NCBI GenBank assembly: GCA_030617815.1
Contig: JAUWUS010000001.1
Coordinates: 1-64,000, forward strand
DNA: 64,000 bases
Source: Gammaproteobacteria bacterium
Lineage (GTDB): Bacteria > Pseudomonadota > Gammaproteobacteria > UBA6429 > Thiohalophilaceae
Direction of reading: 5' to 3'
Positions 1-64,000 of this stretch are shown piece by piece (positions within the stretch are counted from its first letter, which is position 1; each line of letters opens with the position of its first letter). The notes beneath the pieces are model-generated. The model did not search any database and was not told the DNA's origin. It saw only the letters and a list, made by a program, of their open reading frames with translations. Position numbers and translations under genes: made by a program.

Positions 1-74
1 TAATATTGTGGCGTATTGTGCCGATACATAAAAGTGTACGGATACCCTTTTTTGTTATTTTGGAGGAAAGATTT

Positions 75-683
75 ATGAGTTGCTCGCATACTGCAGATTG
101 CCCTTTATTTGCGCAATTTGCTATGGAACCTTCCCTGGCTATTTGGAAACAACATTTTTGCGATGATGAATTTGTAAGATGCGCACGTTTTCAATTGAGT
201 ATAAAAGGAGAAGCTGTTCCGCTTACCTTAATGCCAAATGGTAAAATGATTGAAACTAAAATTAGAAGCAAGCAAGAAATGGGTGGAACAGCACTTTTTA
301 ATGCAATATTAAAAGGGCGTGCCTCAATGGTTAAATCCATGTTTGCTTCAAAAATGGCAACAGCAGAAGTTACCTCATCTGATGGTTCAACCCCGTTAAT
401 GGCTGCAGCAAGTATTGGAAATCTTGAAATTGTCAATATTTTGCTTGCAGCAGGATGTAACCCCTTTAATGTAAATAAAGAGGGTCTTAATGCTTTGACG
501 GTTGCAGAAAAGAAAAACTTTCCTGATTGTGTAAAAGCAATTAAAGATTTTATGGATGCGAATTCACATTTAGAAAATAAAGTAAAAGTTACTGAAAATA
601 CTGCTGATGTTGCTGTTGATGAGCAAGAAGAAATGAAAGGTATCGTTAGCTTATTGAAAAAGATAAATCCATTTAGTCGTTAA
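75..683 (+). CDS. Ankyrin-repeat protein with N-terminal four-cysteine motif
   Basis: 202 aa. I chose the ATG at 75 because GGAGGAAAG lies just upstream; an upstream in-frame start at 6 has no such site. The N-terminus carries C3, C9, C29 and C36 with aromatic and basic residues between them (CPLF, WKQHFC, CARF), which looks like a small metal- or Fe-S-binding module. Residues about 70-165 hold ankyrin-like helices (GGTALFNAILKGR, DGSTPLMAAASIGNLEIV). There is no signal peptide, so it is probably cytoplasmic. It precedes two YeeE-type transporter genes by 15 nt and is likely co-transcribed with them. The function is unknown; a regulatory or partner role for the transporter is inference. Confidence 0.8.
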   Translation: MSCSHTADCPLFAQFAMEPSLAIWKQHFCDDEFVRCARFQLSIKGEAVPLTLMPNGKMIETKIRSKQEMGGTALFNAILKGRASMVKSMFASKMATAEVTSSDGSTPLMAAASIGNLEIVNILLAAGCNPFNVNKEGLNALTVAEKKNFPDCVKAIKDFMDANSHLENKVKVTENTADVAVDEQEEMKGIVSLLKKINPFSR

Positions 684-698
684 AAAGAGGATTTGATT

Positions 699-1334
699 AT
701 GGAATACTGGTCATGGTGGGAAGGTGCTTTAGCACTGGGATTCTTCGCTATATTTTTTAGTTTGTTAACTGGAAAATCATTAGGTGTGTCGGGCAGTTGG
801 TTAAGTATCGCTCGACGTAAAGATGATGCAATGTTAAAAGCATCTGCCAAAGTACTTGAAGGTGATCAAGAACAGGTAAAAGATGATCTTCTGGCGATGA
901 CCATGGCTGAGTTTGGAGACGATGCTCTTTCAGGTGCTCCGCAACGAAGAGAAGGTGAAACTAATGCTGAGCCAAAGAGTATTACTGGCCCCAAATCGAA
1001 ACAGGATTTCACACCGTGGACAGTGCATGCCGTATTTTTAGCGAGCATGTTTTTAGGCTCATACATAGCTGTCATGACCACAACGGGTGAGTTTACTGTC
1101 AGTGTTGAATTGAGTGCATTACACGCCAAAATTTTTGAAAACCAGGGTGAAGCCTGGCTGGCTTTATTAATTGGTGGAATGATGGTTGGGTTTGGCACAC
1201 AAATGGCTGGAGGTTGTACCTCTGGACATGGCATAAGTGGTTGCTCGCAACTGGTTCCCGCTAGTTTGTTATCAACAGTGGTGTTTTTTGGTAGCGCAAC
1301 TGCTTTGACATTTTTAATGAACATGATGACATAG
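699..1334 (+). CDS. YeeE/YedE-family sulfur transporter, N-terminal half protein
   Basis: 211 aa membrane protein, started at the ATG preceded by AAAGAGG. It has a hydrophobic N-terminus, a charged cytoplasmic stretch (about 35-100), then helices ending in the family signature GGCTSGHGISGC, with the conserved Cys known in YeeE/TsuA to handle thiosulfate. The family usually has one long chain with two such halves; here the second half is a separate gene immediately downstream. Likely role: uptake of thiosulfate or another sulfur compound across the inner membrane. The substrate is inferred from the family only. Confidence 0.85.
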   Translation: MEYWSWWEGALALGFFAIFFSLLTGKSLGVSGSWLSIARRKDDAMLKASAKVLEGDQEQVKDDLLAMTMAEFGDDALSGAPQRREGETNAEPKSITGPKSKQDFTPWTVHAVFLASMFLGSYIAVMTTTGEFTVSVELSALHAKIFENQGEAWLALLIGGMMVGFGTQMAGGCTSGHGISGCSQLVPASLLSTVVFFGSATALTFLMNMMT

Positions 1335-1346
1335 AGGAGGCAGCCG

Positions 1347-1763
1347 ATGTTTAAAAAATATTTAGCGTACGCAATTGCAGGTACAGCAATGGGTTATCTT
1401 CTTGCTCGGATCGGTTTTGCAAATTATGACGAAATAAACAAAATGTTTGTTTTTGCAGATTTAAGAATGTTCTTAAGTTTTGCCGGAGCTGTTGGGATTG
1501 TTATGGTAGCTGCCTTCGCATTAAAAAAACACATTCCACGTCAGGATAAATTTATTCAGCCAGGAACATTGCCAGGTAGTATGTTATTTGGTTTTGGCTG
1601 GGCGGTGACGGGTGCATGCCCAAGTCTTGTTTTTGTTCAGCTAGGGCAGGGAAAAATATCTGCACTAATAACCTTGCTTGGTATTTATCTGGGCGTAGTA
1701 TTCTATCGTAAAATGCATGCAAAATATTTCTTATGGGATGCTGGTTCATGTAACAGTGCATAA
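1347..1763 (+). CDS. YeeE/YedE-family sulfur transporter, C-terminal half protein
   Basis: 138 aa, about four membrane segments. The motif GFGWAVTGACPS contains the single conserved Cys of the second YeeE half. It starts 12 nt after the preceding gene behind GAGG and ends just before a strong terminator, so it closes the Ank-YeeE-YeeE operon. It probably pairs with the upstream protein to make the full channel. Confidence 0.85.
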   Translation: MFKKYLAYAIAGTAMGYLLARIGFANYDEINKMFVFADLRMFLSFAGAVGIVMVAAFALKKHIPRQDKFIQPGTLPGSMLFGFGWAVTGACPSLVFVQLGQGKISALITLLGIYLGVVFYRKMHAKYFLWDAGSCNSA

Positions 1764-1788
1764 GTTATGTTAATCTTTAATACATAAT

Positions 1789-1818
1789 AAGGGACTTCAA
1801 ATATGAAGTCCCTTTTTT
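1789..1818 (+). terminator. Rho-independent terminator
   Basis: A perfect 9-bp stem (GGGACTTCA / TGAAGTCCC) with an AATA loop is flanked by A-run and T-run, 26 nt after the YeeE gene. The bases from 1819 to 1981 show no other feature. Confidence 0.9.
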
Positions 1819-1981
1819 ATTTAATATTTTTTAATATCAAGGATTATCATACCGACTATAGTTCCACTTCATAAATTGTGAGAAGGTAAAGAAAGAATGT
1901 ATGCGTCTCCATTCTTATGTATCCCTTAATTATCCGGCATGCCATTTATAAATGATCTTATTATTTACAGTATAGCTAAAA

Positions 1982-4900
1982 TTAAGTAGGACTATGTCCT
2001 CTTTCATGGTCAGAACCACGACCAAATAAATGTGCAATATCATGTCCAATAATTAAAAGGGCGGGAGTAAGTATCAAAGTAATTATGGTAGCAAATAATA
2101 ATCCATAGGCCATCGCCATGGTGAGAGGCATGATGAGTCCGTCTTTACCACCAATACCATAAGCCGTTGGCAGAAGACCTGCGACAGTTGTGAAGGTTGT
2201 TAGCAATACCGGGCGAAGCCGATCTTTTGCGGCTGAAACGACAGTACGTACAAGGTTTGATTTATGTTTATCGGTAAGTTCACGATTCACTTCGGTAACC
2301 ATAATAATAGTATCATTCACGACAACACCAATTAATCCCAGTGTTCCCATTGTAGAGAAAAATGATAATGGCATACCGTGTGCGTAAAAAGCCCAGATCA
2401 CTCCAATAATCGCAAAAGGAATAATAGACATAACAATAAAAGATTGACCAAAAGAATTGAGTAATAATGCAACGACAAGATAAATAGAAACCAGTGCGAC
2501 TATACCTGCAGTTAGAAAACCACCAAATATTTTTTGTTGTTCTCTGGCTTCACCCGCAAAGGCAACATTGAGTTTGGGTTGTTTTGACCAGCTTTCTTTA
2601 AAATGTTGTAATACTTTTTTCTTAATAATCGAAGGACTTGTTATTAATGGATTTAAATCAGCACTAATCGTTTCTGTACGTACGCCATTTATGTGTTTGA
2701 ACTCCAGCGGGCCAAGGCCGTGTGTCAGGGATAAAATATCACTCAGGTTCATGACCTGACCGCGATTATTTTTAACCGGGATTTTAAATAACATATTTTC
2801 ATTATTTCGAAATTTTGGAGCAACGATAACCCGGTAGTCAATCGTCTCTTCAACGTTGGTAGTAGAGCTTACCAGCATGCCATCATAAGTTACCCGCAGG
2901 GCATCAGCGACATCTTTAACCTTTAATCCTACTTCAGCCAGTTTTTTATAATCAAGATTAACAATGAGCTGATCTTTACCGGGTTTGTTGTCCGTTTCTA
3001 CATCCAGAACACCGTTTAGGCTTTTAAGAAAATTCAGAATTTCATTGGCGGTATTTTTCCTTAATTTATCATCATTAGTACTGATACGGATTTCTGCAGG
3101 TTTACCGATTGCAGGGCCAACGCGTTTTTTATCAAAGAGAAGGATTTCATTTTTATTGGCTGGAATTGAATTTCGCAACGCAGTAATAATTTCATCAGCT
3201 GTGCGTTCACGATGGGCTTCACCGGTCAGGAATACACTTACGATACCCCAGTGGCTATGTTCCCCACGGTTTTTTGAAGGATCAGTGGAGAGGGTTCCTA
3301 CTCGTGTTGCAAAGGATTCCAGTTCATTTTCAGGTAAACGTTGTATATGTTTTTCAAGTTCTTCAAGACGGTTTTCTGTTGCGGCAAGTGAGGCACCACG
3401 TTGCATTTCAAGTTTTATATAAAATGTTTCAACACCTTCTTGAGGGAAAATTTGAAATTTCATTGTACTTTTAACCAGAAAAATACTGGAAAACAATATC
3501 AGCACCATAACAAGTAAAACGTAATAACGCCGGTGCAGCAATATTTCCAGTAATGCCGCGTAAGCTTTTTCGAGTTTTAAAATCCAGTTAGCTTTATTTT
3601 TGGCCGCCTGTTTATGTTTTTTAGCTGAAGATAAATGATGAGGAAGTAAAAAGAAACATTCAAATAAACTGACCAGTAATGCAATTATCACCACAGCAGG
3701 TATTGCCCAGGCAAATTTTCCGGGCATTCCTCCAATTGAGAACATGGGACTAAAGGCAAGAATAGTTGTAATGCTGGCGACAGTAACAGGGCGCCACATT
3801 GCCGTCACACCTTTTAAGGCAGCGTCTTTTGCCGATAATCCTTTTTCCTGATAGTGGGTAATTTTTTCGGCGACGACAATAGCATCATCGACAAGTAAAC
3901 CCAGCACCAGAACAAAACCGGCAAGTGAAATGGCATTAATGCTGACGCCAAAATAGGGAAGTATAATGAAACTGCCCAGTAGTGAGAAGGGCACACTCAT
4001 CGCTGTCCAGAAAGCAGCATGGCGATTTAGTGCCAGCATAAGAATAATAGTCACCAATGCAAAACCAAGTAGTGCGTTGCCACCTAATACCTGTAAACGT
4101 AAGCGGGTGCGAGCGGACTGGTCATTTGAATAAGAGTAACCAACACCGTTTAATTCGGGCTGATTGGCCATGTACTCTTTTACGCCATTCAATGTTTTAA
4201 TAATGTCCGCATTTTTCTTTTTACGGACAACCAGGTTCATACCGGGTTTGCCTTCATTTCGAACAATAAAATTTTCGTCTTTTTCACGAAGTATAACGCT
4301 TGCTATATCTTTGATCTGTACTACTTGCCCTGAGATATTGGCACGGAGAATAACGTTTTCAACTTCTTTTGGATTATTGAATTTATTTAAACTAATTACC
4401 GTTTGTTCGTTTAGGTAAGATTCTAAAGTACCGCCGGTTGTGCGCAAATTTCGTGATTGAATCGCGACAAGTACTTCAGATAAACTAATGCGTAACTTCC
4501 TGGCTTTAACCGGATCAATTTCAATATGAATTTCACGATCAAAATAGCCAATTTTATCAACACCCGCAACACCCGCTAGTGACTCAATGCCTCGCTCAAA
4601 TACGGGCAGGATTTCACGCAACTTCTCATGTTCGCCAAAGAGATTGATCGAGATAATAGGGGTGTCACTGGTTGAAATAACATCAACTACCGGTAGTTCA
4701 TCTAAATCAATGGGCAAATCTCTGGTCTGATCAACAGCTTGTTTAATATCATTAACAATAATCGTCAAAGCTTTAGCGTTAGCATCTTCATCTGCCTGGA
4801 TAATGATTGCTGAAAAATTTTCTCGTGAGGTTGAGGTGACTTCGTATAAGCCATTAACTTCCTGAATCTCATCTTCAAGTTTTGTGGTGACATTAAGTTC

Positions 4901-5080
4901 AACATCTTCAGCTGATGCACCACGATAAATGGTATTAACAGTGACTTTATTGAGATCAACCGAGGGAAAACCTTCTTTTTGAATGCTAAACATTTGGTTG
5001 AGACCAAATGCAAATACTGACAGGAAGAGAAGCTTTACTAACATAGAGCGTTCAAGGAAAAACAGGATAAGGCTATTCAT
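1982..5080 (-). CDS. RND-family efflux transporter (AcrB/HAE-type)
   Basis: 1032 aa, the usual length for an inner-membrane RND pump. There is one N-terminal membrane helix, a large periplasmic loop, then a helix block whose fourth helix carries the proton-relay pair in VLVLGLLVDDAIVVAEK; the second half repeats the layout. The gene begins 3 nt after the TolC-like gene, so the two are translationally close. The operon contains no periplasmic adaptor (MFP), which such pumps normally need. Substrate unknown; the TetR gene at the operon head suggests induction by a small molecule. Confidence 0.93.
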   Translation of the reverse strand: MNSLILFFLERSMLVKLLFLSVFAFGLNQMFSIQKEGFPSVDLNKVTVNTIYRGASAEDVELNVTTKLEDEIQEVNGLYEVTSTSRENFSAIIIQADEDANAKALTIIVNDIKQAVDQTRDLPIDLDELPVVDVISTSDTPIISINLFGEHEKLREILPVFERGIESLAGVAGVDKIGYFDREIHIEIDPVKARKLRISLSEVLVAIQSRNLRTTGGTLESYLNEQTVISLNKFNNPKEVENVILRANISGQVVQIKDIASVILREKDENFIVRNEGKPGMNLVVRKKKNADIIKTLNGVKEYMANQPELNGVGYSYSNDQSARTRLRLQVLGGNALLGFALVTIILMLALNRHAAFWTAMSVPFSLLGSFIILPYFGVSINAISLAGFVLVLGLLVDDAIVVAEKITHYQEKGLSAKDAALKGVTAMWRPVTVASITTILAFSPMFSIGGMPGKFAWAIPAVVIIALLVSLFECFFLLPHHLSSAKKHKQAAKNKANWILKLEKAYAALLEILLHRRYYVLLVMVLILFSSIFLVKSTMKFQIFPQEGVETFYIKLEMQRGASLAATENRLEELEKHIQRLPENELESFATRVGTLSTDPSKNRGEHSHWGIVSVFLTGEAHRERTADEIITALRNSIPANKNEILLFDKKRVGPAIGKPAEIRISTNDDKLRKNTANEILNFLKSLNGVLDVETDNKPGKDQLIVNLDYKKLAEVGLKVKDVADALRVTYDGMLVSSTTNVEETIDYRVIVAPKFRNNENMLFKIPVKNNRGQVMNLSDILSLTHGLGPLEFKHINGVRTETISADLNPLITSPSIIKKKVLQHFKESWSKQPKLNVAFAGEAREQQKIFGGFLTAGIVALVSIYLVVALLLNSFGQSFIVMSIIPFAIIGVIWAFYAHGMPLSFFSTMGTLGLIGVVVNDTIIMVTEVNRELTDKHKSNLVRTVVSAAKDRLRPVLLTTFTTVAGLLPTAYGIGGKDGLIMPLTMAMAYGLLFATIITLILTPALLIIGHDIAHLFGRGSDHERGHSPT

Positions 5081-5083
5081 GAT

Positions 5084-6607
5084 TTAGTCTTCTCCTGTTG
5101 CCACATTGGTTTTTGAATTTAATATGGCGCTGTAAGTTTCAAGGTTGTGATCAAGTAGCTCACCAATTTTTAATTTAAGAGTCAATTGTTGAGTGTATAG
5201 CTGTTCACGGTTTAATCGACTTTCTAAATGTGAAGTTTGATCTCTTAATAATTCGAATAAGTCCAGTTTACCTATTTTGTATAAGCGTTGTTCTTTTTTA
5301 AGTTTTTGTTGCCCAAGACTGATTTTTCGATCTATTGATTTCAGAGCGATTTTTAATTGTGACGACTGTATTTCAAGATTAGCAAGGTTTGCTTCAGCAT
5401 CAATTAAGCGTTGTTTGCTGTCAGATTCGATTTGTCGTTTTTTTGCAAGTTGTACATTAAAGTTTCCGCTAGCCTGACGATTCCCTAATGGGTACTTATA
5501 TTCAAGCATGACAGAATAATCATCTTTATTTAGACTGGAATCATGGGCGTCACTCAATTCTTTATCAACCCCGTGTCGGGTATAGCCAAAACTTAAATTA
5601 AGATCTGAAGATTTTGAATTATCTTTAGCATCTAACAAAATGACTTGCTGCTCCTTAAGGGCATCAAGAATACTTTTAAGACGCGAAGTGGTCGCTAAAT
5701 AGTTTTTTTCGCGAAGTAAATTTTTATCAGCCGATAATAACTTTGAGTTTTCAGGATTAACAGGTACAGGTTTATTATTCGAGAGAGGCTTATTTGAATT
5801 TGTTTGATATTGTATTTGATATGTTAGTCCGTTAAAACGTCCGCGAGCCTGCTGCCAACGCGAATAATAATCTTCACTGATTTCCAGTGCTCGTAATAAT
5901 TCATATGGTTCAATTACCTGACGTTTGACTTTAGTCCGGGTTAACTTTTCCTGTTCCAGTGATTGTTGATAGACCTCTTTTGAAATTGCAAGCTCGCGTG
6001 CTGACAGATACCAGTCTATATAAAGAGTTGCAAGCTGAGTGATGTAGTTTTCAAGATTTTCCTGACTATTTAAACCGCTAAGTTTAAGGTTAATTTTATT
6101 AAGTTTTATATTAAGTTGGTCCTGTATGCCACCGGAATTTTTTAATAAGGGTTGAGTTAAGCGTAGAGTAAGACTTGGTTGATAATATGTATTACCTAAT
6201 GGGACTAATGCGGGATCCCGATCAGTATATTGATTAGCGTACGCTAAAGATAAACGGGTACCGGTATTAGAAAAGAGACGGTCATATGACAGACTTAAAC
6301 GTGTATCGTCACTGTTATTTGCTTCAAATCCCAGCACCTGATTGGGTTCAGTATGAGAAAGGCTGAGGCTTGAACTTAATACTGCATCATTGATGCCCAG
6401 GCTAGACTCCAGTGTACCGGCTGCAATGTCCTTTTCTGCAAGAATTTTTTGCACGCCGGGATTATTTTTTAGAATAGAACGAACAAAATTATCTAATCCC
6501 AGTTCCTGAGCTGTACTTTGATGACTGTACATAAGCAGCGAAAGACTAACTACAGTATAAAATATTACGTTATAACTATTATGTCGGCCAAAGATTGAAG
6601 TAATCAT
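5084..6607 (-). CDS. TolC-like outer-membrane efflux protein
   Basis: 507 aa with a signal-like hydrophobic N-terminus. It is rich in long amphipathic helices (for example 380-500, with many Leu/Gln/Lys heptads) typical of OEP proteins, and beta segments with SLSLSYDR and LTLRLTQPLL resemble the barrel parts. It would form the outer-membrane duct for the downstream RND pump. It lies 40 nt after the haem c gene on the same strand. Confidence 0.88.
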   Translation of the reverse strand: MITSIFGRHNSYNVIFYTVVSLSLLMYSHQSTAQELGLDNFVRSILKNNPGVQKILAEKDIAAGTLESSLGINDAVLSSSLSLSHTEPNQVLGFEANNSDDTRLSLSYDRLFSNTGTRLSLAYANQYTDRDPALVPLGNTYYQPSLTLRLTQPLLKNSGGIQDQLNIKLNKINLKLSGLNSQENLENYITQLATLYIDWYLSARELAISKEVYQQSLEQEKLTRTKVKRQVIEPYELLRALEISEDYYSRWQQARGRFNGLTYQIQYQTNSNKPLSNNKPVPVNPENSKLLSADKNLLREKNYLATTSRLKSILDALKEQQVILLDAKDNSKSSDLNLSFGYTRHGVDKELSDAHDSSLNKDDYSVMLEYKYPLGNRQASGNFNVQLAKKRQIESDSKQRLIDAEANLANLEIQSSQLKIALKSIDRKISLGQQKLKKEQRLYKIGKLDLFELLRDQTSHLESRLNREQLYTQQLTLKLKIGELLDHNLETYSAILNSKTNVATGED

Positions 6608-6647
6608 GGTTGTTCCTCTGTAATTTTATAACTTTAGAGCATTTGAA

Positions 6648-7121
6648 TTATTTTGTTACATTATTTTGAATTTGATATGTGGAATGACAAGCAACACAGT
6701 TATTCATTAATGTAGATAATTGCTGCAGGGCATGGTTTGGATCACCTAATTGTTCTGCATCTAGTGCCAGTGCATCAAATTTCTTATGTGTATCAAAACC
6801 CAGTTTTTTAAAGGCCAGCGGGAGTTTACCCATTAGCGAGCCTGGTACAGCTTGTTGAGCGGCCAGACCAACCTCACGTGCGGCTTTGACGACGGTTTCC
6901 ATGTCTTCTTCTGTTAGCGCTCGGGTAATTTTTTGTACACTGGAGAGAAACATGCGCATCTCAGTCAGTACTAAATCTCGTTCAGCCGGTTCAAGAATTA
7001 ATGCTTCCCGACCATCAGAAGCCGGTGCAATCGAACCAGCAATCATAAATTTATAGCCCATTGCAACGATAGCAAGGATAAGGATTCCTGTTATTAACCA
7101 ACATAATTTACACGTTTTCAT
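6648..7121 (-). CDS. c-type cytochrome (cytochrome c'/c-556-like), membrane anchored
   Basis: 157 aa. I chose the ATG at 7121 because TTGGAG lies 7 nt upstream; the in-frame TTG at 7133 is part of that site. It has an N-terminal uncleaved-looking helix (residues about 8-25), a helical domain, and one haem site NNCVACHSTYQ near the C-terminus, as in cytochrome c' and c-556. It sits inside an efflux operon between a small membrane protein and TolC, which is unusual. Electron partner unknown. Confidence 0.85.
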   Translation of the reverse strand: MKTCKLCWLITGILILAIVAMGYKFMIAGSIAPASDGREALILEPAERDLVLTEMRMFLSSVQKITRALTEEDMETVVKAAREVGLAAQQAVPGSLMGKLPLAFKKLGFDTHKKFDALALDAEQLGDPNHALQQLSTLMNNCVACHSTYQIQNNVTK

Positions 7122-7189
7122 TTGATACTCCAATTAAAATAATAAAATTTAAAAACCTTAATCATTGTCTGTTATTAATGTTGACAGAT

Positions 7190-7594
7190 TTAAATTGTTG
7201 AATTGTTTTTAGCTGAAAAGTAAGCAACAAAGGCAAAGCTCGTCCAGATAACCGAACGCAAAGTCATTGCTATAACAGTACGCATTTCATAACTGCCATC
7301 CATTAATATATGAATAGCAAAAGCAGCAAATACTAACAGAGTTGCAGTGGCTATTGTAATGGACAATTTTGCAGTCCATTTTTTATTTAGTAAAAATCCT
7401 AAACCTGCCAAAATATAAAAAAAGCCAGCAATGAAATTAAACCAAACAACAAAGTTAAGATAATTTCCTGCTGCCAGACGGGCAGGGCCATCAAAGAAGA
7501 TTACTGCGCCCCCGGATTTAATGGTTAATGCACCAAAGGCAAAAGCAATAAAAATAACAGGCCAGAGCCACAATGGACGATTCTTAATGTTCAT
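7190..7594 (-). CDS. Small four-helix membrane protein
   Basis: 134 aa, four predicted membrane helices, start supported by GAGGTATATGAC. The overall look is like small DoxX-type or DUF membrane proteins, but I do not recognise a defining motif. It follows the TetR gene by 22 nt and precedes the haem c gene, so it is probably under TetR control. Function unknown. Confidence 0.8.
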   Translation of the reverse strand: MNIKNRPLWLWPVIFIAFAFGALTIKSGGAVIFFDGPARLAAGNYLNFVVWFNFIAGFFYILAGLGFLLNKKWTAKLSITIATATLLVFAAFAIHILMDGSYEMRTVIAMTLRSVIWTSFAFVAYFSAKNNSTI

Positions 7595-7616
7595 GTCATA
7601 TACCTCTTAATAACGA

Positions 7617-8207
7617 TCAATGTGCTTTTAAAACGGGTTGCAGGAATTTCCATATAATTTTGGCTTCTTTTTCTAAAGAAAAATTAAATTCATAAACTGA
7701 CCAGCGTAAAACCAGCCCCTGAATAAGTGCTGCTATATATCGAGCAGTTTGATCGACATCAAGATTTTTGTGAAACGCACCACTTTCTTTACCTTGCTGC
7801 AAGAGTTGCGCAACACGTTTGATATATCCATTCATCAGTTCCTGTAGCAATGACTTTAATTTTGGCGATTCAAGATGAAGGAAATCTGAAAATAAAACCC
7901 GCGGAACCGCCCTGTGTTTATTAATAAATGCTAGTTGGCTTTGGATGAGTTTTCGTAGTTGTTCGTCTGCTTCATCTTCAGGATTTACACCTGAAAGAAT
8001 TGCTTTAGATAGATTTTCAGTAATCCAGCCAATTACCGCAGCAAAAATGTCATCTCGTGTTTTAAAATGGCGAAACACCGTTGGCTGCGCAATACCGACT
8101 CGATCAGCAATGGCTTGAGTGGTAACTCGTTTAATACCCAAATCTGCCGTTAGATCCAGAGTGGCCTGAATGATTTCTTTTTTACGCTGTTCTTGTGGTT
8201 TGCCCAT
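7617..8207 (-). CDS. TetR/AcrR-family transcriptional regulator
   Basis: 196 aa. The N-terminal helix-turn-helix is clear (TTQAIADRVGIAQPTVFRHF, residues about 28-47) followed by a variable ligand-binding domain. As the first gene of the leftward operon TetR, membrane protein, cytochrome, TolC, RND it very likely represses its own operon and perhaps the divergent haem c gene. Ligand unknown. Confidence 0.93.
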   Translation of the reverse strand: MGKPQEQRKKEIIQATLDLTADLGIKRVTTQAIADRVGIAQPTVFRHFKTRDDIFAAVIGWITENLSKAILSGVNPEDEADEQLRKLIQSQLAFINKHRAVPRVLFSDFLHLESPKLKSLLQELMNGYIKRVAQLLQQGKESGAFHKNLDVDQTARYIAALIQGLVLRWSVYEFNFSLEKEAKIIWKFLQPVLKAH

Positions 8208-8222
8208 GTTGAGCCCAAAAGT

Positions 8223-8241
8223 GAGTAATCAATTGCTTATT
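8223..8241. promoter_or_regulatory. Possible TetR operator
   Basis: An imperfect dyad centred on CAATTG (TAATCAATTGCTTA) lies 16-34 nt upstream of the tetR start. Placement fits an autoregulatory operator; no binding data. The rest of the 229-nt divergent intergenic space (8208-8436) holds AT-rich promoter-like sequence but no clear -35/-10 pair. Confidence 0.35.
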
Positions 8242-8436
8242 ATCGAGCGAAAGAGCGAGTATTGTCAATGCTGTATAATTGCAGCTTGTTTTCGAGTATT
8301 TTTACAGAAGTAAAAGGACTGTTCTTAAAATAGTGTAACTCATTAATATTTATACTTATTTTAGGTGAGTTCAAGCAATTATGGTATGTTTTAGTTTGTG
8401 TAACATTTTGTGTGAATTGGTATTCAGGAGGAATCG

Positions 8437-8871
8437 ATGATGTTGAATAATATGATTAAATTAGTGTTATTTAGCTGTTTAACCTCAACAAGCCCATTAT
8501 TATTAGCTGATGATGATCCAAGAGTATTGGTCGAATTACCTGAAATGATGCAAAAATATATGATGAGCAATATGCGTGCTCACCTGAAAACAATAAATGA
8601 AATTCTTTTAAGTTTAGCTAATAATAAAATGGATGAGGCGGCTAACCTGGCGGAACAACGGCTCGGTATGACTTCATTAGGTTCTCATGGAGCAGAACAC
8701 ATGGGTAAATTTATGCCAAAGGGGATGCGGCAAGCGGGAACAAACATGCATAAGGCGGCAAGTCGTTTTTCTTTAAAAGCAGAAGAGGGCGAATTATTAC
8801 TTGCATATAAATCGCTTGCTGAAGTAACAGCAACTTGTGTTGCCTGTCATGCGGTGTATCGGATTAAATAA
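8437..8871 (+). CDS. Periplasmic c-type cytochrome (c'/c-556-like)
   Basis: 144 aa. The strong AGGAGG ends 5 nt before ATG 8437 (a second ATG follows at 8440). A signal peptide ends near LLLADDD. The mature part is helical and Met/His-rich, and the single haem site TCVACHAVYRIK is at the very C-terminus, as in the cytochrome encoded in the divergent efflux operon (CVACHSTYQ). The two are probably paralogues read from one regulatory region. Confidence 0.87.
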   Translation: MMLNNMIKLVLFSCLTSTSPLLLADDDPRVLVELPEMMQKYMMSNMRAHLKTINEILLSLANNKMDEAANLAEQRLGMTSLGSHGAEHMGKFMPKGMRQAGTNMHKAASRFSLKAEEGELLLAYKSLAEVTATCVACHAVYRIK

Positions 8872-8907
8872 ATAATCTTATCGATTATTAATATAGATTA
8901 ATCTTTT

Positions 8908-9519
8908 TTAGTATTTAAAGCGTTTCCGCCAAAACTGCGGTGAGTAAAATAGTCCTAAAATAACACCACAAACTAGCCCAACGGTATGTGCCATATTAGC
9001 AATATTGCCAACTAAACCTAACCAGCAAACAATAAACCAGATTAACATCATGATAGTGGTATTTTGATCCAGTTCGAGACCTGACCGGGGATTAAATTTT
9101 CCTTGTGCCCAAACATAAGCAAGTAAGCCATAGACAACACCGGACATACCGCCAAAGATGGGGCCGCTCCAAAAAAACTGTGCCAGATTCGACAATACTG
9201 AAAAAACAATTACGAGTATCAACATACGTTTTGAGTTTTGACGTTGTTCAACAGCACTACCGAGTTGATAAAGCCATAACATGTTAAAGGCGATATGAAG
9301 AATGCCAAAATGAATAATAATGGGTGTAAACAAGCGCCATAGTTGGCCACTGAGTATTTCGGGTAGTCCTTGACGGTATTCGGAAAAAAATAAAACGTGG
9401 ATGAGTTGAAAATCACTACCAATTTTGGAAAGTAGGGCAACGATAATGCTCAGTGCGATTAATGTTGCGGTTACACGATTGTAACGTGCCCATAGTTTTA
9501 ACTGGTCAAATCCGTTCAT
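8908..9519 (-). CDS. Rhomboid-family intramembrane serine protease
   Basis: 203 aa, six membrane helices. The catalytic serine is in GGMSGVVYGLL and the partner histidine in NMAHTVGLVCG; the typical HFGILHIAFNMLWLYQLG stretch (helix 2) is present. Compact form without an N-terminal cytoplasmic domain. Substrates unknown. Confidence 0.9.
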   Translation of the reverse strand: MNGFDQLKLWARYNRVTATLIALSIIVALLSKIGSDFQLIHVLFFSEYRQGLPEILSGQLWRLFTPIIIHFGILHIAFNMLWLYQLGSAVEQRQNSKRMLILVIVFSVLSNLAQFFWSGPIFGGMSGVVYGLLAYVWAQGKFNPRSGLELDQNTTIMMLIWFIVCWLGLVGNIANMAHTVGLVCGVILGLFYSPQFWRKRFKY

Positions 9520-9616
9520 ATTATTTTCTCATTTTATTCCGCTGTTTCTTTTTATCGTGTATTGTAAGTTGTTGTCCAGTGTTTTATGAAAGAAAAATTA
9601 TGATTCAAGGATACTC

Positions 9617-10273
9617 ATGGTTAGAAGATACGTTAAAAAGCTATTTATTGTCGCATTACTGATTACTGCTGGATTATTGTTGCAAATTACCGGTTTGCTT
9701 GATGCCGAGGAGTTACTTCTCGTAGCCAGAGAATATACTGATCATTGGTGGTTAATTGTCGTATTAATTCTGTTGCAAGCGATTATGTTTACTTTTGCTT
9801 TGGCGGGTTCAATTTTCCTCTGGGTGGCAGCACCCTTATATCCACCTGCAATGGCGACGTTTATTCTTGCTGCGGGTGCGACTTTAGGTGGCGTAACTGC
9901 ATATTTCTTTTCAAGACGTCTTACAGATGACTGGGTTAAAAGAATAGAAAATTCACAGGCTTATAAACTACTGCATAAACAGGATAATTTTTTCACTTTA
10001 TTTGCTTTAAGAGTATTTCCTGCTTTCCCACATTCTCTGGTGAATTACAGCTCGGGTATTTTGAAGGTCAAACTAAGCCACTTTATACCGGCAGCATTTC
10101 TGGGTGTTGGGATAAAGTCGTATGTATATTCAGACATTATTTATAATTTAACAACAACAGCATCCGTAGATAATTTGTTAAATGTTTCGACTATCGCACC
10201 TTTGGTTTTATTGTCTGCAATTTCATTTTTAGGTGTATTTATTAAATATAAATTAACGAACAAACTGAAATAG
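9617..10273 (+). CDS. TVP38/TMEM64 (VTT-domain) membrane protein
   Basis: 218 aa. An N-terminal helix is followed by the VTT/SNARE-associated core: VAAPLYPPAMATFILAAGAT, TAYFFSRRL and FPAFPHSLVNYSSGI match the conserved Gly/Pro-rich re-entrant segments of DedA/TVP38 proteins. AAGGA precedes the ATG. The family is linked to lipid scrambling or membrane homeostasis; the specific role is not known. Confidence 0.85.
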   Translation: MVRRYVKKLFIVALLITAGLLLQITGLLDAEELLLVAREYTDHWWLIVVLILLQAIMFTFALAGSIFLWVAAPLYPPAMATFILAAGATLGGVTAYFFSRRLTDDWVKRIENSQAYKLLHKQDNFFTLFALRVFPAFPHSLVNYSSGILKVKLSHFIPAAFLGVGIKSYVYSDIIYNLTTTASVDNLLNVSTIAPLVLLSAISFLGVFIKYKLTNKLK

Positions 10274-10386
10274 TGACATTAATAATGCAACATTATTAAT
10301 ATTTATTTTAGTTTTTATACTATTTCTCCAGCTATAAATTTTTAGGCTATACTTATTTGTGAACAACTTGATATGGAGGTTATTTT

Positions 10387-10737
10387 ATGAAAATTAAAAG
10401 TAGAAAGTTTTTATTAGTTTGTCTTTTAACTTTAGGTTTGCCTGGCGTTTCGATCTTTGCTGAAGAGCAGATTTATGGTTCAGAGTTAATGACAAAACAA
10501 GAGCGCATGGAACATAGTACTAAAATGCAAAATATGAAAACAAAGGAAGAACGTGAACGTTATAGAATGGAACACCATAAAGCGATGCAGGAACGAGCTA
10601 AAGAACGAGGTGTCACTATGCCAGACAGCCCGCAAATGCGTAATGGTATGGATGGTGGCGGCATGGATGGTGGTTCAGGCGGAGGAATGGGTGGTGGTTC
10701 AGGCGGTGGAGGAGGAGGCGGTGGAGGAGGCCGTTAG
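10387..10737 (+). CDS. Secreted Met/Glu/Arg-rich protein with poly-glycine tail
   Basis: 116 aa; GGAGG lies 11 nt before the ATG. A signal peptide runs to about residue 25 (SIFAEE). The middle is highly charged and helical with many Met, Glu, Arg and His; the last 30 residues are almost only Gly with Met/Asp. No family recognised. It ends 40 nt before a shared terminator. Confidence 0.65.
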   Translation: MKIKSRKFLLVCLLTLGLPGVSIFAEEQIYGSELMTKQERMEHSTKMQNMKTKEERERYRMEHHKAMQERAKERGVTMPDSPQMRNGMDGGGMDGGSGGGMGGGSGGGGGGGGGGR

Positions 10738-10776
10738 AAATAATTTATGTGTTAAGTATTTTTCCTTGGATAAAAA

Positions 10777-10803
10777 AGTAAAGGGGCTTAAAGCCCCTTT
10801 ACT
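10777..10803. terminator. Bidirectional terminator
   Basis: An 11-bp stem AGTAAAGGGGC / GCCCCTTTACT with a TTAAA loop sits between the convergent Gly-rich gene and hppA. A-rich and T-rich flanks allow use from both sides. Confidence 0.85.
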
Positions 10804-10825
10804 TATTGTTAAAGATTAAATTATT

Positions 10826-12868
10826 TTAAAGCAACGGTACTAGTAGTAACGCCACAATATTTATAATTTTAATCAATGGGTTAATCGCGGGACCCGCAGT
10901 ATCTTTGTATGGGTCGCCTACAGTATCACCGGTTACAGCTGCTTTATGTGCATCAGAACCTTTACCACCATGGTGTCCATCTTCAATATATTTTTTTGCA
11001 TTGTCCCATGCACCACCACCGGTAGTCATAGAAATAGCAACGAATATACCGGTTACGATAGTCCCAATCAATACACCACCTAATGCTTCAGCACCTAATG
11101 TGAGACCCACAATGATGGGTATTGCTACGGGTAATAAAGAAGGGATCATCATTTCTTTAATCGCAGCTTTGGTTAACATGTCGACTGCTTTAGAGTAATC
11201 AGGCTTTTCTGAGTAATCCATAATGCCAGGCTTTTCTTTAAACTGACGACGTACTTCGTTCACAATACCACCCGCTGCACGACCGACCGCTTCCATCGCC
11301 ATTGCGCCGAATAAGTAAGGAATCAAACCACCAATAAATAAACCAATGATGACCATGTGGTTAGACAGATCGAATGTAACTGAATGACCCGCAGCACTAA
11401 GTGTGTGAGTAAAATCAGCAAACAGAACAAGTGTTGCAAGACCCGCTGAACCAATCGCATAACCTTTAGTTACGGCTTTCGTTGTATTACCCACTGCATC
11501 TAAAGCATCCGTTGTTTTACGCACGTCTTCCGGTAGTTCAGCCATTTCGGCAATACCACCGGCGTTATCCGTAATGGGGCCGTATGCGTCAAGGGCAACA
11601 ATAATACCGGTCATGGATAACATTGAAGTTGCCGCAATCGCGATGCCGTATAGACCCGCAAAATAATATGCGCCCCAGATAGAAGCACAAATTGAAAGTA
11701 CCGGCAGTGCAGTGGACTTCATTGAAATACCAATACCGGCAATCACGTTTGTACCATCACCTGTTGTTGATGCTTCAGCAATGCGTCGTACCGGTGCATA
11801 TTCTGTCGCAGTGTAATATTCAGTAATTACAATCATCGCAACCGTTAAAACCAAACCAATCAAAGAGGAATAATAAAATTCAGCTGCACTGGCTATGTTG
11901 CCGTTGGCTAGAGTAATACTTACATTCGCCATCATGTCATTAGTGACAAAATAAAAGGCTATTGCTGAAATAACGGCAGATATAAGTGTGCCTCTGTACA
12001 AGGCATTCATGATTTTTGCGCCGTCTGATGTTTTGACAAAGAAAGTACCAATAATGGAACCGATGATTGATACAGCTCCGAGTACCAGAGGATAGGTTAC
12101 GGCTAAATCGCCCGCATCTTTTAGTAATAAGCTACCGAGTAACATGGTTGCAATAATCGTTACCGCATAGGTTTCAAATAAATCCGCGGCCATACCGGCG
12201 CAATCACCAACATTATCACCTACGTTGTCGGCGATAACAGCCGGGTTACGAATGTCATCTTCAGGAATACCGGCTTCAACTTTACCCACGATATCCGCGC
12301 CAACATCTGCACCTTTAGTAAAGATACCACCACCAAGACGAGCAAAGATTGAAATTAAAGAACCACCAAAGGCAAGCCCCACCATTGCGTGTAAAGTTGT
12401 TTCAAGTTCAAGTCCCATTGAGCTTAATACTGCGTAATAACTTGTAACACCCAATAAGGCCAAACCAACAACGAGCATCCCGGTGATCGCACCGCCTTTA
12501 AATGCAATTTGTAAAGCAGGGTTAATACCTTCACGAGCGGCTTCTGCGGTACGTGAATTTGCACGTACTGAAACGTTCATACCAATGTAGCCAGTAAGTC
12601 CTGAAAGTACCGCGCCGATGGCAAAACCGATGGCGGTATACCATTCACCAAAGCCGATACCCATCGCAACGAAGAGTACGACACCGACCATGCCAATGGC
12701 TTTATATTGTCTTGAAAGATAAGCAACCGCACCTTCCTGAATCGCATTTGAAATGCGTTTCATTTCGTCGTTACCTTGAGATTTAGATAAGATACTAAAT
12801 ATTGAAATAATGCCGTAAGCAATGCCGATGAGGGCGCAAACTATAGCAATGATAATACCGGTGGACAT
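10826..12868 (-). CDS. hppA: Membrane-bound proton-pumping pyrophosphatase
   Basis: 680 aa, about 16 membrane helices. It hydrolyses PPi and pumps H+. The substrate-binding signatures [19 protein letters not shown] and [14 protein letters not shown] are intact. At the position that separates K+-dependent from K+-independent enzymes the sequence is NTTKAVTKG (Lys rather than Ala), so by established rules this is the K+-independent, H+-only type. It is a stand-alone gene. The 255-nt space to trpF (12869-13123) shows no clear element. Confidence 0.95.
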
Positions 12869-13123
12869 GATGCTTTCTCCCTTTAGTGACTAAACTAATC
12901 TAGCTATTCGAATTCTTGTGCACAGAGACTAACGGGTTTTACTGGTGAACGTTATCATGTGTTTTTATTGGTCTATCTCAGCATTTAATATCCTTAAAAA
13001 GTATATTGCTATGCACTAAATGAGCGCAAATTTTGGGGATAAAAATGTGCAGGATTTTGAGTTAGCAGATTTCCCTAAGTTACTGTAAAATAAGCGTCTT
13101 CATTACGTTTTTAGGGTATTCAG

Positions 13124-13741
13124 TTGCATACACGCATTAAAATCTGTGGAATTAAGCATCTCGATGATGCACTTAAAGCGGTTGAATGCGGCGCGGATGC
13201 GATTGGGCTGATTTTTGTTGAAAAAAGTCCACGTTATGTCAGTTTAACGGAAGCGCGGGTGATCGCTGAATCCATGCCACCTTTTGTTACCGTGGTGGCT
13301 TTATTTATGAATGCCAGCGCCGAAACGGTACGTGAGGCCTTAAAAGTAGTGCCTTTGAATTTGTTACAATTCCATGGTGAAGAATCCCCTGAATTTTGTG
13401 ACCAGTTTGAGATACCCTATATAAAGGTATTGAGAATGCAGAATAATGTAAATGTGATTGCTTTCGCTCAAGAGTATCCTAATGCCGCGGGTATTTTATT
13501 AGATACATACAGTAAAGCAGGTGGTGGTTCTGGACAAACGTTTGATTGGAGTTTGATTCCAGATGAGGTGCCTTTGCCGCTTATTCTGGCGGGCGGACTT
13601 AACCCTGACAACGTTGCGCCTGCGGTTGCAACGGTAAAACCGTATGCGGTGGATGTAAGCAGTGGCGTGGAATCAGAGCCTGCAATTAAAGATCACAAAA
13701 AAATTGAACAGTTTATTAAAGAGGTGCAGCGAGTTGGCTGA
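13124..13741 (+). CDS. trpF: Phosphoribosylanthranilate isomerase
   Basis: 205 aa, full length. Starts at TTG; no ATG lies near. KICGIK at the N-terminus and the barrel motifs [27 protein letters not shown] and [11 protein letters not shown] define TrpF. Its end overlaps the trpB start, so translation is coupled. First gene of the run trpF-trpB-trpA-accD-folC-dedD-cvpA-purF. Confidence 0.95.
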
Positions 13742-14945
13742 ATCAGAAACAAAGTATCAACAACCGAATGAGAAAGGTCATTTTGGTGTTTATGGCGGCC
13801 TTTTTGTCGCCGAGACCTTAATGGGCCCGTTGGCAGAATTGCGTATTGCTTATGAAAAGTACATGCAAGATAAGGATTTCCTTGCTGAACTTGATTGGGA
13901 ATTACAGAATTACGTGGGTCGTCCTTCGCCGTTATACTTTGCTGAGCGTTGGTCAAAAGAGCTCGGCGGGGCAAAGATTTATCTCAAGCGTGAAGATTTG
14001 AATCACACCGGTGCACATAAAATAAACAATACAGTTGGTCAGGCTTTACTGGCGAAACGTATGGGCAAAACCCGCATTATTGCGGAAACCGGTGCCGGCC
14101 AGCATGGTGTGGCAACAGCAACCGTTGCGGCACGTTTAGGGCTGGAATGTGTGGTTTATATGGGGGCTGTTGATATTCAACGTCAGGCTGCGAATGTTTA
14201 TCGTATGAAGTTATTAGGTGCAAAGGTAGTACCTGTAACGGCAGGTTCTGCAACGCTAAAAGATGCTTTAAATGAAGCTATGCGTGACTGGGTAACCAAT
14301 ATTGATGACACCTTTTATATAATAGGCACAGTGGCCGGGCCACACCCGTATCCTGCGATGGTGCGTGATTTCCAAACGGTTATTGGCCGTGAAGCACGTG
14401 AACAAATTCTGCAGCATGAAGGCCGTTTGCCCGATGCGCTGATCGCCTGTGTTGGTGGTGGTTCAAATGCCATTGGTCTTTTTCACCCATTTCTTGATGA
14501 CAAAGATATCGCGATTTATGGCGTGGAAGCAGCCGGCGAGGGTATTGAAACGGGCAAGCATGCTGCACCGTTATGTGCCGGTAAACCAGGTATTTTACAC
14601 GGTAACAGAACGTATTTAGTCGAAGACGAAAATGGTCAGATTATTGAAACACATTCGATTTCAGCAGGTTTAGATTACCCGGGTGTTGGGCCAGAACATG
14701 CCTGGTTAAAAGATATTGGTCGTGCCAAATATGTGGCGATTAATGATGATGAGGCCTTGCAGGCTTTTCATGATTTAACCCGAATTGAAGGTATTATCCC
14801 CGCATTGGAATCCAGTCATGCATTGGCGTATGCGACTAAGTTAGCGCCTACCATGGATAAAGAGCAGATCATTATTGTGAATTTGTCAGGTCGTGGTGAT
14901 AAAGATATCCACACTGTGGCTGATATTGAGGGGATTACGCTGTGA
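13734..14945 (+). CDS. trpB: Tryptophan synthase beta chain
   Basis: 403 aa from the TTG at 13734, which overlaps the trpF stop by 8 nt and follows GAGGTG; a longer in-frame opening upstream would lie inside trpF and is unlikely. The PLP lysine is in HTGAHKINN, and the glycine-rich phosphate loop is [10 protein letters not shown]. It condenses indole with serine in the alpha2-beta2 complex with TrpA, whose gene overlaps by 4 nt. Confidence 0.96.
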
Positions 14946-15775
14946 CGGGTAAAGTGAGCCGTCGTGGTGTTAGTAGAATATCTGCGCGTTTCGAATTACG
15001 CGCAAAAGAAGGCCGTAAACTGCTGATTCCCTATTTCACGGCCGGTGATCCAAAACCTGAAAATGCGGTACCCATGATGCATGCGATGGTCAAAGCGGGT
15101 GCTGATTTGATTGAATTAGGTGTGCCATTTTCAGATCCGATGGCAGAAGGTCCGGTGATTCAAAAAGCCATGGAGCGGGCATTAGCGTTTAATGTCAGTT
15201 TGCATGATGTGATGGCGATGGTGGCTGAATTTCGCCAAAAAGACTCAGAAACTCCAGTAATATTAATGGGTTACCTTAATCCAGTAGAAGTGATGGGTTA
15301 TACTGAATTTGCTAAAGCAGCCAGTAAAGCGGGGGTTGATGGCCTTTTGACCGTGGATATTCCACCTGAAGAAGCGACTGATTATGTGGCGGCGATGAAA
15401 GCGGAAGGAATCGACCGTATTTTCCTCATTTCACCAACTACATCCGAACAAAGAATTAAGCTGATTAATGATGCCAGTGCCGGTTTTTTGTACTATGTTT
15501 CATTAAAGGGTGTCACCGGTGCGGGTCATTTGGATGTTAAAGCGGTACAGGATCGCGTTTCCATGATACGTACATTGACAGAATTGCCGGTCGGAGTAGG
15601 CTTTGGTATTAAAGATGCTGACTCAGCCGCCAGTATTGCCAGTGCAGCGGATGCCGTTGTTGTTGGCAGCGCCATTGTTAAACGTATTGAGGAAAACCTC
15701 GATTCAGCGGATAATGGCATAAAGGCGGTCTGTGAATTGTTATCGGAAATGCGAGCGGCATTAGATGCAAGTTAA
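14942..15775 (+). CDS. trpA: Tryptophan synthase alpha chain
   Basis: 277 aa, GTG start overlapping the trpB stop (GTGA). TIM barrel with [15 protein letters not shown] (catalytic Glu), [11 protein letters not shown] and the phosphate loop [11 protein letters not shown]. It cleaves indole-3-glycerol phosphate and passes indole to TrpB. Confidence 0.96.
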
Positions 15776-15812
15776 TTGGGCTGCATAAATAAAAACAAGA
15801 TAGGATTTTTCA

Positions 15813-16673
15813 ATGAATTGGTTTACTAAATTATTACCAGAACGTATTCGAATTGATGGTGAATCACGTAAAAGTGTGCCGGAAGGTTTATGGACTAAAT
15901 GTAGTGCCTGCGGAGCAGTATTGTATCGCGCAGAAATGGAACGTAATTTAGATGTTTGTCCAAAGTGTGAGCAACATGCGCGTGTTGGTGCTCGCTGGCG
16001 TTTAGAAAGATTTCTTGATGAAGAAGGGCGTGTTGAAATTGGTGAAAATCTGCAACCGGTTGATGTGCTCAAGTTTAAAGACATAAAAAAATATAAAGAT
16101 CGTCTCACGCAGGCGCAAAAAGCCACCGCAGAAAATGATGCGTTAATTGTTATGCAAGGTAGTGTTAAAGGTGTACCGGTTGTTGCCGCAGCGTTTGAAT
16201 TTAAATTCATGGGTGGTTCAATGGGCTCCGTGGTTGGCGAACGTTTTGTTCGTGCCGTTAATGTCTGCTTAAAAGAAAATTTACCCCTGGTTTGTTATTC
16301 TGCCAGTGGTGGTGCACGTATGCAGGAAGCCTTGTTCTCGCTCATGCAAATGGCGAAAACCAGCGCAGCACTTGCGCGTATGCGTAAACAGTCTTTACCT
16401 TTCATTTCTATTCTGACCGATCCAACCATGGGTGGTGTATCAGCGAGTTTAGCCATGCTGGGTGATATTAATATTGCGGAACCGAATGCATTGATTGGTT
16501 TTGCTGGTCCTCGTGTTATTGAACAAACAGTACGTGAAGTACTACCGGATGGTTTCCAACGCAGTGAATTTTTATTAGAGCATGGTGCGGTTGATATGAT
16601 TGTTGATCGGCGTGATATGCGGGATAAAGTGGCTAGCCTGTTGAGCATTATGATGCAACAACCTGCCGCATAA
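15813..16673 (+). CDS. accD: Acetyl-CoA carboxylase carboxyltransferase beta subunit
   Basis: 286 aa. N-terminal C4 zinc ribbon with C30, C33, C49 and C52, then the carboxyltransferase crotonase-like fold ([41 protein letters not shown]). Works with AccA to make malonyl-CoA. A strong terminator follows, so folC may have its own promoter or rely on readthrough. Confidence 0.96.
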
Positions 16674-16693
16674 AGAATTTAGTTATATAAACT

Positions 16694-16724
16694 TAAAAGG
16701 GTGGTTTAAAAACCACCCTTTTTA
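16694..16724 (+). terminator. Rho-independent terminator after accD
   Basis: The stem AAAGGGTGGTTT / AAACCACCCTTT is followed by a T-run, 20 nt past the accD stop. It splits the trp-accD group from folC onward. Confidence 0.9.
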
Positions 16725-16741
16725 TTTTTGAGTTTGAAATA

Positions 16742-18049
16742 ATGCGGTTTTCATCCCTTTCTGAATGGTTAAACTGGCAAGAAGATCTGCATCCTTCCAG
16801 CATTGAGCTCGGTCTTGAGCGTGTTACTGAAGTTTTTAAACGTCTACATCCCACTTTACCTCCTTGTCCTGTTATCACTGTTGCCGGTACGAATGGCAAA
16901 GGTTCCAGCGTTGCTTTATTTGAATCCATTTATCAAAGCGCGGGTTATCAAACGGCTACTTTTACCTCACCACATTTATTGCGTTATAACGAACGTATTC
17001 ACCTTAATGGCCAGGAAGTTTCTGATGAAACGATTTGTCAGGCGTTTGAACGTATCGATCAGGCTCGGCTTAATCACTTACATCAAGAAAATAATAACGA
17101 AATTTCTCTCACCTATTTTGAGTTCGGTTCATTAGCGGCGCTGGATATTTTTTACCGCGCTAAACCAGATGTTATTATTTTAGAAGTGGGTTTGGGTGGC
17201 CGTCTTGATGTGGTGAATATTATTGATGCAGATGTGGCTTTAATTGTTTCAATTGGGATCGATCATACTGCCTGGTTGGGTCAAGACCGTGAAACCATTG
17301 CGGTAGAGAAAGCCGGCATTATGCGGGGAAATCGTCCGGTTATTTTTAGTAGTCCTGATATGCCTAAAAGCATTGAACAGGTTGCAAATGAAAAGCATGC
17401 GATATTGTATCGTCGAGGCCGGGATTTTGATTGGCAAAATAGCTTAGCTGATTCGAAAGTAACAAACTCATGGAACTGGAAATCCGGAAACAAACAAAGA
17501 ATAGCTTTGCCACTGCCGAATATACGCGGGCGTCACCAAATTGATAATGCGGCAGGTGTGCTTATGGCGATAGAGTGTTTAGCGGACAAACTTCCGGTAA
17601 ATCAACAACAGGTAAAATCGGGACTATTATCCGTTTCAATCGCGGGTCGATTTGAATATCACGCGGGGAATCCCGCCCATATATTTGATGTGGCACATAA
17701 CGCAGATAGTGTGGCGTGTTTGGCAGATCTGCTAAATGAGCAGGTATGCAATGGAAAAACCATAGCGGTATTGGGTATGCTGGAAGACAAGGCACATGGG
17801 GATGCCTTGTTAGCGATATCACCGAAAATTTCTCAGTGGTTTATTGCTGATCTTGATGTGCCTAGAGGCATGAAAGCGGCTCAATTGGCTGCTATTGTGG
17901 AAAAGTTAGATAATAAAGCGAATGTGGCTTGCTTTGAGAGTGTAAAAGAGGCTGTTGAGGCAGCGGATCGAGCTGCGAAAAGTGATGATCGAATTGTTAT
18001 ATTTGGATCGTTTTATACAGTGGAATTCGCTATGCGGGTAGGAATATAA
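16742..18049 (+). CDS. folC: Dihydrofolate/folylpolyglutamate synthase
   Basis: 435 aa Mur-ligase-type enzyme. P-loop GTNGKGSSVALFE near residue 50, followed by TSPHLLRYNERI and LEVGLGGRLDVVNI (Mg/ATP site), SIGIDHTAWLG and the C-terminal FDVAHNADSV. Adds glutamate to dihydropteroate and folates. Genomic place between accD and dedD is the usual one. Confidence 0.95.
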   Translation: MRFSSLSEWLNWQEDLHPSSIELGLERVTEVFKRLHPTLPPCPVITVAGTNGKGSSVALFESIYQSAGYQTATFTSPHLLRYNERIHLNGQEVSDETICQAFERIDQARLNHLHQENNNEISLTYFEFGSLAALDIFYRAKPDVIILEVGLGGRLDVVNIIDADVALIVSIGIDHTAWLGQDRETIAVEKAGIMRGNRPVIFSSPDMPKSIEQVANEKHAILYRRGRDFDWQNSLADSKVTNSWNWKSGNKQRIALPLPNIRGRHQIDNAAGVLMAIECLADKLPVNQQQVKSGLLSVSIAGRFEYHAGNPAHIFDVAHNADSVACLADLLNEQVCNGKTIAVLGMLEDKAHGDALLAISPKISQWFIADLDVPRGMKAAQLAAIVEKLDNKANVACFESVKEAVEAADRAAKSDDRIVIFGSFYTVEFAMRVGI

Positions 18050-18104
18050 TACGCCCTTAGTCACAGATTAATCGTATAATCGTTTTTTAGAATCAGGAGG
18101 AAAT

Positions 18105-18674
18105 GTGGAACAAGGTCGCTTAAAACAACGTTTGATTGGTGCCATTGTATTGGTTGCGTTAGCGGTGATTTTTATTCCCATGTTGCTTAGTGGTGGACGG
18201 GAGATGGAAATGCCCGTATTTGGCAGCAATGTTCCTGAACGAAGTGCGGAAATTACCAGCATCCAACATATTGATATTGAAGAAAAGCAAAAAACAGAGC
18301 CACATCCGGTTAATCCAAAAAGAATACCGATTGCTCATGGTTTACCTGAACCGGAAATTGTAAAAGAAGAGAAATCTATTGTTGAAACAATAGTGGATCT
18401 TGCTGAAGTTAAAGAAGCAATAAAACCGGTTATAAAAGAAACTGTTTGGGCTGTACAAGTAGGCAGTTTTAGTAACAGAAAAAATGCTTTGGCTTTAAAA
18501 GATAAGTTACGTAAGAAAAAAATGCATGCTTTTGTTGAGCGCATTATGAAAAATAATAAGGCAATTTATCGAGTACGGGTAGGGCCAGAAGTAACACGTG
18601 AAAAAGCGGAAGCGCTTAAACAAAAACTGAAAAAAGAACTAAAGCTGAGTGGCTTAGTTGTTAAGCATCCCTGA
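18105..18674 (+). CDS. dedD: SPOR-domain protein (DedD-like)
   Basis: 189 aa from GTG 18105 behind CAGGAGG. A cytoplasmic tail is followed by one helix (about 8-28), a periplasmic Lys/Glu/Pro-rich linker, and a C-terminal SPOR domain (VWAVQVGSFSNRKNALALK, IYRVRVGPEVTREKAEAL) that binds denuded septal peptidoglycan. Position between folC and cvpA matches dedD. Confidence 0.9.
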   Translation: MEQGRLKQRLIGAIVLVALAVIFIPMLLSGGREMEMPVFGSNVPERSAEITSIQHIDIEEKQKTEPHPVNPKRIPIAHGLPEPEIVKEEKSIVETIVDLAEVKEAIKPVIKETVWAVQVGSFSNRKNALALKDKLRKKKMHAFVERIMKNNKAIYRVRVGPEVTREKAEALKQKLKKELKLSGLVVKHP

Positions 18675-18704
18675 ATTACAATGACATAAGTGAAATAGAG
18701 CTAA

Positions 18705-19193
18705 ATGGTTGCAGCAGATTTTATTGTTTTAGGTATTATTTTTATATCCATCATTATTAGTTTAATGCGCGGATTTGTAAAAGAAGCACTGTCTTTAACC
18801 GGTTGGTTAGTTTCATTATGGGTAGCTATGACTTTTTCATCGGGCATGGCAGAACTGTTTGGTAATTCAATTAAAGATCCAACATTACGTTTGCTCGCAG
18901 CGTTTGTTAGTTTATTTATTTTATCTTTAATTATTGGTGCAATTATTAATTTTTTTGCAATACAGTTTGTTCAAAGAGCTGGCCTTACGGGCGTTGATCG
19001 CACAATTGGTACTGTTTTCGGTTTTTTACGAGGCATTTTGTTGGTGACTATTATTGTTATGTTACTTGGATTAACAACACTGCCAAAAGAATCATGGTGG
19101 GATGAATCTTTCTTTATGTTCCGCTTTGAAGTTATTGCAACGTGGTTGAAGGATTTATTACCGGGTGATATTGCCCGATATTTTAATTACTGA
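18705..19193 (+). CDS. cvpA: CvpA family inner-membrane protein
   Basis: 162 aa, four membrane helices. Typical start ADFIVLGIIFISIIISLMRG and conserved GVDRTIGTVFGFLRG. Needed for colicin V production in E. coli; true role uncertain. Directly upstream of purF as in most gammaproteobacteria. Confidence 0.93.
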   Translation: MVAADFIVLGIIFISIIISLMRGFVKEALSLTGWLVSLWVAMTFSSGMAELFGNSIKDPTLRLLAAFVSLFILSLIIGAIINFFAIQFVQRAGLTGVDRTIGTVFGFLRGILLVTIIVMLLGLTTLPKESWWDESFFMFRFEVIATWLKDLLPGDIARYFNY

Positions 19194-19217
19194 TATTAAT
19201 ATGCAGGAAAAATATTT

Positions 19218-20732
19218 ATGTGTGGAATAATTGGACTTGTTGGCCAGACTTCCGTTAATCAGCAACTTTATGATGGATTAACGGTATTGCAACATCGTGG
19301 TCAGGATGCTGCTGGCATCGTAACTTGTGAAGATGATCGCATGTATCTGCGTAAAGGCAATGGTTTGGTCAGAGATGTTTTTCATACTCGTCACATGATG
19401 ACATTGAAAGGCAATATTGGTATTGGTCATGTGCGTTACCCAACCGCAGGTAGTTTTTCATCTGCTGAGGCGCAGCCTTTTTATGTGAATTCTCCTTATG
19501 GTATTGCTTTGGCACATAATGGAAACTTAACTAATGCTGAAGAATTAAAGCATGATTTATTTGTTCAGGATCGTCGTCATATCAACACTAATTCAGATTC
19601 CGAAATTTTATTAAATATATTTGCCCATGAACTACAGGAAACAGTTAACTCAAAACTTGATATTACAGCAAATAATATTTTTGATGCGATTGAAAATGTG
19701 CATCAACGTTGTAAAGGTGCCTATGCGGTAGTGGCGATGATTACTGGTAGAGGGATCGTAGCTTTTCGTGATCCATATGGCATTCGTCCGGTTGCTTTCG
19801 GTAAACGACAAACAGATAAAGGTATTGAGTATATTGTTGCATCAGAATCAGTTGCTATCGATTCGTTAGGTTTTGAATTGGTTCGGGATCTTGAGCCTGG
19901 AGAAGCTATCTTTATTAATGATGAAGGTGAGTTTTTCTCTCGTCAATGTGCAGACAATCCAAAATTATCCCCCTGTATTTTTGAACATGTGTATTTTGCT
20001 CGTCCAGACTCTATTATTGATGGTGTTTCAGTTTATAAAGCACGCTTACGTATGGGCGATTATTTAGCAAAAACGATTATGAAAGAGTTTCCTGATCATG
20101 ATATTGATGTTGTGCTTCCCATACCGGACACCAGTCGTACTTCTGCTTTGGAGTTATCTTATACTCTGGGTGTAAAGTACAGCGAAGGTTTTATTAAAAA
20201 CCGTTATATCGCTAGAACATTTATTATGCCGGGACAAAAACAACGTAAAAAATCAGTGCGGCAGAAACTTAATGCGATTGAACTGGAATTTAAAGGTAAA
20301 AACGTTTTGCTTGTTGATGATTCTATTGTCCGTGGCACGACATCTTCACAAATTATTCAGATGGCAAGGGATGCCGGTGCCAACAAAGTTTATTTTGCCT
20401 CGGCTGCACCACCGGTACGTTACCCTAATGTCTATGGTATAGATATGCCAGCGGCGGACGAACTTGTTGGACATGATCGTGATGTTGATGCTATTGCAAA
20501 AGAAATTGGTGCCGATAAACTGTTTTATCAGAAGCTGGACGACTTGATTGAAGCCGTGCGTAAAAAAGCACCTAAAATAAAAGAGTTTGATACTTCTGTT
20601 TTTAGTGGTGAATATGTTACAGGTGATATTGATCAGAAATATTTACAACACATTGAATCATTAAGAAATGATGCCAGTAGAGTAGATAATGATACTGATA
20701 ATGAAGTTATTGAAATTCATAATAATGCTTAA
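19218..20732 (+). CDS. purF: Amidophosphoribosyltransferase
   Basis: 504 aa. After Met removal Cys2 of MCGIIGLVG is the glutaminase nucleophile; no propeptide is present. [11 protein letters not shown] and HVRYPTAG follow. The PRPP-binding loop is [17 protein letters not shown]. First committed step of purine synthesis. Confidence 0.97.
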
Positions 20733-20769
20733 TTTGAATTAGTGATTGATATTTTGTCGAGATGTGATG

Positions 20770-20798
20770 TTGACATTTTATTCATCATCAACTAATCT
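20770..20798 (+). promoter_or_regulatory. Sigma-70 promoter of metZ leader
   Basis: TTGACA (20770-20775) and TAATCT (20793-20798) with an exact 17-nt spacer. The expected start near 20805 is a few bases before the riboswitch aptamer. Confidence 0.75.
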
Positions 20799-20810
20799 CA
20801 TTAACGTAAT

Positions 20811-20861
20811 AAGCGCCGATTTGATATCAGCTTGCGGGCGCATTAAAAATACAGCTAAAGT
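20811..20861 (+). ncRNA. SAM-II-type riboswitch aptamer
   Basis: P1 pairs GCGCC (20813-20817) with GGCGC (20837-20841). The loop contains GATTTGATATCAGCTTGC, then an A-rich linker CATTAAAAAT, then ACAGCTAAAG. This order (GATTT in the P1 loop, TTGC before P1', TAAA linker, AGCTAAA pseudoknot strand) matches the remembered SAM-II metX aptamer. AGCT of the loop can pair with AGCT at 20853-20856 to form the pseudoknot. It lies 120 nt before metZ, a methionine gene. SAM-II is mostly known from alphaproteobacteria. Confidence 0.75.
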
Positions 20862-20865
20862 GAGG

Positions 20866-20895
20866 AAGCCTGCTTTAGTTGATGCGGGTTTTTTT
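20866..20895 (+). terminator. Riboswitch-controlled terminator
   Basis: The stem CCTGC / GCGGG (extendable by AAG/TTT) is followed by seven T. Its loop side contains CTTTAG (20873-20878), complementary to CTAAAG of the aptamer pseudoknot strand (20855-20860) and again to CTAAAG at 20912-20917, so aptamer folding and termination can be mutually linked. Confidence 0.65.
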
Positions 20896-20983
20896 GTGCC
20901 TGAATTAAACTACTAAAGCGGCGCTGACGTCATTATTAGCTTCATTCATTAAGTAAGTTAAATTGATTATTTTGGAGAACGAG

Positions 20984-22162
20984 ATGTTTGATTTTGATGA
21001 AACATGGGCACTGGAAACCTTAGCGGTAAGAGCAGGGCAAGTGCGTACTGCTGAAGGTGAACATAGTGAACCTATTTTTCCTACCTCAAGTTATGTTTTT
21101 CCCAGTGCGGCCGAAGCGGCGGCACGTTTTAAAGGTGAAAGTCAGGGGAATATTTATTCGCGTTTTACTAATCCTACGGTTCGTACCTTTGAACAACGTT
21201 TAGCTGCTTTAGAGGGTGGAGATAGTTGTGTTGCCACATCATCTGGCATGTCTGCAATTTTAAGTACCTGCATCGCGTTGTTGAAAGCGGGTGATCATAT
21301 TGTTTCATCCCGCTCAATTTTTGGCACGACTGTTGTTCTTTTTAATAAGTACTTACAACCATTTGGTGTTGATACGACTTTTGTTGCTATAACAGATCTG
21401 GATGCATGGAAAAAGGCTATTCGACCGGAAACTAAAATATTGTTTTTAGAAACACCTTCGAATCCATTAACAGAAGTTGCAGATTTAAAAGCACTTGCTG
21501 ATTTAGCACATGAAAATGATTGTTTGCTGGTTGTTGATAATTGTTTATGTACGCCTATATTGCAACAACCATTAAAGCTCGGTGCAGATATTGTTATCCA
21601 TTCAGCAACGAAATACATTGATGGCCAGGGGCGTGCTATTGGTGGTGCGGTTGTGGGGAATAAAGAATTAGTCGGTGAAACAGTATTTGGGTTTTTACGC
21701 ACAGCGGGTCCAAGCTTAAGTCCATTTAATGCATGGATATTTTTAAAAGGTTTAGAAACATTGCCTCTTAGAATGAAAGCGCACAGCGCCAATGCACTGG
21801 AGTTAGCTCAATTTCTCGAACAACATAAAAATGTTAATCAGGTTCATTATTCTGGATTGGCGTCGCATCCTCAATATGATTTAGCCAGTCAGCAACAGTT
21901 TGCAGGCAGTGGTGTTTTATCTTTTGAAGTGAAAGGCGGTAAAGAAGCTGCCTGGAAACTGATTGATTCAACTCGATTGTTATCGATTACCGCAAATTTA
22001 GGTGATACAAAATCTACAATTACTCATCCTGCAACAACGACACATGGACGTTTGTCGGACGAAGAACGTCAGCAATCAGGGATTAGTGATGGTTTAATTC
22101 GTATTTCAGTTGGTTTGGAATCAATTGATGATATTAAAGCTGATATCGAAAGAGGGTTGTAA
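20984..22162 (+). CDS. metZ: O-succinylhomoserine sulfhydrylase
   Basis: 392 aa from ATG 20984 with TTTGGAGAAC upstream; a longer reading from 20963 is less likely. Cys/Met metabolism PLP enzyme: YSRFTNPTV, SGMSAILSTCIALL, and PLP lysine in VIHSATKYIDGQGR. It makes homocysteine directly from O-succinylhomoserine and sulfide. Position after purF is conserved in pseudomonads; here it is under a SAM riboswitch. Confidence 0.92.
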   Translation: MFDFDETWALETLAVRAGQVRTAEGEHSEPIFPTSSYVFPSAAEAAARFKGESQGNIYSRFTNPTVRTFEQRLAALEGGDSCVATSSGMSAILSTCIALLKAGDHIVSSRSIFGTTVVLFNKYLQPFGVDTTFVAITDLDAWKKAIRPETKILFLETPSNPLTEVADLKALADLAHENDCLLVVDNCLCTPILQQPLKLGADIVIHSATKYIDGQGRAIGGAVVGNKELVGETVFGFLRTAGPSLSPFNAWIFLKGLETLPLRMKAHSANALELAQFLEQHKNVNQVHYSGLASHPQYDLASQQQFAGSGVLSFEVKGGKEAAWKLIDSTRLLSITANLGDTKSTITHPATTTHGRLSDEERQQSGISDGLIRISVGLESIDDIKADIERGL

Positions 22163-22173
22163 GAAAAAAACTG

Positions 22174-22245
22174 AACCACGGAGGGCACAGAGGTACGCAG
22201 AGTTAACTTAATATTTTCTTTGTGGCTCCCTGTGTCCTCCGTGGT
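22174..22245. repeat. Dispersed inverted repeat (ACCACRGAG family), copy 1
   Basis: Ends ACCACGGAG and CTCCGTGGT are inverted; inside are GGCACAGAGG and CCTGTGTCC, also inverted. The same family occurs at 38783-38898. It fills the space between metZ and rluA (converging) and could fold into a long hairpin. Confidence 0.8.
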
Positions 22246-22259
22246 AAATTGTTTTTAAT

Positions 22260-22916
22260 TTAAAATTCAGGTTCTGAATTAATTTCAATCAATTCGTCTG
22301 TAATAGGATGCGTAAAAGATAAATAGCAGGCATGCAACAATAGTCTGGGCGATTTTTCAACAACCTCTTTACTGGCATAAAGTTCATCACCTAAAATCGA
22401 ATGTTTAATTGATTGCATATGAACGCGAAGTTGGTGCGTTCGACCGGTAAACGGACTTAATTCAAGCCGAGTGGTATTGTTTTTTTTCTCATACGACAAC
22501 ACTGAATATCGGGTTTGCGAAGGTTTTCCTGTTTCAAAATCTACTTTTTGCTTTGGCCGATTGGGCCAATCTGTTATTAAAGGTAAATCAACTTCGCCAA
22601 AAGAAGAAGTGACTTCACCATCAACGACTGCGATATATTTTTTAGCGACTTTTCTTTGCTGAAATAAAATGCTTAAGTTGCGTTCAATTTCTTTTCCTCG
22701 TGCGATTACCATTAAGCCTGATGTTGACATATCGAGTCGATGAACGATTAAAGCATCAGGAAATTCTTTCTGCACACGAGAAATCAAACAATCCTGTTTA
22801 TCTTCTCCGCGACCCGGAACAGAGAGTAGTCCGGCAGGTTTATTCAGGATGAGAAAATACTCATCCTGATAGTGTAATACCAGAGATGTGTGTGCTGGCG
22901 GATTGTACGTGATCAA
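22260..22916 (-). CDS. rluA: RluA-type pseudouridine synthase
   Basis: 218 aa, the length of E. coli RluA. N-terminal YNPP, LNKPAGLLSVPGRG and catalytic Asp in VHRLDMSTSGLMV; GRTHQLRVHM follows. No S4 domain, as in RluA, which modifies 23S rRNA U746 and tRNA U32. Confidence 0.92.
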   Translation of the reverse strand: MITYNPPAHTSLVLHYQDEYFLILNKPAGLLSVPGRGEDKQDCLISRVQKEFPDALIVHRLDMSTSGLMVIARGKEIERNLSILFQQRKVAKKYIAVVDGEVTSSFGEVDLPLITDWPNRPKQKVDFETGKPSQTRYSVLSYEKKNNTTRLELSPFTGRTHQLRVHMQSIKHSILGDELYASKEVVEKSPRLLLHACYLSFTHPITDELIEINSEPEF

Positions 22917-22934
22917 TTGTTGTAATAAAAGTTA

Positions 22935-23357
22935 TTAAAAGTTTGGTTGGTTATACATGCCATCATTTTGTGTTGCTTCACAGGCATGTATATCTTCAAC
23001 AGAAGACTCAGGTATCATGCTTGTCATCATTTTAGAGCATTTGTTAATTTCTTTAATGACAGGATCATTCATCATTTTTTTACCAAATTGTTGAGATTTT
23101 TTTTCAGCTTCTGCACGTTTGCCTTTTGCGCATAATAATTGTATTTCTGCTGAGAAAGCTCTGGATTTTTTTTCAATCATTTGCATGTCTTTTTTATTAA
23201 TTTTTAGTATGCAATTCTGCATTTTTTGCATTACTGCCATCATTTTCTGCATATCTTGCTGATTCATTCCCTGGCCACCCATTCCCATATGAGGTGGTTG
23301 TTGAGCTGATATTGAAAAAGGAATAATAAGTAATAGTAATTTAAGTATTGTTTTCAT
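22935..23357 (-). CDS. Secreted Met/Gln-rich small protein
   Basis: 140 aa from the ATG at 23357 with GAGGGACAAC upstream. Signal peptide to about residue 18 (SISAQQ), then a Met/Gly/Gln-rich stretch, then a helical domain with four Cys (NCIL, LLCAK, NKCSK, HACEA). I do not recognise the family. It lies 18 nt upstream of rluA on the same strand. Confidence 0.7.
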   Translation of the reverse strand: MKTILKLLLLIIPFSISAQQPPHMGMGGQGMNQQDMQKMMAVMQKMQNCILKINKKDMQMIEKKSRAFSAEIQLLCAKGKRAEAEKKSQQFGKKMMNDPVIKEINKCSKMMTSMIPESSVEDIHACEATQNDGMYNQPNF

Positions 23358-23473
23358 GTTGTCCCTCACAAAAAAGTTTCCTGGTTGATTTATTACAGCT
23401 GATATTATCAAATTTCATTGACAGGTAACAAGAAATATTTTCTGAAATAACAGGGTAATATTAACTTGATATT

Positions 23474-25183
23474 TTAAATATTTAACTGATAAATAAGAAA
23501 AAGATTTATTAAAACGAGTAAAAGACTAATAATCTGCCAGGTACTCACTGGGTTTCGTTTGATAAGTGGAACGTAGTCATTGTTTATTAGTGATGAATCA
23601 GGTTTATTTAACGCGTAGTCAAATTCAGACAAAATGCTAAAACGATTTTCCGGATTTATGTGTACTGCTTTTTCAATCGCTTTATCAACCCAAACAGGTA
23701 TTTCAGGATTGTAGTGCTTAATTGGTATATATCTAACACGCTTGATATTTCTGGCGCTCATTTCTTTGCCGTAGGGTAGGTGTCCTGTAAGCATTTCATA
23801 AATAATGACACCTAATGAAAAAATATCAGAACGGTTACTGCCCGGTTCACCAACATGATATTCCGGGGCTGTATAATTAATGGTGCCAAGAATGTTATTT
23901 ACTTGGATAGGTAAGTAAATTTCTTCAATCCCCGCTATTTTTGTCGAACCAAAATCAATAATTTTTAACGTTTCATTTTTATCAATTAAGATGTTTTCAG
24001 GCTTTAAATCCTGATGAATCATTTCCAGACGGTGAAAGGCGCGTAAACCACGTTCAATTTGTTTACTAAAGGTACGCACTTGACTCAAAGAAGGTCGTGC
24101 ATTGTCATCAAGCCATTGTCGTAATGAGCAACCTTCGATGTATTCTGTAATGTAATATAAGGCGGTACGTTTACGTGTGATTTCCAACACTTTTAATACA
24201 TGTGGATTATTAATGCGGCGGCCAGCCCATTCTTCATGCAAAAACTGGTTAATATATTCCGGATCATCCTGATAATTAACTGAAGGTGCTTTCATCACCA
24301 TATTTTTATTTGTTTCAGTATCTTGTACTAAATATACTTCGGTACGCTTATTAGAAAATAAATGTCGTATAACTTTGTACCCATCAAGAATTAAACCAGG
24401 TTCCAGTGGAGGAGGGAAAGGCAATTCAGTGAGTTTTTCATAAAACTCACTTTCATTTTCTTTTGGTAAGTTGGTGACTTCAACAATCTGGCAAGTAAGA
24501 TTATCATCGCTGTTATTATTGACGGCTGTTTCAACGATTTGTTTAGCCGCAGCTTTAAGATTATTCTGCTGTTGCAGTGTTATGTCTTTAATTTTACTGT
24601 CAGGTATAAACTCATGTACACCATCAGTTAGTTGGATGAAAATGTCACCACTTTCTACAGGTAATGTTTTGTAATCAATATCAACAAGTAGATCGATACC
24701 CATCGCCCGGGACAAATACGTTTTTTCTTTACTGACTGAGAAACGATGATCATTGGTAAGTTGTTCAAGTTCGTTATTACGTAAACGGTATATGCGAGTA
24801 TCACCGACATGAAAAATATATGCAGTATTAGATTTGAACACCAGCGCGCTTAACGTGGTGACCATACCTTTATGACTTTGATATTTAAGTTGTCCCTGGC
24901 CATGTAACCAGCGGTTTAAAGCAGAAAGAATCTTTTGTCCTGAATTTTTAACTGACCAGGTTTCGGGTGTACTGAAATAATCAGTTAAAAACCCATTAAC
25001 ACAAACTTCTGAGGCCTGTTTAGCATCATCACTGGCACTCATGCCATCTGCAACAACAGCGGCAATACCTTTTGTTGTGAGTAAAGGCTCAGCAGGAACA
25101 AGTACACCGCAGGCATCTTCATTTTGGGGTTTAACCCCGGCGATGCTGTAATGGGCGCTGTTAATTTGTAATGATGCAGTCAT
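23474..25183 (-). CDS. Fused PPM phosphatase-Ser/Thr protein kinase, membrane anchored (copy 1)
   Basis: 569 aa. Residues 1-240 form a PP2C/PPM domain (VVADGMSASDD, YIFHVGDTRIYRLR, LTDGVHEF). Residues about 266-530 form a Hanks kinase: glycine loop degenerate, Lys in MVMKAPS, HQDLKPEN near 389, DFG near 408, NYTAPEY. A single C-terminal helix (544-566) anchors it with both domains in the cytoplasm. It follows the narK gene on the same strand. A similar kinase gene next to nasA is known in pseudomonads. A paralogue lies at 43801-45528. Likely tunes nitrate uptake or assimilation by phosphorylation; target unknown. Confidence 0.92.
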   Translation of the reverse strand: MTASLQINSAHYSIAGVKPQNEDACGVLVPAEPLLTTKGIAAVVADGMSASDDAKQASEVCVNGFLTDYFSTPETWSVKNSGQKILSALNRWLHGQGQLKYQSHKGMVTTLSALVFKSNTAYIFHVGDTRIYRLRNNELEQLTNDHRFSVSKEKTYLSRAMGIDLLVDIDYKTLPVESGDIFIQLTDGVHEFIPDSKIKDITLQQQNNLKAAAKQIVETAVNNNSDDNLTCQIVEVTNLPKENESEFYEKLTELPFPPPLEPGLILDGYKVIRHLFSNKRTEVYLVQDTETNKNMVMKAPSVNYQDDPEYINQFLHEEWAGRRINNPHVLKVLEITRKRTALYYITEYIEGCSLRQWLDDNARPSLSQVRTFSKQIERGLRAFHRLEMIHQDLKPENILIDKNETLKIIDFGSTKIAGIEEIYLPIQVNNILGTINYTAPEYHVGEPGSNRSDIFSLGVIIYEMLTGHLPYGKEMSARNIKRVRYIPIKHYNPEIPVWVDKAIEKAVHINPENRFSILSEFDYALNKPDSSLINNDYVPLIKRNPVSTWQIISLLLVLINLFLIYQLNI

Positions 25184-25272
25184 ACTTTATTCTATTATAT
25201 TTTTTCAATTTTGTTTATTTGTAGGTCAGTCTTCAGGCCGAAAAGCGCATAATTTAATTTTAATTCTGAGAT

Positions 25273-25500
25273 CAAGCTGATGATGGCAAGGCGTAAAAGT
25301 ATGAAAAAACGGAGCTTGCAGATGCAAGTGAGTATTTTGAATACTTTGTACAACGCTGCTAGCGCAGCTTCAACGCAGAATTATTGATAATGAGAATATG
25401 GGCTTTAGGGCAAGGCAAAAGTGCGCGCAGAATCTGAAGTGTATAAATTATACATGAAAATTTGAGCACACTTTTAACGCCGCCATCAAGCTCATAGGCC
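25273..25500. repeat. Tandem pair of diverged intergenic repeat units
   Basis: Two related units, about 25273-25380 and 25402-25500, share GGCAAGGC, AAAAGT, a central hairpin, ATTTTGA/AATTTGA, CTTT and AACGC(T/C)GC. The central hairpin differs in sequence but is kept (CTTGCA/TGCAAG in the first, GTATA/TATAC in the second). AAGCTGATGATGG and CCATCAAGCTCAT are inverted at the outer ends. Fills the 321-nt gap between narK and the kinase gene. Confidence 0.6.
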
Positions 25501-25504
25501 ATTA

Positions 25505-26980
25505 TCAATCGACCTCGATCATTTGGACAGTCCCATCAGGTAATACCTCTGCCATTTGATCTTTCGGGTTCTCAAGAAAAAATGCAATTAATACAAAAAC
25601 AACAATTGCAAATGCTGCTATTACCATAAAGAAGATATCAGTCTCTACAAATGAAAGTACTGTTAAAAAGGTCACGGCACCTACATTACCATACGCGCCG
25701 GCCATTCCGGCAATTTGCCCGGTCATGCGGCGCTTAACTAAAGGTACGATAGCAAACACAGCACCATTACCCGCATTAACAAAGAGTGAGCTGAATATTA
25801 CAACTGCAACAGCCATATAAATACTCCATTCACTGGTAATTAAGCTTAATAGATAATATCCAATAGCTGCACCTAACATCAAAATAGCCAGTGAGGATTT
25901 TCGGCCATATTTATCACTAATCCAGCCACCGGCAGGGCGCATGACTAAATTTAACCCGGCAAAGACAGAAGCAACCAGACCCGCCTGAATAGCGGATAGA
26001 TTAAACGTATCCATAAAGAATAAGGGCAAAATAGAAACAACTGCAAGTTCAGAACCAAAGGTCACCATGTACGCGAGATCAAGTAATGCAACCTGTTTGA
26101 ATTTGTAGCGTTCAATTTTAGGCACCCTTTCACTGAAAACATGTTTGTTTATTTGAAAAATACGAATTGTTTGAAAAGCATATAAAGTAATCAGGATGAT
26201 GTAAATGATGGTTGCCACTCCAGCACTTAACATACCCAGGTTAGTTGGGCTAAGTTTCCAGGTTAAAACAGCTAAAGCGGCAAACAGTGGAATATTCATT
26301 ACTAAATATAAGAAGAAATCAAAAGGGCTGGTAACTTCTAATGCACCATTTTTCTTTGGTTTAAAATAGGTTGAGCCTTTTGGGGTATCCGTTACACTGA
26401 AAAAATAAACAGCAGAATAAATAAGTGCAACAACACCTGTAGTGCCCACGGCATAACGCCAGCCATCATCACCACCAAACATTAAAGCAACGGTAGGTAA
26501 AATAACTGCTGCACCGGCAGAACCAAAGTTACCCCAGCCACCATAAATACCCTGCGCCAGCCCCGTTTGTTTAGCCGGGAACCATTCACCAATCATGCGA
26601 ATACCAATCACAAAACCTGCACCAACAAAACCTAACAAGAACCGCATGAGCGCCAGTTGCTCAAAGTCTTTTGCCAAGGCAAAACCAAAACAAAGAAAAC
26701 TAGAAACAAAGAGCAACATGGAATAAATACGGCGTGGGCCAAAGGCATCGACCAACATACCAACAATAATACGGGCAGGGATGGTCAATGCAACATTGAG
26801 AATGAGCAAGGTTTTAATCTGTTGATCATTTAATCCTAAAGACTCACGCATCATGCCAAGTAAAGGCGCGTGGTTAAACCAGACAAAAAAGCTAATAAAA
26901 AAAGCCATCCAGCTCAAATGCAAGATGCGCATTTTCCCGCTGAATGAAAACAGGTTCAGTTTACTCGTGTCGATTGACAT
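25505..26980 (-). CDS. NarK/NasA-type nitrate (nitrite) MFS transporter
   Basis: 491 aa, twelve helices. Nitrate signature motifs GIYGGWGNFGSAGAA and AGLNLVMRPAGGWISDKYGR are present, with the two substrate-binding arginines expected in ARIIVG and MRPAGG. C-terminal tail hydrophilic. Preceded by a sigma-54 promoter and NtrC-like sites, and followed by a phosphatase-kinase fusion gene, so it is likely the assimilatory nitrate uptake system. Confidence 0.93.
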   Translation of the reverse strand: MSIDTSKLNLFSFSGKMRILHLSWMAFFISFFVWFNHAPLLGMMRESLGLNDQQIKTLLILNVALTIPARIIVGMLVDAFGPRRIYSMLLFVSSFLCFGFALAKDFEQLALMRFLLGFVGAGFVIGIRMIGEWFPAKQTGLAQGIYGGWGNFGSAGAAVILPTVALMFGGDDGWRYAVGTTGVVALIYSAVYFFSVTDTPKGSTYFKPKKNGALEVTSPFDFFLYLVMNIPLFAALAVLTWKLSPTNLGMLSAGVATIIYIILITLYAFQTIRIFQINKHVFSERVPKIERYKFKQVALLDLAYMVTFGSELAVVSILPLFFMDTFNLSAIQAGLVASVFAGLNLVMRPAGGWISDKYGRKSSLAILMLGAAIGYYLLSLITSEWSIYMAVAVVIFSSLFVNAGNGAVFAIVPLVKRRMTGQIAGMAGAYGNVGAVTFLTVLSFVETDIFFMVIAAFAIVVFVLIAFFLENPKDQMAEVLPDGTVQMIEVD

Positions 26981-27038
26981 ACCTTATGGCCTCTATATAT
27001 AAAATGCTTAAAAATGGTTAGATTCTTTACATCTATAG

Positions 27039-27054
27039 AGCAAGGCACGTGCCA
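27039..27054 (-). promoter_or_regulatory. Sigma-54 promoter of narK
   Basis: On the minus strand TGGCACG-TGCC-TTGCT, GG and GC separated by 10 nt, matches the -24/-12 consensus. Start expected near 27027, about 47 nt before the narK ATG. The downstream bases CTATAGAT are the same as at the nirB promoter. Confidence 0.85.
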
Positions 27055-27116
27055 ACGAATTAAGTATATGATTAATATAGAGAAAAACTATTTTAGTTAA
27101 AAAGCCTCAATAGTCG

Positions 27117-27174
27117 CGCCCAAAATAAGTGCAGTAATGTATTAATATATTCTAATAAAGATCGTTTTGGTGCA
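27117..27174 (-). promoter_or_regulatory. NtrC-like enhancer sites of narK
   Basis: Two 17-bp sites: 27117-27133 (minus strand TGCACTTATTTTGGGCG) and 27158-27174 (minus strand starts TGCACCAAAACG). One half of each is perfect. Centres lie near -98 and -139 from the expected start, the usual range for NtrC. Confidence 0.6.
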
Positions 27175-27242
27175 AATGTGTTTTTAGGGTGTTTGTTTAA
27201 TTATGAAACCTGATAGGATGGGTGAATTATAAAATTAAAGGT

Positions 27243-27263
27243 ATTAGACAGAATCTGTCTAAT
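27243..27263. repeat. Perfect palindrome
   Basis: Arms ATTAGACAGA and TCTGTCTAAT around a single A; a third copy of the arm (CAGATTCTGTCTAA) follows at 27275-27288, just before the first cassette. Could be an operator, a terminator or part of an integration site. Confidence 0.6.
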
Positions 27264-27312
27264 AAGGCAAAAGGCAGATTCTGTCTAAATCACTGTTATG
27301 CGTAAGGATAAG

Positions 27313-28182
27313 ATGAAAAGATTTTCTCTAAAAATATTCCCTTATCTAATCTGCTTGGCTGCATTCGGGGTTTTTTACGCTATAGGCACGCAGTTCGAAG
27401 GTGATATAAGAAGTCTATTTCACGGTATTTCAGGATCATTCCTTGGTATTCCAATCCTTTATCTTATTTATGAACTATCTAAGGAGTTTTCTAATAAGAA
27501 ACTAAATAAAGAGTTATTTGATTACGCCAAAATGAAAATAGACCAAGATGTTCTATCTATTGTAAATCAATTGATGAAACTGTCGTTGCCATATAATGAG
27601 GTAACTCTTTCTCCTGAGAAAATACAACTATTTTTATCCAACTCAGAAGATGTTCTAAAACAACAATTAGAAAAACATGAATATCTCGGTTTTCAGGTTT
27701 TCAAAAGTTGGGAAATAACTGAAAGAAATATATCCAAGGTGTTAGAAAACCCTTTTATCTTAGAACACTTAGAAAATGAGCAGACGATTGCCATTGTTAA
27801 TCTTTTGAAAATTATTCAATCATTTGATGGGCTGCCAAAAAACTTAGATGACTTGTATGTCTGCACTGAAAAAGGCAGCCGAGGATATAAAGTTGAGAAA
27901 GGCACAAACATCAATGCTGAGAATGCTAAATATCCAGACAGATACCTCCTACTGCGAGATATTGGAAATGGCAGGTATTTAGTATCCGATTTTGGAGATT
28001 TTCCAAAATATCAAACTGAGAAATTATTATTCACTTATAAAATAAACCCAAAATATATATCTCAATTTGCAACATCGATTCATGTTTTTATTGAGTGTAT
28101 GAACAATTGGCTAGATTCCAGTGGAAATGAGTTCATACTAAATTCTAAAATGTTTAAATCAGTACCTGCTAATGACGCATAA
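27313..28182 (+). CDS. Cassette-borne membrane protein of unknown function
   Basis: 289 aa from ATG 27313 (AAGGATA upstream); an ATG at 27298 inside a GTTATGC core is also possible. Two N-terminal membrane helices (LKIFPYLICLAAFGVFYAIG and SFLGIPILYLIYEL) and a soluble alpha-helical C-terminal domain of about 230 aa. No family recognised. Its stop codon lies in the first core of an attC-like site, the typical layout of an integron gene cassette. Confidence 0.75.
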   Translation: MKRFSLKIFPYLICLAAFGVFYAIGTQFEGDIRSLFHGISGSFLGIPILYLIYELSKEFSNKKLNKELFDYAKMKIDQDVLSIVNQLMKLSLPYNEVTLSPEKIQLFLSNSEDVLKQQLEKHEYLGFQVFKSWEITERNISKVLENPFILEHLENEQTIAIVNLLKIIQSFDGLPKNLDDLYVCTEKGSRGYKVEKGTNINAENAKYPDRYLLLRDIGNGRYLVSDFGDFPKYQTEKLLFTYKINPKYISQFATSIHVFIECMNNWLDSSGNEFILNSKMFKSVPANDA

Positions 28183-28263
28183 CAATAAAATCAACATGGA
28201 CAAATTAAAGTGGAGCTCCTTTCGTCGCTCCACTTTAATTTGCCAGTTATTTAGGCGTTATGT
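28177..28263 (+). mobile_element. attC-like integron recombination site 1
   Basis: The R'' core GCATAAC (28177-28183) and R' core GTTATGT (28257-28263) are complementary at 6 of 7. Between them a 16-bp arm pair CAAATTAAAGTGGAGC / GCTCCACTTTAATTTG is perfect, with TGG/CCA outside it interrupted by one unpaired A on the left arm, like an attC extrahelical base. Separates two hypothetical genes on the same strand. Confidence 0.75.
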
Positions 28264-28280
28264 TTTAAAAGAATCAATGT

Positions 28281-28760
28281 ATGAGTAAAAAAATTATCGA
28301 TAAAATAAATTCTGGTGACTTCTCTCGAAAAGAACTAGAAAATATATATTCCAATGCTGAACGTCTGGGTCACTCTGACATCCTGGCTGCTGCAAAGGAT
28401 GCTCTAAAGCAAATTGACACAAGATCATATTCTAAACGATTTATAAAACCCATTAGAGACAAAGTGCAAGAAATAATCCATGAAATAGCGGATTCCAATA
28501 ATTGGGCTAAATGGGAAGATAATAATGTAGGTAATGGAATTAAAGCTGGCGGCGCAATGTTAAATGGTGAAGAGTTAGCCGAATATTATATTTCATATCG
28601 ACACTCTTCGTGGAAAAGAGCATCATATTTAGCAGTTTTTCAACATGACGAAGAAAGCGCAGTTTTGTATAAAGTAAGAACACATGATGGCGAAGAAATC
28701 ATTGTAGAAACAAGCGAAAAAGCTACTGAACTATTTAGTAATGCAATTAAAACAACATAA
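28281..28760 (+). CDS. Cassette-borne hypothetical protein
   Basis: 159 aa, soluble. The N-terminus (KIIDKINSGDFSRKELENIY) is a helical pattern I associate with hypothetical proteins in gene cassettes; the C-terminal half has beta strands (YISYRHSSWK, AVLYKVRTHDGEEI). No function assigned. It starts 18 nt after attC-like site 1 and its stop lies inside the core ACATAAC of a truncated second site. Confidence 0.75.
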   Translation: MSKKIIDKINSGDFSRKELENIYSNAERLGHSDILAAAKDALKQIDTRSYSKRFIKPIRDKVQEIIHEIADSNNWAKWEDNNVGNGIKAGGAMLNGEELAEYYISYRHSSWKRASYLAVFQHDEESAVLYKVRTHDGEEIIVETSEKATELFSNAIKTT

Positions 28761-28779
28761 CAAGGCACTCCAGTTGATT
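28755..28779 (+). mobile_element. Truncated attC-like site 2 (5' half)
   Basis: The core ACATAAC (28755-28761) overlaps the stop of the preceding gene as in site 1, but the sequence is cut after about 25 nt by an IS-like end (TGAACATCCCCCGATAAAG). No matching 3' half follows directly. Confidence 0.55.
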
Positions 28780-29110
28780 CTGAACATCCCCCGATAAAGT
28801 AGACACATCAATCTAACAAACTAGATGAGGTGTGAAATGCCAAGATACACAAAGCCAAGAAGAACATGGCACTACTTAAATGAGTTTAAAGTTAAAGCCG
28901 TACAGTTAAGTTTACTTGATGATGTACAAGTAAAAGATGTTGCAGCCACATTAGACATACATCCTTTTATGCTTTCTCGTTGGCGTAAAGAATACCGTGA
29001 AGGTAAACTGGTTGCAGACAAACGACAAAAGGTCACTTCGATGGCTAAAGATAAAAAAGAACTCAATAAAGTTAAGCAACTTGAAATTAAAGGGGTCGGA
29101 GTCATTTAAA
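28780..29110 (+). mobile_element. IS3-family element remnant
   Basis: Begins with an inverted-repeat-like end TGAACATCCCCCGATAAAGT and AGACA, holds orfA only, and stops near GGGGTCGGAGTCATTTAA, a string unrelated to IS3 and seen in other repeat ends. No orfB is present. Confidence 0.7.
28837..29109 (+). pseudogene. IS3-family transposase OrfA, 3' end replaced
   Basis: 90 aa from ATG 28837 (GAGGTG upstream). The helix-turn-helix VKDVAATLDIHPFMLSRWRK is typical of IS3 OrfA, followed by the start of the leucine zipper (KKELNKVKQLE). The last residues IKGVGVI come from foreign sequence, so the zipper is cut and no OrfB follows. Not expected to be active. Confidence 0.8.
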
Positions 29111-29148
29111 ATGTTGCGCATCATATTAATTAGGAGTCACTTATTCTC

Positions 29149-30003
29149 ATGAGATGGACATATTTTATTTTTCTACAGAGCCTGCTCATTGTGGTAGTGG
29201 GTGTCGTTGGTTACATCCATAAAGACAAGGTAAATTTAAGCAAAACACCGCCCGCATCATTGGCGAAGTGGTACAAGCCGGAGCATAAACGACAGAAGTG
29301 GTTACATAATATGTTTAAACTCCGACGTGAAATGCAAGCAGTCAAACTTTATTCCACCGGTAATGAGGTGGAACTTTTAGATAAATGGACTGCGCTATTA
29401 AGTAAACATTATCTTGAAATAAGTGAGATGGTTCCCGAATGGAATAAAAAACTAGATGTGGAAGCATTAACCCGGTTGCAGGTAAGCGTTAAAGCCAGGG
29501 ACCAACAGGATGTATCCCTTGCGCTTGATGATTTAACTAAAACCTGTGACTCATGCCACCGAGATTACCGGAGCACTGTTGCGACAATCTACCGTGCGCC
29601 AGATTTTTCATCGGTCAAGCTTAGTCAACCAGTCGCATATAAAAAGCATATGAAAGCACTGATCCAGCAAGTGAACCAAATAAAAATTGCCTCTGAAGAT
29701 GGCAAGCGGGATGTTGCGTTATCATCCTTGTCTGAACTCAAGCAGGGCATCAAGTTACAAGGTCAAACCTGTGTGCAGTGCCATATAAAAGATGCCAGGG
29801 TATATCCCGATGTCAAAATGATAAAAACAATAGCGAACCTGGAACAAAGCCTGGCCACAGGAACACGCAAGGAACAGGGGAAAGCACTGGGAACACTGGC
29901 TGTACAGGCATGTGCTCGCTGCCACGGTACACATCGTATCGCTTATGATAACAGGAAGATTTTTGTTGACGGGCCAAATTGGCGAGAGCTGATAAAGCAC
30001 TAG
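29149..30003 (+). CDS. Membrane-anchored tri-haem c-type cytochrome
   Basis: 284 aa. N-terminal helix (5-24) without clear cleavage, then a periplasmic part with three haem sites: CDSCH (about 130), CVQCH (about 210) and CARCH (about 255). The helices before each site resemble c'/c-556-like repeats. G+C appears higher than in the neighbouring cassettes. The gene lies between an IS remnant and an attC-like site, so it may have been acquired. Electron partners unknown. Confidence 0.85.
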   Translation: MRWTYFIFLQSLLIVVVGVVGYIHKDKVNLSKTPPASLAKWYKPEHKRQKWLHNMFKLRREMQAVKLYSTGNEVELLDKWTALLSKHYLEISEMVPEWNKKLDVEALTRLQVSVKARDQQDVSLALDDLTKTCDSCHRDYRSTVATIYRAPDFSSVKLSQPVAYKKHMKALIQQVNQIKIASEDGKRDVALSSLSELKQGIKLQGQTCVQCHIKDARVYPDVKMIKTIANLEQSLATGTRKEQGKALGTLAVQACARCHGTHRIAYDNRKIFVDGPNWRELIKH

Positions 30004-30075
30004 CCCGATTCAGCATTACCATGGGTAATTGGGCTATCTCAAATTGGTATTAAAAGTGCGGTCAAAAATACAACA

Positions 30076-30137
30076 ATCTAACAAATCGTTTAACTATGCA
30101 GGGCTTCCAGCCCTGCGCGGACTCTCAAACGTTATAT
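30076..30137 (+). mobile_element. attC-like site 3
   Basis: R'' ATCTAAC (30076-30082) fits RYYYAAC and pairs 6 of 7 with GTTATAT (30131-30137). The L boxes (AAATCGTTTAA and CTCAAAC) resemble classical attC, and a stem GCAGGGCT / AGCCCTGC lies in the middle. Starts 73 nt after the tri-haem cytochrome gene. Confidence 0.55.
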
Positions 30138-30170
30138 TTAAAAGAGATGAAAATTACTGCTGAATGAATA

Positions 30171-30196
30171 AAAAGGAGGCCATGCCTCCTTTTTTA
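30171..30196. terminator. Terminator
   Basis: Stem AAAAGGAGGC / GCCTCCTTTT with loop CAT and T-run, at the 3' end of the leftward lipoprotein gene. Confidence 0.85.
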
Positions 30197-30553
30197 ATTA
30201 AGAATTCTATACCCTCTATTACGTAAACAATTTTTCACGACTTTTGTACGTTCATGTATAGTGTATGCACCGCCTTCAAGGCCACCACTTAAGGCACCTA
30301 ATTGTGCAGTTGTTACACTGGTATCACGGCCACCTATAATTCCGCCAAATATTGCACCGACAATTGCGCCACCAACGGCACCTTCAGCCACTTTTGATTC
30401 AATTTGTTCTGCGATTTGTCGACATTCAGCTAAATCTGCCTGGTAGTGTTCCATATTGTTATCTCTTGGATCGATGACGATTTGTGCATATCGGGCACAA
30501 CCAGTGAAAGTCAACATGATAACTGTTGTGGAAAGAATGAGAAATTTATTCAT
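30194..30553 (-). CDS. Glycine-zipper lipoprotein
   Basis: 119 aa. Lipobox TFTGC gives a lipidated Cys near residue 19. The middle (VGGAIVGAIFGGIIGG, then LGALSGGLEGG) is a glycine-zipper 2TM-like element found in outer-membrane lipoproteins. Two more Cys (ECRQ, NCLRN) may pair. Role unknown. Confidence 0.8.
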   Translation of the reverse strand: MNKFLILSTTVIMLTFTGCARYAQIVIDPRDNNMEHYQADLAECRQIAEQIESKVAEGAVGGAIVGAIFGGIIGGRDTSVTTAQLGALSGGLEGGAYTIHERTKVVKNCLRNRGYRILN

Positions 30554-30688
30554 AATATTTGCCTGTTTTTACAGCCGACGTAGTACACAGGGGCTATATC
30601 ATTTTTAATTATCTTACATTATAAGCTGTAGATTTACGATATAATGGTAATTGAGCACAATTTAATTTAAAAGCAGGTTGTCTATAAT

Positions 30689-30910
30689 ATGAGAGACGTT
30701 GAAATCACAAAAGAGCCTGTTGAGCTATACAAAATACTGAAATTTGAGGGTTTGGCTTCAAGTGGTGGTGAGGCAAAATTGGTGATCGAGCAAGGTCAGG
30801 TTATCGTTAATGGTTCGGTTGAAACCCGTAAACGAAAAAAGATAGTTTCAGGTGATATTATCGAGTTTGCAACAGAAAAGTTTCGCATTCAGCTTAATGA
30901 GAATTTATAG
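30689..30910 (+). CDS. YbcJ-like S4 RNA-binding protein
   Basis: 73 aa, whole protein is one S4 domain: LYKILKFEGLASSGGEAKLV, then GQVIVNGSVETRKRKKI. Matches the short YbcJ/YaaA group. Ten nt upstream of a DUF1456 gene. Confidence 0.88.
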   Translation: MRDVEITKEPVELYKILKFEGLASSGGEAKLVIEQGQVIVNGSVETRKRKKIVSGDIIEFATEKFRIQLNENL

Positions 30911-30919
30911 GAAGTATTT

Positions 30920-31411
30920 ATGACGAATAACGATATATTGCGCCGAGTCCGTTATATTTTTGATTTTAATGATGACAAAATGATCGAGCTATTTGCTTTG
31001 GCTGATTATGAAGTCACTCGGGCGCAAATCAGTGACTGGATGAAACAGGAAGACGATCCTGACTATAAAAAGCTTAGTGACAAGCAACTTGCGATTTATT
31101 TGAATGGCCTAATTAATGATAAACGCGGTAAAAAAGACGGCCCACAAGTCGAACCGGAAAAAAATCTAAGTAATAACGCTATTTTTATGAAATTAAAAAT
31201 TGCGCTAAATCTTCAGGCTGAAGATATTCTGGAAATTATGGATTTATCAGATTTCCGTATGAGTAAGCATGAATTAAGTGCTTTTTTCCGTAAATCTGGC
31301 CATAAACACTATCGTGAATGTAAGGATCAGATTTTACGTATTTTTCTCAAAGGCTTAGAAATGCAATATCGTAAAAATGATGAAGCAGATGAGAAGTTTA
31401 AATGGAAGTAG
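30920..31411 (+). CDS. DUF1456 (YehS-like) protein
   Basis: 163 aa, two copies of the DUF1456 repeat: ILRRVRYIFDFNDDKMIELF at the start and IFMKLKIALNLQAEDILEIM in the second half, each followed by a conserved helix. AGGAAGT precedes the ATG. Function unknown. Confidence 0.9.
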   Translation: MTNNDILRRVRYIFDFNDDKMIELFALADYEVTRAQISDWMKQEDDPDYKKLSDKQLAIYLNGLINDKRGKKDGPQVEPEKNLSNNAIFMKLKIALNLQAEDILEIMDLSDFRMSKHELSAFFRKSGHKHYRECKDQILRIFLKGLEMQYRKNDEADEKFKWK

Positions 31412-31504
31412 CTTTTCGATTTTAATACGGCTTTAGTTGAACCTCTCGTTTGTTTAGTGGTCATTTAATGAAGATATTATTCTAAAATTAATTGAGAGTG
31501 AACA

Positions 31505-32098
31505 ATGAAAAAAATTAACCTGATTTTTGTTTTATTAGCAGGATCACTTACCTATTTACCCAATGCATTAGCGGATAAAGCCATTTTTGCGGGTGGTTGT
31601 TTCTGGTGTATGGAATCTGATTTTGAAAAGCTGGAAGGTGTAACGGATGTTATTTCCGGTTTTACCGGCGGCACGCTTAAAAATCCAACTTACAATGGTA
31701 ATCATAAAGGTCATTATGAAGCGATTGAAATTACCTATGATCCAACTAAAGTAAGTTACAAACAATTGTTAGATCATTACTGGGTCAATATTGATCCATT
31801 TGATGCCAGGGGTCAGTTCTGTGATAAAGGTTTCAGTTACTTAAGTGCTATTTTCGTTGCTGATGCAAAAGAAAAGAAATTAGCAGAAGCATCAAGAAAA
31901 AAAGTGGTAGAACAATTTCCTAAGAAAAAAGTAGTTACTCCGATTCTAAATACTTCAGTATTTTATCCAATAAAAGGAAATGAAAGTTACCACCAAAATT
32001 ATTACAAAAATAATTCTGTACGTTATAAATATTATCGTTGGAGTTGTGGTCGTGATCAAAGACTTAAAGATATTTGGGGCGACAAGGTTACTCACTAA
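31505..32098 (+). CDS. msrA: Periplasmic peptide-methionine (S)-S-oxide reductase
   Basis: 197 aa with a signal peptide (to about ALADK, residue 24) and the catalytic GGCFWCMES directly after it. A further Cys in YRWSCGRDQ may resolve. Repairs oxidised methionine; export implies envelope targets, fitting the Met-rich secreted proteins in the window. Confidence 0.92.
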   Translation: MKKINLIFVLLAGSLTYLPNALADKAIFAGGCFWCMESDFEKLEGVTDVISGFTGGTLKNPTYNGNHKGHYEAIEITYDPTKVSYKQLLDHYWVNIDPFDARGQFCDKGFSYLSAIFVADAKEKKLAEASRKKVVEQFPKKKVVTPILNTSVFYPIKGNESYHQNYYKNNSVRYKYYRWSCGRDQRLKDIWGDKVTH

Positions 32099-32112
32099 AC
32101 AGGAAAATAAAA

Positions 32113-32532
32113 ATGGCTGATGAAAAAATAAAAGGCAGTTGTTTGTGCGGTAAAGTCACTTATCAATTTTCCGGGCCAACCAAGGTTTTTCAGTATTGCC
32201 ATTGTACTCGATGTCAAAAAATAACAGGTTCTGCTCACGCTTCAAATATTATTATTGAACCGGATCAATTTGAGTGGCTAACGGGTGAAAGTTCAGTTGG
32301 ACGATTTGAACTGTCTGAAGCAAAACATTTTGCTAGTTCATTTTGTACTATCTGTGGTTCATCATTACCCTGGCTTACTCAAAGCGCTAAAGCCATGATT
32401 ATTCCAGCTGGAACATTAGACGATGATCCAAAAGTTAAACCAATACATAATATTTTCTTTGCTGATAAAGCATGTTGGTTTGAAAACGTGAATGATTTAG
32501 TGAAATATGATGCGCTCCCAACTAAAAAATAA
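32113..32532 (+). CDS. GFA-family (CENP-V-like) zinc protein
   Basis: 139 aa from ATG 32113 preceded by CAGGAAA. Zinc ligands in SCLCGKVTY, CHCTRCQ and FCTICGSSLP define the GFA fold. Substrate unknown; the family name comes from a glutathione-formaldehyde enzyme but most members are uncharacterised. Its 3' end overlaps the next gene by 26 nt. Confidence 0.88.
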   Translation: MADEKIKGSCLCGKVTYQFSGPTKVFQYCHCTRCQKITGSAHASNIIIEPDQFEWLTGESSVGRFELSEAKHFASSFCTICGSSLPWLTQSAKAMIIPAGTLDDDPKVKPIHNIFFADKACWFENVNDLVKYDALPTKK

Positions 32533-33661
32533 TACTCAATTACTTTTATTGGTTATAACCTGGTTATGTCTGTTTGCACCATTGAAAGCTGAAAACTCAA
32601 CGTTTACTATCAAAAGTGAAGGGATGAATTTAGAAGTTGAGCAAGTTGCTGATGATTTAGGCATACCATGGGGAATGGTTTTTTTATCTCCGAATAAGTT
32701 ACTGGTAACTGAACGTTCTGGTTCTATATTAATCCTGGATTTAAAAAAACATAGGAAAACCAAATTAAAAAATACGCCAGACGTTATGGTTGATGGCCAG
32801 GGTGGCATGCTTGATGTTGCCTTGTCTCCGGATTATAAAACAAGTGGCTGGATTTACTTTACTTATGCTAAAGAAGTTTTTAATGAAGGCGTAACGGTAC
32901 TTGCTCGCGCAAAACTTAATACTAATAATTATATATTTAAAAATTGGCAAGAACTACTGGTATCAAAATCAAGAACAGATGAGGACTATCATTTTGGCAG
33001 TCGTATTACTTTTGATAATAAGGGACATGTATTTTTTGGGATAGGCGATCGGGGACAACGGCCTAACGCACAGGATTTAAGCAATCATGCGGGTTCAATT
33101 ATTCGTTTGAACCTTGATGGGTCTATTCCAAAGGATAATCCCTTTATTAATAAGGAAAATATTTTACCTGAGATATGGAGTTATGGGCACAGAAACCCTC
33201 AAGGCCTGGCGTATGATTTTAAGTACAAACGTCTTTGGGAGATTGAACACGGTCCCAGAGGTGGAGATGAATTAAATTTAATTGTAGCGGGTTCGAATTA
33301 TGGTTGGCCAGTAATATCATATGGTAAAGAGTATTCGAGTCCTTTTGCAGTGGGTGAGGGAACGCATCGTGATGGTATGGAGCAACCCATTAAAGTTTAT
33401 ATTCCCTCTATTGCTCCAGGAAGTTTAATTATGTATTCAGGTGATGCTTTATCGAAGTGGAAAGGCAATCTATTCTCCGGAGCATTAAAGTTACGTCATA
33501 TTAATCGTATCGTTTTAAATAAAGAAGGGCAGGTTATTAAGGAAGAAAGATTACTAGAGTCTTTAGATGAACGTATACGTGCTTTAGCGCAAAGCCCTGA
33601 AGGCTGGATATATTTCTCAACGGATAGTGGGAAAATATTTAGAATCTTGCCCAGAACATAA
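32507..33661 (+). CDS. PQQ-dependent sugar dehydrogenase (YliI/GSDH-like), exported
   Basis: 384 aa; two adjacent ATGs (32507, 32510). Signal peptide ends near LKAEN. Six-bladed propeller motifs: GIPWGMVFL, GGMLDVALSPDY, FGSRITFD, GIGDRGQRPNAQD, YGHRNPQGLAYD, WEIEHGPRGGDELN, and GSLIMYSGD. These match soluble aldose sugar dehydrogenases of the outer membrane or periplasm. Substrate not predictable. Confidence 0.9.
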   Translation: MMRSQLKNNTQLLLLVITWLCLFAPLKAENSTFTIKSEGMNLEVEQVADDLGIPWGMVFLSPNKLLVTERSGSILILDLKKHRKTKLKNTPDVMVDGQGGMLDVALSPDYKTSGWIYFTYAKEVFNEGVTVLARAKLNTNNYIFKNWQELLVSKSRTDEDYHFGSRITFDNKGHVFFGIGDRGQRPNAQDLSNHAGSIIRLNLDGSIPKDNPFINKENILPEIWSYGHRNPQGLAYDFKYKRLWEIEHGPRGGDELNLIVAGSNYGWPVISYGKEYSSPFAVGEGTHRDGMEQPIKVYIPSIAPGSLIMYSGDALSKWKGNLFSGALKLRHINRIVLNKEGQVIKEERLLESLDERIRALAQSPEGWIYFSTDSGKIFRILPRT

Positions 33662-33671
33662 AATTAATAAT

Positions 33672-36002
33672 TTAGGCTGATAGCATTTTTTGAGGTTTGC
33701 TTATGAAATATCCCTGCGAGTAATCAAACCCAAGCTCTTTAACTTTATCAAATATTTCCTGGGAATCAACATATTCTGCAACTGTTTCTATACCCAGCTG
33801 TCTGGAAAAATCGATAAGTGTTTTTGCTACAATTTCGGCATTTTTATCTTTAAGAATATTTTTTATGATTGAACCATCAACTTTCAAGTAATCAACGTTA
33901 AGATGAATTAGATGCGTAAAATTTGAATATCCTGTACCAAAATCATCAATAGCGACCCGGCAGCCGAGATTTTTTATATCGTGTATAAATCTTGAAACTT
34001 CAGAATAGTTTTCGATACCTTCACTTTCAGTTAATTCAACAATTATTTTCTCGGCTACGTTGTATTCTTTTAACTTCTCTTTAAAAAAAACAATTGTTTT
34101 TTCATTGCGAATATCTTCCACGGTAAGGTTGATGGAGATACTGACATCTTGATTGTTAACGGTTTGAAATGTTTTTTCAATCATGACTTTTGTTAATGTT
34201 GCATATTGACGCGTGCTTTTTGCCGTGTCGAGAAAAAATGAAGGAGGTATTATTTTTTCATCTTCATCAACCAGTCTGACCAATGCTTCATATTTATCTT
34301 TTTTATCTATTTTATTATGCTTGATTACCTGGAAAAAAGGGATGATGCGGTTGTCAGATAATGCAGTATTAAGCTTTTGTGCCCAGAGAATATTTTTGTG
34401 GTGTTGTTTGGTATTTTCTTTTGTGTTCTCAAATAAAATGTAGTTTTTGTTTTTTTCTTTTGCTTCTTGCAATGCTTGTTCTGCTCTTGGAATCAGGAAT
34501 GCATGTTCGTTTTTGCTCACGCCAGCCGTTAAAGTGAGGTTAATATCAATATCGCCAATGTGGTAACTGTTGTTACGAATAATTCTTAAAAGTTTTGTTA
34601 TGCGATCATCAGAGCCATCGTTTAAGTTATCAATATTAGACAGAATAGCAAATTGGTTTCCGCCCGAACGATAAACGGTATTTTTGTTGTCAATATATCG
34701 ATTAATTTTTTCACCAAACTCTCTGAGTAAGTTATCACCTGCTTTTAATCCATATAGGTTGTTAATTGATTTAAAGTTTTTTATGTCAATAATAATGAGA
34801 CATGGATTATTGTTTTTATTGATATCATTTTGTAACTTGATTCGATTTTGTAATCCGGTGACTGAATCAGTATATTGTTCTTTTAGTTGAATATTTTTTC
34901 GTCTTATATTTAAAATAAAACCAAATATTATAATAATGAGTACGGAAACAAACCATAATAACCACTTGGTCATTTCAGGGTATCGCTCTATGAGAGGAGG
35001 TGGCAGGTTTATGATAGTTGCTTTTTTTAATAAAGTGTCATTTACATTCAGATTGAAATGTTTGGTTTCCGGCCAGCTTAAAATAAATTCACTGGCATTT
35101 TGGAATTTGATTGCATTTGCTTTATTTCCTTGAATTATAGTGCTTGCAATGTTTGCTGCAGATTCCCCCTGTACGCGACCACTATTTACATAGCCGCCTA
35201 ATACTCCGGGAAATAAATAAGTATCTTCCATTACCAGAACTTTTCTTCCCGTATTTATTATTGCTTTAATTGTTGTTTGCAAATCAAGAAGAATGTTTTG
35301 GTTATCCTGAATTCGACCAATAGTGGTTAAAATAACGATTCCATCATCAATAGCATTTAATTTTTCTATTAAAACATCCAGGTTTGAAAAACTTAGATGA
35401 ACTATGTTTGGGTTATTTTGTGTGTGTTTATTTATAATTCCCTTGATTGCTTTGTCAGTCGTTCCCCCATCACCTAAAAAAATAATTTTGCTTCCTTCTT
35501 TTTTTGCTATAGCTTTTGCAAGAGAAATGGATGATAAAATATCTTTAGATTCAAATATTCCAGAAAAAGTATGCTCATGACTGGATGTCTGTATTTTAGT
35601 ATTATTTATACCTGAAAATATGATTGGAATATCCCAGGTTAAGTGTTCACTGGAATGAATAAAATTCAGCGCATTATCATCAGTAACATAAATTAAATCA
35701 GGTGGGTGACTATCATATTTAGCATTTAGGTAGCGTAAAAAATTTTTTTGATAGTTTGGGGAAGGGATGATTCTCTTTGTATCTAAATATTCAGTTGAAA
35801 AATTAATCGTGTATTCAGGTAGATTTTTTTTCAGCCTTTTTTTAAACGCTTCATATTGTGAAGATGTCCATTGGTATTCCTGATGATATGAGTGGACTGC
35901 CAGTATATTTAGCTTATTCGAGGGATGGGCTGCATATAACGGTGATGCTAGTAATATATGAAATGCATATATCAGGCTTAACATTTTGTAATTTTTAGTC
36001 AT
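33672..36002 (-). CDS. Periplasmic-sensor GGDEF/EAL protein
   Basis: 776 aa. Signal peptide, then a periplasmic ABC-substrate-binding-like domain (about 30-330), one helix (about 344-366), a GGDEF domain whose active site is degenerate (SGGNQF near 447), and an EAL domain with EALVR near 571, DDFGTGYSN and VAEYVDS intact. So it is probably a c-di-GMP phosphodiesterase with a non-catalytic, perhaps GTP-binding, GGDEF domain. Ligand unknown. Confidence 0.92.
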   Translation of the reverse strand: MTKNYKMLSLIYAFHILLASPLYAAHPSNKLNILAVHSYHQEYQWTSSQYEAFKKRLKKNLPEYTINFSTEYLDTKRIIPSPNYQKNFLRYLNAKYDSHPPDLIYVTDDNALNFIHSSEHLTWDIPIIFSGINNTKIQTSSHEHTFSGIFESKDILSSISLAKAIAKKEGSKIIFLGDGGTTDKAIKGIINKHTQNNPNIVHLSFSNLDVLIEKLNAIDDGIVILTTIGRIQDNQNILLDLQTTIKAIINTGRKVLVMEDTYLFPGVLGGYVNSGRVQGESAANIASTIIQGNKANAIKFQNASEFILSWPETKHFNLNVNDTLLKKATIINLPPPLIERYPEMTKWLLWFVSVLIIIIFGFILNIRRKNIQLKEQYTDSVTGLQNRIKLQNDINKNNNPCLIIIDIKNFKSINNLYGLKAGDNLLREFGEKINRYIDNKNTVYRSGGNQFAILSNIDNLNDGSDDRITKLLRIIRNNSYHIGDIDINLTLTAGVSKNEHAFLIPRAEQALQEAKEKNKNYILFENTKENTKQHHKNILWAQKLNTALSDNRIIPFFQVIKHNKIDKKDKYEALVRLVDEDEKIIPPSFFLDTAKSTRQYATLTKVMIEKTFQTVNNQDVSISINLTVEDIRNEKTIVFFKEKLKEYNVAEKIIVELTESEGIENYSEVSRFIHDIKNLGCRVAIDDFGTGYSNFTHLIHLNVDYLKVDGSIIKNILKDKNAEIVAKTLIDFSRQLGIETVAEYVDSQEIFDKVKELGFDYSQGYFISKPQKMLSA

Positions 36003-36108
36003 AAATACGATCTGAACCTACGATAAAGTTTCTTAATATACACCAAAATCACATTAAAACCGGCGATTTATTTTATGCCGCCTTATTTAGAAGCATGTGT
36101 TATTTTAC

Positions 36109-36125
36109 TGCACCAACATTGAGCA
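36109..36125 (+). promoter_or_regulatory. NtrC-like site of nirB
   Basis: TGCACCAACATTGAGCA: the left half is perfect and the right half partly conserved. Centre near -143 from the expected start. A weaker TGCGCAAGCA lies at 36168. Confidence 0.5.
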
Positions 36126-36232
36126 TTTTACAGAGTTCTGTTTTTTCAATACCCTTCATTTAATCACTGCGCAAGCAAAATAAACCTATAAAATCAATAG
36201 GTTGTAATCTTATTTAGCGTATTCTTATATTC

Positions 36233-36248
36233 TGGCACACATGTTGCT
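36233..36248 (+). promoter_or_regulatory. Sigma-54 promoter of the nirB operon
   Basis: TGGCACACATGTTGCT: GG and GC are 10 nt apart, as the -24/-12 rule needs. The start is expected near 36260, about 78 nt before the nirB ATG. The 323-nt gap 36003-36325 otherwise holds only the NtrC-like site. Confidence 0.85.
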
Positions 36249-36337
36249 CTATAGATAATAGTGACATCATTTTACCCAAAACTGAGTCAAATGATATTAA
36301 AACTGGATCACATTTAGAACAAATTTTGGAGTGCGGG

Positions 36338-38773
36338 ATGAAAGAAAAACTGGTTGTTATTGGCAATGGTATGGCGGGAATTCGTACCATTGAAGAATTG
36401 TTGAAAATAGATGACGAACGCTATGACATAACAGTTTTCGGTGCTGAACCCTATGGTAACTATAATCGCATCATGCTTTCACCAGTGCTGGCGGGTGATA
36501 AAACCATTGATGAAATCATGCTTAATGATATGCAGTGGTATAAAGATAATAATGTGACGTTGCACAGCGGTAAGGAAGTAACTTCAATCGACCGGGTTAA
36601 TCGCAAAGTCATTACCGATGATGGCACCGAAGAAGCGTATGACCGCTTATTAATTGCCACAGGTTCAGATCCTTTCATTATTCCTGTTCCGGGAAATGAT
36701 CTTGATGGTGTTATTGCCTTCCGTGATATTAAAGATGTCGATGTAATGATCGCTGCAGCTAAAGAACATAAACATGCAGTGGTAATTGGCGGTGGTCTGT
36801 TAGGTCTCGAAGCTGCAAACGGTTTAATGCAACAAGGCATGAGCGTGACGGTTGTCCATTTGATGGACAAGTTAATGGAGCGCCAAATGGACGGTCCAGC
36901 AGCAGCTATGTTAAGAGAGTCACTGGAAGAACGTGGCTTACATTTTTTAATGGAAGCCGAGACGGAATCGATTATTGGTAAGGATCGTGTTGAGAAAGTT
37001 CGTTTTAAAGATGGCTCAGAAATTTATGCTGATCTTGTTGTCATGGCGGTGGGTATAAAACCAAATATTAAGTTAGCAAAAGAAGCAGGTATACATTGTG
37101 AACGTGGCATTGTGGTTAACGATACTTTGCAAACATATGATCCAACAATATATTCAGTAGGTGAGTGCGCACAACATCGTGGCATTGCTTATGGTCTGGT
37201 TGCACCTTTATTTGAAATGGCAAAAGTATGCGCCAATCATTTAGCGAAGATGGGTATTGGTCGGTATGAAGGTACGATGACTTCAACCAAGTTAAAAGTG
37301 ACCGGTATTGATTTATTCTCTGCAGGTGATTTCACTGGTGATGAAACAACCGATGAACTTGTTTTTCAGGATAAAGCGCGAGGTGTTTATCGCAAGATCA
37401 TTGTTAAAGACAATAAAATTCTCGGTGCTGTTATGTATGGTGATACGATTGATGGCACGTGGTACTTTGATCTTATGCGTGATGAAACGGATATTTCTGA
37501 ATTCCGTGAAACCTTATTATTTGGTCAGGCACATTTAGGTGATTCCGGTCATGGCGATGATAACCGTGTTGCTGCCATGTCAGACAATGCAGAAATTTGT
37601 GGTTGTAATGGTGTAACCAAAGGTGAAATTGTTAACGCCATTACGGTTAACAAAATTTTCACATTAGATGAAGTACGTGCTCACACTAAGGCATCCAGTT
37701 CTTGTGGTTCATGCACAGGTTTAGTCGAAGCATTAATGTCACATACCCTGGGTGGTGAATATTCTACGGCTCCGCATTTAAAACCCATGTGTGGTTGTAC
37801 TGATAAATCACATGACACCGTTCGTGAAGCAATTGAAACACAAGAGTTCAAATCTGTGCGTACTGTTATGGATGCAATGGAATGGAAAACGCCGGATGGC
37901 TGTAGTAAATGTCGTCCTGCAATAAACTATTACCTGGTTTGTAAATTTCCTGAGCTGAATCTTGATGATAGCCAGTCACGTTTCATAAACGAACGTGCGC
38001 ATGCCAATATTCAGGGCGATGGAACATATTCTGTTATTCCTCGCATGTGGGGTGGTATGACGACACCGCAAGAGTTGCGTGCTGTTGCGGATGCTGCTGA
38101 AAAATTTAAGTTGAAAACGGTTCATGTAACTGGTGGACAACGTATTGGTTTATACGGTCTTAAGAAAGAAGAATTACCAGCAATTTGGAATGACTTAAAT
38201 AAAGCCGGTATGGTTTCTGGTCATGCTTATGGTAAAGCACTGCGTACGGTTAAAACCTGTGTCGGAAAAGAATGGTGTCGTTTTGGGACACAGGATTCTA
38301 CTGGCCTGGGGATCAAACTTGAAAAAATGAGCTGGGGCTCATGGATGCCACATAAGTTTAAAATGGCGGCATCTGGTTGTCCTCGAAATTGCGCTGAAGC
38401 CACGATTAAAGATTATGGTGTGGTGTGTGTCGATTCAGGTTACGAAATTCATGTTGGTGGTAACGGTGGTATTAAAGTTCGTGCAACTGATTTGTTATGT
38501 AACGTAGAAACAGAGGAAGAAGTCCTTGAATACAGCGCTGCATATATTCAGCTTTATCGTGAAGAAGCGCATTACCTTGAACGTACTGCGCCATGGATTG
38601 AAAGAATGGGGTTGAACCATATTAAGGAAGCATTGGTTGACAACTCGGCAAGACGCAAAGAATTAGCAGAGCGTTTTAATTATTCGCAAACCTTTATGCA
38701 GGATGATCCATGGGAAGAACGTGCAAAAGGTGGTGAAGCACATGAATTTACTCCAATTAAGGTTATGGGATAA
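36338..38773 (+). CDS. nirB: Assimilatory NAD(P)H nitrite reductase, large subunit
   Basis: 811 aa from ATG 36338 behind TTTGGAG. FAD domain (IGNGMAGIRTIEEL) and NAD domain (VVIGGGLLGLEAANGL) in the first 300 residues; BFD-like [2Fe-2S] segments (CGCNGVTKGEI, CGSC, then CGCTD and CSKCRP) about 425-545; C-terminal sirohaem-[4Fe-4S] domain with TCVGKEWCRFG and SGCPRNCAEA. Reduces nitrite to ammonium in the cytoplasm. Operon continues to nirD across a dispersed repeat. Confidence 0.96.
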   Translation: MKEKLVVIGNGMAGIRTIEELLKIDDERYDITVFGAEPYGNYNRIMLSPVLAGDKTIDEIMLNDMQWYKDNNVTLHSGKEVTSIDRVNRKVITDDGTEEAYDRLLIATGSDPFIIPVPGNDLDGVIAFRDIKDVDVMIAAAKEHKHAVVIGGGLLGLEAANGLMQQGMSVTVVHLMDKLMERQMDGPAAAMLRESLEERGLHFLMEAETESIIGKDRVEKVRFKDGSEIYADLVVMAVGIKPNIKLAKEAGIHCERGIVVNDTLQTYDPTIYSVGECAQHRGIAYGLVAPLFEMAKVCANHLAKMGIGRYEGTMTSTKLKVTGIDLFSAGDFTGDETTDELVFQDKARGVYRKIIVKDNKILGAVMYGDTIDGTWYFDLMRDETDISEFRETLLFGQAHLGDSGHGDDNRVAAMSDNAEICGCNGVTKGEIVNAITVNKIFTLDEVRAHTKASSSCGSCTGLVEALMSHTLGGEYSTAPHLKPMCGCTDKSHDTVREAIETQEFKSVRTVMDAMEWKTPDGCSKCRPAINYYLVCKFPELNLDDSQSRFINERAHANIQGDGTYSVIPRMWGGMTTPQELRAVADAAEKFKLKTVHVTGGQRIGLYGLKKEELPAIWNDLNKAGMVSGHAYGKALRTVKTCVGKEWCRFGTQDSTGLGIKLEKMSWGSWMPHKFKMAASGCPRNCAEATIKDYGVVCVDSGYEIHVGGNGGIKVRATDLLCNVETEEEVLEYSAAYIQLYREEAHYLERTAPWIERMGLNHIKEALVDNSARRKELAERFNYSQTFMQDDPWEERAKGGEAHEFTPIKVMG

Positions 38774-38782
38774 AACTATTTG

Positions 38783-38898
38783 AACCACAGAGGTCACGAA
38801 GGTACACAGAGAATTTTGTTTGTGTAACCCTGACCAACAAAATTTAACTTAACGTATAAATAATATTAACTCTGTGAACCTCTGTGTTCTCTGTGGTT
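38783..38898. repeat. Dispersed inverted repeat (ACCACRGAG family), copy 2
   Basis: Ends AACCACAGAG and CTCTGTGGTT are inverted, with inner AGGTCACGAAGG / GAACCTCTGTG. It occupies nearly the whole nirB-nirD gap and would form a hairpin in the operon mRNA. Confidence 0.8.
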
Positions 38899-38919
38899 AA
38901 AAAAACTAGATGGTAAAAG

Positions 38920-39258
38920 ATGATGAGTGACTGGATTGAAGTTGGAACGTTAAACGATATACCTAAACTTGGTGCACGCGTTGTGCAACGAGCCGAAGGG
39001 GATATAGCGGTATTTAGAACAGCCGACGATAAAATTTTTGCATTACGCGATAAATGTCCGCACAAAGGTGGCCAATTATCGCAAGGCATCGTTCATGGTG
39101 ATCGTGTTGCCTGCCCAATGCATGACTGGAAAATTGGTCTTGAAAACGGTATCGCAATCGCACCTGATGAAGGTTGTGCAGCAAGCTTCCCGATTAAAAT
39201 GGAAGGCGAAAAAATTATGTTGTCACTGACACCGAATGAAGGTTGTCCTAATAAATAG
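38920..39258 (+). CDS. nirD: Nitrite reductase small subunit, Rieske type
   Basis: 112 aa. Rieske-like fold with the two ligand pairs KCPHKGG and ACPMHDW intact, so it may bind a [2Fe-2S] cluster, unlike the E. coli NirD that lacks ligands. Partner of NirB. Followed by nasC after 14 nt. Confidence 0.92.
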   Translation: MMSDWIEVGTLNDIPKLGARVVQRAEGDIAVFRTADDKIFALRDKCPHKGGQLSQGIVHGDRVACPMHDWKIGLENGIAIAPDEGCAASFPIKMEGEKIMLSLTPNEGCPNK

Positions 39259-39272
39259 TAGGTTATATAGAA

Positions 39273-41477
39273 ATGCTGTTTGGTCGTAAGAAAAAAAATC
39301 CCATTAAGATAGCTGATAAAGGTGTAGTGGAATGGAAGTATGCTGCTTGTGGTTATTGTTCCACCGGCTGTTCCATCGAAGTTGGTTTGAATACCGAAGG
39401 TAAGGCGGTAGCATCCCGTGGTGTAGCGGATGCTGATGTAAATCGCGGTAAGCTTTGTTTAAAAGGTATCTTCGAACATGAACTTTTTGATTCTGATGGT
39501 CGTGGCTTGGAACCTAAGATTCGTGAGCAATGGCATCAGCCATGGCAGACGACTGATTGGGATAATGCTCTGGATAAAGTACATGATGAGATTGTACGCA
39601 TTCAGGAAAAACATGGTCGTGATTCTTTTGCTATCATTTCTACCGGACAAATGCTTACTGAAGAATTTTATACCTTGGGTAAGTTGACTCGTGGATTGAT
39701 TGGTACCAACAACTACGATGGCAATACTACCTTATGCATGGCCTCGGCCGTGTCAGGCTACAAACGATCTTTTGGTTCAGATGGACCTCCTGGTTGTTAT
39801 GATGATTTTGATAACACCGATTGTTTAATCGCATGGGGTTCAAACCTTCCAGAACAACATCCAATTATTTATTGGCGTATGAAAGAAGCGCAGGAAAAGC
39901 GTGGCTTCACACTGATCGTGGTCGATCCAAGAGTAACTATGCTGGCGCAGAATGCGGATATACATTTGCCGATTACCCCGGGAACAGATGTCGTATTACA
40001 AAACGCGTTAATGCACGTGATTCTAAAAGAGGGTCTTGAAGACAGGGATTATATTGAGGCAAATACAGTAGGGATAGATGAAATCCGTGCTGAGGTTAAA
40101 AAATATGATCCAGTAACGGCAGCGAAGATTTGTGGCATCGACGAAGATACGATTCGCCACGTTGCTCGAACACTGGCTAATGCGGGTGCTGCCATGCAAA
40201 TTTGGACCATGGGAATCAACCAGTCCACTCATGGTTCTGATGGTGTCGTTGGCATTAATAATTTAGCGTTACTCACAGGTAACATCGGTAAGCCCGGCGG
40301 TACCAGTCTTTCTATCACTGGCCAGTGCAATGCTATGGGTACTCGTGAATGGTCATCCTGTTCCGGTCTGCCTAATTATCGCCAGTTGGAAGTGCCTGAA
40401 CACCGTGAAGAGATCGCTAAATTCTGGAATATTGATCCTGAGTTTTTTCCAAAGAAACGCGGCATGTTTCAGACCGATATTTACCATGCTATTGAGACTG
40501 GCCAGATTAAAGGGTTGTGGTTGATCGCCACCAATCCACTAACATCTTTACCAAATAGTGAACGAGTACGTAAGGCGATGGAGAAGCTTGAATTTTGTGT
40601 CGTTCAGGATTGTTATGAAGATACCGAAAGTGCGCAGTATGCTCATGTTTATTTACCTGCCGGCACCTGGGCAGAAAAAGAAGGTGTGATGACCAATACC
40701 GAGCGTCGCGTTAATCTGGTTAAGCCGATTATCAAACCACCCGGACAGGCTAAACCTGACCTGTGGATTTTTAATCGCATGGCGGAGCGCTTTAATTCTA
40801 ATGGCAATGTCAGCTTTCCGGAAAAGGCTCCCGATATATTTTTGGAAATGACTAAAATATCTAAAGGACGTTTGGCAGATATCTCCGGTATGAGTCATGA
40901 GCTTATTGAAAAACAACGTGGCATTCAGTGGCCTTATACAGAAAAACAATTGCAACAAGGTGAAACACCACCGAGTGGAGGCAAGCGTCTTTATACTGAG
41001 GATGGTACTTTTAGTTATCCCGATGGTAAGGCCAAACTTATTCCGTTACCTTTTATCGACAACAATGAAGTGCCGGATGATGAATTCCCTATCTGGCTGA
41101 ATACTGGACGATTAATTGAACATTGGCATGGCCGTACCAAGACCGGCAAGATCGGTAATAATAATAAGTACAGTCCTATTCCCTTTATAGAGATCAATCC
41201 GGATTTGTCAGCAGAGCTGGGTGTTCAACGTGGCGACTACGTGCGTTTGGTATCACGCCGTTCCGATGCCGTGGTCATGGTACAACCCACTCAACGTGTA
41301 CCATTAAATATGATTTTTCTGCCTTTTCATTTTCATGATTGTGCGAATCGACTGACATTGGGTCTTCTCGATCCCCATTCACGTCAACCTGCTTATAAAC
41401 AGTCAGCAGTGCGAATTGAGTGCATCGCTGATCAGAAAGAGGCAGCACAACTGAGCATGGAAATGCGCAAGTTTTAA
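39273..41477 (+). CDS. Molybdopterin nitrate reductase catalytic subunit (NasC/NapA type)
   Basis: 734 aa. N-terminal [4Fe-4S] ligands CGYCSTGC and KLCLKG, then bis-MGD domains (GTNNYDGNTTLCMASAVSGY, GINQSTHGSDGVVGINNLA, GNIGKPGGTSLSITGQCNAM). The Cys in TTLCMAS is the likely Mo ligand. No Tat signal, so it is cytoplasmic. It lacks the C-terminal BFD domain found in some NasA. Electron donor is probably the next gene product rather than a NasB flavoprotein. Confidence 0.93.
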   Translation: MLFGRKKKNPIKIADKGVVEWKYAACGYCSTGCSIEVGLNTEGKAVASRGVADADVNRGKLCLKGIFEHELFDSDGRGLEPKIREQWHQPWQTTDWDNALDKVHDEIVRIQEKHGRDSFAIISTGQMLTEEFYTLGKLTRGLIGTNNYDGNTTLCMASAVSGYKRSFGSDGPPGCYDDFDNTDCLIAWGSNLPEQHPIIYWRMKEAQEKRGFTLIVVDPRVTMLAQNADIHLPITPGTDVVLQNALMHVILKEGLEDRDYIEANTVGIDEIRAEVKKYDPVTAAKICGIDEDTIRHVARTLANAGAAMQIWTMGINQSTHGSDGVVGINNLALLTGNIGKPGGTSLSITGQCNAMGTREWSSCSGLPNYRQLEVPEHREEIAKFWNIDPEFFPKKRGMFQTDIYHAIETGQIKGLWLIATNPLTSLPNSERVRKAMEKLEFCVVQDCYEDTESAQYAHVYLPAGTWAEKEGVMTNTERRVNLVKPIIKPPGQAKPDLWIFNRMAERFNSNGNVSFPEKAPDIFLEMTKISKGRLADISGMSHELIEKQRGIQWPYTEKQLQQGETPPSGGKRLYTEDGTFSYPDGKAKLIPLPFIDNNEVPDDEFPIWLNTGRLIEHWHGRTKTGKIGNNNKYSPIPFIEINPDLSAELGVQRGDYVRLVSRRSDAVVMVQPTQRVPLNMIFLPFHFHDCANRLTLGLLDPHSRQPAYKQSAVRIECIADQKEAAQLSMEMRKF

Positions 41478-41486
41478 GGACACACT

Positions 41487-43343
41487 ATGTTTGAAGTACG
41501 CGACAACGAACCCGACTACGCTTTATTAAATGATCCGACTAGCAAAAGTCACAATTGTTATGATCAACCTATTGATACGGTGCATGAAGGTGACCCACTG
41601 CATGGCAAGAGCCTGAAAATAAATGGTGATGATGCTGTCGGCGAAAATCCCAATCGCTATAAGCAACATGGTTTTTATTTTAATGCTGATAATTGCATTG
41701 CCTGTCATGCTTGCGAAGCAGCTTGCAGTGAAAAAAATGATAACCCGGCACATATTGCTTTTCGTTCAGTCGGTTTTATTGAAGGTGGAACTTACCCTGC
41801 TTATCAACGTCTTAACATTTCCATGGCTTGTAATCACTGCGATAACCCAGTTTGTTTAAAAGGCTGTCCAACGCGTGCTTATACTAAATTTGCTGAGTAC
41901 GGTGCGGTATTGCAGGATCCGGATATCTGTTTCGGCTGTGGTTACTGTACCTGGGTTTGTCCTTATAATGCGCCACAGCTTGATCCGATTGAAGGTACGG
42001 TAAGTAAATGTAATATGTGTGTTGATCGACTTGAAGTTGGACTGAAACCTGCTTGCGTATCCGCTTGCTTAGGTAATGCGTTGGATTTTGGTGTTATTGA
42101 GAATGTTCCTGAAGGCAGGAGTCAGGCCAAAACTGAAATCCCTGGTTTTCCACGCACCGATATTACTCATCCCAATATTCGTTTCCAACAGACTCGTACC
42201 AGCCAGAGGGATATGGTGCGTGTAGATAGTACAGCTGTGAAATATCATCGCGATGACAGCAAAGGGGAGGGTAACGGAAGTTTTCAACCCGTACTTGATC
42301 CCAAGAACAACACTAAACGTGAATGGAATTTGAAAAAGCTGCTTTCATCTCATGAGAATGCACACATTATTTTTACCTTAACCTCACAAGCCGTTATTGG
42401 TGCTTTTTTATTATTGATGTTTGCTGCTGATATAGGAGTGGGAAGTATTACGAATAGTTTTACAAATTCATTCTTACCTGTTATTGCAACCTTATTTGTT
42501 ATTTTAACAACCGGCATGATTAAGCTAAATTTGCATTTAGGTAAACCATTACGTTTTTATCGTGGCATGAATAACTGGCGTTTATCTCCGCTTAGTCGCG
42601 AAATAGCCGGTGTGACTTTATTCTTTATGGGCTTTTCAGGTTATGGATTGTTCTATTCACTCGATATGTTTGGCTTGTTAAATAATATCGACGTCATGAA
42701 TATAAATATTATTGAAGTATTGATAACAGCTTCAGCTGTTGCCGCAGTTCTTGGCGGTGTGATTGGTTTGTATTATATGATTAAGCTTTATTTAATCCCT
42801 GCCAGGCCGTATTGGAACCACTGGCAAACAGCGAGTAGTTTTGTAGCAACCGCATTGGTCTTTGGTGCAATGAGTATTGCGTTTATTGCTAGCATTGCAA
42901 CAGCGACGTTGGAACATTCACTTATACATCAAGCATCACTCGTAGCTTTAATTGGTTTAATTCTTGAAGCCACAGGCTTGATTTTCCATGCCTATCATTT
43001 AAAGAAAAGCAAAGATGAAGGTGTCGCTTCCCATTTTGAACAAACAACACGTTACGGTAAATCTTATTTGTTACGTAATATTTTATTAGGAATAAACATT
43101 GCTGCATTAACGGCCATTATTATTATAGGGTTAAGTGGTGTTTCAGGTGTTGTGCTGGGGTCTTTACTTATTATTTCATTATTAATTAGCGCCATTATAG
43201 GACGTGCATTATTTTATGTTCTCGTCATACCAACAACAATGCCTGGAGCTTTCTTCTGGCGCAATAAAGGTTTTGAAGAGCATGCCCGCGAAACAGGTTT
43301 AGCTGAAATGCAACAGGTCGGCGTACTGCCTGACAATCATTAA
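41487..43343 (+). CDS. Fused DmsB-DmsC-type iron-sulfur and membrane-anchor protein
   Basis: 618 aa. Residues about 60-210 hold 16 Cys in four ferredoxin-type groups (CIACHACEAAC, CNHCDNPVCLKGC, CFGCGYCTWVC, CNMC...CVSAC). Residues about 285-600 form eight helices like DmsC, which oxidises quinol. No signal peptide, so the clusters face the cytoplasm, as does NasC. It would carry electrons from quinol to nitrate reductase. Usually DmsB and DmsC are separate chains. Confidence 0.92.
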   Translation: MFEVRDNEPDYALLNDPTSKSHNCYDQPIDTVHEGDPLHGKSLKINGDDAVGENPNRYKQHGFYFNADNCIACHACEAACSEKNDNPAHIAFRSVGFIEGGTYPAYQRLNISMACNHCDNPVCLKGCPTRAYTKFAEYGAVLQDPDICFGCGYCTWVCPYNAPQLDPIEGTVSKCNMCVDRLEVGLKPACVSACLGNALDFGVIENVPEGRSQAKTEIPGFPRTDITHPNIRFQQTRTSQRDMVRVDSTAVKYHRDDSKGEGNGSFQPVLDPKNNTKREWNLKKLLSSHENAHIIFTLTSQAVIGAFLLLMFAADIGVGSITNSFTNSFLPVIATLFVILTTGMIKLNLHLGKPLRFYRGMNNWRLSPLSREIAGVTLFFMGFSGYGLFYSLDMFGLLNNIDVMNINIIEVLITASAVAAVLGGVIGLYYMIKLYLIPARPYWNHWQTASSFVATALVFGAMSIAFIASIATATLEHSLIHQASLVALIGLILEATGLIFHAYHLKKSKDEGVASHFEQTTRYGKSYLLRNILLGINIAALTAIIIIGLSGVSGVVLGSLLIISLLISAIIGRALFYVLVIPTTMPGAFFWRNKGFEEHARETGLAEMQQVGVLPDNH

Positions 43344-43353
43344 GGAAAATATT

Positions 43354-43710
43354 ATGTACCCAGGCATGCAAATAAAAACCGTCATGGTTGATGACAAAGA
43401 AATCCAAACCTGCGGAGAAGGTTATATTGTAAACCGTGATCAATGGTCAGAAGGATTCGTTACAGCCCAGGCTGCAATAGAAGGTTTGGAACTCACCGAT
43501 GAACATTGGGATGTGGTTCGGTTTTTACGCGACTTCTATGAAAAACACGGCGCACAGGCTGAAGTGCGTAAAATGGTAAAACATTTTAAAGTTGAGTGGG
43601 GGGAAGAACGCGGTAACAGCCGTTACCTGCATCGCATATTTCCACGCGGTGGTCCTCAGAAACAAGGCAATCGTTTAGCAGGATTGTTGCGTACTAAAGG
43701 TGAGCATTAG
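43354..43710 (+). CDS. DsrC/TusE-family protein without the C-terminal cysteines
   Basis: 118 aa. The family core is clear (DDKEIQTCGEGYIVNRDQWS, LTDEHWDVVRFLRDFYEKHG, RYLHRIFPRGGP), but the C-terminal arm ends RLAGLLRTKGEH with neither conserved Cys. The only Cys is at residue 20. Such members have been called RspA-type, proposed to be regulatory or partner proteins. It closes the nir-nas operon, so a link to nitrate/nitrite reductase is likely. Confidence 0.88.
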   Translation: MYPGMQIKTVMVDDKEIQTCGEGYIVNRDQWSEGFVTAQAAIEGLELTDEHWDVVRFLRDFYEKHGAQAEVRKMVKHFKVEWGEERGNSRYLHRIFPRGGPQKQGNRLAGLLRTKGEH

Positions 43711-43800
43711 TACTTCAGGCGGGCAACATGCTAGACAATAGCTGCCAGAGAAAAAGTGTTTTTAATATTAAGGAATATTGATCCCTGACACTATTTAATA

Positions 43801-45528
43801 TTATTTATTTAATAATATGACAATGATAACAGCCAGGATAAAAGAAATGCTTTTCCAGAAAACGACAGGGTTACGTTCCACTAGTGGTGGGCGGGTTTTA
43901 TTGAGGAATTCTTTGTTTGGATGACGCAGGTCATATAGAAACTCGGATAATTCTTCGTATCGTTTATAAGGATTCGGATGCACCGCTTTCCTGATGGACT
44001 CATCGATCCAGGCGGGAATCTCACGTTCATCATCCAGTACAGAGTTGTATTGTAATTTTCTTTGCGCGGCTTTTGTTCGAGATTTTGCAACTTGAGTCCC
44101 ATAAGGTAGTTTACCGGTTAACATTTGGTAAGCGATAACCCCTACAGAAAACATATCCGAACGTGGTGTGCCACTTTCTCCCAGAAAATATTCTGGTGCA
44201 GTATATTGTGCCGTGCCGAGTAAGTTGTTTTGTTTGATAAGTGTTGTCAGTTCCATCAGCCCTGCAACTCGGGTTGAACCAAAATCAATGATCTTCACCG
44301 TGCCCGTATTATCAATCATAATATTTTCCGGTCTTAGATCCTGATGCAACATTTCCATGCGGTGAAAAGCAAATAAACCTTTGGCAATTTGTTCTACTAT
44401 TCCACGTACCGTTTCTACGTCTGGCTTCGGGTGGTCGATCATCCATTGGGTTAATGTCTGGCCATCAATAAATTCCGTAACAATATAAAAGTAGTTACGT
44501 TTTTGCGTTTGTAAACAAGGTTTTAATACATACGGACTGGTGATACGCCGGGCAATCCATTCTTCCATAAGAAATCTTTCGAGGTAAGCGGGATCATCGC
44601 GAAGATCAATGGAGGGTGTTTTTATAATGACTTGAGTGTTTGTTTCATTATCAACTGCCAGATAAATATGGCTGCGACTGGAGGCATGCACTTCTCTGAT
44701 AATTTGATAGCCATCAAACGTTGTTCTTGCATCTAATATGGGTGGGAAAGGTAGTTCGGTTAGTTGTTGATAAATCTCGTTAGCATCCTGAAGGGGCAAT
44801 TCATCAACCCTTATAATTTGTGCTGTGAGGTTATCCGTACTTCCCTGATCGTATGCTTCTTCGACAACCGCTTTCGCTGCTTTATCCAGATCATTTTTAT
44901 TCTCATGGATTGCATTTATTATAAATTTGGCGTTAGCATATTCATAAACACCATCTGTTGCCAGTAAAAAAATATCACCCTTGTCCACTGGCTGCGTTTG
45001 ATAATCAATTTCAAGTTGTGGGTTCATGCCGAGAGCTCGACCCAGATAACTTTTATCCTGTGTGATCCAATGTCGATGATCTTCGGTTAATTGTTCCAAT
45101 ATTTTGTCATTTCTACGCAATCGGTAGATGCGTGAATCACCTACATGGAGAATATGCAGGGTTGTGGATTTTAGAATAATGGCGCTTAAGGTACAGACAT
45201 AACCTTTGTCTTTATTGTAGCGGTGTTGACTCTGCTGAGTTTGTGAATGTAACCAGGAATTGATAGCGGTTAATACACTTCGTGCCGATTTTTTTACCGA
45301 CCATGTTTCTGAGGTACAAAAATAATCTTCTAAAAACCCTGTCACTGCGGCTTTGCTGGCAATTTGGCTGACGTCACTACTACTGATGCCATCGGCCAGA
45401 GCGATGGCGATTCCTTTTGAAGTGAGAAGGGGTTCTTTGGGTATGTAAACACCGTGAAAATCCTGATTGATTTCCTTGCGTCCTTTACCTGTATATTGTC
45501 CTACCGATATTTTTAGGTGACTTGACAC
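43801..45528 (-). CDS. Fused PPM phosphatase-Ser/Thr protein kinase, membrane anchored (copy 2)
   Basis: 575 aa, same domain order as the protein at 23474-25183: PPM 1-245 (ALADGISSSDV, HILHVGDSRIYRLR, ATDGVYEY), kinase about 270-530, C-terminal helix 556-574. Kinase Lys in VIIKTPS, catalytic loop HQDLRPEN near 396 (Lys of DLKPEN is Arg), DFG near 414, QYTAPEY. It follows the nitrite transporter gene on the same strand, as copy 1 follows narK. It is probably a duplicated transporter-kinase module. Confidence 0.92.
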   Translation of the reverse strand: MSSHLKISVGQYTGKGRKEINQDFHGVYIPKEPLLTSKGIAIALADGISSSDVSQIASKAAVTGFLEDYFCTSETWSVKKSARSVLTAINSWLHSQTQQSQHRYNKDKGYVCTLSAIILKSTTLHILHVGDSRIYRLRRNDKILEQLTEDHRHWITQDKSYLGRALGMNPQLEIDYQTQPVDKGDIFLLATDGVYEYANAKFIINAIHENKNDLDKAAKAVVEEAYDQGSTDNLTAQIIRVDELPLQDANEIYQQLTELPFPPILDARTTFDGYQIIREVHASSRSHIYLAVDNETNTQVIIKTPSIDLRDDPAYLERFLMEEWIARRITSPYVLKPCLQTQKRNYFYIVTEFIDGQTLTQWMIDHPKPDVETVRGIVEQIAKGLFAFHRMEMLHQDLRPENIMIDNTGTVKIIDFGSTRVAGLMELTTLIKQNNLLGTAQYTAPEYFLGESGTPRSDMFSVGVIAYQMLTGKLPYGTQVAKSRTKAAQRKLQYNSVLDDEREIPAWIDESIRKAVHPNPYKRYEELSEFLYDLRHPNKEFLNKTRPPLVERNPVVFWKSISFILAVIIVILLNK

Positions 45529-45544
45529 TTTTATAACCTTCGGG

Positions 45545-45577
45545 AAACCTCAGCCACTTTTAGTGACTGAGGTTTTA
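45545..45577. terminator. Stem-loop between nitrite transporter and kinase genes
   Basis: Stem AAACCTCAG / CTGAGGTTT with inner CAC/GTG. The T-run is clearer for + transcription; in the minus direction it may act as a weak attenuator. Confidence 0.55.
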
Positions 45578-45596
45578 TTATTTTAATTTTTATTAA

Positions 45597-46406
45597 TTAC
45601 AAAGAACGTGTAGGAGCAGTTTTAATATGTGTGGTATATAAAGTTAATCCGGTAAACGCTAAACCACCGACCAGATTACCCAGAACAGTGGGGATCTCAT
45701 TCCAGATAAGATAGTCCATCACGGAGAAATCACCACCCATTATCATAGCGGATGGAAACAGGAACATGTTTACCACAGAATGTTCGAAGACCATGGCAAA
45801 GAAGAGCATGATTGGCATCCACATGGCAATAACTTTACCACTGACCGAAGTAGAAATCATTGCACCAACCACCCCCATTGAAACCATCCAGTTACATAAC
45901 ATGCCTCTGATAAAGAGTGTCATCATGCCGGCTGCACCATATTCTGCATAACCTAATGTACGTGCTTCACCAATACTCGCAATCTTTTGGCCAACGGCAT
46001 TGGGCTCTACTGAAAAACCGTAGGTAAAAACAATCGCCATCATCACAGCCACCGTAAATGCACCTACGAAATTACCTGTGAAAACTAATCCCCAGTTCCT
46101 TAAAATGCCAGCAATGGTTACGCCTGGGCGTTTATCAATCCATGCAAGTGGCGTTAGCATAAATACACCGGTTAGAAGATCAAAGCCCATTAAATACAAC
46201 ATGATAAAACCAACAGGGAAAAGTAATGCCCCCACGAGTGGCGATCCTGTTTGTACGGTAACAGTAATCGCAAATGCAGCCGCTAATGCAAGAATAGCAC
46301 CGGCCATAAAAGCTCGAATCAAGGTATCTCTGGTGGACATGAAAATCTTGGATTCGCCAGCATCTATCATTTTTGTAACAAATTCTGAAGGGACTAAATA
46401 AGACAT
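45597..46406 (-). CDS. Formate/nitrite transporter family protein (NirC-like)
   Basis: 269 aa, six helices. FNT motifs: FAITVTVQTGSPLVGALLFP, GNFVGAF, CNWMVSMGVVGA and the pore histidine in FEHSVVNMF. The nitrogen-type promoter and neighbouring nirBD-nas operon point to nitrite rather than formate. Confidence 0.92.
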   Translation of the reverse strand: MSYLVPSEFVTKMIDAGESKIFMSTRDTLIRAFMAGAILALAAAFAITVTVQTGSPLVGALLFPVGFIMLYLMGFDLLTGVFMLTPLAWIDKRPGVTIAGILRNWGLVFTGNFVGAFTVAVMMAIVFTYGFSVEPNAVGQKIASIGEARTLGYAEYGAAGMMTLFIRGMLCNWMVSMGVVGAMISTSVSGKVIAMWMPIMLFFAMVFEHSVVNMFLFPSAMIMGGDFSVMDYLIWNEIPTVLGNLVGGLAFTGLTLYTTHIKTAPTRSL

Positions 46407-46485
46407 ACTACTTCCTCTGTAAAAAGTTAAATTAATACGTTTGGATCACTTAAGAGCGACCTTGTTTTATATTTATCAGTATAAA

Positions 46486-46501
46486 TGCAATAGTAATGCC
46501 A
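46486..46501 (-). promoter_or_regulatory. Sigma-54 promoter of the nitrite transporter gene
   Basis: Minus strand TGGCATTACTATTGCA, GG and GC 10 nt apart. Start expected near 46474. Confidence 0.75.
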
Positions 46502-46572
46502 GATAGACATTTATTTTCTATGTTGTTGTTATCATTATAATTTTTATTTTTTAAATGGTTTTTTTTGAGTAA

Positions 46573-47175
<603 letters not shown>

Positions 47176-47203
47176 TAGATACTCTGTAATATAAAAAAAA
47201 TAT

Positions 47204-48076
47204 TTATTTTTTTAAGCTATTTATATATTGTGTAAATTCTTTACCTATTTCAGGATGTTTCATTCCCAGTTCAACACTGGCTTGTAAGTAACCGAGTTTG
47301 CTACCACAGTCATAACGAACGCCATCAAATTCATAGGCATACACTTGTTCGTCTGCTAATAAATCGGCAATCGCATCGGTTAATTGAATTTCTCCACCAG
47401 CACCTTTTTGTGTTTTTTCCAGAAAATGAAAAATATGCGGGTTAAGAATATAGCGTCCGACTACAGCTAAGGTTGAAGGTGCATCAGCGGGAGCAGGTTT
47501 TTCAACAATACCGGATATAAACCCTTCATTGTCCGTTTTATTTTTAAGACTCACAATGCCATATTTATCGGTTTCATTTTTTTCGACTTGTTGTACCGCC
47601 AAAATACTTGCGGCATGCTGTTTATATGATTCAACCATTTGTTTAACGCAGCCATTATTCTCATTGTCGATTAAATCATCTGCAAGAATGACGGAGAAAG
47701 GCTCATCTCCAACGACAGGTTTTGCGCATAATACGGCATGGCCTAAACCCAATGCTTCTGACTGGCGTAAATAAATACATGAAACATGTGGTGGGACAAT
47801 ATTTTGTATAAGTTTTAAAAGTTTATCTTTACCCTTGGCTTCGAGTTCTGCTTCCAGTTCATAGGCTTTATCAAAGTGATCAGGGATTGAGCGTTTATTG
47901 CGTCCAGTGACAAAAATGAGTTGTTCTATACCGGCTTCAACAGCTTCTTCAACGGCATACTGGATCAAGGGTTTATCGACAACCGGTAACATTTCTTTTG
48001 GGCTGGCTTTCGTTGCGGGTAAAAAACGTGTTCCTAAACCTGCAACAGGGAATACCGCTTTTCTTATTTTTTTCAT
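47204..48076 (-). CDS. galU: UTP-glucose-1-phosphate uridylyltransferase
   Basis: 290 aa. [20 protein letters not shown], then [38 protein letters not shown] and GEIQLTDAI are diagnostic. Supplies UDP-glucose for envelope polysaccharide. Confidence 0.96.
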
Positions 48077-48160
48077 TTGAATAAAGAGCCTGTAGTTTTA
48101 AATATCTATATAGCGGCAGTTTAGCATGAGAACCCTGTATTTATAAACAGGATTTGAACA

Positions 48161-48188
48161 GGGAAGAGGGAAGAGGGAAGAGGGAAGA
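48161..48188. repeat. Four tandem copies of a 7-mer
   Basis: GGGAAGA repeated four times between galU and comEA; a likely slippage tract with no coding content. Confidence 0.9.
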
Positions 48189-48201
48189 GAATTTTAGACA
48201 A

Positions 48202-48228
48202 AAAAAAGGCATCCGAAGATGCCTTTTT
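48202..48228. terminator. Terminator after comEA
   Basis: Stem AAAAAGGCATC / GATGCCTTTTT with CGAA tetraloop, 13 nt beyond the comEA stop. The symmetric A/T runs suit both strands, but comEA is the gene ending here. Confidence 0.85.
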
Positions 48229-48240
48229 ATTATAAAAATA

Positions 48241-48537
48241 TTAATTTTTTGCTACTGATTTTTTAATATTTTTCTTGTTTTCAACCATAAGTGAACCGCT
48301 GTTTTTCTCCAGCAATTTAACACCAATGCCTTTAACTTTCTTTAAATCTGCAACAGTTTTAAATTTTCCGTTTTTTACGCGGTAAGCAATAATGGCTTGT
48401 GCTTTTTTTAATCCTACGCCTTTAATATTTTTGCTTAATGTTTGTGCATCAGCAGTATTAATATTGACTGGGCCAGCATAGGTATATGCAGAGAGGGTTA
48501 ATGCCAGAAGGGCAAATAATATCCTTATTGTTTTCAT
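48241..48537 (-). CDS. comEA: ComEA-like helix-hairpin-helix DNA-binding protein
   Basis: 98 aa with signal peptide (to about YTYAG). Two HhH motifs: VNINTADAQTLSKNIKGVGL and VADLKKVKGIGVKLLEK. Short periplasmic form that binds DNA during uptake. Basic C-terminal tail. Confidence 0.9.
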   Translation of the reverse strand: MKTIRILFALLALTLSAYTYAGPVNINTADAQTLSKNIKGVGLKKAQAIIAYRVKNGKFKTVADLKKVKGIGVKLLEKNSGSLMVENKKNIKKSVAKN

Positions 48538-48631
48538 ATCGAGACTCCTTGTCTGTTTTAAGAGTCTTTACTATAAGGGTAATCAAAAATTTAATCTGTA
48601 GGATAAGGCTGAAATTAATGTAGGGTTTGCC

Positions 48632-49327
48632 TTACAAACCCAGTTCTTTTTCGATTTTTTCCAGAGCCTGCATAGGTTGCGTAGCTTGAGTAATAGGGCG
48701 TCCTATTACCAGATAATTGCTTCCTGCCTGCATGGCCTCTGCGGGCGTCATTATCCTTTTTTGGTCGCCGGTTACACTCCATTCTGGACGAATACCCGGG
48801 GTGATTAATTCAAAATCCGGATCCAGCGACTCTCTCAACAAAGAAATCTCCTGTGGTGAACAGACGACACCATCCAGTCCACAATCAGATGTGAGTGATG
48901 CCAGCTGTTTAACCTGTTCAGCAGGAGAGTGGTTTAAGCCGATTTCTTTTAAGTCATCTGCGCCCATGCTGGTTAAAACCGTCACCGCAATCAGTTTTGG
49001 ATTACTGTCATTAACGGGTAACGCTTCACGTGCTGCTTCTAACATTTTCCGACCACCCATGGCGTGGACGTTAATCATCCATACTCCCAGATCTGCTCCA
49101 GCCTGACAGGCACGTGCGACAGTATTTGGAATATCATGAAATTTTAAATCCAGAAAAACATCAAAATTCTGTTTAACCAGTTTTTTTACAAGGTCAGGGC
49201 CGGAACGAGTAAAGAGTTCTTTGCCTACTTTTAAACGACAACGAGCTGGTTCTAATTGAGCAACGAACGCTAATGCTTCAGCTTCACCTGGAAAATCTAA
49301 TGCTACTATAATGGGTGATGAACTCAC
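48632..49327 (-). CDS. pyrF: Orotidine 5'-phosphate decarboxylase
   Basis: 231 aa. Catalytic [13 protein letters not shown] and phosphate loop ITPGIRP; VALDF at the N-terminus. One nt after lapB on the same strand. Last step of UMP synthesis. Confidence 0.96.
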
Positions 49328-49328
49328 T

Positions 49329-50495
49329 CTATTCCCCTTCTACACCTTGAATTGGTTTAACTGTGTCCCAGCGTTTACAGCCTGGGCATTGCCAGTGCAA
49401 TGTTTTGCCATTAAAGCCACAAACATGACAACTATACACTGGCTTGTCTTCTAATAATTGACTGGTTACAGATTTTAAAATACGTAACTTTTCCTGAACC
49501 GGTTCTTTTGCATGTTTGATATTGATATCAATAAGACGATCCATTCCGCGTAAGGAAGGGCGATGATGCAAAAAATTTTCAATGAAGTCTTCAGCAATTT
49601 CATCATTCTGATAATGTTGTAATAAATCTGAAAGATTTAACATGATACTAATGGCATCATGGCGAGATAAAATGTCACGCAAATAAACCAGCATTTCGGC
49701 AGGTTTATCCAGGCTTTGATAACAGTGAAGTAATGGCTCAAGAATTTCAGGCAAAAAATCTGCATCTTGTTGTTCGATACGTTTTAATGCGCGTATAGCG
49801 GTAATATTTTTTCCTGCTTCATGCTCAATTTTTGCTTCAAGTAAACTGGCGCGAACGCAATTTTTATTTATACTCAATGCTTTTTTTAATAATTTTGTGG
49901 CACGGGCAGGTTCACCTTGTTTATAGGCTGTTTCCGCTTGTTCGCAATAAAAATGTGAAACTAACGCGTTACACGCTTTACCTGTTTTCGTACCAATTTG
50001 TTGTGCTATTTTTATTGCGTTGGCCCAGTCTTTCTCTTGTTGATAAATATCCAGTAAGTATTCTAATGCCTGTTCGCTGTGTGGATTGCTATCAATTAAT
50101 TCGCTAAATAATGTTTCAGCGCGATCAAATAATCCTGCTTTCATGTAATCCTGACCGAGTTCAAACAGGGCGTGCGCGCGTTGAGCAGGTAATAATGTTG
50201 GGCGTGCAATTAAATTTTGATGAATGCGAATAGCGCGATCAACTTCGCCGCGCCTTCTAAAAAGACTGCCTAAGGCTAAATGCGTTTCAACTGTGTCATT
50301 GTTGACTTCAAGCATCTGGATAAAAAGATCAATGGCTTTATCAGGTTGTTCATCCAGTAATAAATTTAAACCCTTTAAGTAATCGAGAGGGATGTCAGAA
50401 TAAACAGATTCTTTTTTTACTAACGAGCGACGCCCCATTACCCAACCGGATAGGGCGGCAACAGGAAGTAAAAGAAAAAGAGTTTCAAGTAACAT
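49329..50495 (-). CDS. lapB: LPS assembly protein LapB
   Basis: 388 aa. One N-terminal helix, a series of TPR-like helices (about 35-340), and a C-terminal rubredoxin-type metal site (CHVCGF and CPGCKRW). In E. coli it helps FtsH degrade LpxC. Gene order lapA-lapB-pyrF is conserved. Confidence 0.94.
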
Positions 50496-50515
50496 TTGAT
50501 AAATTTAGAGTAACG

Positions 50516-50809
50516 TTAATGTTCGTTTTTAATGGGAATGTTTCTGAGATTGACAATTTCTTTTTCGGCAACTTCAACAGAGCGTTTAAGTTTTGAAGTG
50601 CTTCGGCGTGAGCCGATAATAAAGCTTAAGCTGGCAAAAATACCCAGGATGGCCCCTAAAATCATGGCAAGAACCAAAACCAGCGACAGCGGTAATTCAA
50701 CGGCACCAAGGTAATAATTAAGTTGTACGTTCTCAGCGTTGAGCACAGCGAAGACAATACCAAAAATAATAATGAATAGTGTCAGGGATATATAAACGAG
50801 TCGTAGCAT
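50516..50809 (-). CDS. lapA: LPS assembly protein LapA (DUF1049)
   Basis: 97 aa, two helices (LVYISLTLFIIIFGIVFAVL; LPLSLVLVLAMILGAILGIF) and a basic cytoplasmic tail. Twenty nt upstream of lapB. Confidence 0.92.
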   Translation of the reverse strand: MLRLVYISLTLFIIIFGIVFAVLNAENVQLNYYLGAVELPLSLVLVLAMILGAILGIFASLSFIIGSRRSTSKLKRSVEVAEKEIVNLRNIPIKNEH

Positions 50810-50880
50810 TCGAGTATCTCTTATTAATCAAATAGATAGATGCTTAAAGTGTACACGGGAATAGGGATTATTTCAGCCAT

Positions 50881-50912
50881 AAAAAAAGCCAGACTTCCGA
50901 AAAAATCTGGCT
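50881..50912 (-). terminator. Terminator hairpin, decayed tRNA copy
   Basis: AGCCAGA / TCTGGCT stem with A-run on the + strand (T-run on the minus transcript). Similar to the terminator at 51031-51072. Confidence 0.7.
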
Positions 50913-50920
50913 ATATTGTG

Positions 50921-50942
50921 TGACTCCTCAACCTGGGCTCGA
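50921..50942 (-). pseudogene. Partial copy of tRNA-Asn 3' end
   Basis: 22 nt differ from the 3' end of the intact tRNA-Asn (51079-51100) at only two bases, and the flanking hairpin is also duplicated. The rest of the tRNA cannot be recognised. The 135 nt between 50943 and 51078 show only the intact tRNA's terminator. Confidence 0.7.
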
Positions 50943-51030
50943 TAACGCATGGAATGCGGAAAACACACACAGACAAAAAATAAAATAAGCGGGTGTGTTA
51001 ACCAGGGTAATGACCTGGTGAGAGCCATGT

Positions 51031-51072
51031 CTAAAATAAAAAAGCCAGACTTTATCGCTAAAATCTGGCTTT
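51031..51072 (-). terminator. Terminator of tRNA-Asn
   Basis: Stem AAAGCCAGA / TCTGGCTTT followed on the minus strand by a T-run, just after the tRNA. Confidence 0.8.
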
Positions 51073-51078
51073 AAAAGA

Positions 51079-51154
51079 TGGCTCCCCAACCTGGGCTCGA
51101 ACCAGGGACACAAGGATTAACAGTCCTTTGCTCTACCAACTGAGCTATTGGGGA
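51079..51154 (-). tRNA. tRNA-Asn (GTT)
   Basis: 76 nt on the minus strand with encoded CCA. Acceptor TCCCCAA / TTGGGGA; D arm AGCTCAGTTGGTAGAGC; anticodon loop CTGTTAA; T arm GGTTCGAGCC. Anticodon GTT reads AAC/AAT. Confidence 0.97.
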
Positions 51155-51218
51155 ATCGAGGCGTATAGTACTGATCTGCCCTCCACGGGTCAACATTGTT
51201 TCCATTAATATATGTGAA

Positions 51219-51806
51219 TTAACGGCAAGTTATAGCGGAACCATTAGTTTGTTTTTTGCTGAGTCGTAATCGGCCGGACTGGGTCATAATGAGTGCTTTT
51301 CCCACTCCAATATTGGGATTGCAAATGAGAAATGAGCCATTTGGGAAGGCTCTGCCAGTGGGTTTGTATTTCATATAGTGTCTTATACCTGCACTGCCCC
51401 TAAATGTTACTTTAGTGCCATTATCCACGGCCGCATAAACACGGAGCAGCTTTTCTTCAGGCTCCCTTTGTTTATTTTTGTTTTTATCAATAAAAATAAT
51501 CCAGCCATTGTGCCAGTTTCCTGAGCGAGTGCATTCACTGCCATTGTTGCTTTGGCAGGTGAGAATTGTTGTTTGTTTCATTATTGCTTCTGTGCGCGCG
51601 TAAGCGAGGGCGCCGGCGAGACTATTTGTTAAGACAGTACTTCGTTCCTGAGCGATAAGAGCAGAGAAATTTGGAAATACGTTAAGTGTGAGTATCGAAG
51701 TGACTGCGAGAGCCATGAGTAACTCAATTAAAGTATATCCACGATTTTGATGGTTAAGGTTGCCCCAGCCAAATCCCTGGCCGGGACAAGGTTTGTTAAC
51801 ATCCAT
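51219..51806 (-). CDS. Type IV minor pilin / pseudopilin (FimT/GspH-like)
   Basis: 195 aa from ATG 51806 (GGGAG upstream); a GTG at 51818 is also possible. Prepilin signal NRG followed by YTLIELLMALAVTSILTLNV, with Glu5 after the cleavage site. C-terminal GspH-like domain with NGWIIFID and a Cys pair. The leader is unusually long and Gly/Pro-rich (PGQGFGWGN). A duplicated leader lies upstream. Confidence 0.85.
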   Translation of the reverse strand: MDVNKPCPGQGFGWGNLNHQNRGYTLIELLMALAVTSILTLNVFPNFSALIAQERSTVLTNSLAGALAYARTEAIMKQTTILTCQSNNGSECTRSGNWHNGWIIFIDKNKNKQREPEEKLLRVYAAVDNGTKVTFRGSAGIRHYMKYKPTGRAFPNGSFLICNPNIGVGKALIMTQSGRLRLSKKQTNGSAITCR

Positions 51807-51837
51807 ATTAACTCCCACATCCTTGTAGGTAATTACC

Positions 51838-51918
51838 CTAAGCGAAATGCTTAAAGTAGTAACTCCAGCCAATTCCATGGCCGGAGTTTTGAGTAGAGAC
51901 CTCCGTGTCACCCCCCAC
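51838..51918 (-). pseudogene. Duplicated pilin leader, short ORF
   Basis: 26 codons from GTG 51918 read like the pilin leader downstream: KDVGGDTEV / KDVGVNMDV, then SGHGIGW / PGQGFGW, and the frame closes before a cleavage site. Shows a tandem duplication of about 100 nt. Confidence 0.5.
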
Positions 51919-52064
51919 GTCCTTGTTGCTTGATAGAATAGGCAATAACGTTTGAAGTTGGAAGCGACTATTTGTAGGGATTTTCGGTGACTTTTTGTAG
52001 GGTTTGTCCTACATAAACTTTAGTGCCTGATCGGCAGTGTTTTTTCAACGATAAAAGAAAAAGA

Positions 52065-53249
52065 CTAAGAAATAACTTTCTCGATCCTATCCAATGCATC
52101 TTCAAGCACACCAAGACTGGTTGCAAAAGAGATACGGATATAACCCGGTGATCCAAATGCAGAGCCCGGCACGAGTGCAACACCGGCTTTTTCAATCAGG
52201 TATTCGGAGAGTTCCATATCATTGTTAACACCTTTGATTTTATCAATAAAACCACGCACATCCGGAAAAGAATAAAAAGTCCCGTCTGAGGGTAGGCAAG
52301 TTATACCCTCAATGGCATTTAGGCGTTGATGAACATATTCATGGCGCTCTTTAAACGCAGAGAGCATGGTTTGCAGACATGTTTGATCGCCACTTAATGC
52401 TGCTTCAGCAGCAACCTGTGAAATTGAGGTTGGATTCGACGTGCTTTGTGATTGTACCTTTTTCATTGCTTTTATTAGTTTTTCTGGTCCTGCGGCATAA
52501 CCTATACGCCAGCCGGTCATTGAATAGGCTTTAGAAACACCGTTTAAAACAATAGTCTGTGCATAAAGTTCAGGGCAGGCCATAACAATATTGGAGAAAG
52601 GTTCGTCTGCCCAGAGAATATGTTCATACATGTCATCGGTTGCCACTAAAACATCGGGGTGTTTGAGTAAAACTTGTCCAAGCGCTGCCAGCTCTTTTTG
52701 GCTATAGGCGATACCGGATGGGTTAGATGGACTGTTTAAAACCACCAACCGTGTTTTTTTAGTAATTGCCGCTTCCAGCTGCTCGGGGCTGATTTTAAAG
52801 CTTTGTTTGATATCGGCTTCAATAAAAACCGGTTTGCCATCTGCAAGCAGAACCATATCAGGATATGAAACCCAGTAAGGTGCAGGAATAATGACTTCGT
52901 CACCCTGATTTAACAGCGCCTGAGTCAGGTTAAAAAAGCTTTGTTTGCCACCACAGGAGACCAGCACCTGGTTTGCAGTATAATTAAGCTGATTATCATG
53001 TGAAAATTTATCAATAATGGCTTGTTTCAGACTGGCTGTACCGTCAACTGCGGTATATTTAGTAAAACCATCGGCGATGGCTTTTACTGCAGCCTGTTTG
53101 ATGTGTTCGGGGGTATCAAAATCGGGCTCACCGGCACCTAAACCAATAATATCTTTGCCTGCGGCACGTAATTCAGCGGCACGCGCAGTAATAGCCAAAG
53201 TAGGAGAGGGTTTAATGCGTTGTACGCGATCTGACAGCTTGAAATCCAA
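52065..53249 (-). CDS. Class I aspartate aminotransferase
   Basis: 394 aa from TTG 53249 with TGGAG nine nt upstream; this gives the usual start [21 protein letters not shown] lysine in [25 protein letters not shown] and the C-terminal PGYIRISFA arginine. It is a type Ib aspC-like enzyme and may also use prephenate. Divergent from uvrB. Confidence 0.9.
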
Positions 53250-53339
53250 CTTAATAATCTCCACATATCTGTTTCGAAACATGTATCTATAAAGATATGT
53301 AATATACTGCAAACTTTAAACAAGATCATATTTTTTATA

Positions 53340-55340
53340 ATGAACAAACTTTTTCAACTCAAATCAGATTACCAGCCTGCAGGTGATCAACCCGAAGCCA
53401 TTTCGGCACTGGTTGAGGGCTTAAAAGCGGGCGAATCCGGTTTGACCTTATTAGGTGTGACTGGATCAGGTAAAACCTTTACCGTGGCAAATGTGATTCA
53501 GGAATTGCAACGTCCAACTTTAATTATGGCACACAATAAAACGCTGGCAGCACAGTTGTATGGTGAGATGAAGGAATTTTTCCCCAATAATGCGGTGGAA
53601 TATTTTGTTTCTTATTATGATTATTATCAGCCCGAAGCCTATGTGCCCGCCTCGGATACGTTTATCGAAAAAGATGCTGCGGTGAATGAGCACATTGAAC
53701 AAATGCGCTTGTCTGCGACTAAATCATTACTTGAACGAAAAGATACCATCACTATTGCGACCGTATCGGCTATTTATGGTTTGGGTGATCCTTCTGCTTA
53801 TCTTGAAATGGTGTTGATTCTAAATCGTGGCGAAGAAATAGGTCAGCGCAAGATCTTACAAAAGCTTACCGCATTACAATACTCGCGAAATGATACCGAA
53901 TTAAAACGTGGCACTTTCCGGGTTCGTGGTGAAGTGATCGATATTTTCCCGGCGGATTCAGAAAAAGATGCGGTTCGGGTGGAGATGTTTGATGATGAAG
54001 TTGAGAAGATCAGTTATTTTGATCCTTTAACCGGCGAAGTGATCAAAACCGTACCGCGTACAACCATTTATCCTAAAACGCATTACGTGACACCGCGTGA
54101 AAATGTATTAAACGCGGTTGAACAAATTAAAGTAGAGTTAAAAGAACGACTGGCTTTTTTACGTGATAATAATAAATTAGTTGAAGCGCAACGTCTGGAA
54201 CAACGCTGCCAGTTTGATATTGAAATGATGCTGGAACTCGGTTATTGCAACGGCATAGAAAATTATTCGCGTTATTTATCTGGCCGCCAACCGGGCGATC
54301 CACCTCCCACGTTTATTGATTATTTACCCGATGAAGCGTTGCTGATCGTTGATGAGTCTCATGTCAGTATTCCTCAGATTGGTGCAATGTACAAAGGAGA
54401 TCGCTCGCGTAAGGAAAACCTGGTTAATTATGGCTTTCGTTTGCCCTCTGCGCTGGATAATCGTCCTCTTCGCTTTGATGAGTTTGAAAAACTGGTGCCT
54501 CAGACCATTTATGTTTCTGCAACCCCGGCCGATTATGAAAAAGAACATTCCGGTGAAATTGTTGAGCAGGTGGTGAGACCCACCGGTTTACTCGATCCTC
54601 TCATCGAAGTACGAAGTGCCACCACGCAGGTGGATGATTTACTCTCTGAAATAAACAAACGCGCAGAAATTAATGAACGGGTACTCGTTACCACCTTAAC
54701 CAAACGCATGGCAGAAGATCTTACCGATTATTTTGCTGATCATGGTGTGCGCGTGCGTTACATGCATTCTGATATTGATACCGTCGAACGAATTGAGATT
54801 TTACGTGATTTACGCCTGGGCCATTTTGATGTTTTAGTTGGAATTAACTTGTTAAGAGAGGGGCTGGATATACCCGAAGTCACCTTAGTTGCAATTTTGG
54901 ATGCCGATAAAGAAGGTTTCCTGCGTTCAGAACGTTCACTCATTCAGACCATCGGACGTGCTGCACGAAATTCAAAAGGTATGGCAATTTTATATGCAGA
55001 CAAAATGACTAAATCCATGAAACGCGCAATTGATGAAACGGAACGTCGTCGTGAAAAACAAACCGAATTTAACAAAAAACACGGTATCACCCCTACCACC
55101 ATTGAAAAGAAAGTCGCTGATATCATGGAGGGGGCTTATGGAAAGTCATCACAGCGATACGCCAAAGTTGCTGAAGAAGAGGCGGAGTATGGAGTATTAA
55201 CCGCCAAGCAGCTCAATAAGAAAGTGGAGCAAATGGAACAGCAAATGTACCAATATGCACAAAATCTTGAGTTTGAAGAAGCCGCAAACATGCGAGACAA
55301 GATAAAAAGACTGGAAGAAGGGCAGTTGGGTCTGCTTTGA
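53340..55340 (+). CDS. uvrB: Excinuclease ABC subunit B
   Basis: 666 aa, full length. Walker [11 protein letters not shown], beta-hairpin [16 protein letters not shown] box [11 protein letters not shown], helicase motif [11 protein letters not shown], and C-terminal UVR helix pair. No clear LexA box: only a TGTTTCGAAACA palindrome at 53270-53281. Confidence 0.97.
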
Positions 55341-55384
55341 CTATATAATTTAGAATTCTCTTATATTTCATCGATTATTACTTC

Positions 55385-55412
55385 TTGTAACAATTCACAG
55401 TTTTGCTATAAA
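55385..55412 (+). promoter_or_regulatory. Promoter of the EPS regulator gene
   Basis: TTGTAA and TATAAA with a 16-nt spacer; start expected near 55419. Confidence 0.55.
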
Positions 55413-55438
55413 TCCTTGATTTGAAATGGTTTTGTGCT

Positions 55439-55459
55439 AATGTTCAACTGTTGAACATT
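55439..55459. promoter_or_regulatory. Palindromic operator candidate
   Basis: Perfect 9-bp arms AATGTTCAA and TTGAACATT around CTG, between the promoter and the MarR-type gene. Likely autoregulatory site. Confidence 0.55.
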
Positions 55460-55478
55460 AGTTAAGGCAGCTGTTTAG

Positions 55479-55829
55479 TTGAAAGACGAAATCACCTATA
55501 AATTATTGAAATTAATTAAGACTGAACCCCATTTGAGTCAGCGTGAGATTGCACAGAAAATGGGAGTGAGTCTTGGTAAAACAAATTATTGCTTAAAAGC
55601 GTTGGTTGACAAGGGCTTTATAAAATTTCAAAACTTTTATAACAATAAAAAGAAAAGTGCTTACATTTACTTTCTTACTCCCCAGGGAATAGAAGAAAAA
55701 GCTGAAGTGACTTATCGATTTTTACAAAGAAAAATAGAAGAATATGAAAGCATAAAAGTTGAAATCGAAAATTTGAAAAATGAAACTGCTTTGACTGAAG
55801 TAGCCGGGATGAAAGACAGTGACCTTTAA
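55479..55829 (+). CDS. MarR-family EPS-associated transcriptional regulator
   Basis: 116 aa, TTG start. Winged helix: HLSQREIAQKMGVSLGKTNY, then ALVDKGFIKFQNF; C-terminal coiled coil. This family is typically found at the head of exopolysaccharide loci. Overlaps the rfaH start by 11 nt. Confidence 0.88.
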   Translation: MKDEITYKLLKLIKTEPHLSQREIAQKMGVSLGKTNYCLKALVDKGFIKFQNFYNNKKKSAYIYFLTPQGIEEKAEVTYRFLQRKIEEYESIKVEIENLKNETALTEVAGMKDSDL

Positions 55830-56340
55830 TAAAAATAACAAAAAACGATCCTGGTACCTGATTGTTACCAAACCGCAATCCGAATTTAAAGCGCAGGAAA
55901 ATCTCTTACGTCAGGGTTATGTAACCTATTTACCCCTTGTACAAACAACACGCCGGCGTAACGGAAAAAAAATTCAACGCACCGAAGCTTTTTTTCCTCG
56001 TTACCTTTTTATTTCTCTCGATAAAGAAATGGATAATTGGTCACCAATTCGTTCAACCATTGGTGTTGCCGGTATGGTTCGTTTTGGTGGAATACCTGTA
56101 GTTGTACCTGAAAATATAATAGTGCATTTAAAAAATAACGAAACTGAATTCAGTTTGCAGTTAACTGAAAAGAAAGAATTAAAATTGGGCGATCAAGTTG
56201 AAATTATCGATGGCCCTTTTGAAGGTTATAAAGCTGTTTACCAAAAAATGAAAAGCACAGAACGTGTTTCTGTATTGCTCGACATTGTTGGAAAAAATAC
56301 TCAAGTGACATTGAGTGTGCATGAGTTGGAAATAGCTTAA
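55819..56340 (+). CDS. rfaH: Transcription antiterminator RfaH
   Basis: 173 aa, GTG start. NGN domain (WYLIVTKPQSEFKAQENLLR, YLPL, FFPRYLFISL) and a C-terminal KOW domain with GDQVEIIDGPFEGYKAVY. Recognises ops-paused polymerase; an ops element lies 90 nt downstream. Confidence 0.9.
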   Translation: MTFNKNNKKRSWYLIVTKPQSEFKAQENLLRQGYVTYLPLVQTTRRRNGKKIQRTEAFFPRYLFISLDKEMDNWSPIRSTIGVAGMVRFGGIPVVVPENIIVHLKNNETEFSLQLTEKKELKLGDQVEIIDGPFEGYKAVYQKMKSTERVSVLLDIVGKNTQVTLSVHELEIA

Positions 56341-56428
56341 TAAATATTTCCTGTTGCTCCTTTTCTTGCAAGGGGAATGCTGGGATTGGGTGATTATAAA
56401 ACCTTATACTTGCTTTTATGCACGGTAG

Positions 56429-56439
56429 GGCGGTAGCGT
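56429..56439 (+). promoter_or_regulatory. ops element (RfaH recruitment site)
   Basis: GGCGGTAGCGT is an exact match to the ops consensus. It lies 45 nt before fcl, in the 143-nt leader. Confidence 0.85.
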
Positions 56440-56483
56440 ATTTATAGATTTATCAGACAAAATTCAAATTAGAAAAATATATA

Positions 56484-57452
56484 ATGACAACTAAACCAAA
56501 AATTTACATTGCAGGCCATCGTGGTATGGTTGGTTCCGCTATTATTCGAACCTTGCAAGCGCAAGGCTATACGAATTTCATTACTCGAACTCATGCAGAA
56601 CTTGATCTCATCAATCAGGCTGCGGTTAAAGATTTTTTTGAATCTGAAAAGCCTGATCAGGTTTATCTTGCTGCAGCAAAGGTTGGTGGTATTCATGCTA
56701 ATAATACTTACCCGGCAGAATTTATTTATAGCAATTTGATGGTTCAGGCAAATGTTATTGATGCAGCATTTAATAATGGCGTTAAAAAACTTTTGTTTCT
56801 AGGTTCAAGTTGTATATATCCAAAATTGGTAAAGCAACCAATGAGTGAAGATGCATTACTTACAGGCACGCTTGAGCCAACAAATGAACCTTATGCGGTA
56901 GCAAAAATTGCTGGTATCAAACTATGCGAGAGCTATAATCGTCAGTATGGTGAAAGTCACGGTGTAGATTACCGGAGTGTTATGCCGACTAACCTTTATG
57001 GCGAAGGTGATAATTACCACCCGGAAAACTCACATGTTATTCCTGCAATGATACGTCGTTTCCATGAAGCTAAGGTTAATGGCGTTCCGAGTATTTCAAT
57101 TTGGGGAACAGGGACACCACGAAGAGAATTTCTTTATGTCGATGACATGGCTGCTGCGGCTGTGCATGTTATGAATCTTGATAAATCAATTTATGATGAA
57201 CATACTCAACCAATGTTAAGTCATATTAATGTTGGCATTGGACATGACTTAACAATTGCTGAGCTTGCGAAAACAATTAGTAAAGTTATTGGCTATGAGG
57301 GACAAATTGAATTCGATAGTACTAAACCCGATGGTACACCACGAAAGTTAATGGATAGCACTCGTTTAAATAACCTGGGCTGGCAAGCAAAAATAAATTT
57401 GCAAGATGGCCTTGCCTTAACTTATAACGATTTTTTAAAAACCAATAGATGA
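56484..57452 (+). CDS. fcl: GDP-L-fucose synthase
   Basis: 322 aa. Rossmann [10 protein letters not shown], catalytic Ser in [10 protein letters not shown], YxxxK in [10 protein letters not shown]. Converts GDP-4-keto-6-deoxymannose to GDP-fucose. Four nt before gmd. In most loci gmd precedes fcl. Confidence 0.95.
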
Positions 57453-57456
57453 AACT

Positions 57457-58602
57457 ATGAAAAATAAATCAACAAAAGCAAAAGTTGCACTCATTACAGG
57501 TGTCACCGGACAAGATGGCTCTTATCTTGCGGAGTTCCTTCTTGAAAAAGGCTACATTGTTCATGGCATTAAACGTCGTGCAAGTCTTTTTAATACAGAT
57601 CGTGTCGATCATATTTATCAGGACCCCCATGTCAAAAATACTCACTTCAAACTTCACTATGGTGATCTGACTGACACCAGTAATCTTGTTCGTATTTTAC
57701 AAGAAACCCAGCCTGATGAAATTTATAACCTTGCAGCACAAAGTCATGTTGCGGTGAGTTTTGAGAGTCCTGAATATACCGCTGATGTTGTGGGTACAGG
57801 TACGCTACGTTTACTTGAAGCGATTAGAATTTTAGGTTTGGAAAAGAAAACACGTTTTTACCAGGCCAGTACTTCAGAACTTTATGGTCTTGTTCAGGAA
57901 ACTCCACAAAAAGAAACCACGCCTTTTTATCCACGTAGTCCCTACGCAGTTGCAAAACTATATGCTTACTGGATTGTTGTGAATTATCGTGAAGCTTATG
58001 GCATGTATGCCTGTAACGGTATTTTGTTTAACCATGAAAGCCCCCGTCGTGGTGAAACATTTGTTACTCGCAAGATTACCCGGGGCCTGGCAAATATTAC
58101 TCAAGGTTTAGACGATTGTCTTTACATGGGAAATATTGATGCCTTACGTGACTGGGGGCATGCCAAAGATTATGTTCGTATGCAATGGATGATGTTACAG
58201 CAAGAACAACCGGATGATTTTGTGATTGCAACAGGAAAGCAATACAGCGTACGTCAATTCATTGAAATGTCAGCGACTGAACTGGGGATTAATATTAAGT
58301 GGCAGGGAAGTGGGATTGATGAAACAGGCGTTATTGATAAATCATCTCCAATACTCAACACTGAGCAAAAAATTCTAAAAACTGGTGATACTATTTTCCG
58401 TATTGATCCATGTTACTTCCGTCCGACAGAAGTAGAATCTCTACTCGGCGATCCAACAAAAGCAAAAGAAAAACTAGGCTGGGTACCCGAAATTACTTTA
58501 CAGGAAATGTGTAAAGAAATGGTTGAATACGATCTTAAGCAAGCTAAACAACATGCACTTTTGAAAAAGCATGGTTTCTCAGTGAATATAAGCACAGAAT
58601 AA
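57457..58602 (+). CDS. gmd: GDP-mannose 4,6-dehydratase
   Basis: 381 aa. [26 protein letters not shown], YxxxK in [31 protein letters not shown]. First step of GDP-fucose synthesis. Confidence 0.96.
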
Positions 58603-58761
58603 ATGAAATTTTTAGTTACCGGCGGTGCAGGTTTTATAGGTTCATCTGTTATAGGTGTATTGGGGCTTGGATATATTGGTCTTCCATTAATGCTTAAATA
58701 TTCAGAGCTAGGTTTTAAAAGGAATCGTTTGATGAACTGGTTCGTGCATAAAATAAATTAA
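58603..58761 (+). pseudogene. Chimeric remnant of epimerase and nucleotide-sugar dehydrogenase
   Basis: 52 codons. The first part MKFLVTGGAGFIGSSV is the start of an NAD-dependent sugar epimerase; it runs directly into VIGVLGLGYIGLPLMLKYSE, the Rossmann start of a WbpA/WecC-type dehydrogenase, then loses similarity. It starts right after gmd and before the wbpB-like gene. Looks like a deletion scar joining two gene starts. Confidence 0.7.
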
Positions 58762-58779
58762 CAATGGAATAACGATAAA

Positions 58780-59829
58780 ATGTTTTCAAAAATAACAAAA
58801 CGTAAGATACGGATCGCTATCGTTGGTTGTGGGCGAATATCCAAAAATCATTTTGCTTCAATTGAGAAGCATGCTGAAAATATGGAGTTGGTATCAATCT
58901 GTGATGATGATGAATTGGTATTAAAAGAGCACCAAGATAAATATAAAGTGCCAGGCTACCAGAACCTTAAAGATATGCTTGAAAAAGAAAAACTGGATAT
59001 CGTGAGCATTTGTACACCTAGCGGAATACATCCAGGACAAGTTATTCTGGTTGCTAAAGCTGGTATACACGTGATGACTGAAAAGCCAATGGCAACCCGC
59101 TGGAAAGATGGTGTACGTATGGTTCGTGCGTGTGATAAAGCTGGAGTACATCTATTTGTTGTAAAACAGAATCGTCTAAATTCAACTTTACAACTTCTTA
59201 AACGAGCAGTAGAAGAAAAGCGCTTTGGCAAGATTCATATGGTTCATCTTAATGTCTTTTGGACTCGTCCTCAGGAATACTATGACCAGGCGAAATGGCG
59301 TGGTACATGGGAGTTTGATGGTGGCGCATTTATGAATCAGGCCAGTCATTATATTGATCTCCTGGATTGGATTATTGGTCCTGTTGATAAAGTACAGGCA
59401 ATGATGAGCACGACTCGTGATATTGAAGTAGAGGATACCGGAGTTATGAACGTGCGATGGCGTAATGGTGCATTAGGTTCCATGAGTGTAACCATGCTGA
59501 CATACCCGAAAAATATGGAAGGTTCTATTACTATCCTGGGTGAAAAGGGAACCGTACGAATAGGTGGTGTCGCGGTTAATGATATTCAACACTGGGAATT
59601 TGATGAGCAACGTGATTATGATGAAAAAATAAAAACAGCTAATTATGAAACAACATCTGTTTATGGCTTTGGCCATCCCCTGTATTATAAAAATGTTATA
59701 GATGTAATGCGTGGTGATGCAGAGCCAGAAACAGATGGACGTGAAGGTTTGAAATCATTGGAAGTGTTGATTGCGGCATACCTCTCAGCACGTGATGGGA
59801 AAACTATTAACTTACCCCTTGAGTATTAA
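58780..59829 (+). CDS. Gfo/Idh/MocA oxidoreductase (WbpB/WlbA-like)
   Basis: 349 aa. NAD site [15 protein letters not shown], then [10 protein letters not shown] (EKP motif) and [17 protein letters not shown]. Members next to a WbpD acetyltransferase oxidise UDP-GlcNAcA at C3. Followed by that gene after 1 nt. Confidence 0.88.
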
Positions 59830-59830
59830 C

Positions 59831-60406
59831 ATGAATTATCAAATACATGAAACGGCAATAGTTGATGATGGTGCTCAAATTGGATCAGGATGTCGGATCT
59901 GGCATTGGGCACATATTTGTAGTGGTGCAGTAATTGGTAAAGATTGTTCTTTCGGGCAAAATGTTTTTGTTGGTAACAAAGTTATTATTGGAGACAATGT
60001 TAAAGTGCAAAACAATGTCTCTGTTTATGACAATGTTATATTGGAGAACGATGTGTTTTGTGGACCAAGTATGGTATTTACTAATGTTTATAATCCACGT
60101 TCAGCTATCACACGAAAAAATGAATATCAAAATACATTAGTTAAACAGGGTGCAACTTTAGGTGCTAATTGCACAATAGTATGTGGAGTAACAATTGGCC
60201 GCTATGCATTTGTTGGGGCAGGTGCTGTTATCAAAAAAGATGTTCCCGATTATGCTTTGGTTGTTGGTGTACCAGGCAAACAAGTAGGTTGGATGAGTGA
60301 ATTTGGCGAACAATTAGATATACCTGTTACCGGAAAGGGAGCTGTAACCTGCTCTCATACTGGTAGTGTGTATAAATTAACGAAGGGTATTTTAGAAAAA
60401 AAATAA
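59831..60406 (+). CDS. Left-handed beta-helix N-acetyltransferase (WbpD/WlbB-like)
   Basis: 191 aa from ATG 59831. Hexapeptide repeats ([34 protein letters not shown]) and the ending VPGKQVGWM typical of WbpD, which acetylates the 3-amino group of UDP-2-acetamido-3-amino-glucuronate. The aminotransferase (WbpE) and dehydrogenase (WbpA) are not in the window. Confidence 0.88.
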
Positions 60407-60486
60407 TCTTATATTATTTTTGATTTCTTAAATAATAATAAATATTACATATTGTTAAATCCGACTACTAAACAGGATATATAGTA

Positions 60487-61545
60487 ATGTCAATTCTCGA
60501 TCTAACATTAATTATTCCGGCTTTAAATGAAGCATCTATTATTCTTGGTAATGTGGATGAATTAGCAGAATGGATGGATAAAAATCAATCTAATGTTAGT
60601 TATGAGATGTTAGTTATAGATGATGGCTCGACTGATGGTATGGGAGAGTTACTTGATGAAGCTTCTATAACTAGAAAATGGCTTAAAGTTGTACATCATT
60701 CGCGAAATATGGGACGTGGAAGTGGAGTTCGTAGTGGTTTTGACCATAGTTCCGGTCAGTATATTATTTGCCTTGATGCCGATCTTTCTTATTCTCCAGA
60801 TCATATCCCGATGTTACTTGAACCGTTACTAATGGGAGAAGCCGATATTACACTTGCATCTGCCCATCATCCTGAAGGTAATATTATTAACGTACCCTAC
60901 CAACGCAAATTTTTATCCAAATGGGGAAACTGGCTTTTAGGTCAAGGTTTTGGTGGTAATTTTTACACTGTGACATGTATAGTTAGAGGCTTCACAAGAG
61001 AAGTGGTTGAGAGCTTGGAGCTGGTTAATGAAGGTAAAGAACTTCATTTAGAAATCATTCAAAAAGCGCTTTTAATGGGGTATCGAATTAAAGAAATTCC
61101 ATCCACTTTACATTGGCGTGATCGTAAACGTGGTCAAAATAAAAATCGTAAATTAATCCCGGAAATTGCTATTTTTAAAATGCGTAAGATTGTATTGTCG
61201 CATCTTATTTTTAATTACATTACAAACCCGGGAATCCTTTTACTTATCCCTATTTTGTCACTTCTTGCCGTGATATTCACTGGTGTAGTTATGCTCTTTG
61301 CTAGTTTCTTTACAAAACTTGGAGTTGAAGGCAACACATTTCTTCAGGTTTTACGGCAAACACTACTTGATGGACAACTTACATTTACCGTAGTCTTATT
61401 TGCATTTATTACATTAATGGTCTTCATAGTATTTTATTTCTTATCATCGCAGAGTAAACGTTATTTTGATGAGACATATACTTTGTTAATGCGTATTAAT
61501 AAACGTATTAAGCATATTGAACATCAGCGAGACAATATCGACTAA
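60487..61545 (+). CDS. Family 2 glycosyltransferase with C-terminal membrane helices
   Basis: 352 aa. GT-A fold: LIIPALNEAS, IDDGSTDGMGE, CLDADLSYSPDH. Two or more helices after residue 240 (ILLLIPILSLLAVIFTGVVM, FTVVLFAFITLMVFIVFYF). Resembles dolichyl/polyprenyl-phosphate sugar transferases. Overlaps the next gene by 1 nt. Confidence 0.88.
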   Translation: MSILDLTLIIPALNEASIILGNVDELAEWMDKNQSNVSYEMLVIDDGSTDGMGELLDEASITRKWLKVVHHSRNMGRGSGVRSGFDHSSGQYIICLDADLSYSPDHIPMLLEPLLMGEADITLASAHHPEGNIINVPYQRKFLSKWGNWLLGQGFGGNFYTVTCIVRGFTREVVESLELVNEGKELHLEIIQKALLMGYRIKEIPSTLHWRDRKRGQNKNRKLIPEIAIFKMRKIVLSHLIFNYITNPGILLLIPILSLLAVIFTGVVMLFASFFTKLGVEGNTFLQVLRQTLLDGQLTFTVVLFAFITLMVFIVFYFLSSQSKRYFDETYTLLMRINKRIKHIEHQRDNID

Positions 61546-63407
61546 TGTGTGGGATAGCTGGTGTAATTGGCGCTCGGGCCATTGGCCGTGTTAATAAAAT
61601 GTTGCCATTGTTGGTTCATAGAGGCCCGGATGGGGAGGGTGTCTGGTCATATCAAAATAATATAGCGCTTGGCCATCGAAGACTCGCTATTAATGATCTT
61701 AGTGACGCGGGTAAACAACCTATAGTATCGGTTAATAATGATGTAGCGATTGTTGTAAATGGTGAAATATATAACTATCCAGAGTTACGCAAAGAGTTAG
61801 AATTACGGGGCGCAGTATTTCGCTCTCATAGTGATAGTGAAGTTATTTTGCATGCCTGGCAACATTGGGATTGCGATTGTTTTAAGCGATTTAATGGGAT
61901 GTTTGCTATTGCAATATATGACCGCGTTCAAAACTTACTATTACTTGCGCGTGATAGATTAGGAATAAAACCATTATATTATAGTGAAACCAAAAATGAG
62001 CTGGTCTTTGCTAGTGAGATTCAATCACTATTAGCTGGTTTAGAGAAAAATACTTCAGAAATTGATCCTGTTGGGCTTAACCAATACTTAACATATCAAA
62101 ATTATTTTGGAGAACGTACTTTACGCGAAGGAATAAAACTTCTAAGCCCTGGACATATATTAACTTTTAAGCTGGGAGGTTTTGCAAAAGTTAAATCTTA
62201 TTGGTCGTTATCCTTTGATTCTGAAAATAAAAATATTGATTTTCCTACTTCTGTTGAGTTGTACAAAGATACAATGGAGTCTTCAGTTCGAAGACATTTA
62301 CTAAGTGATGTTCCAGTAGCAAGTTATCTTAGCGCGGGTTTTGATTGTGCCACAGTGGCAAATAGAGCTGCTGCCATTGGCCTGCCCCCAATCAGCTTTA
62401 CGGGAAAATTTAAGGAAGGTGGTTGGTACGATGAAACAAGTATGGCTAGAGTATTGGCAAGCCATAATGGTTCAGAACATGTTGCTGTTAGTATAAATAG
62501 TGATGATTTATCTCGAGTAATGGATAAATTGATTCGCACACTTGATGAGCCGCGTATGGGTATGGGATCTTTCCCTCAGTATTGTGTGGCTGAACGAGTT
62601 GCTAAAACACATAAGGTGATATTGTCAGGGCATGGCGGTGATGAACTTTTTAGTGGTTATCCAGTATTTAAGTTTGTCCAGTTCATGTGCAGTTTAAAAA
62701 ACAAGCCCTTTAATGCAATAAAACAACTTACAGCATTCAGCATTACTGAGTTACCTCATATAGCATATTTTGGTTTATCTTTATTTAAGCCCAGAGCATA
62801 TCGCCAGTTTTTACCTGTGTTAAATAGCGCAACAGTATTGCAACACGGCCTTAGGCCTGAATGGGCTGAGCTGATTCGTCAAAAGGTGGTGGATGATGAA
62901 TTACTTGCGTTAGATGGTGCATGCAGTAATCAAATGCAAGTTCTATATAGCCATTATATTCAAGCATATCTAAATGGTTTATTGGTTGTTGAAGATAAGA
63001 TATCTATGGCTCATTCATTAGAAACTCGTACCCCCATGCTAGACAATGCCATGCTAGACCTGAGTTTATTATTGCCGCAACATGTAAAACTTTACCAGGG
63101 GAATCTTAAAGCTGTCATTAAAGAAGGTGGACGAGATTGGTTGCCTGAATCTTTGTATCAACATCCAAAAAGGGGATTCCCAACACCATTACGTTTTTGG
63201 TTAAGGGGGCCATTAAAAGAATGGTTCATAGAAAGATTAACAGGTGACAGTAGTGGTCTTAAAAAATTATTTAGAGAGGACTGGCTTAAGAATACATGCC
63301 AAACTTTTTTAACATCACCAAAACAGAAGATACGTGCTTTGGATGAAATTCAGAGTCATCGTATGTGGCAGTTGCTTAGTTTGGAAAGTTGGTTGAGACA
63401 AATATGA
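61545..63407 (+). CDS. Asparagine-synthase-like amidotransferase of polysaccharide locus
   Basis: 620 aa. N-terminal Cys2 glutaminase (MCGIAGVIG, HRGPDGEGVW). The synthetase PP-loop reads YLSAGFDCATVA instead of SGGLDSS, but LSGHGGDELFSGYP and EDKISMAHSLETRTPMLD are kept. May amidate a sugar acid (as with WbpS-type proteins) rather than aspartate. Confidence 0.9.
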   Translation: MCGIAGVIGARAIGRVNKMLPLLVHRGPDGEGVWSYQNNIALGHRRLAINDLSDAGKQPIVSVNNDVAIVVNGEIYNYPELRKELELRGAVFRSHSDSEVILHAWQHWDCDCFKRFNGMFAIAIYDRVQNLLLLARDRLGIKPLYYSETKNELVFASEIQSLLAGLEKNTSEIDPVGLNQYLTYQNYFGERTLREGIKLLSPGHILTFKLGGFAKVKSYWSLSFDSENKNIDFPTSVELYKDTMESSVRRHLLSDVPVASYLSAGFDCATVANRAAAIGLPPISFTGKFKEGGWYDETSMARVLASHNGSEHVAVSINSDDLSRVMDKLIRTLDEPRMGMGSFPQYCVAERVAKTHKVILSGHGGDELFSGYPVFKFVQFMCSLKNKPFNAIKQLTAFSITELPHIAYFGLSLFKPRAYRQFLPVLNSATVLQHGLRPEWAELIRQKVVDDELLALDGACSNQMQVLYSHYIQAYLNGLLVVEDKISMAHSLETRTPMLDNAMLDLSLLLPQHVKLYQGNLKAVIKEGGRDWLPESLYQHPKRGFPTPLRFWLRGPLKEWFIERLTGDSSGLKKLFREDWLKNTCQTFLTSPKQKIRALDEIQSHRMWQLLSLESWLRQI

Positions 63408-63520
63408 ACCTATACGGTTTTACGATAAGAGAATTATTTCATGTTTGGCTGAAAGTTTTATTCTATATAATAAATAAAGAAGCTTTAAATTATAAAGTGT
63501 TATTGGTAGATGTAGAGTGA
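63404..63520 (+). other. Short ORF of uncertain status
   Basis: 38 codons starting on the stop of the previous gene (ATGA), MNLYGFTIRELFHVW at the start, no recognised family. The 4-nt overlap suggests coupling; could be the start of a decayed glycosyltransferase. Confidence 0.3.
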
Positions 63521-63527
63521 TTTAGCT

Positions 63528-64000
63528 ATGGAAGGGGAAATTTATGAAGAACTAATGTGTACATATTGTCGAGGAAGTTTAAGGGTAGAAAATTCTTTTC
63601 TGGTATGTGAGCAGGATAATAACCATAAATTTTATATTAAAAATGGAATTATATCTTTTGTTGGGAAACATGAGTTTGATCAACATTGGGAGATGAATAG
63701 AGAAACGTCAATACCAGGAGCAAAAATAGAAGTTGCCAAGAAATTTTTAGAGCCACTTCATGGGGAGTTAGTACAAAATAAGAAAGTTTTAGATATTGGG
63801 TGCGGTGATGGCGTACATGCTGCAGTATTATCAGCAGATAAATATATAGATCTTAATATAAAATATATTGGCTTGGATGTGTCTATGACGGCATTGAGTA
63901 TTGCTAAATATAGATCACCTAATGGATTGTATTTACATGCAGATGCGAGTCATATTCCTTTAATTAATGAAAGTATAGATATAGTCCTGTCATATGGAGT
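63528..64000 (+). CDS. SAM-dependent methyltransferase (partial, runs off the window)
   Basis: 157 codons seen. N-terminal zinc-ribbon-like CTYC...C, then class I methyltransferase motif I VLDIGCGDGVHAAV and GLDVSMTALSIAKY. Typical of sugar- or lipid-tailoring enzymes in O-antigen loci. C-terminus outside the window. Confidence 0.75.
   Translation, partial: MEGEIYEELMCTYCRGSLRVENSFLVCEQDNNHKFYIKNGIISFVGKHEFDQHWEMNRETSIPGAKIEVAKKFLEPLHGELVQNKKVLDIGCGDGVHAAVLSADKYIDLNIKYIGLDVSMTALSIAKYRSPNGLYLHADASHIPLINESIDIVLSYG

Follow-up and report, generated by a model that had tools for sequence, protein, structure and literature searches.

The metZ leader is the intergenic region between purF (bp 19218–20732) and metZ (bp 20984–22162) of the window, i.e., the whole 64,000-nt stretch of gammaproteobacterial DNA that was analysed. 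From purF to metZ, the order of elements is promoter, SAM-II aptamer, intrinsic terminator, and metZ ribosome-binding site, all on the plus strand. Starting with the ATG at bp 20984, metZ encodes an O-succinylhomoserine sulfhydrylase of 392 aa, the product scoring above the cut-offs of two NCBIfam equivalog models, NF006003 (695 bits) and TIGR01325 (579 bits). The Shine-Dalgarno sequence of metZ, GGAG, is at bp 20974–20977. An inverted repeat 3′ of metZ, ACCACGGAGGGCACAGAGG ... CCCTGTGTCCTCCGTGGT (bp 22173–22250), resembles a dispersed repeat, and a similar CACAGAGG run is found in locus L063.

The promoter is of the sigma-70 type, with TTGACA at bp 20770–20775 and TAATCT at bp 20793–20798, separated by the 17-nt spacer given in the preliminary description. 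The same promoter or close variants of it recur upstream of the aptamers of relatives. Transcription is expected to start at about bp 20804–20806, some 10 nt 5′ of the P1 stem. A generic promoter and terminator scan of the window reported neither the leader promoter nor the leader terminator. The rules of the scan demand at least four of six matches in the −10 box and a loop of at most 8 nt; both features were missed because the −10 box has three of six matches and the terminator loop is 10 nt long. Yet both are conserved in relatives.

The aptamer occupies bp 20813–20865. The Rfam SAM-II covariance model, RF00521 (SAM_alpha), matches bp 20803–20879 over its full length. The score is 35.9 bits, with E-values of 1.1e-6 when the leader is searched and 1.7e-6 genome-wide. 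The gathering score is 36.0 bits; that is, the aptamer is 0.1 bit under it and is therefore missed by a default Rfam scan, which reported only a tRNA in the window. Once an E-value threshold is used, RF00521 is the top match in the metZ leader. Genome-wide, the window aptamer is the second best SAM-II match, the best scoring 39.1 bits and the next 17 bits, and control genomes gave no RF00521 match at E ≤ 0.01. The full-length match, its score, its low E-value, and the blank controls show that the match is not due to chance. SAM-V, a class with an overall pseudoknot and SAM contacts similar to those of SAM-II, was also raised in the preliminary description. It was not among the matches listed for the leader at E ≤ 10, and a SAM-V identity was rejected. 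A different Rfam family, RF02424 (Bp2_287, a Burkholderia sRNA), consistently hits the complement of SAM-II: on the minus strand at bp 20812–20925 of the window, at bp 4854–4992 of locus L009, and also in L159 and L177. The family seems to represent the antisense strand of a SAM-II leader from Betaproteobacteria. As a separate RNA in the window it was rejected, since the match falls far short of the RF02424 cut-off and can be read as SAM-II antisense.

Each part of the aptamer that the preliminary description named is where it had been put. P1 is a 5 bp stem, GCGCC (bp 20813–20817) with GGCGC (bp 20837–20841), closing the loop GATTTGATATCAGCTTGCG, and it is invariant in 41 metZ leaders; in the metK leaders L146, L160, and L163, a compensatory change replaces a C-G pair with U-A. 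The core motifs are GATTT (bp 20818–20822), TTGC (bp 20832–20835), and CAGCTAAAG (bp 20852–20860). The conserved core of GAUUU, UUGC, and GCUAAAG is thus complete in the window, and it is invariant in relatives. The 3′ strand, CAGCTAAAGTGAGG (bp 20852–20865), is the SAM-binding and P2 strand; its first 11 nt double as the 5′ half of an antiterminator by pairing with bp 20871–20881. The P2 pseudoknot, assigned by eye, has 3 bp, UCA (bp 20827–20829) with UGA (bp 20861–20863), and is nearly invariant in the set, without covariation. Compared with RF00521, the metA motif, the window element is alike in its core, in its single P1 stem plus 3′ strand, in the promoter just upstream of P1, in the putative terminator after P2, and in the target pathway. 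It differs in being gammaproteobacterial, in its short P2, in its score just below the cut-off, and in a fixed GCGCC/GGCGC P1 where the model has CCGUGG/CCACG.

The intrinsic terminator lies at bp 20866–20895, as the preliminary description had it, and is conserved in relatives. Its arms, AAGCCTGC (bp 20866–20873) and GCGGGTTT (bp 20884–20891), enclose a loop of 10 nt and run into a U-run (T7, bp 20889–20895); the predicted stability is −9.3 kcal/mol. In the 41 metZ leaders, 95.1% of terminator stem cells are paired, versus at most 58% when the arms are slid by 1–3 columns. The sequence RTGCCYG directly follows the U-run in most metZ leaders (bp 20896–20902 in the window) and is absent in metK leaders. 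It could pair with the GCGGG of the terminator 3′ arm in read-through RNA.

A pairing between CTTTAG of the terminator (bp 20873–20878) and CTAAAG of the aptamer (bp 20855–20860) had been proposed over 6 bp. It holds, and it extends to 11 contiguous pairs, three of them G-U, between the aptamer strand CAGCUAAAGUG (bp 20852–20862) and UGCUUUAGUUG (bp 20871–20881), the latter formed by parts of the terminator 5′ arm and loop. Shuffling the terminator yields about 7 pairs, and none of 100 shuffles reached 11. This antiterminator hairpin cannot coexist with the SAM-bound pseudoknot or with the terminator. In the 41 metZ leaders, 83.3% of its cells are paired, versus at most 44% after sliding by 1–3 columns, and it is kept through a U-G pair in the eleven leaders that have G for A in CTTTAG. 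No compensatory changes beyond chance were seen for it in these 41 leaders, as would be expected if the aptamer and its ligand pocket fix one strand and the terminator fixes the other. Covariation as proof of the antiterminator was therefore not obtained.

Folding of bp 20852–20895 gives the antiterminator, with a minimum free energy of −13.3. For the free window RNA, the computed probabilities of the terminator and the antiterminator are 0.50 and 0.48, respectively, and blocking the aptamer strand at bp 20852–20862, as SAM binding would, raises that of the terminator to 0.95. This balance fits the window RNA but is not general. At equilibrium without SAM, the terminator is favoured in many relatives and in all metK leaders, the latter forming it in both states. 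Equilibrium folding was thus set aside as proof of switching, and it follows that switching must rest on the order of folding. The last base of the antiterminator, bp 20881, is transcribed before the terminator 3′ arm, so folding order is predicted to favour read-through when SAM is absent.

It is very probable that the leader is a SAM-II riboswitch that controls metZ transcription, and with it homocysteine synthesis, with OFF logic via the terminator. At low SAM, bp 20852–20862 would pair with bp 20871–20881 immediately on synthesis, before the terminator 3′ arm (bp 20884–20891) is made. The antiterminator would trap the terminator 5′ arm, and RNA polymerase would read into metZ. At high SAM, the ligand would fix CAGCUAAAGUGAGG in the pseudoknot, the terminator would fold, and transcription would end with the release of a roughly 90-nt leader RNA. 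The preliminary description had sketched the same arrangement of SAM-II aptamer, SAM-favoured terminator, antiterminator, and metZ target, and it is supported by the covariance model, by pairing conservation in the 41 leaders, and by folding. Computation establishes the aptamer match, the mutually exclusive pairings, their conservation, and the target gene; SAM is the presumptive ligand, and SAM-dependent termination is the predicted outcome. Counted against the riboswitch reading are the score 0.1 bit under the cut-off, the short and nearly invariant P2, the antiterminator without compensatory change, and the terminator that is favoured without SAM in many relatives.

The standard model for the metX SAM-II structure is direct occlusion of the ribosome-binding site; applied here, the pseudoknot would block metZ translation, and the hairpin would be incidental. 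SAM-II elements without a terminator do precede metY-like genes at three loci (L139, L141, and L143), where the start codon is close downstream of the aptamer; these are probably translational versions. In the window, the metZ Shine-Dalgarno sequence is about 110 nt past the aptamer and 80 nt past a conserved terminator, and the RNA from the terminator into metZ (bp 20896–21010) is no more stably folded than shuffled sequence (z = −0.12); sequestration of the site by structure 3′ of the terminator was rejected on this basis. We consider translational control of metZ here to be improbable.

A further copy of CTAAAG, at bp 20913–20918, had been offered as an alternative partner for the terminator. 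It lies in a stretch, CTAAAGCGGCGCTGACGTCATTAT (bp 20912–20935), that contains the palindrome TGACGTCA and has variants in same-genus metZ leaders only. Among these leaders, L032 has GCCAGC in place of CTAAAG, L050 and L054 have GACGC or AACGC in place of the GGCGC that follows it, and L044 lacks the entire stretch. The copy was thus rejected as a switch element in favour of a lineage-specific feature. The stretch is possibly a protein-binding site.

To return to the SAM-II switch, its relatives are many. Within the family, 35 of 37 genomes have one or two SAM-II matches, and the gathering score is passed in 16 of the 58 genomes searched. Across the class sample, 120 of 370 genomes have an RF00521 match at E ≤ 1e-3, and only 35 exceed Rfam's cut-off; thus, standard annotation misses most. 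Among 40 sub-threshold matches (31–36 bits) sampled from across the class, all but one, the misfit L193, have the GATTT/TTGC/GCTAA core. Nearly all precede a methionine-pathway gene, mostly metZ, with metK, metF, and a methionine-transporter-like ATPase as other targets, and the T-run is in place in 32. Since such matches keep the core and precede methionine genes, the score under the cut-off most likely reflects an alphaproteobacterial bias of the model and not a poor aptamer.

All fetched loci together gave 124 distinct leaders, one further candidate (L114) having been left out as a regex false positive. Targets were assigned to at least 113 of these (87 metZ, 21 metK, 4 metF, and 1 metN); the script assigned none to the other 11, of which several, e.g., L012 and L152, precede metZ on inspection. 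A terminator is present in 103 of the 124, and in 86 of those 103 the aptamer strand and the terminator are complementary over at least 7 bp, the mean being 8.6 versus 5.4 for shuffled sequences. These data bear on the proposal that metZ is preceded by a constitutive terminator, or by a small-RNA locus, whose aptamer has decayed. Such decay would agree with the short P2, with the score just below the cut-off, and with terminators that are stable alone at equilibrium in many relatives. It would not be expected to leave the core invariant across 41 diverse metZ leaders or to maintain the complementarity of aptamer strand and terminator, and we regard it as very unlikely.

Several single loci stand out. 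Genome G254 has five SAM-II matches; at its locus L148 (bp 1440–1575, minus strand), a degenerate second aptamer lies 3′ of the terminator, and none of the genes downstream was recognised as a methionine gene. The SAM-II of L159 also appears to be tandem. Among surveyed tandem riboswitches, SAM-II doublets with terminators are on record (PMC9481103). In the Nitrosomonadales, L121 (bp 1803–1880) has a SAM-II before metZ that is above threshold at 37.7 bits.

The best match in the window's own genome is a second SAM-II, on contig C116 (locus L009), which passes the gathering score at 39.1 bits and precedes metK. The order at bp 4880–8755 of this locus is SAM-II, metK, SAH riboswitch, ahcY, metF. 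The SAH riboswitch (bp 6302–6385) scores 55.6 bits, above its cut-off, so this cluster of SAM-cycle genes has two RNA sensors, one for SAM and one for SAH.

The terminator 5′ arm of most metK leaders consists of CCGCUUUAG plus two more bases and can pair with the aptamer's GGCUAAAGCGG over 10–11 bp; alternatively, it pairs with a repeat of the aptamer strand, GCUAAAGCGG, which is the terminator 3′ arm. Six of 15 metK leaders have another sequence there (L022, L040, L046, L146, L160, and L163). The metK terminators covary strongly, with 19 cells changed on both sides versus 6.4 in shuffles and a covariation score of 0.318 versus 0.150. We found no description of SAM-II before metK in those parts of the open-access literature that were consulted, a weak negative.

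These targets also speak to the ligand. A ligand cannot be read from sequence alone, and there are SAM riboswitch variants with other ligands, e.g., a spermidine variant class (PMC10853860); the leader could thus be a SAM-II-like pseudoknot for SAH or a related metabolite. Its core nucleotides, however, agree with the SAM_alpha consensus, the targets metZ, metK, metF, and metN are those expected for SAM feedback, and the same genome has a separate SAH riboswitch before ahcY. A ligand other than SAM is, we believe, highly improbable.

The preliminary description took SAM-II to act usually on translation and a gammaproteobacterial transcriptional version to be a novelty. Neither stands. In a genome survey, SAM-II is the aptamer most often tied to regulatory terminators in α- and β-Proteobacteria, and it is reported in γ-Proteobacteria as well (PMC2258182). 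The translational view reflects the metX structure literature (PMC10907184), not genome surveys. Corbino et al. (2005) described SAM-II as the metA motif, with putative terminators after P2 in "many representatives" (PMC1273637), and terminator-type metZ switches have been published.

In Sinorhizobium meliloti, SAM is predicted to favour the terminator of the metZ SAM-II, and a leader RNA of about 100 nt (RZ) is seen on Northern blots and accumulates under high SAM (PMC9373788). The S. meliloti switch is like the predicted window switch in its SAM-II before metZ, its SAM-favoured terminator, and its released leader RNA; S. meliloti is an Alphaproteobacterium with some in vivo data, whereas the window switch is known from computation alone. 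In Gluconobacter oxydans, RNA-seq coverage of the SAM-II leader before the O-succinylhomoserine sulfhydrylase gene is 20-fold above that of the ORF, and a terminator and antiterminator are predicted (PMC5756330); the gene controlled is the same, in another Alphaproteobacterium. For β-Proteobacteria, an element with a pseudoknot and a terminator/antiterminator before metX or metZ was reported as new (Leyn et al. 2014, PMC4239095). As described, the metXZ element is like the window leader and may be a divergent SAM-II.

SAM-II with terminators, including before metZ, is thus already known. What is new here, modestly, is the wide spread of sub-threshold SAM-II in Gammaproteobacteria, metK included. 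No MetJ was found in the window's genome, which is about 93% complete; thus, SAM feedback in this organism may rest on RNA. We think it likely that SAM-II with terminator platforms plays a major and mostly unannotated part in regulating the SAM cycle as a whole (metZ, metK, metF, and metN) across Gammaproteobacteria as broadly defined by GTDB, most members being below Rfam's cut-off, that it takes the place of MetJ in the window's lineage, and that the metK terminator 3′ arm copies the SAM-binding strand.

The effects of SAM-II on gene expression are far less studied than its binding mechanism (PMC9373788), and the poised terminator/antiterminator pair of the window is a small, convenient system in which to test how SAM-II controls transcription. 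Alone, the window element is ordinary. Together with its relatives, it shows SAM-II to be a common regulator outside the Alphaproteobacteria and points to a methionine regulon of MetJ-less gammaproteobacteria that standard annotation has overlooked.
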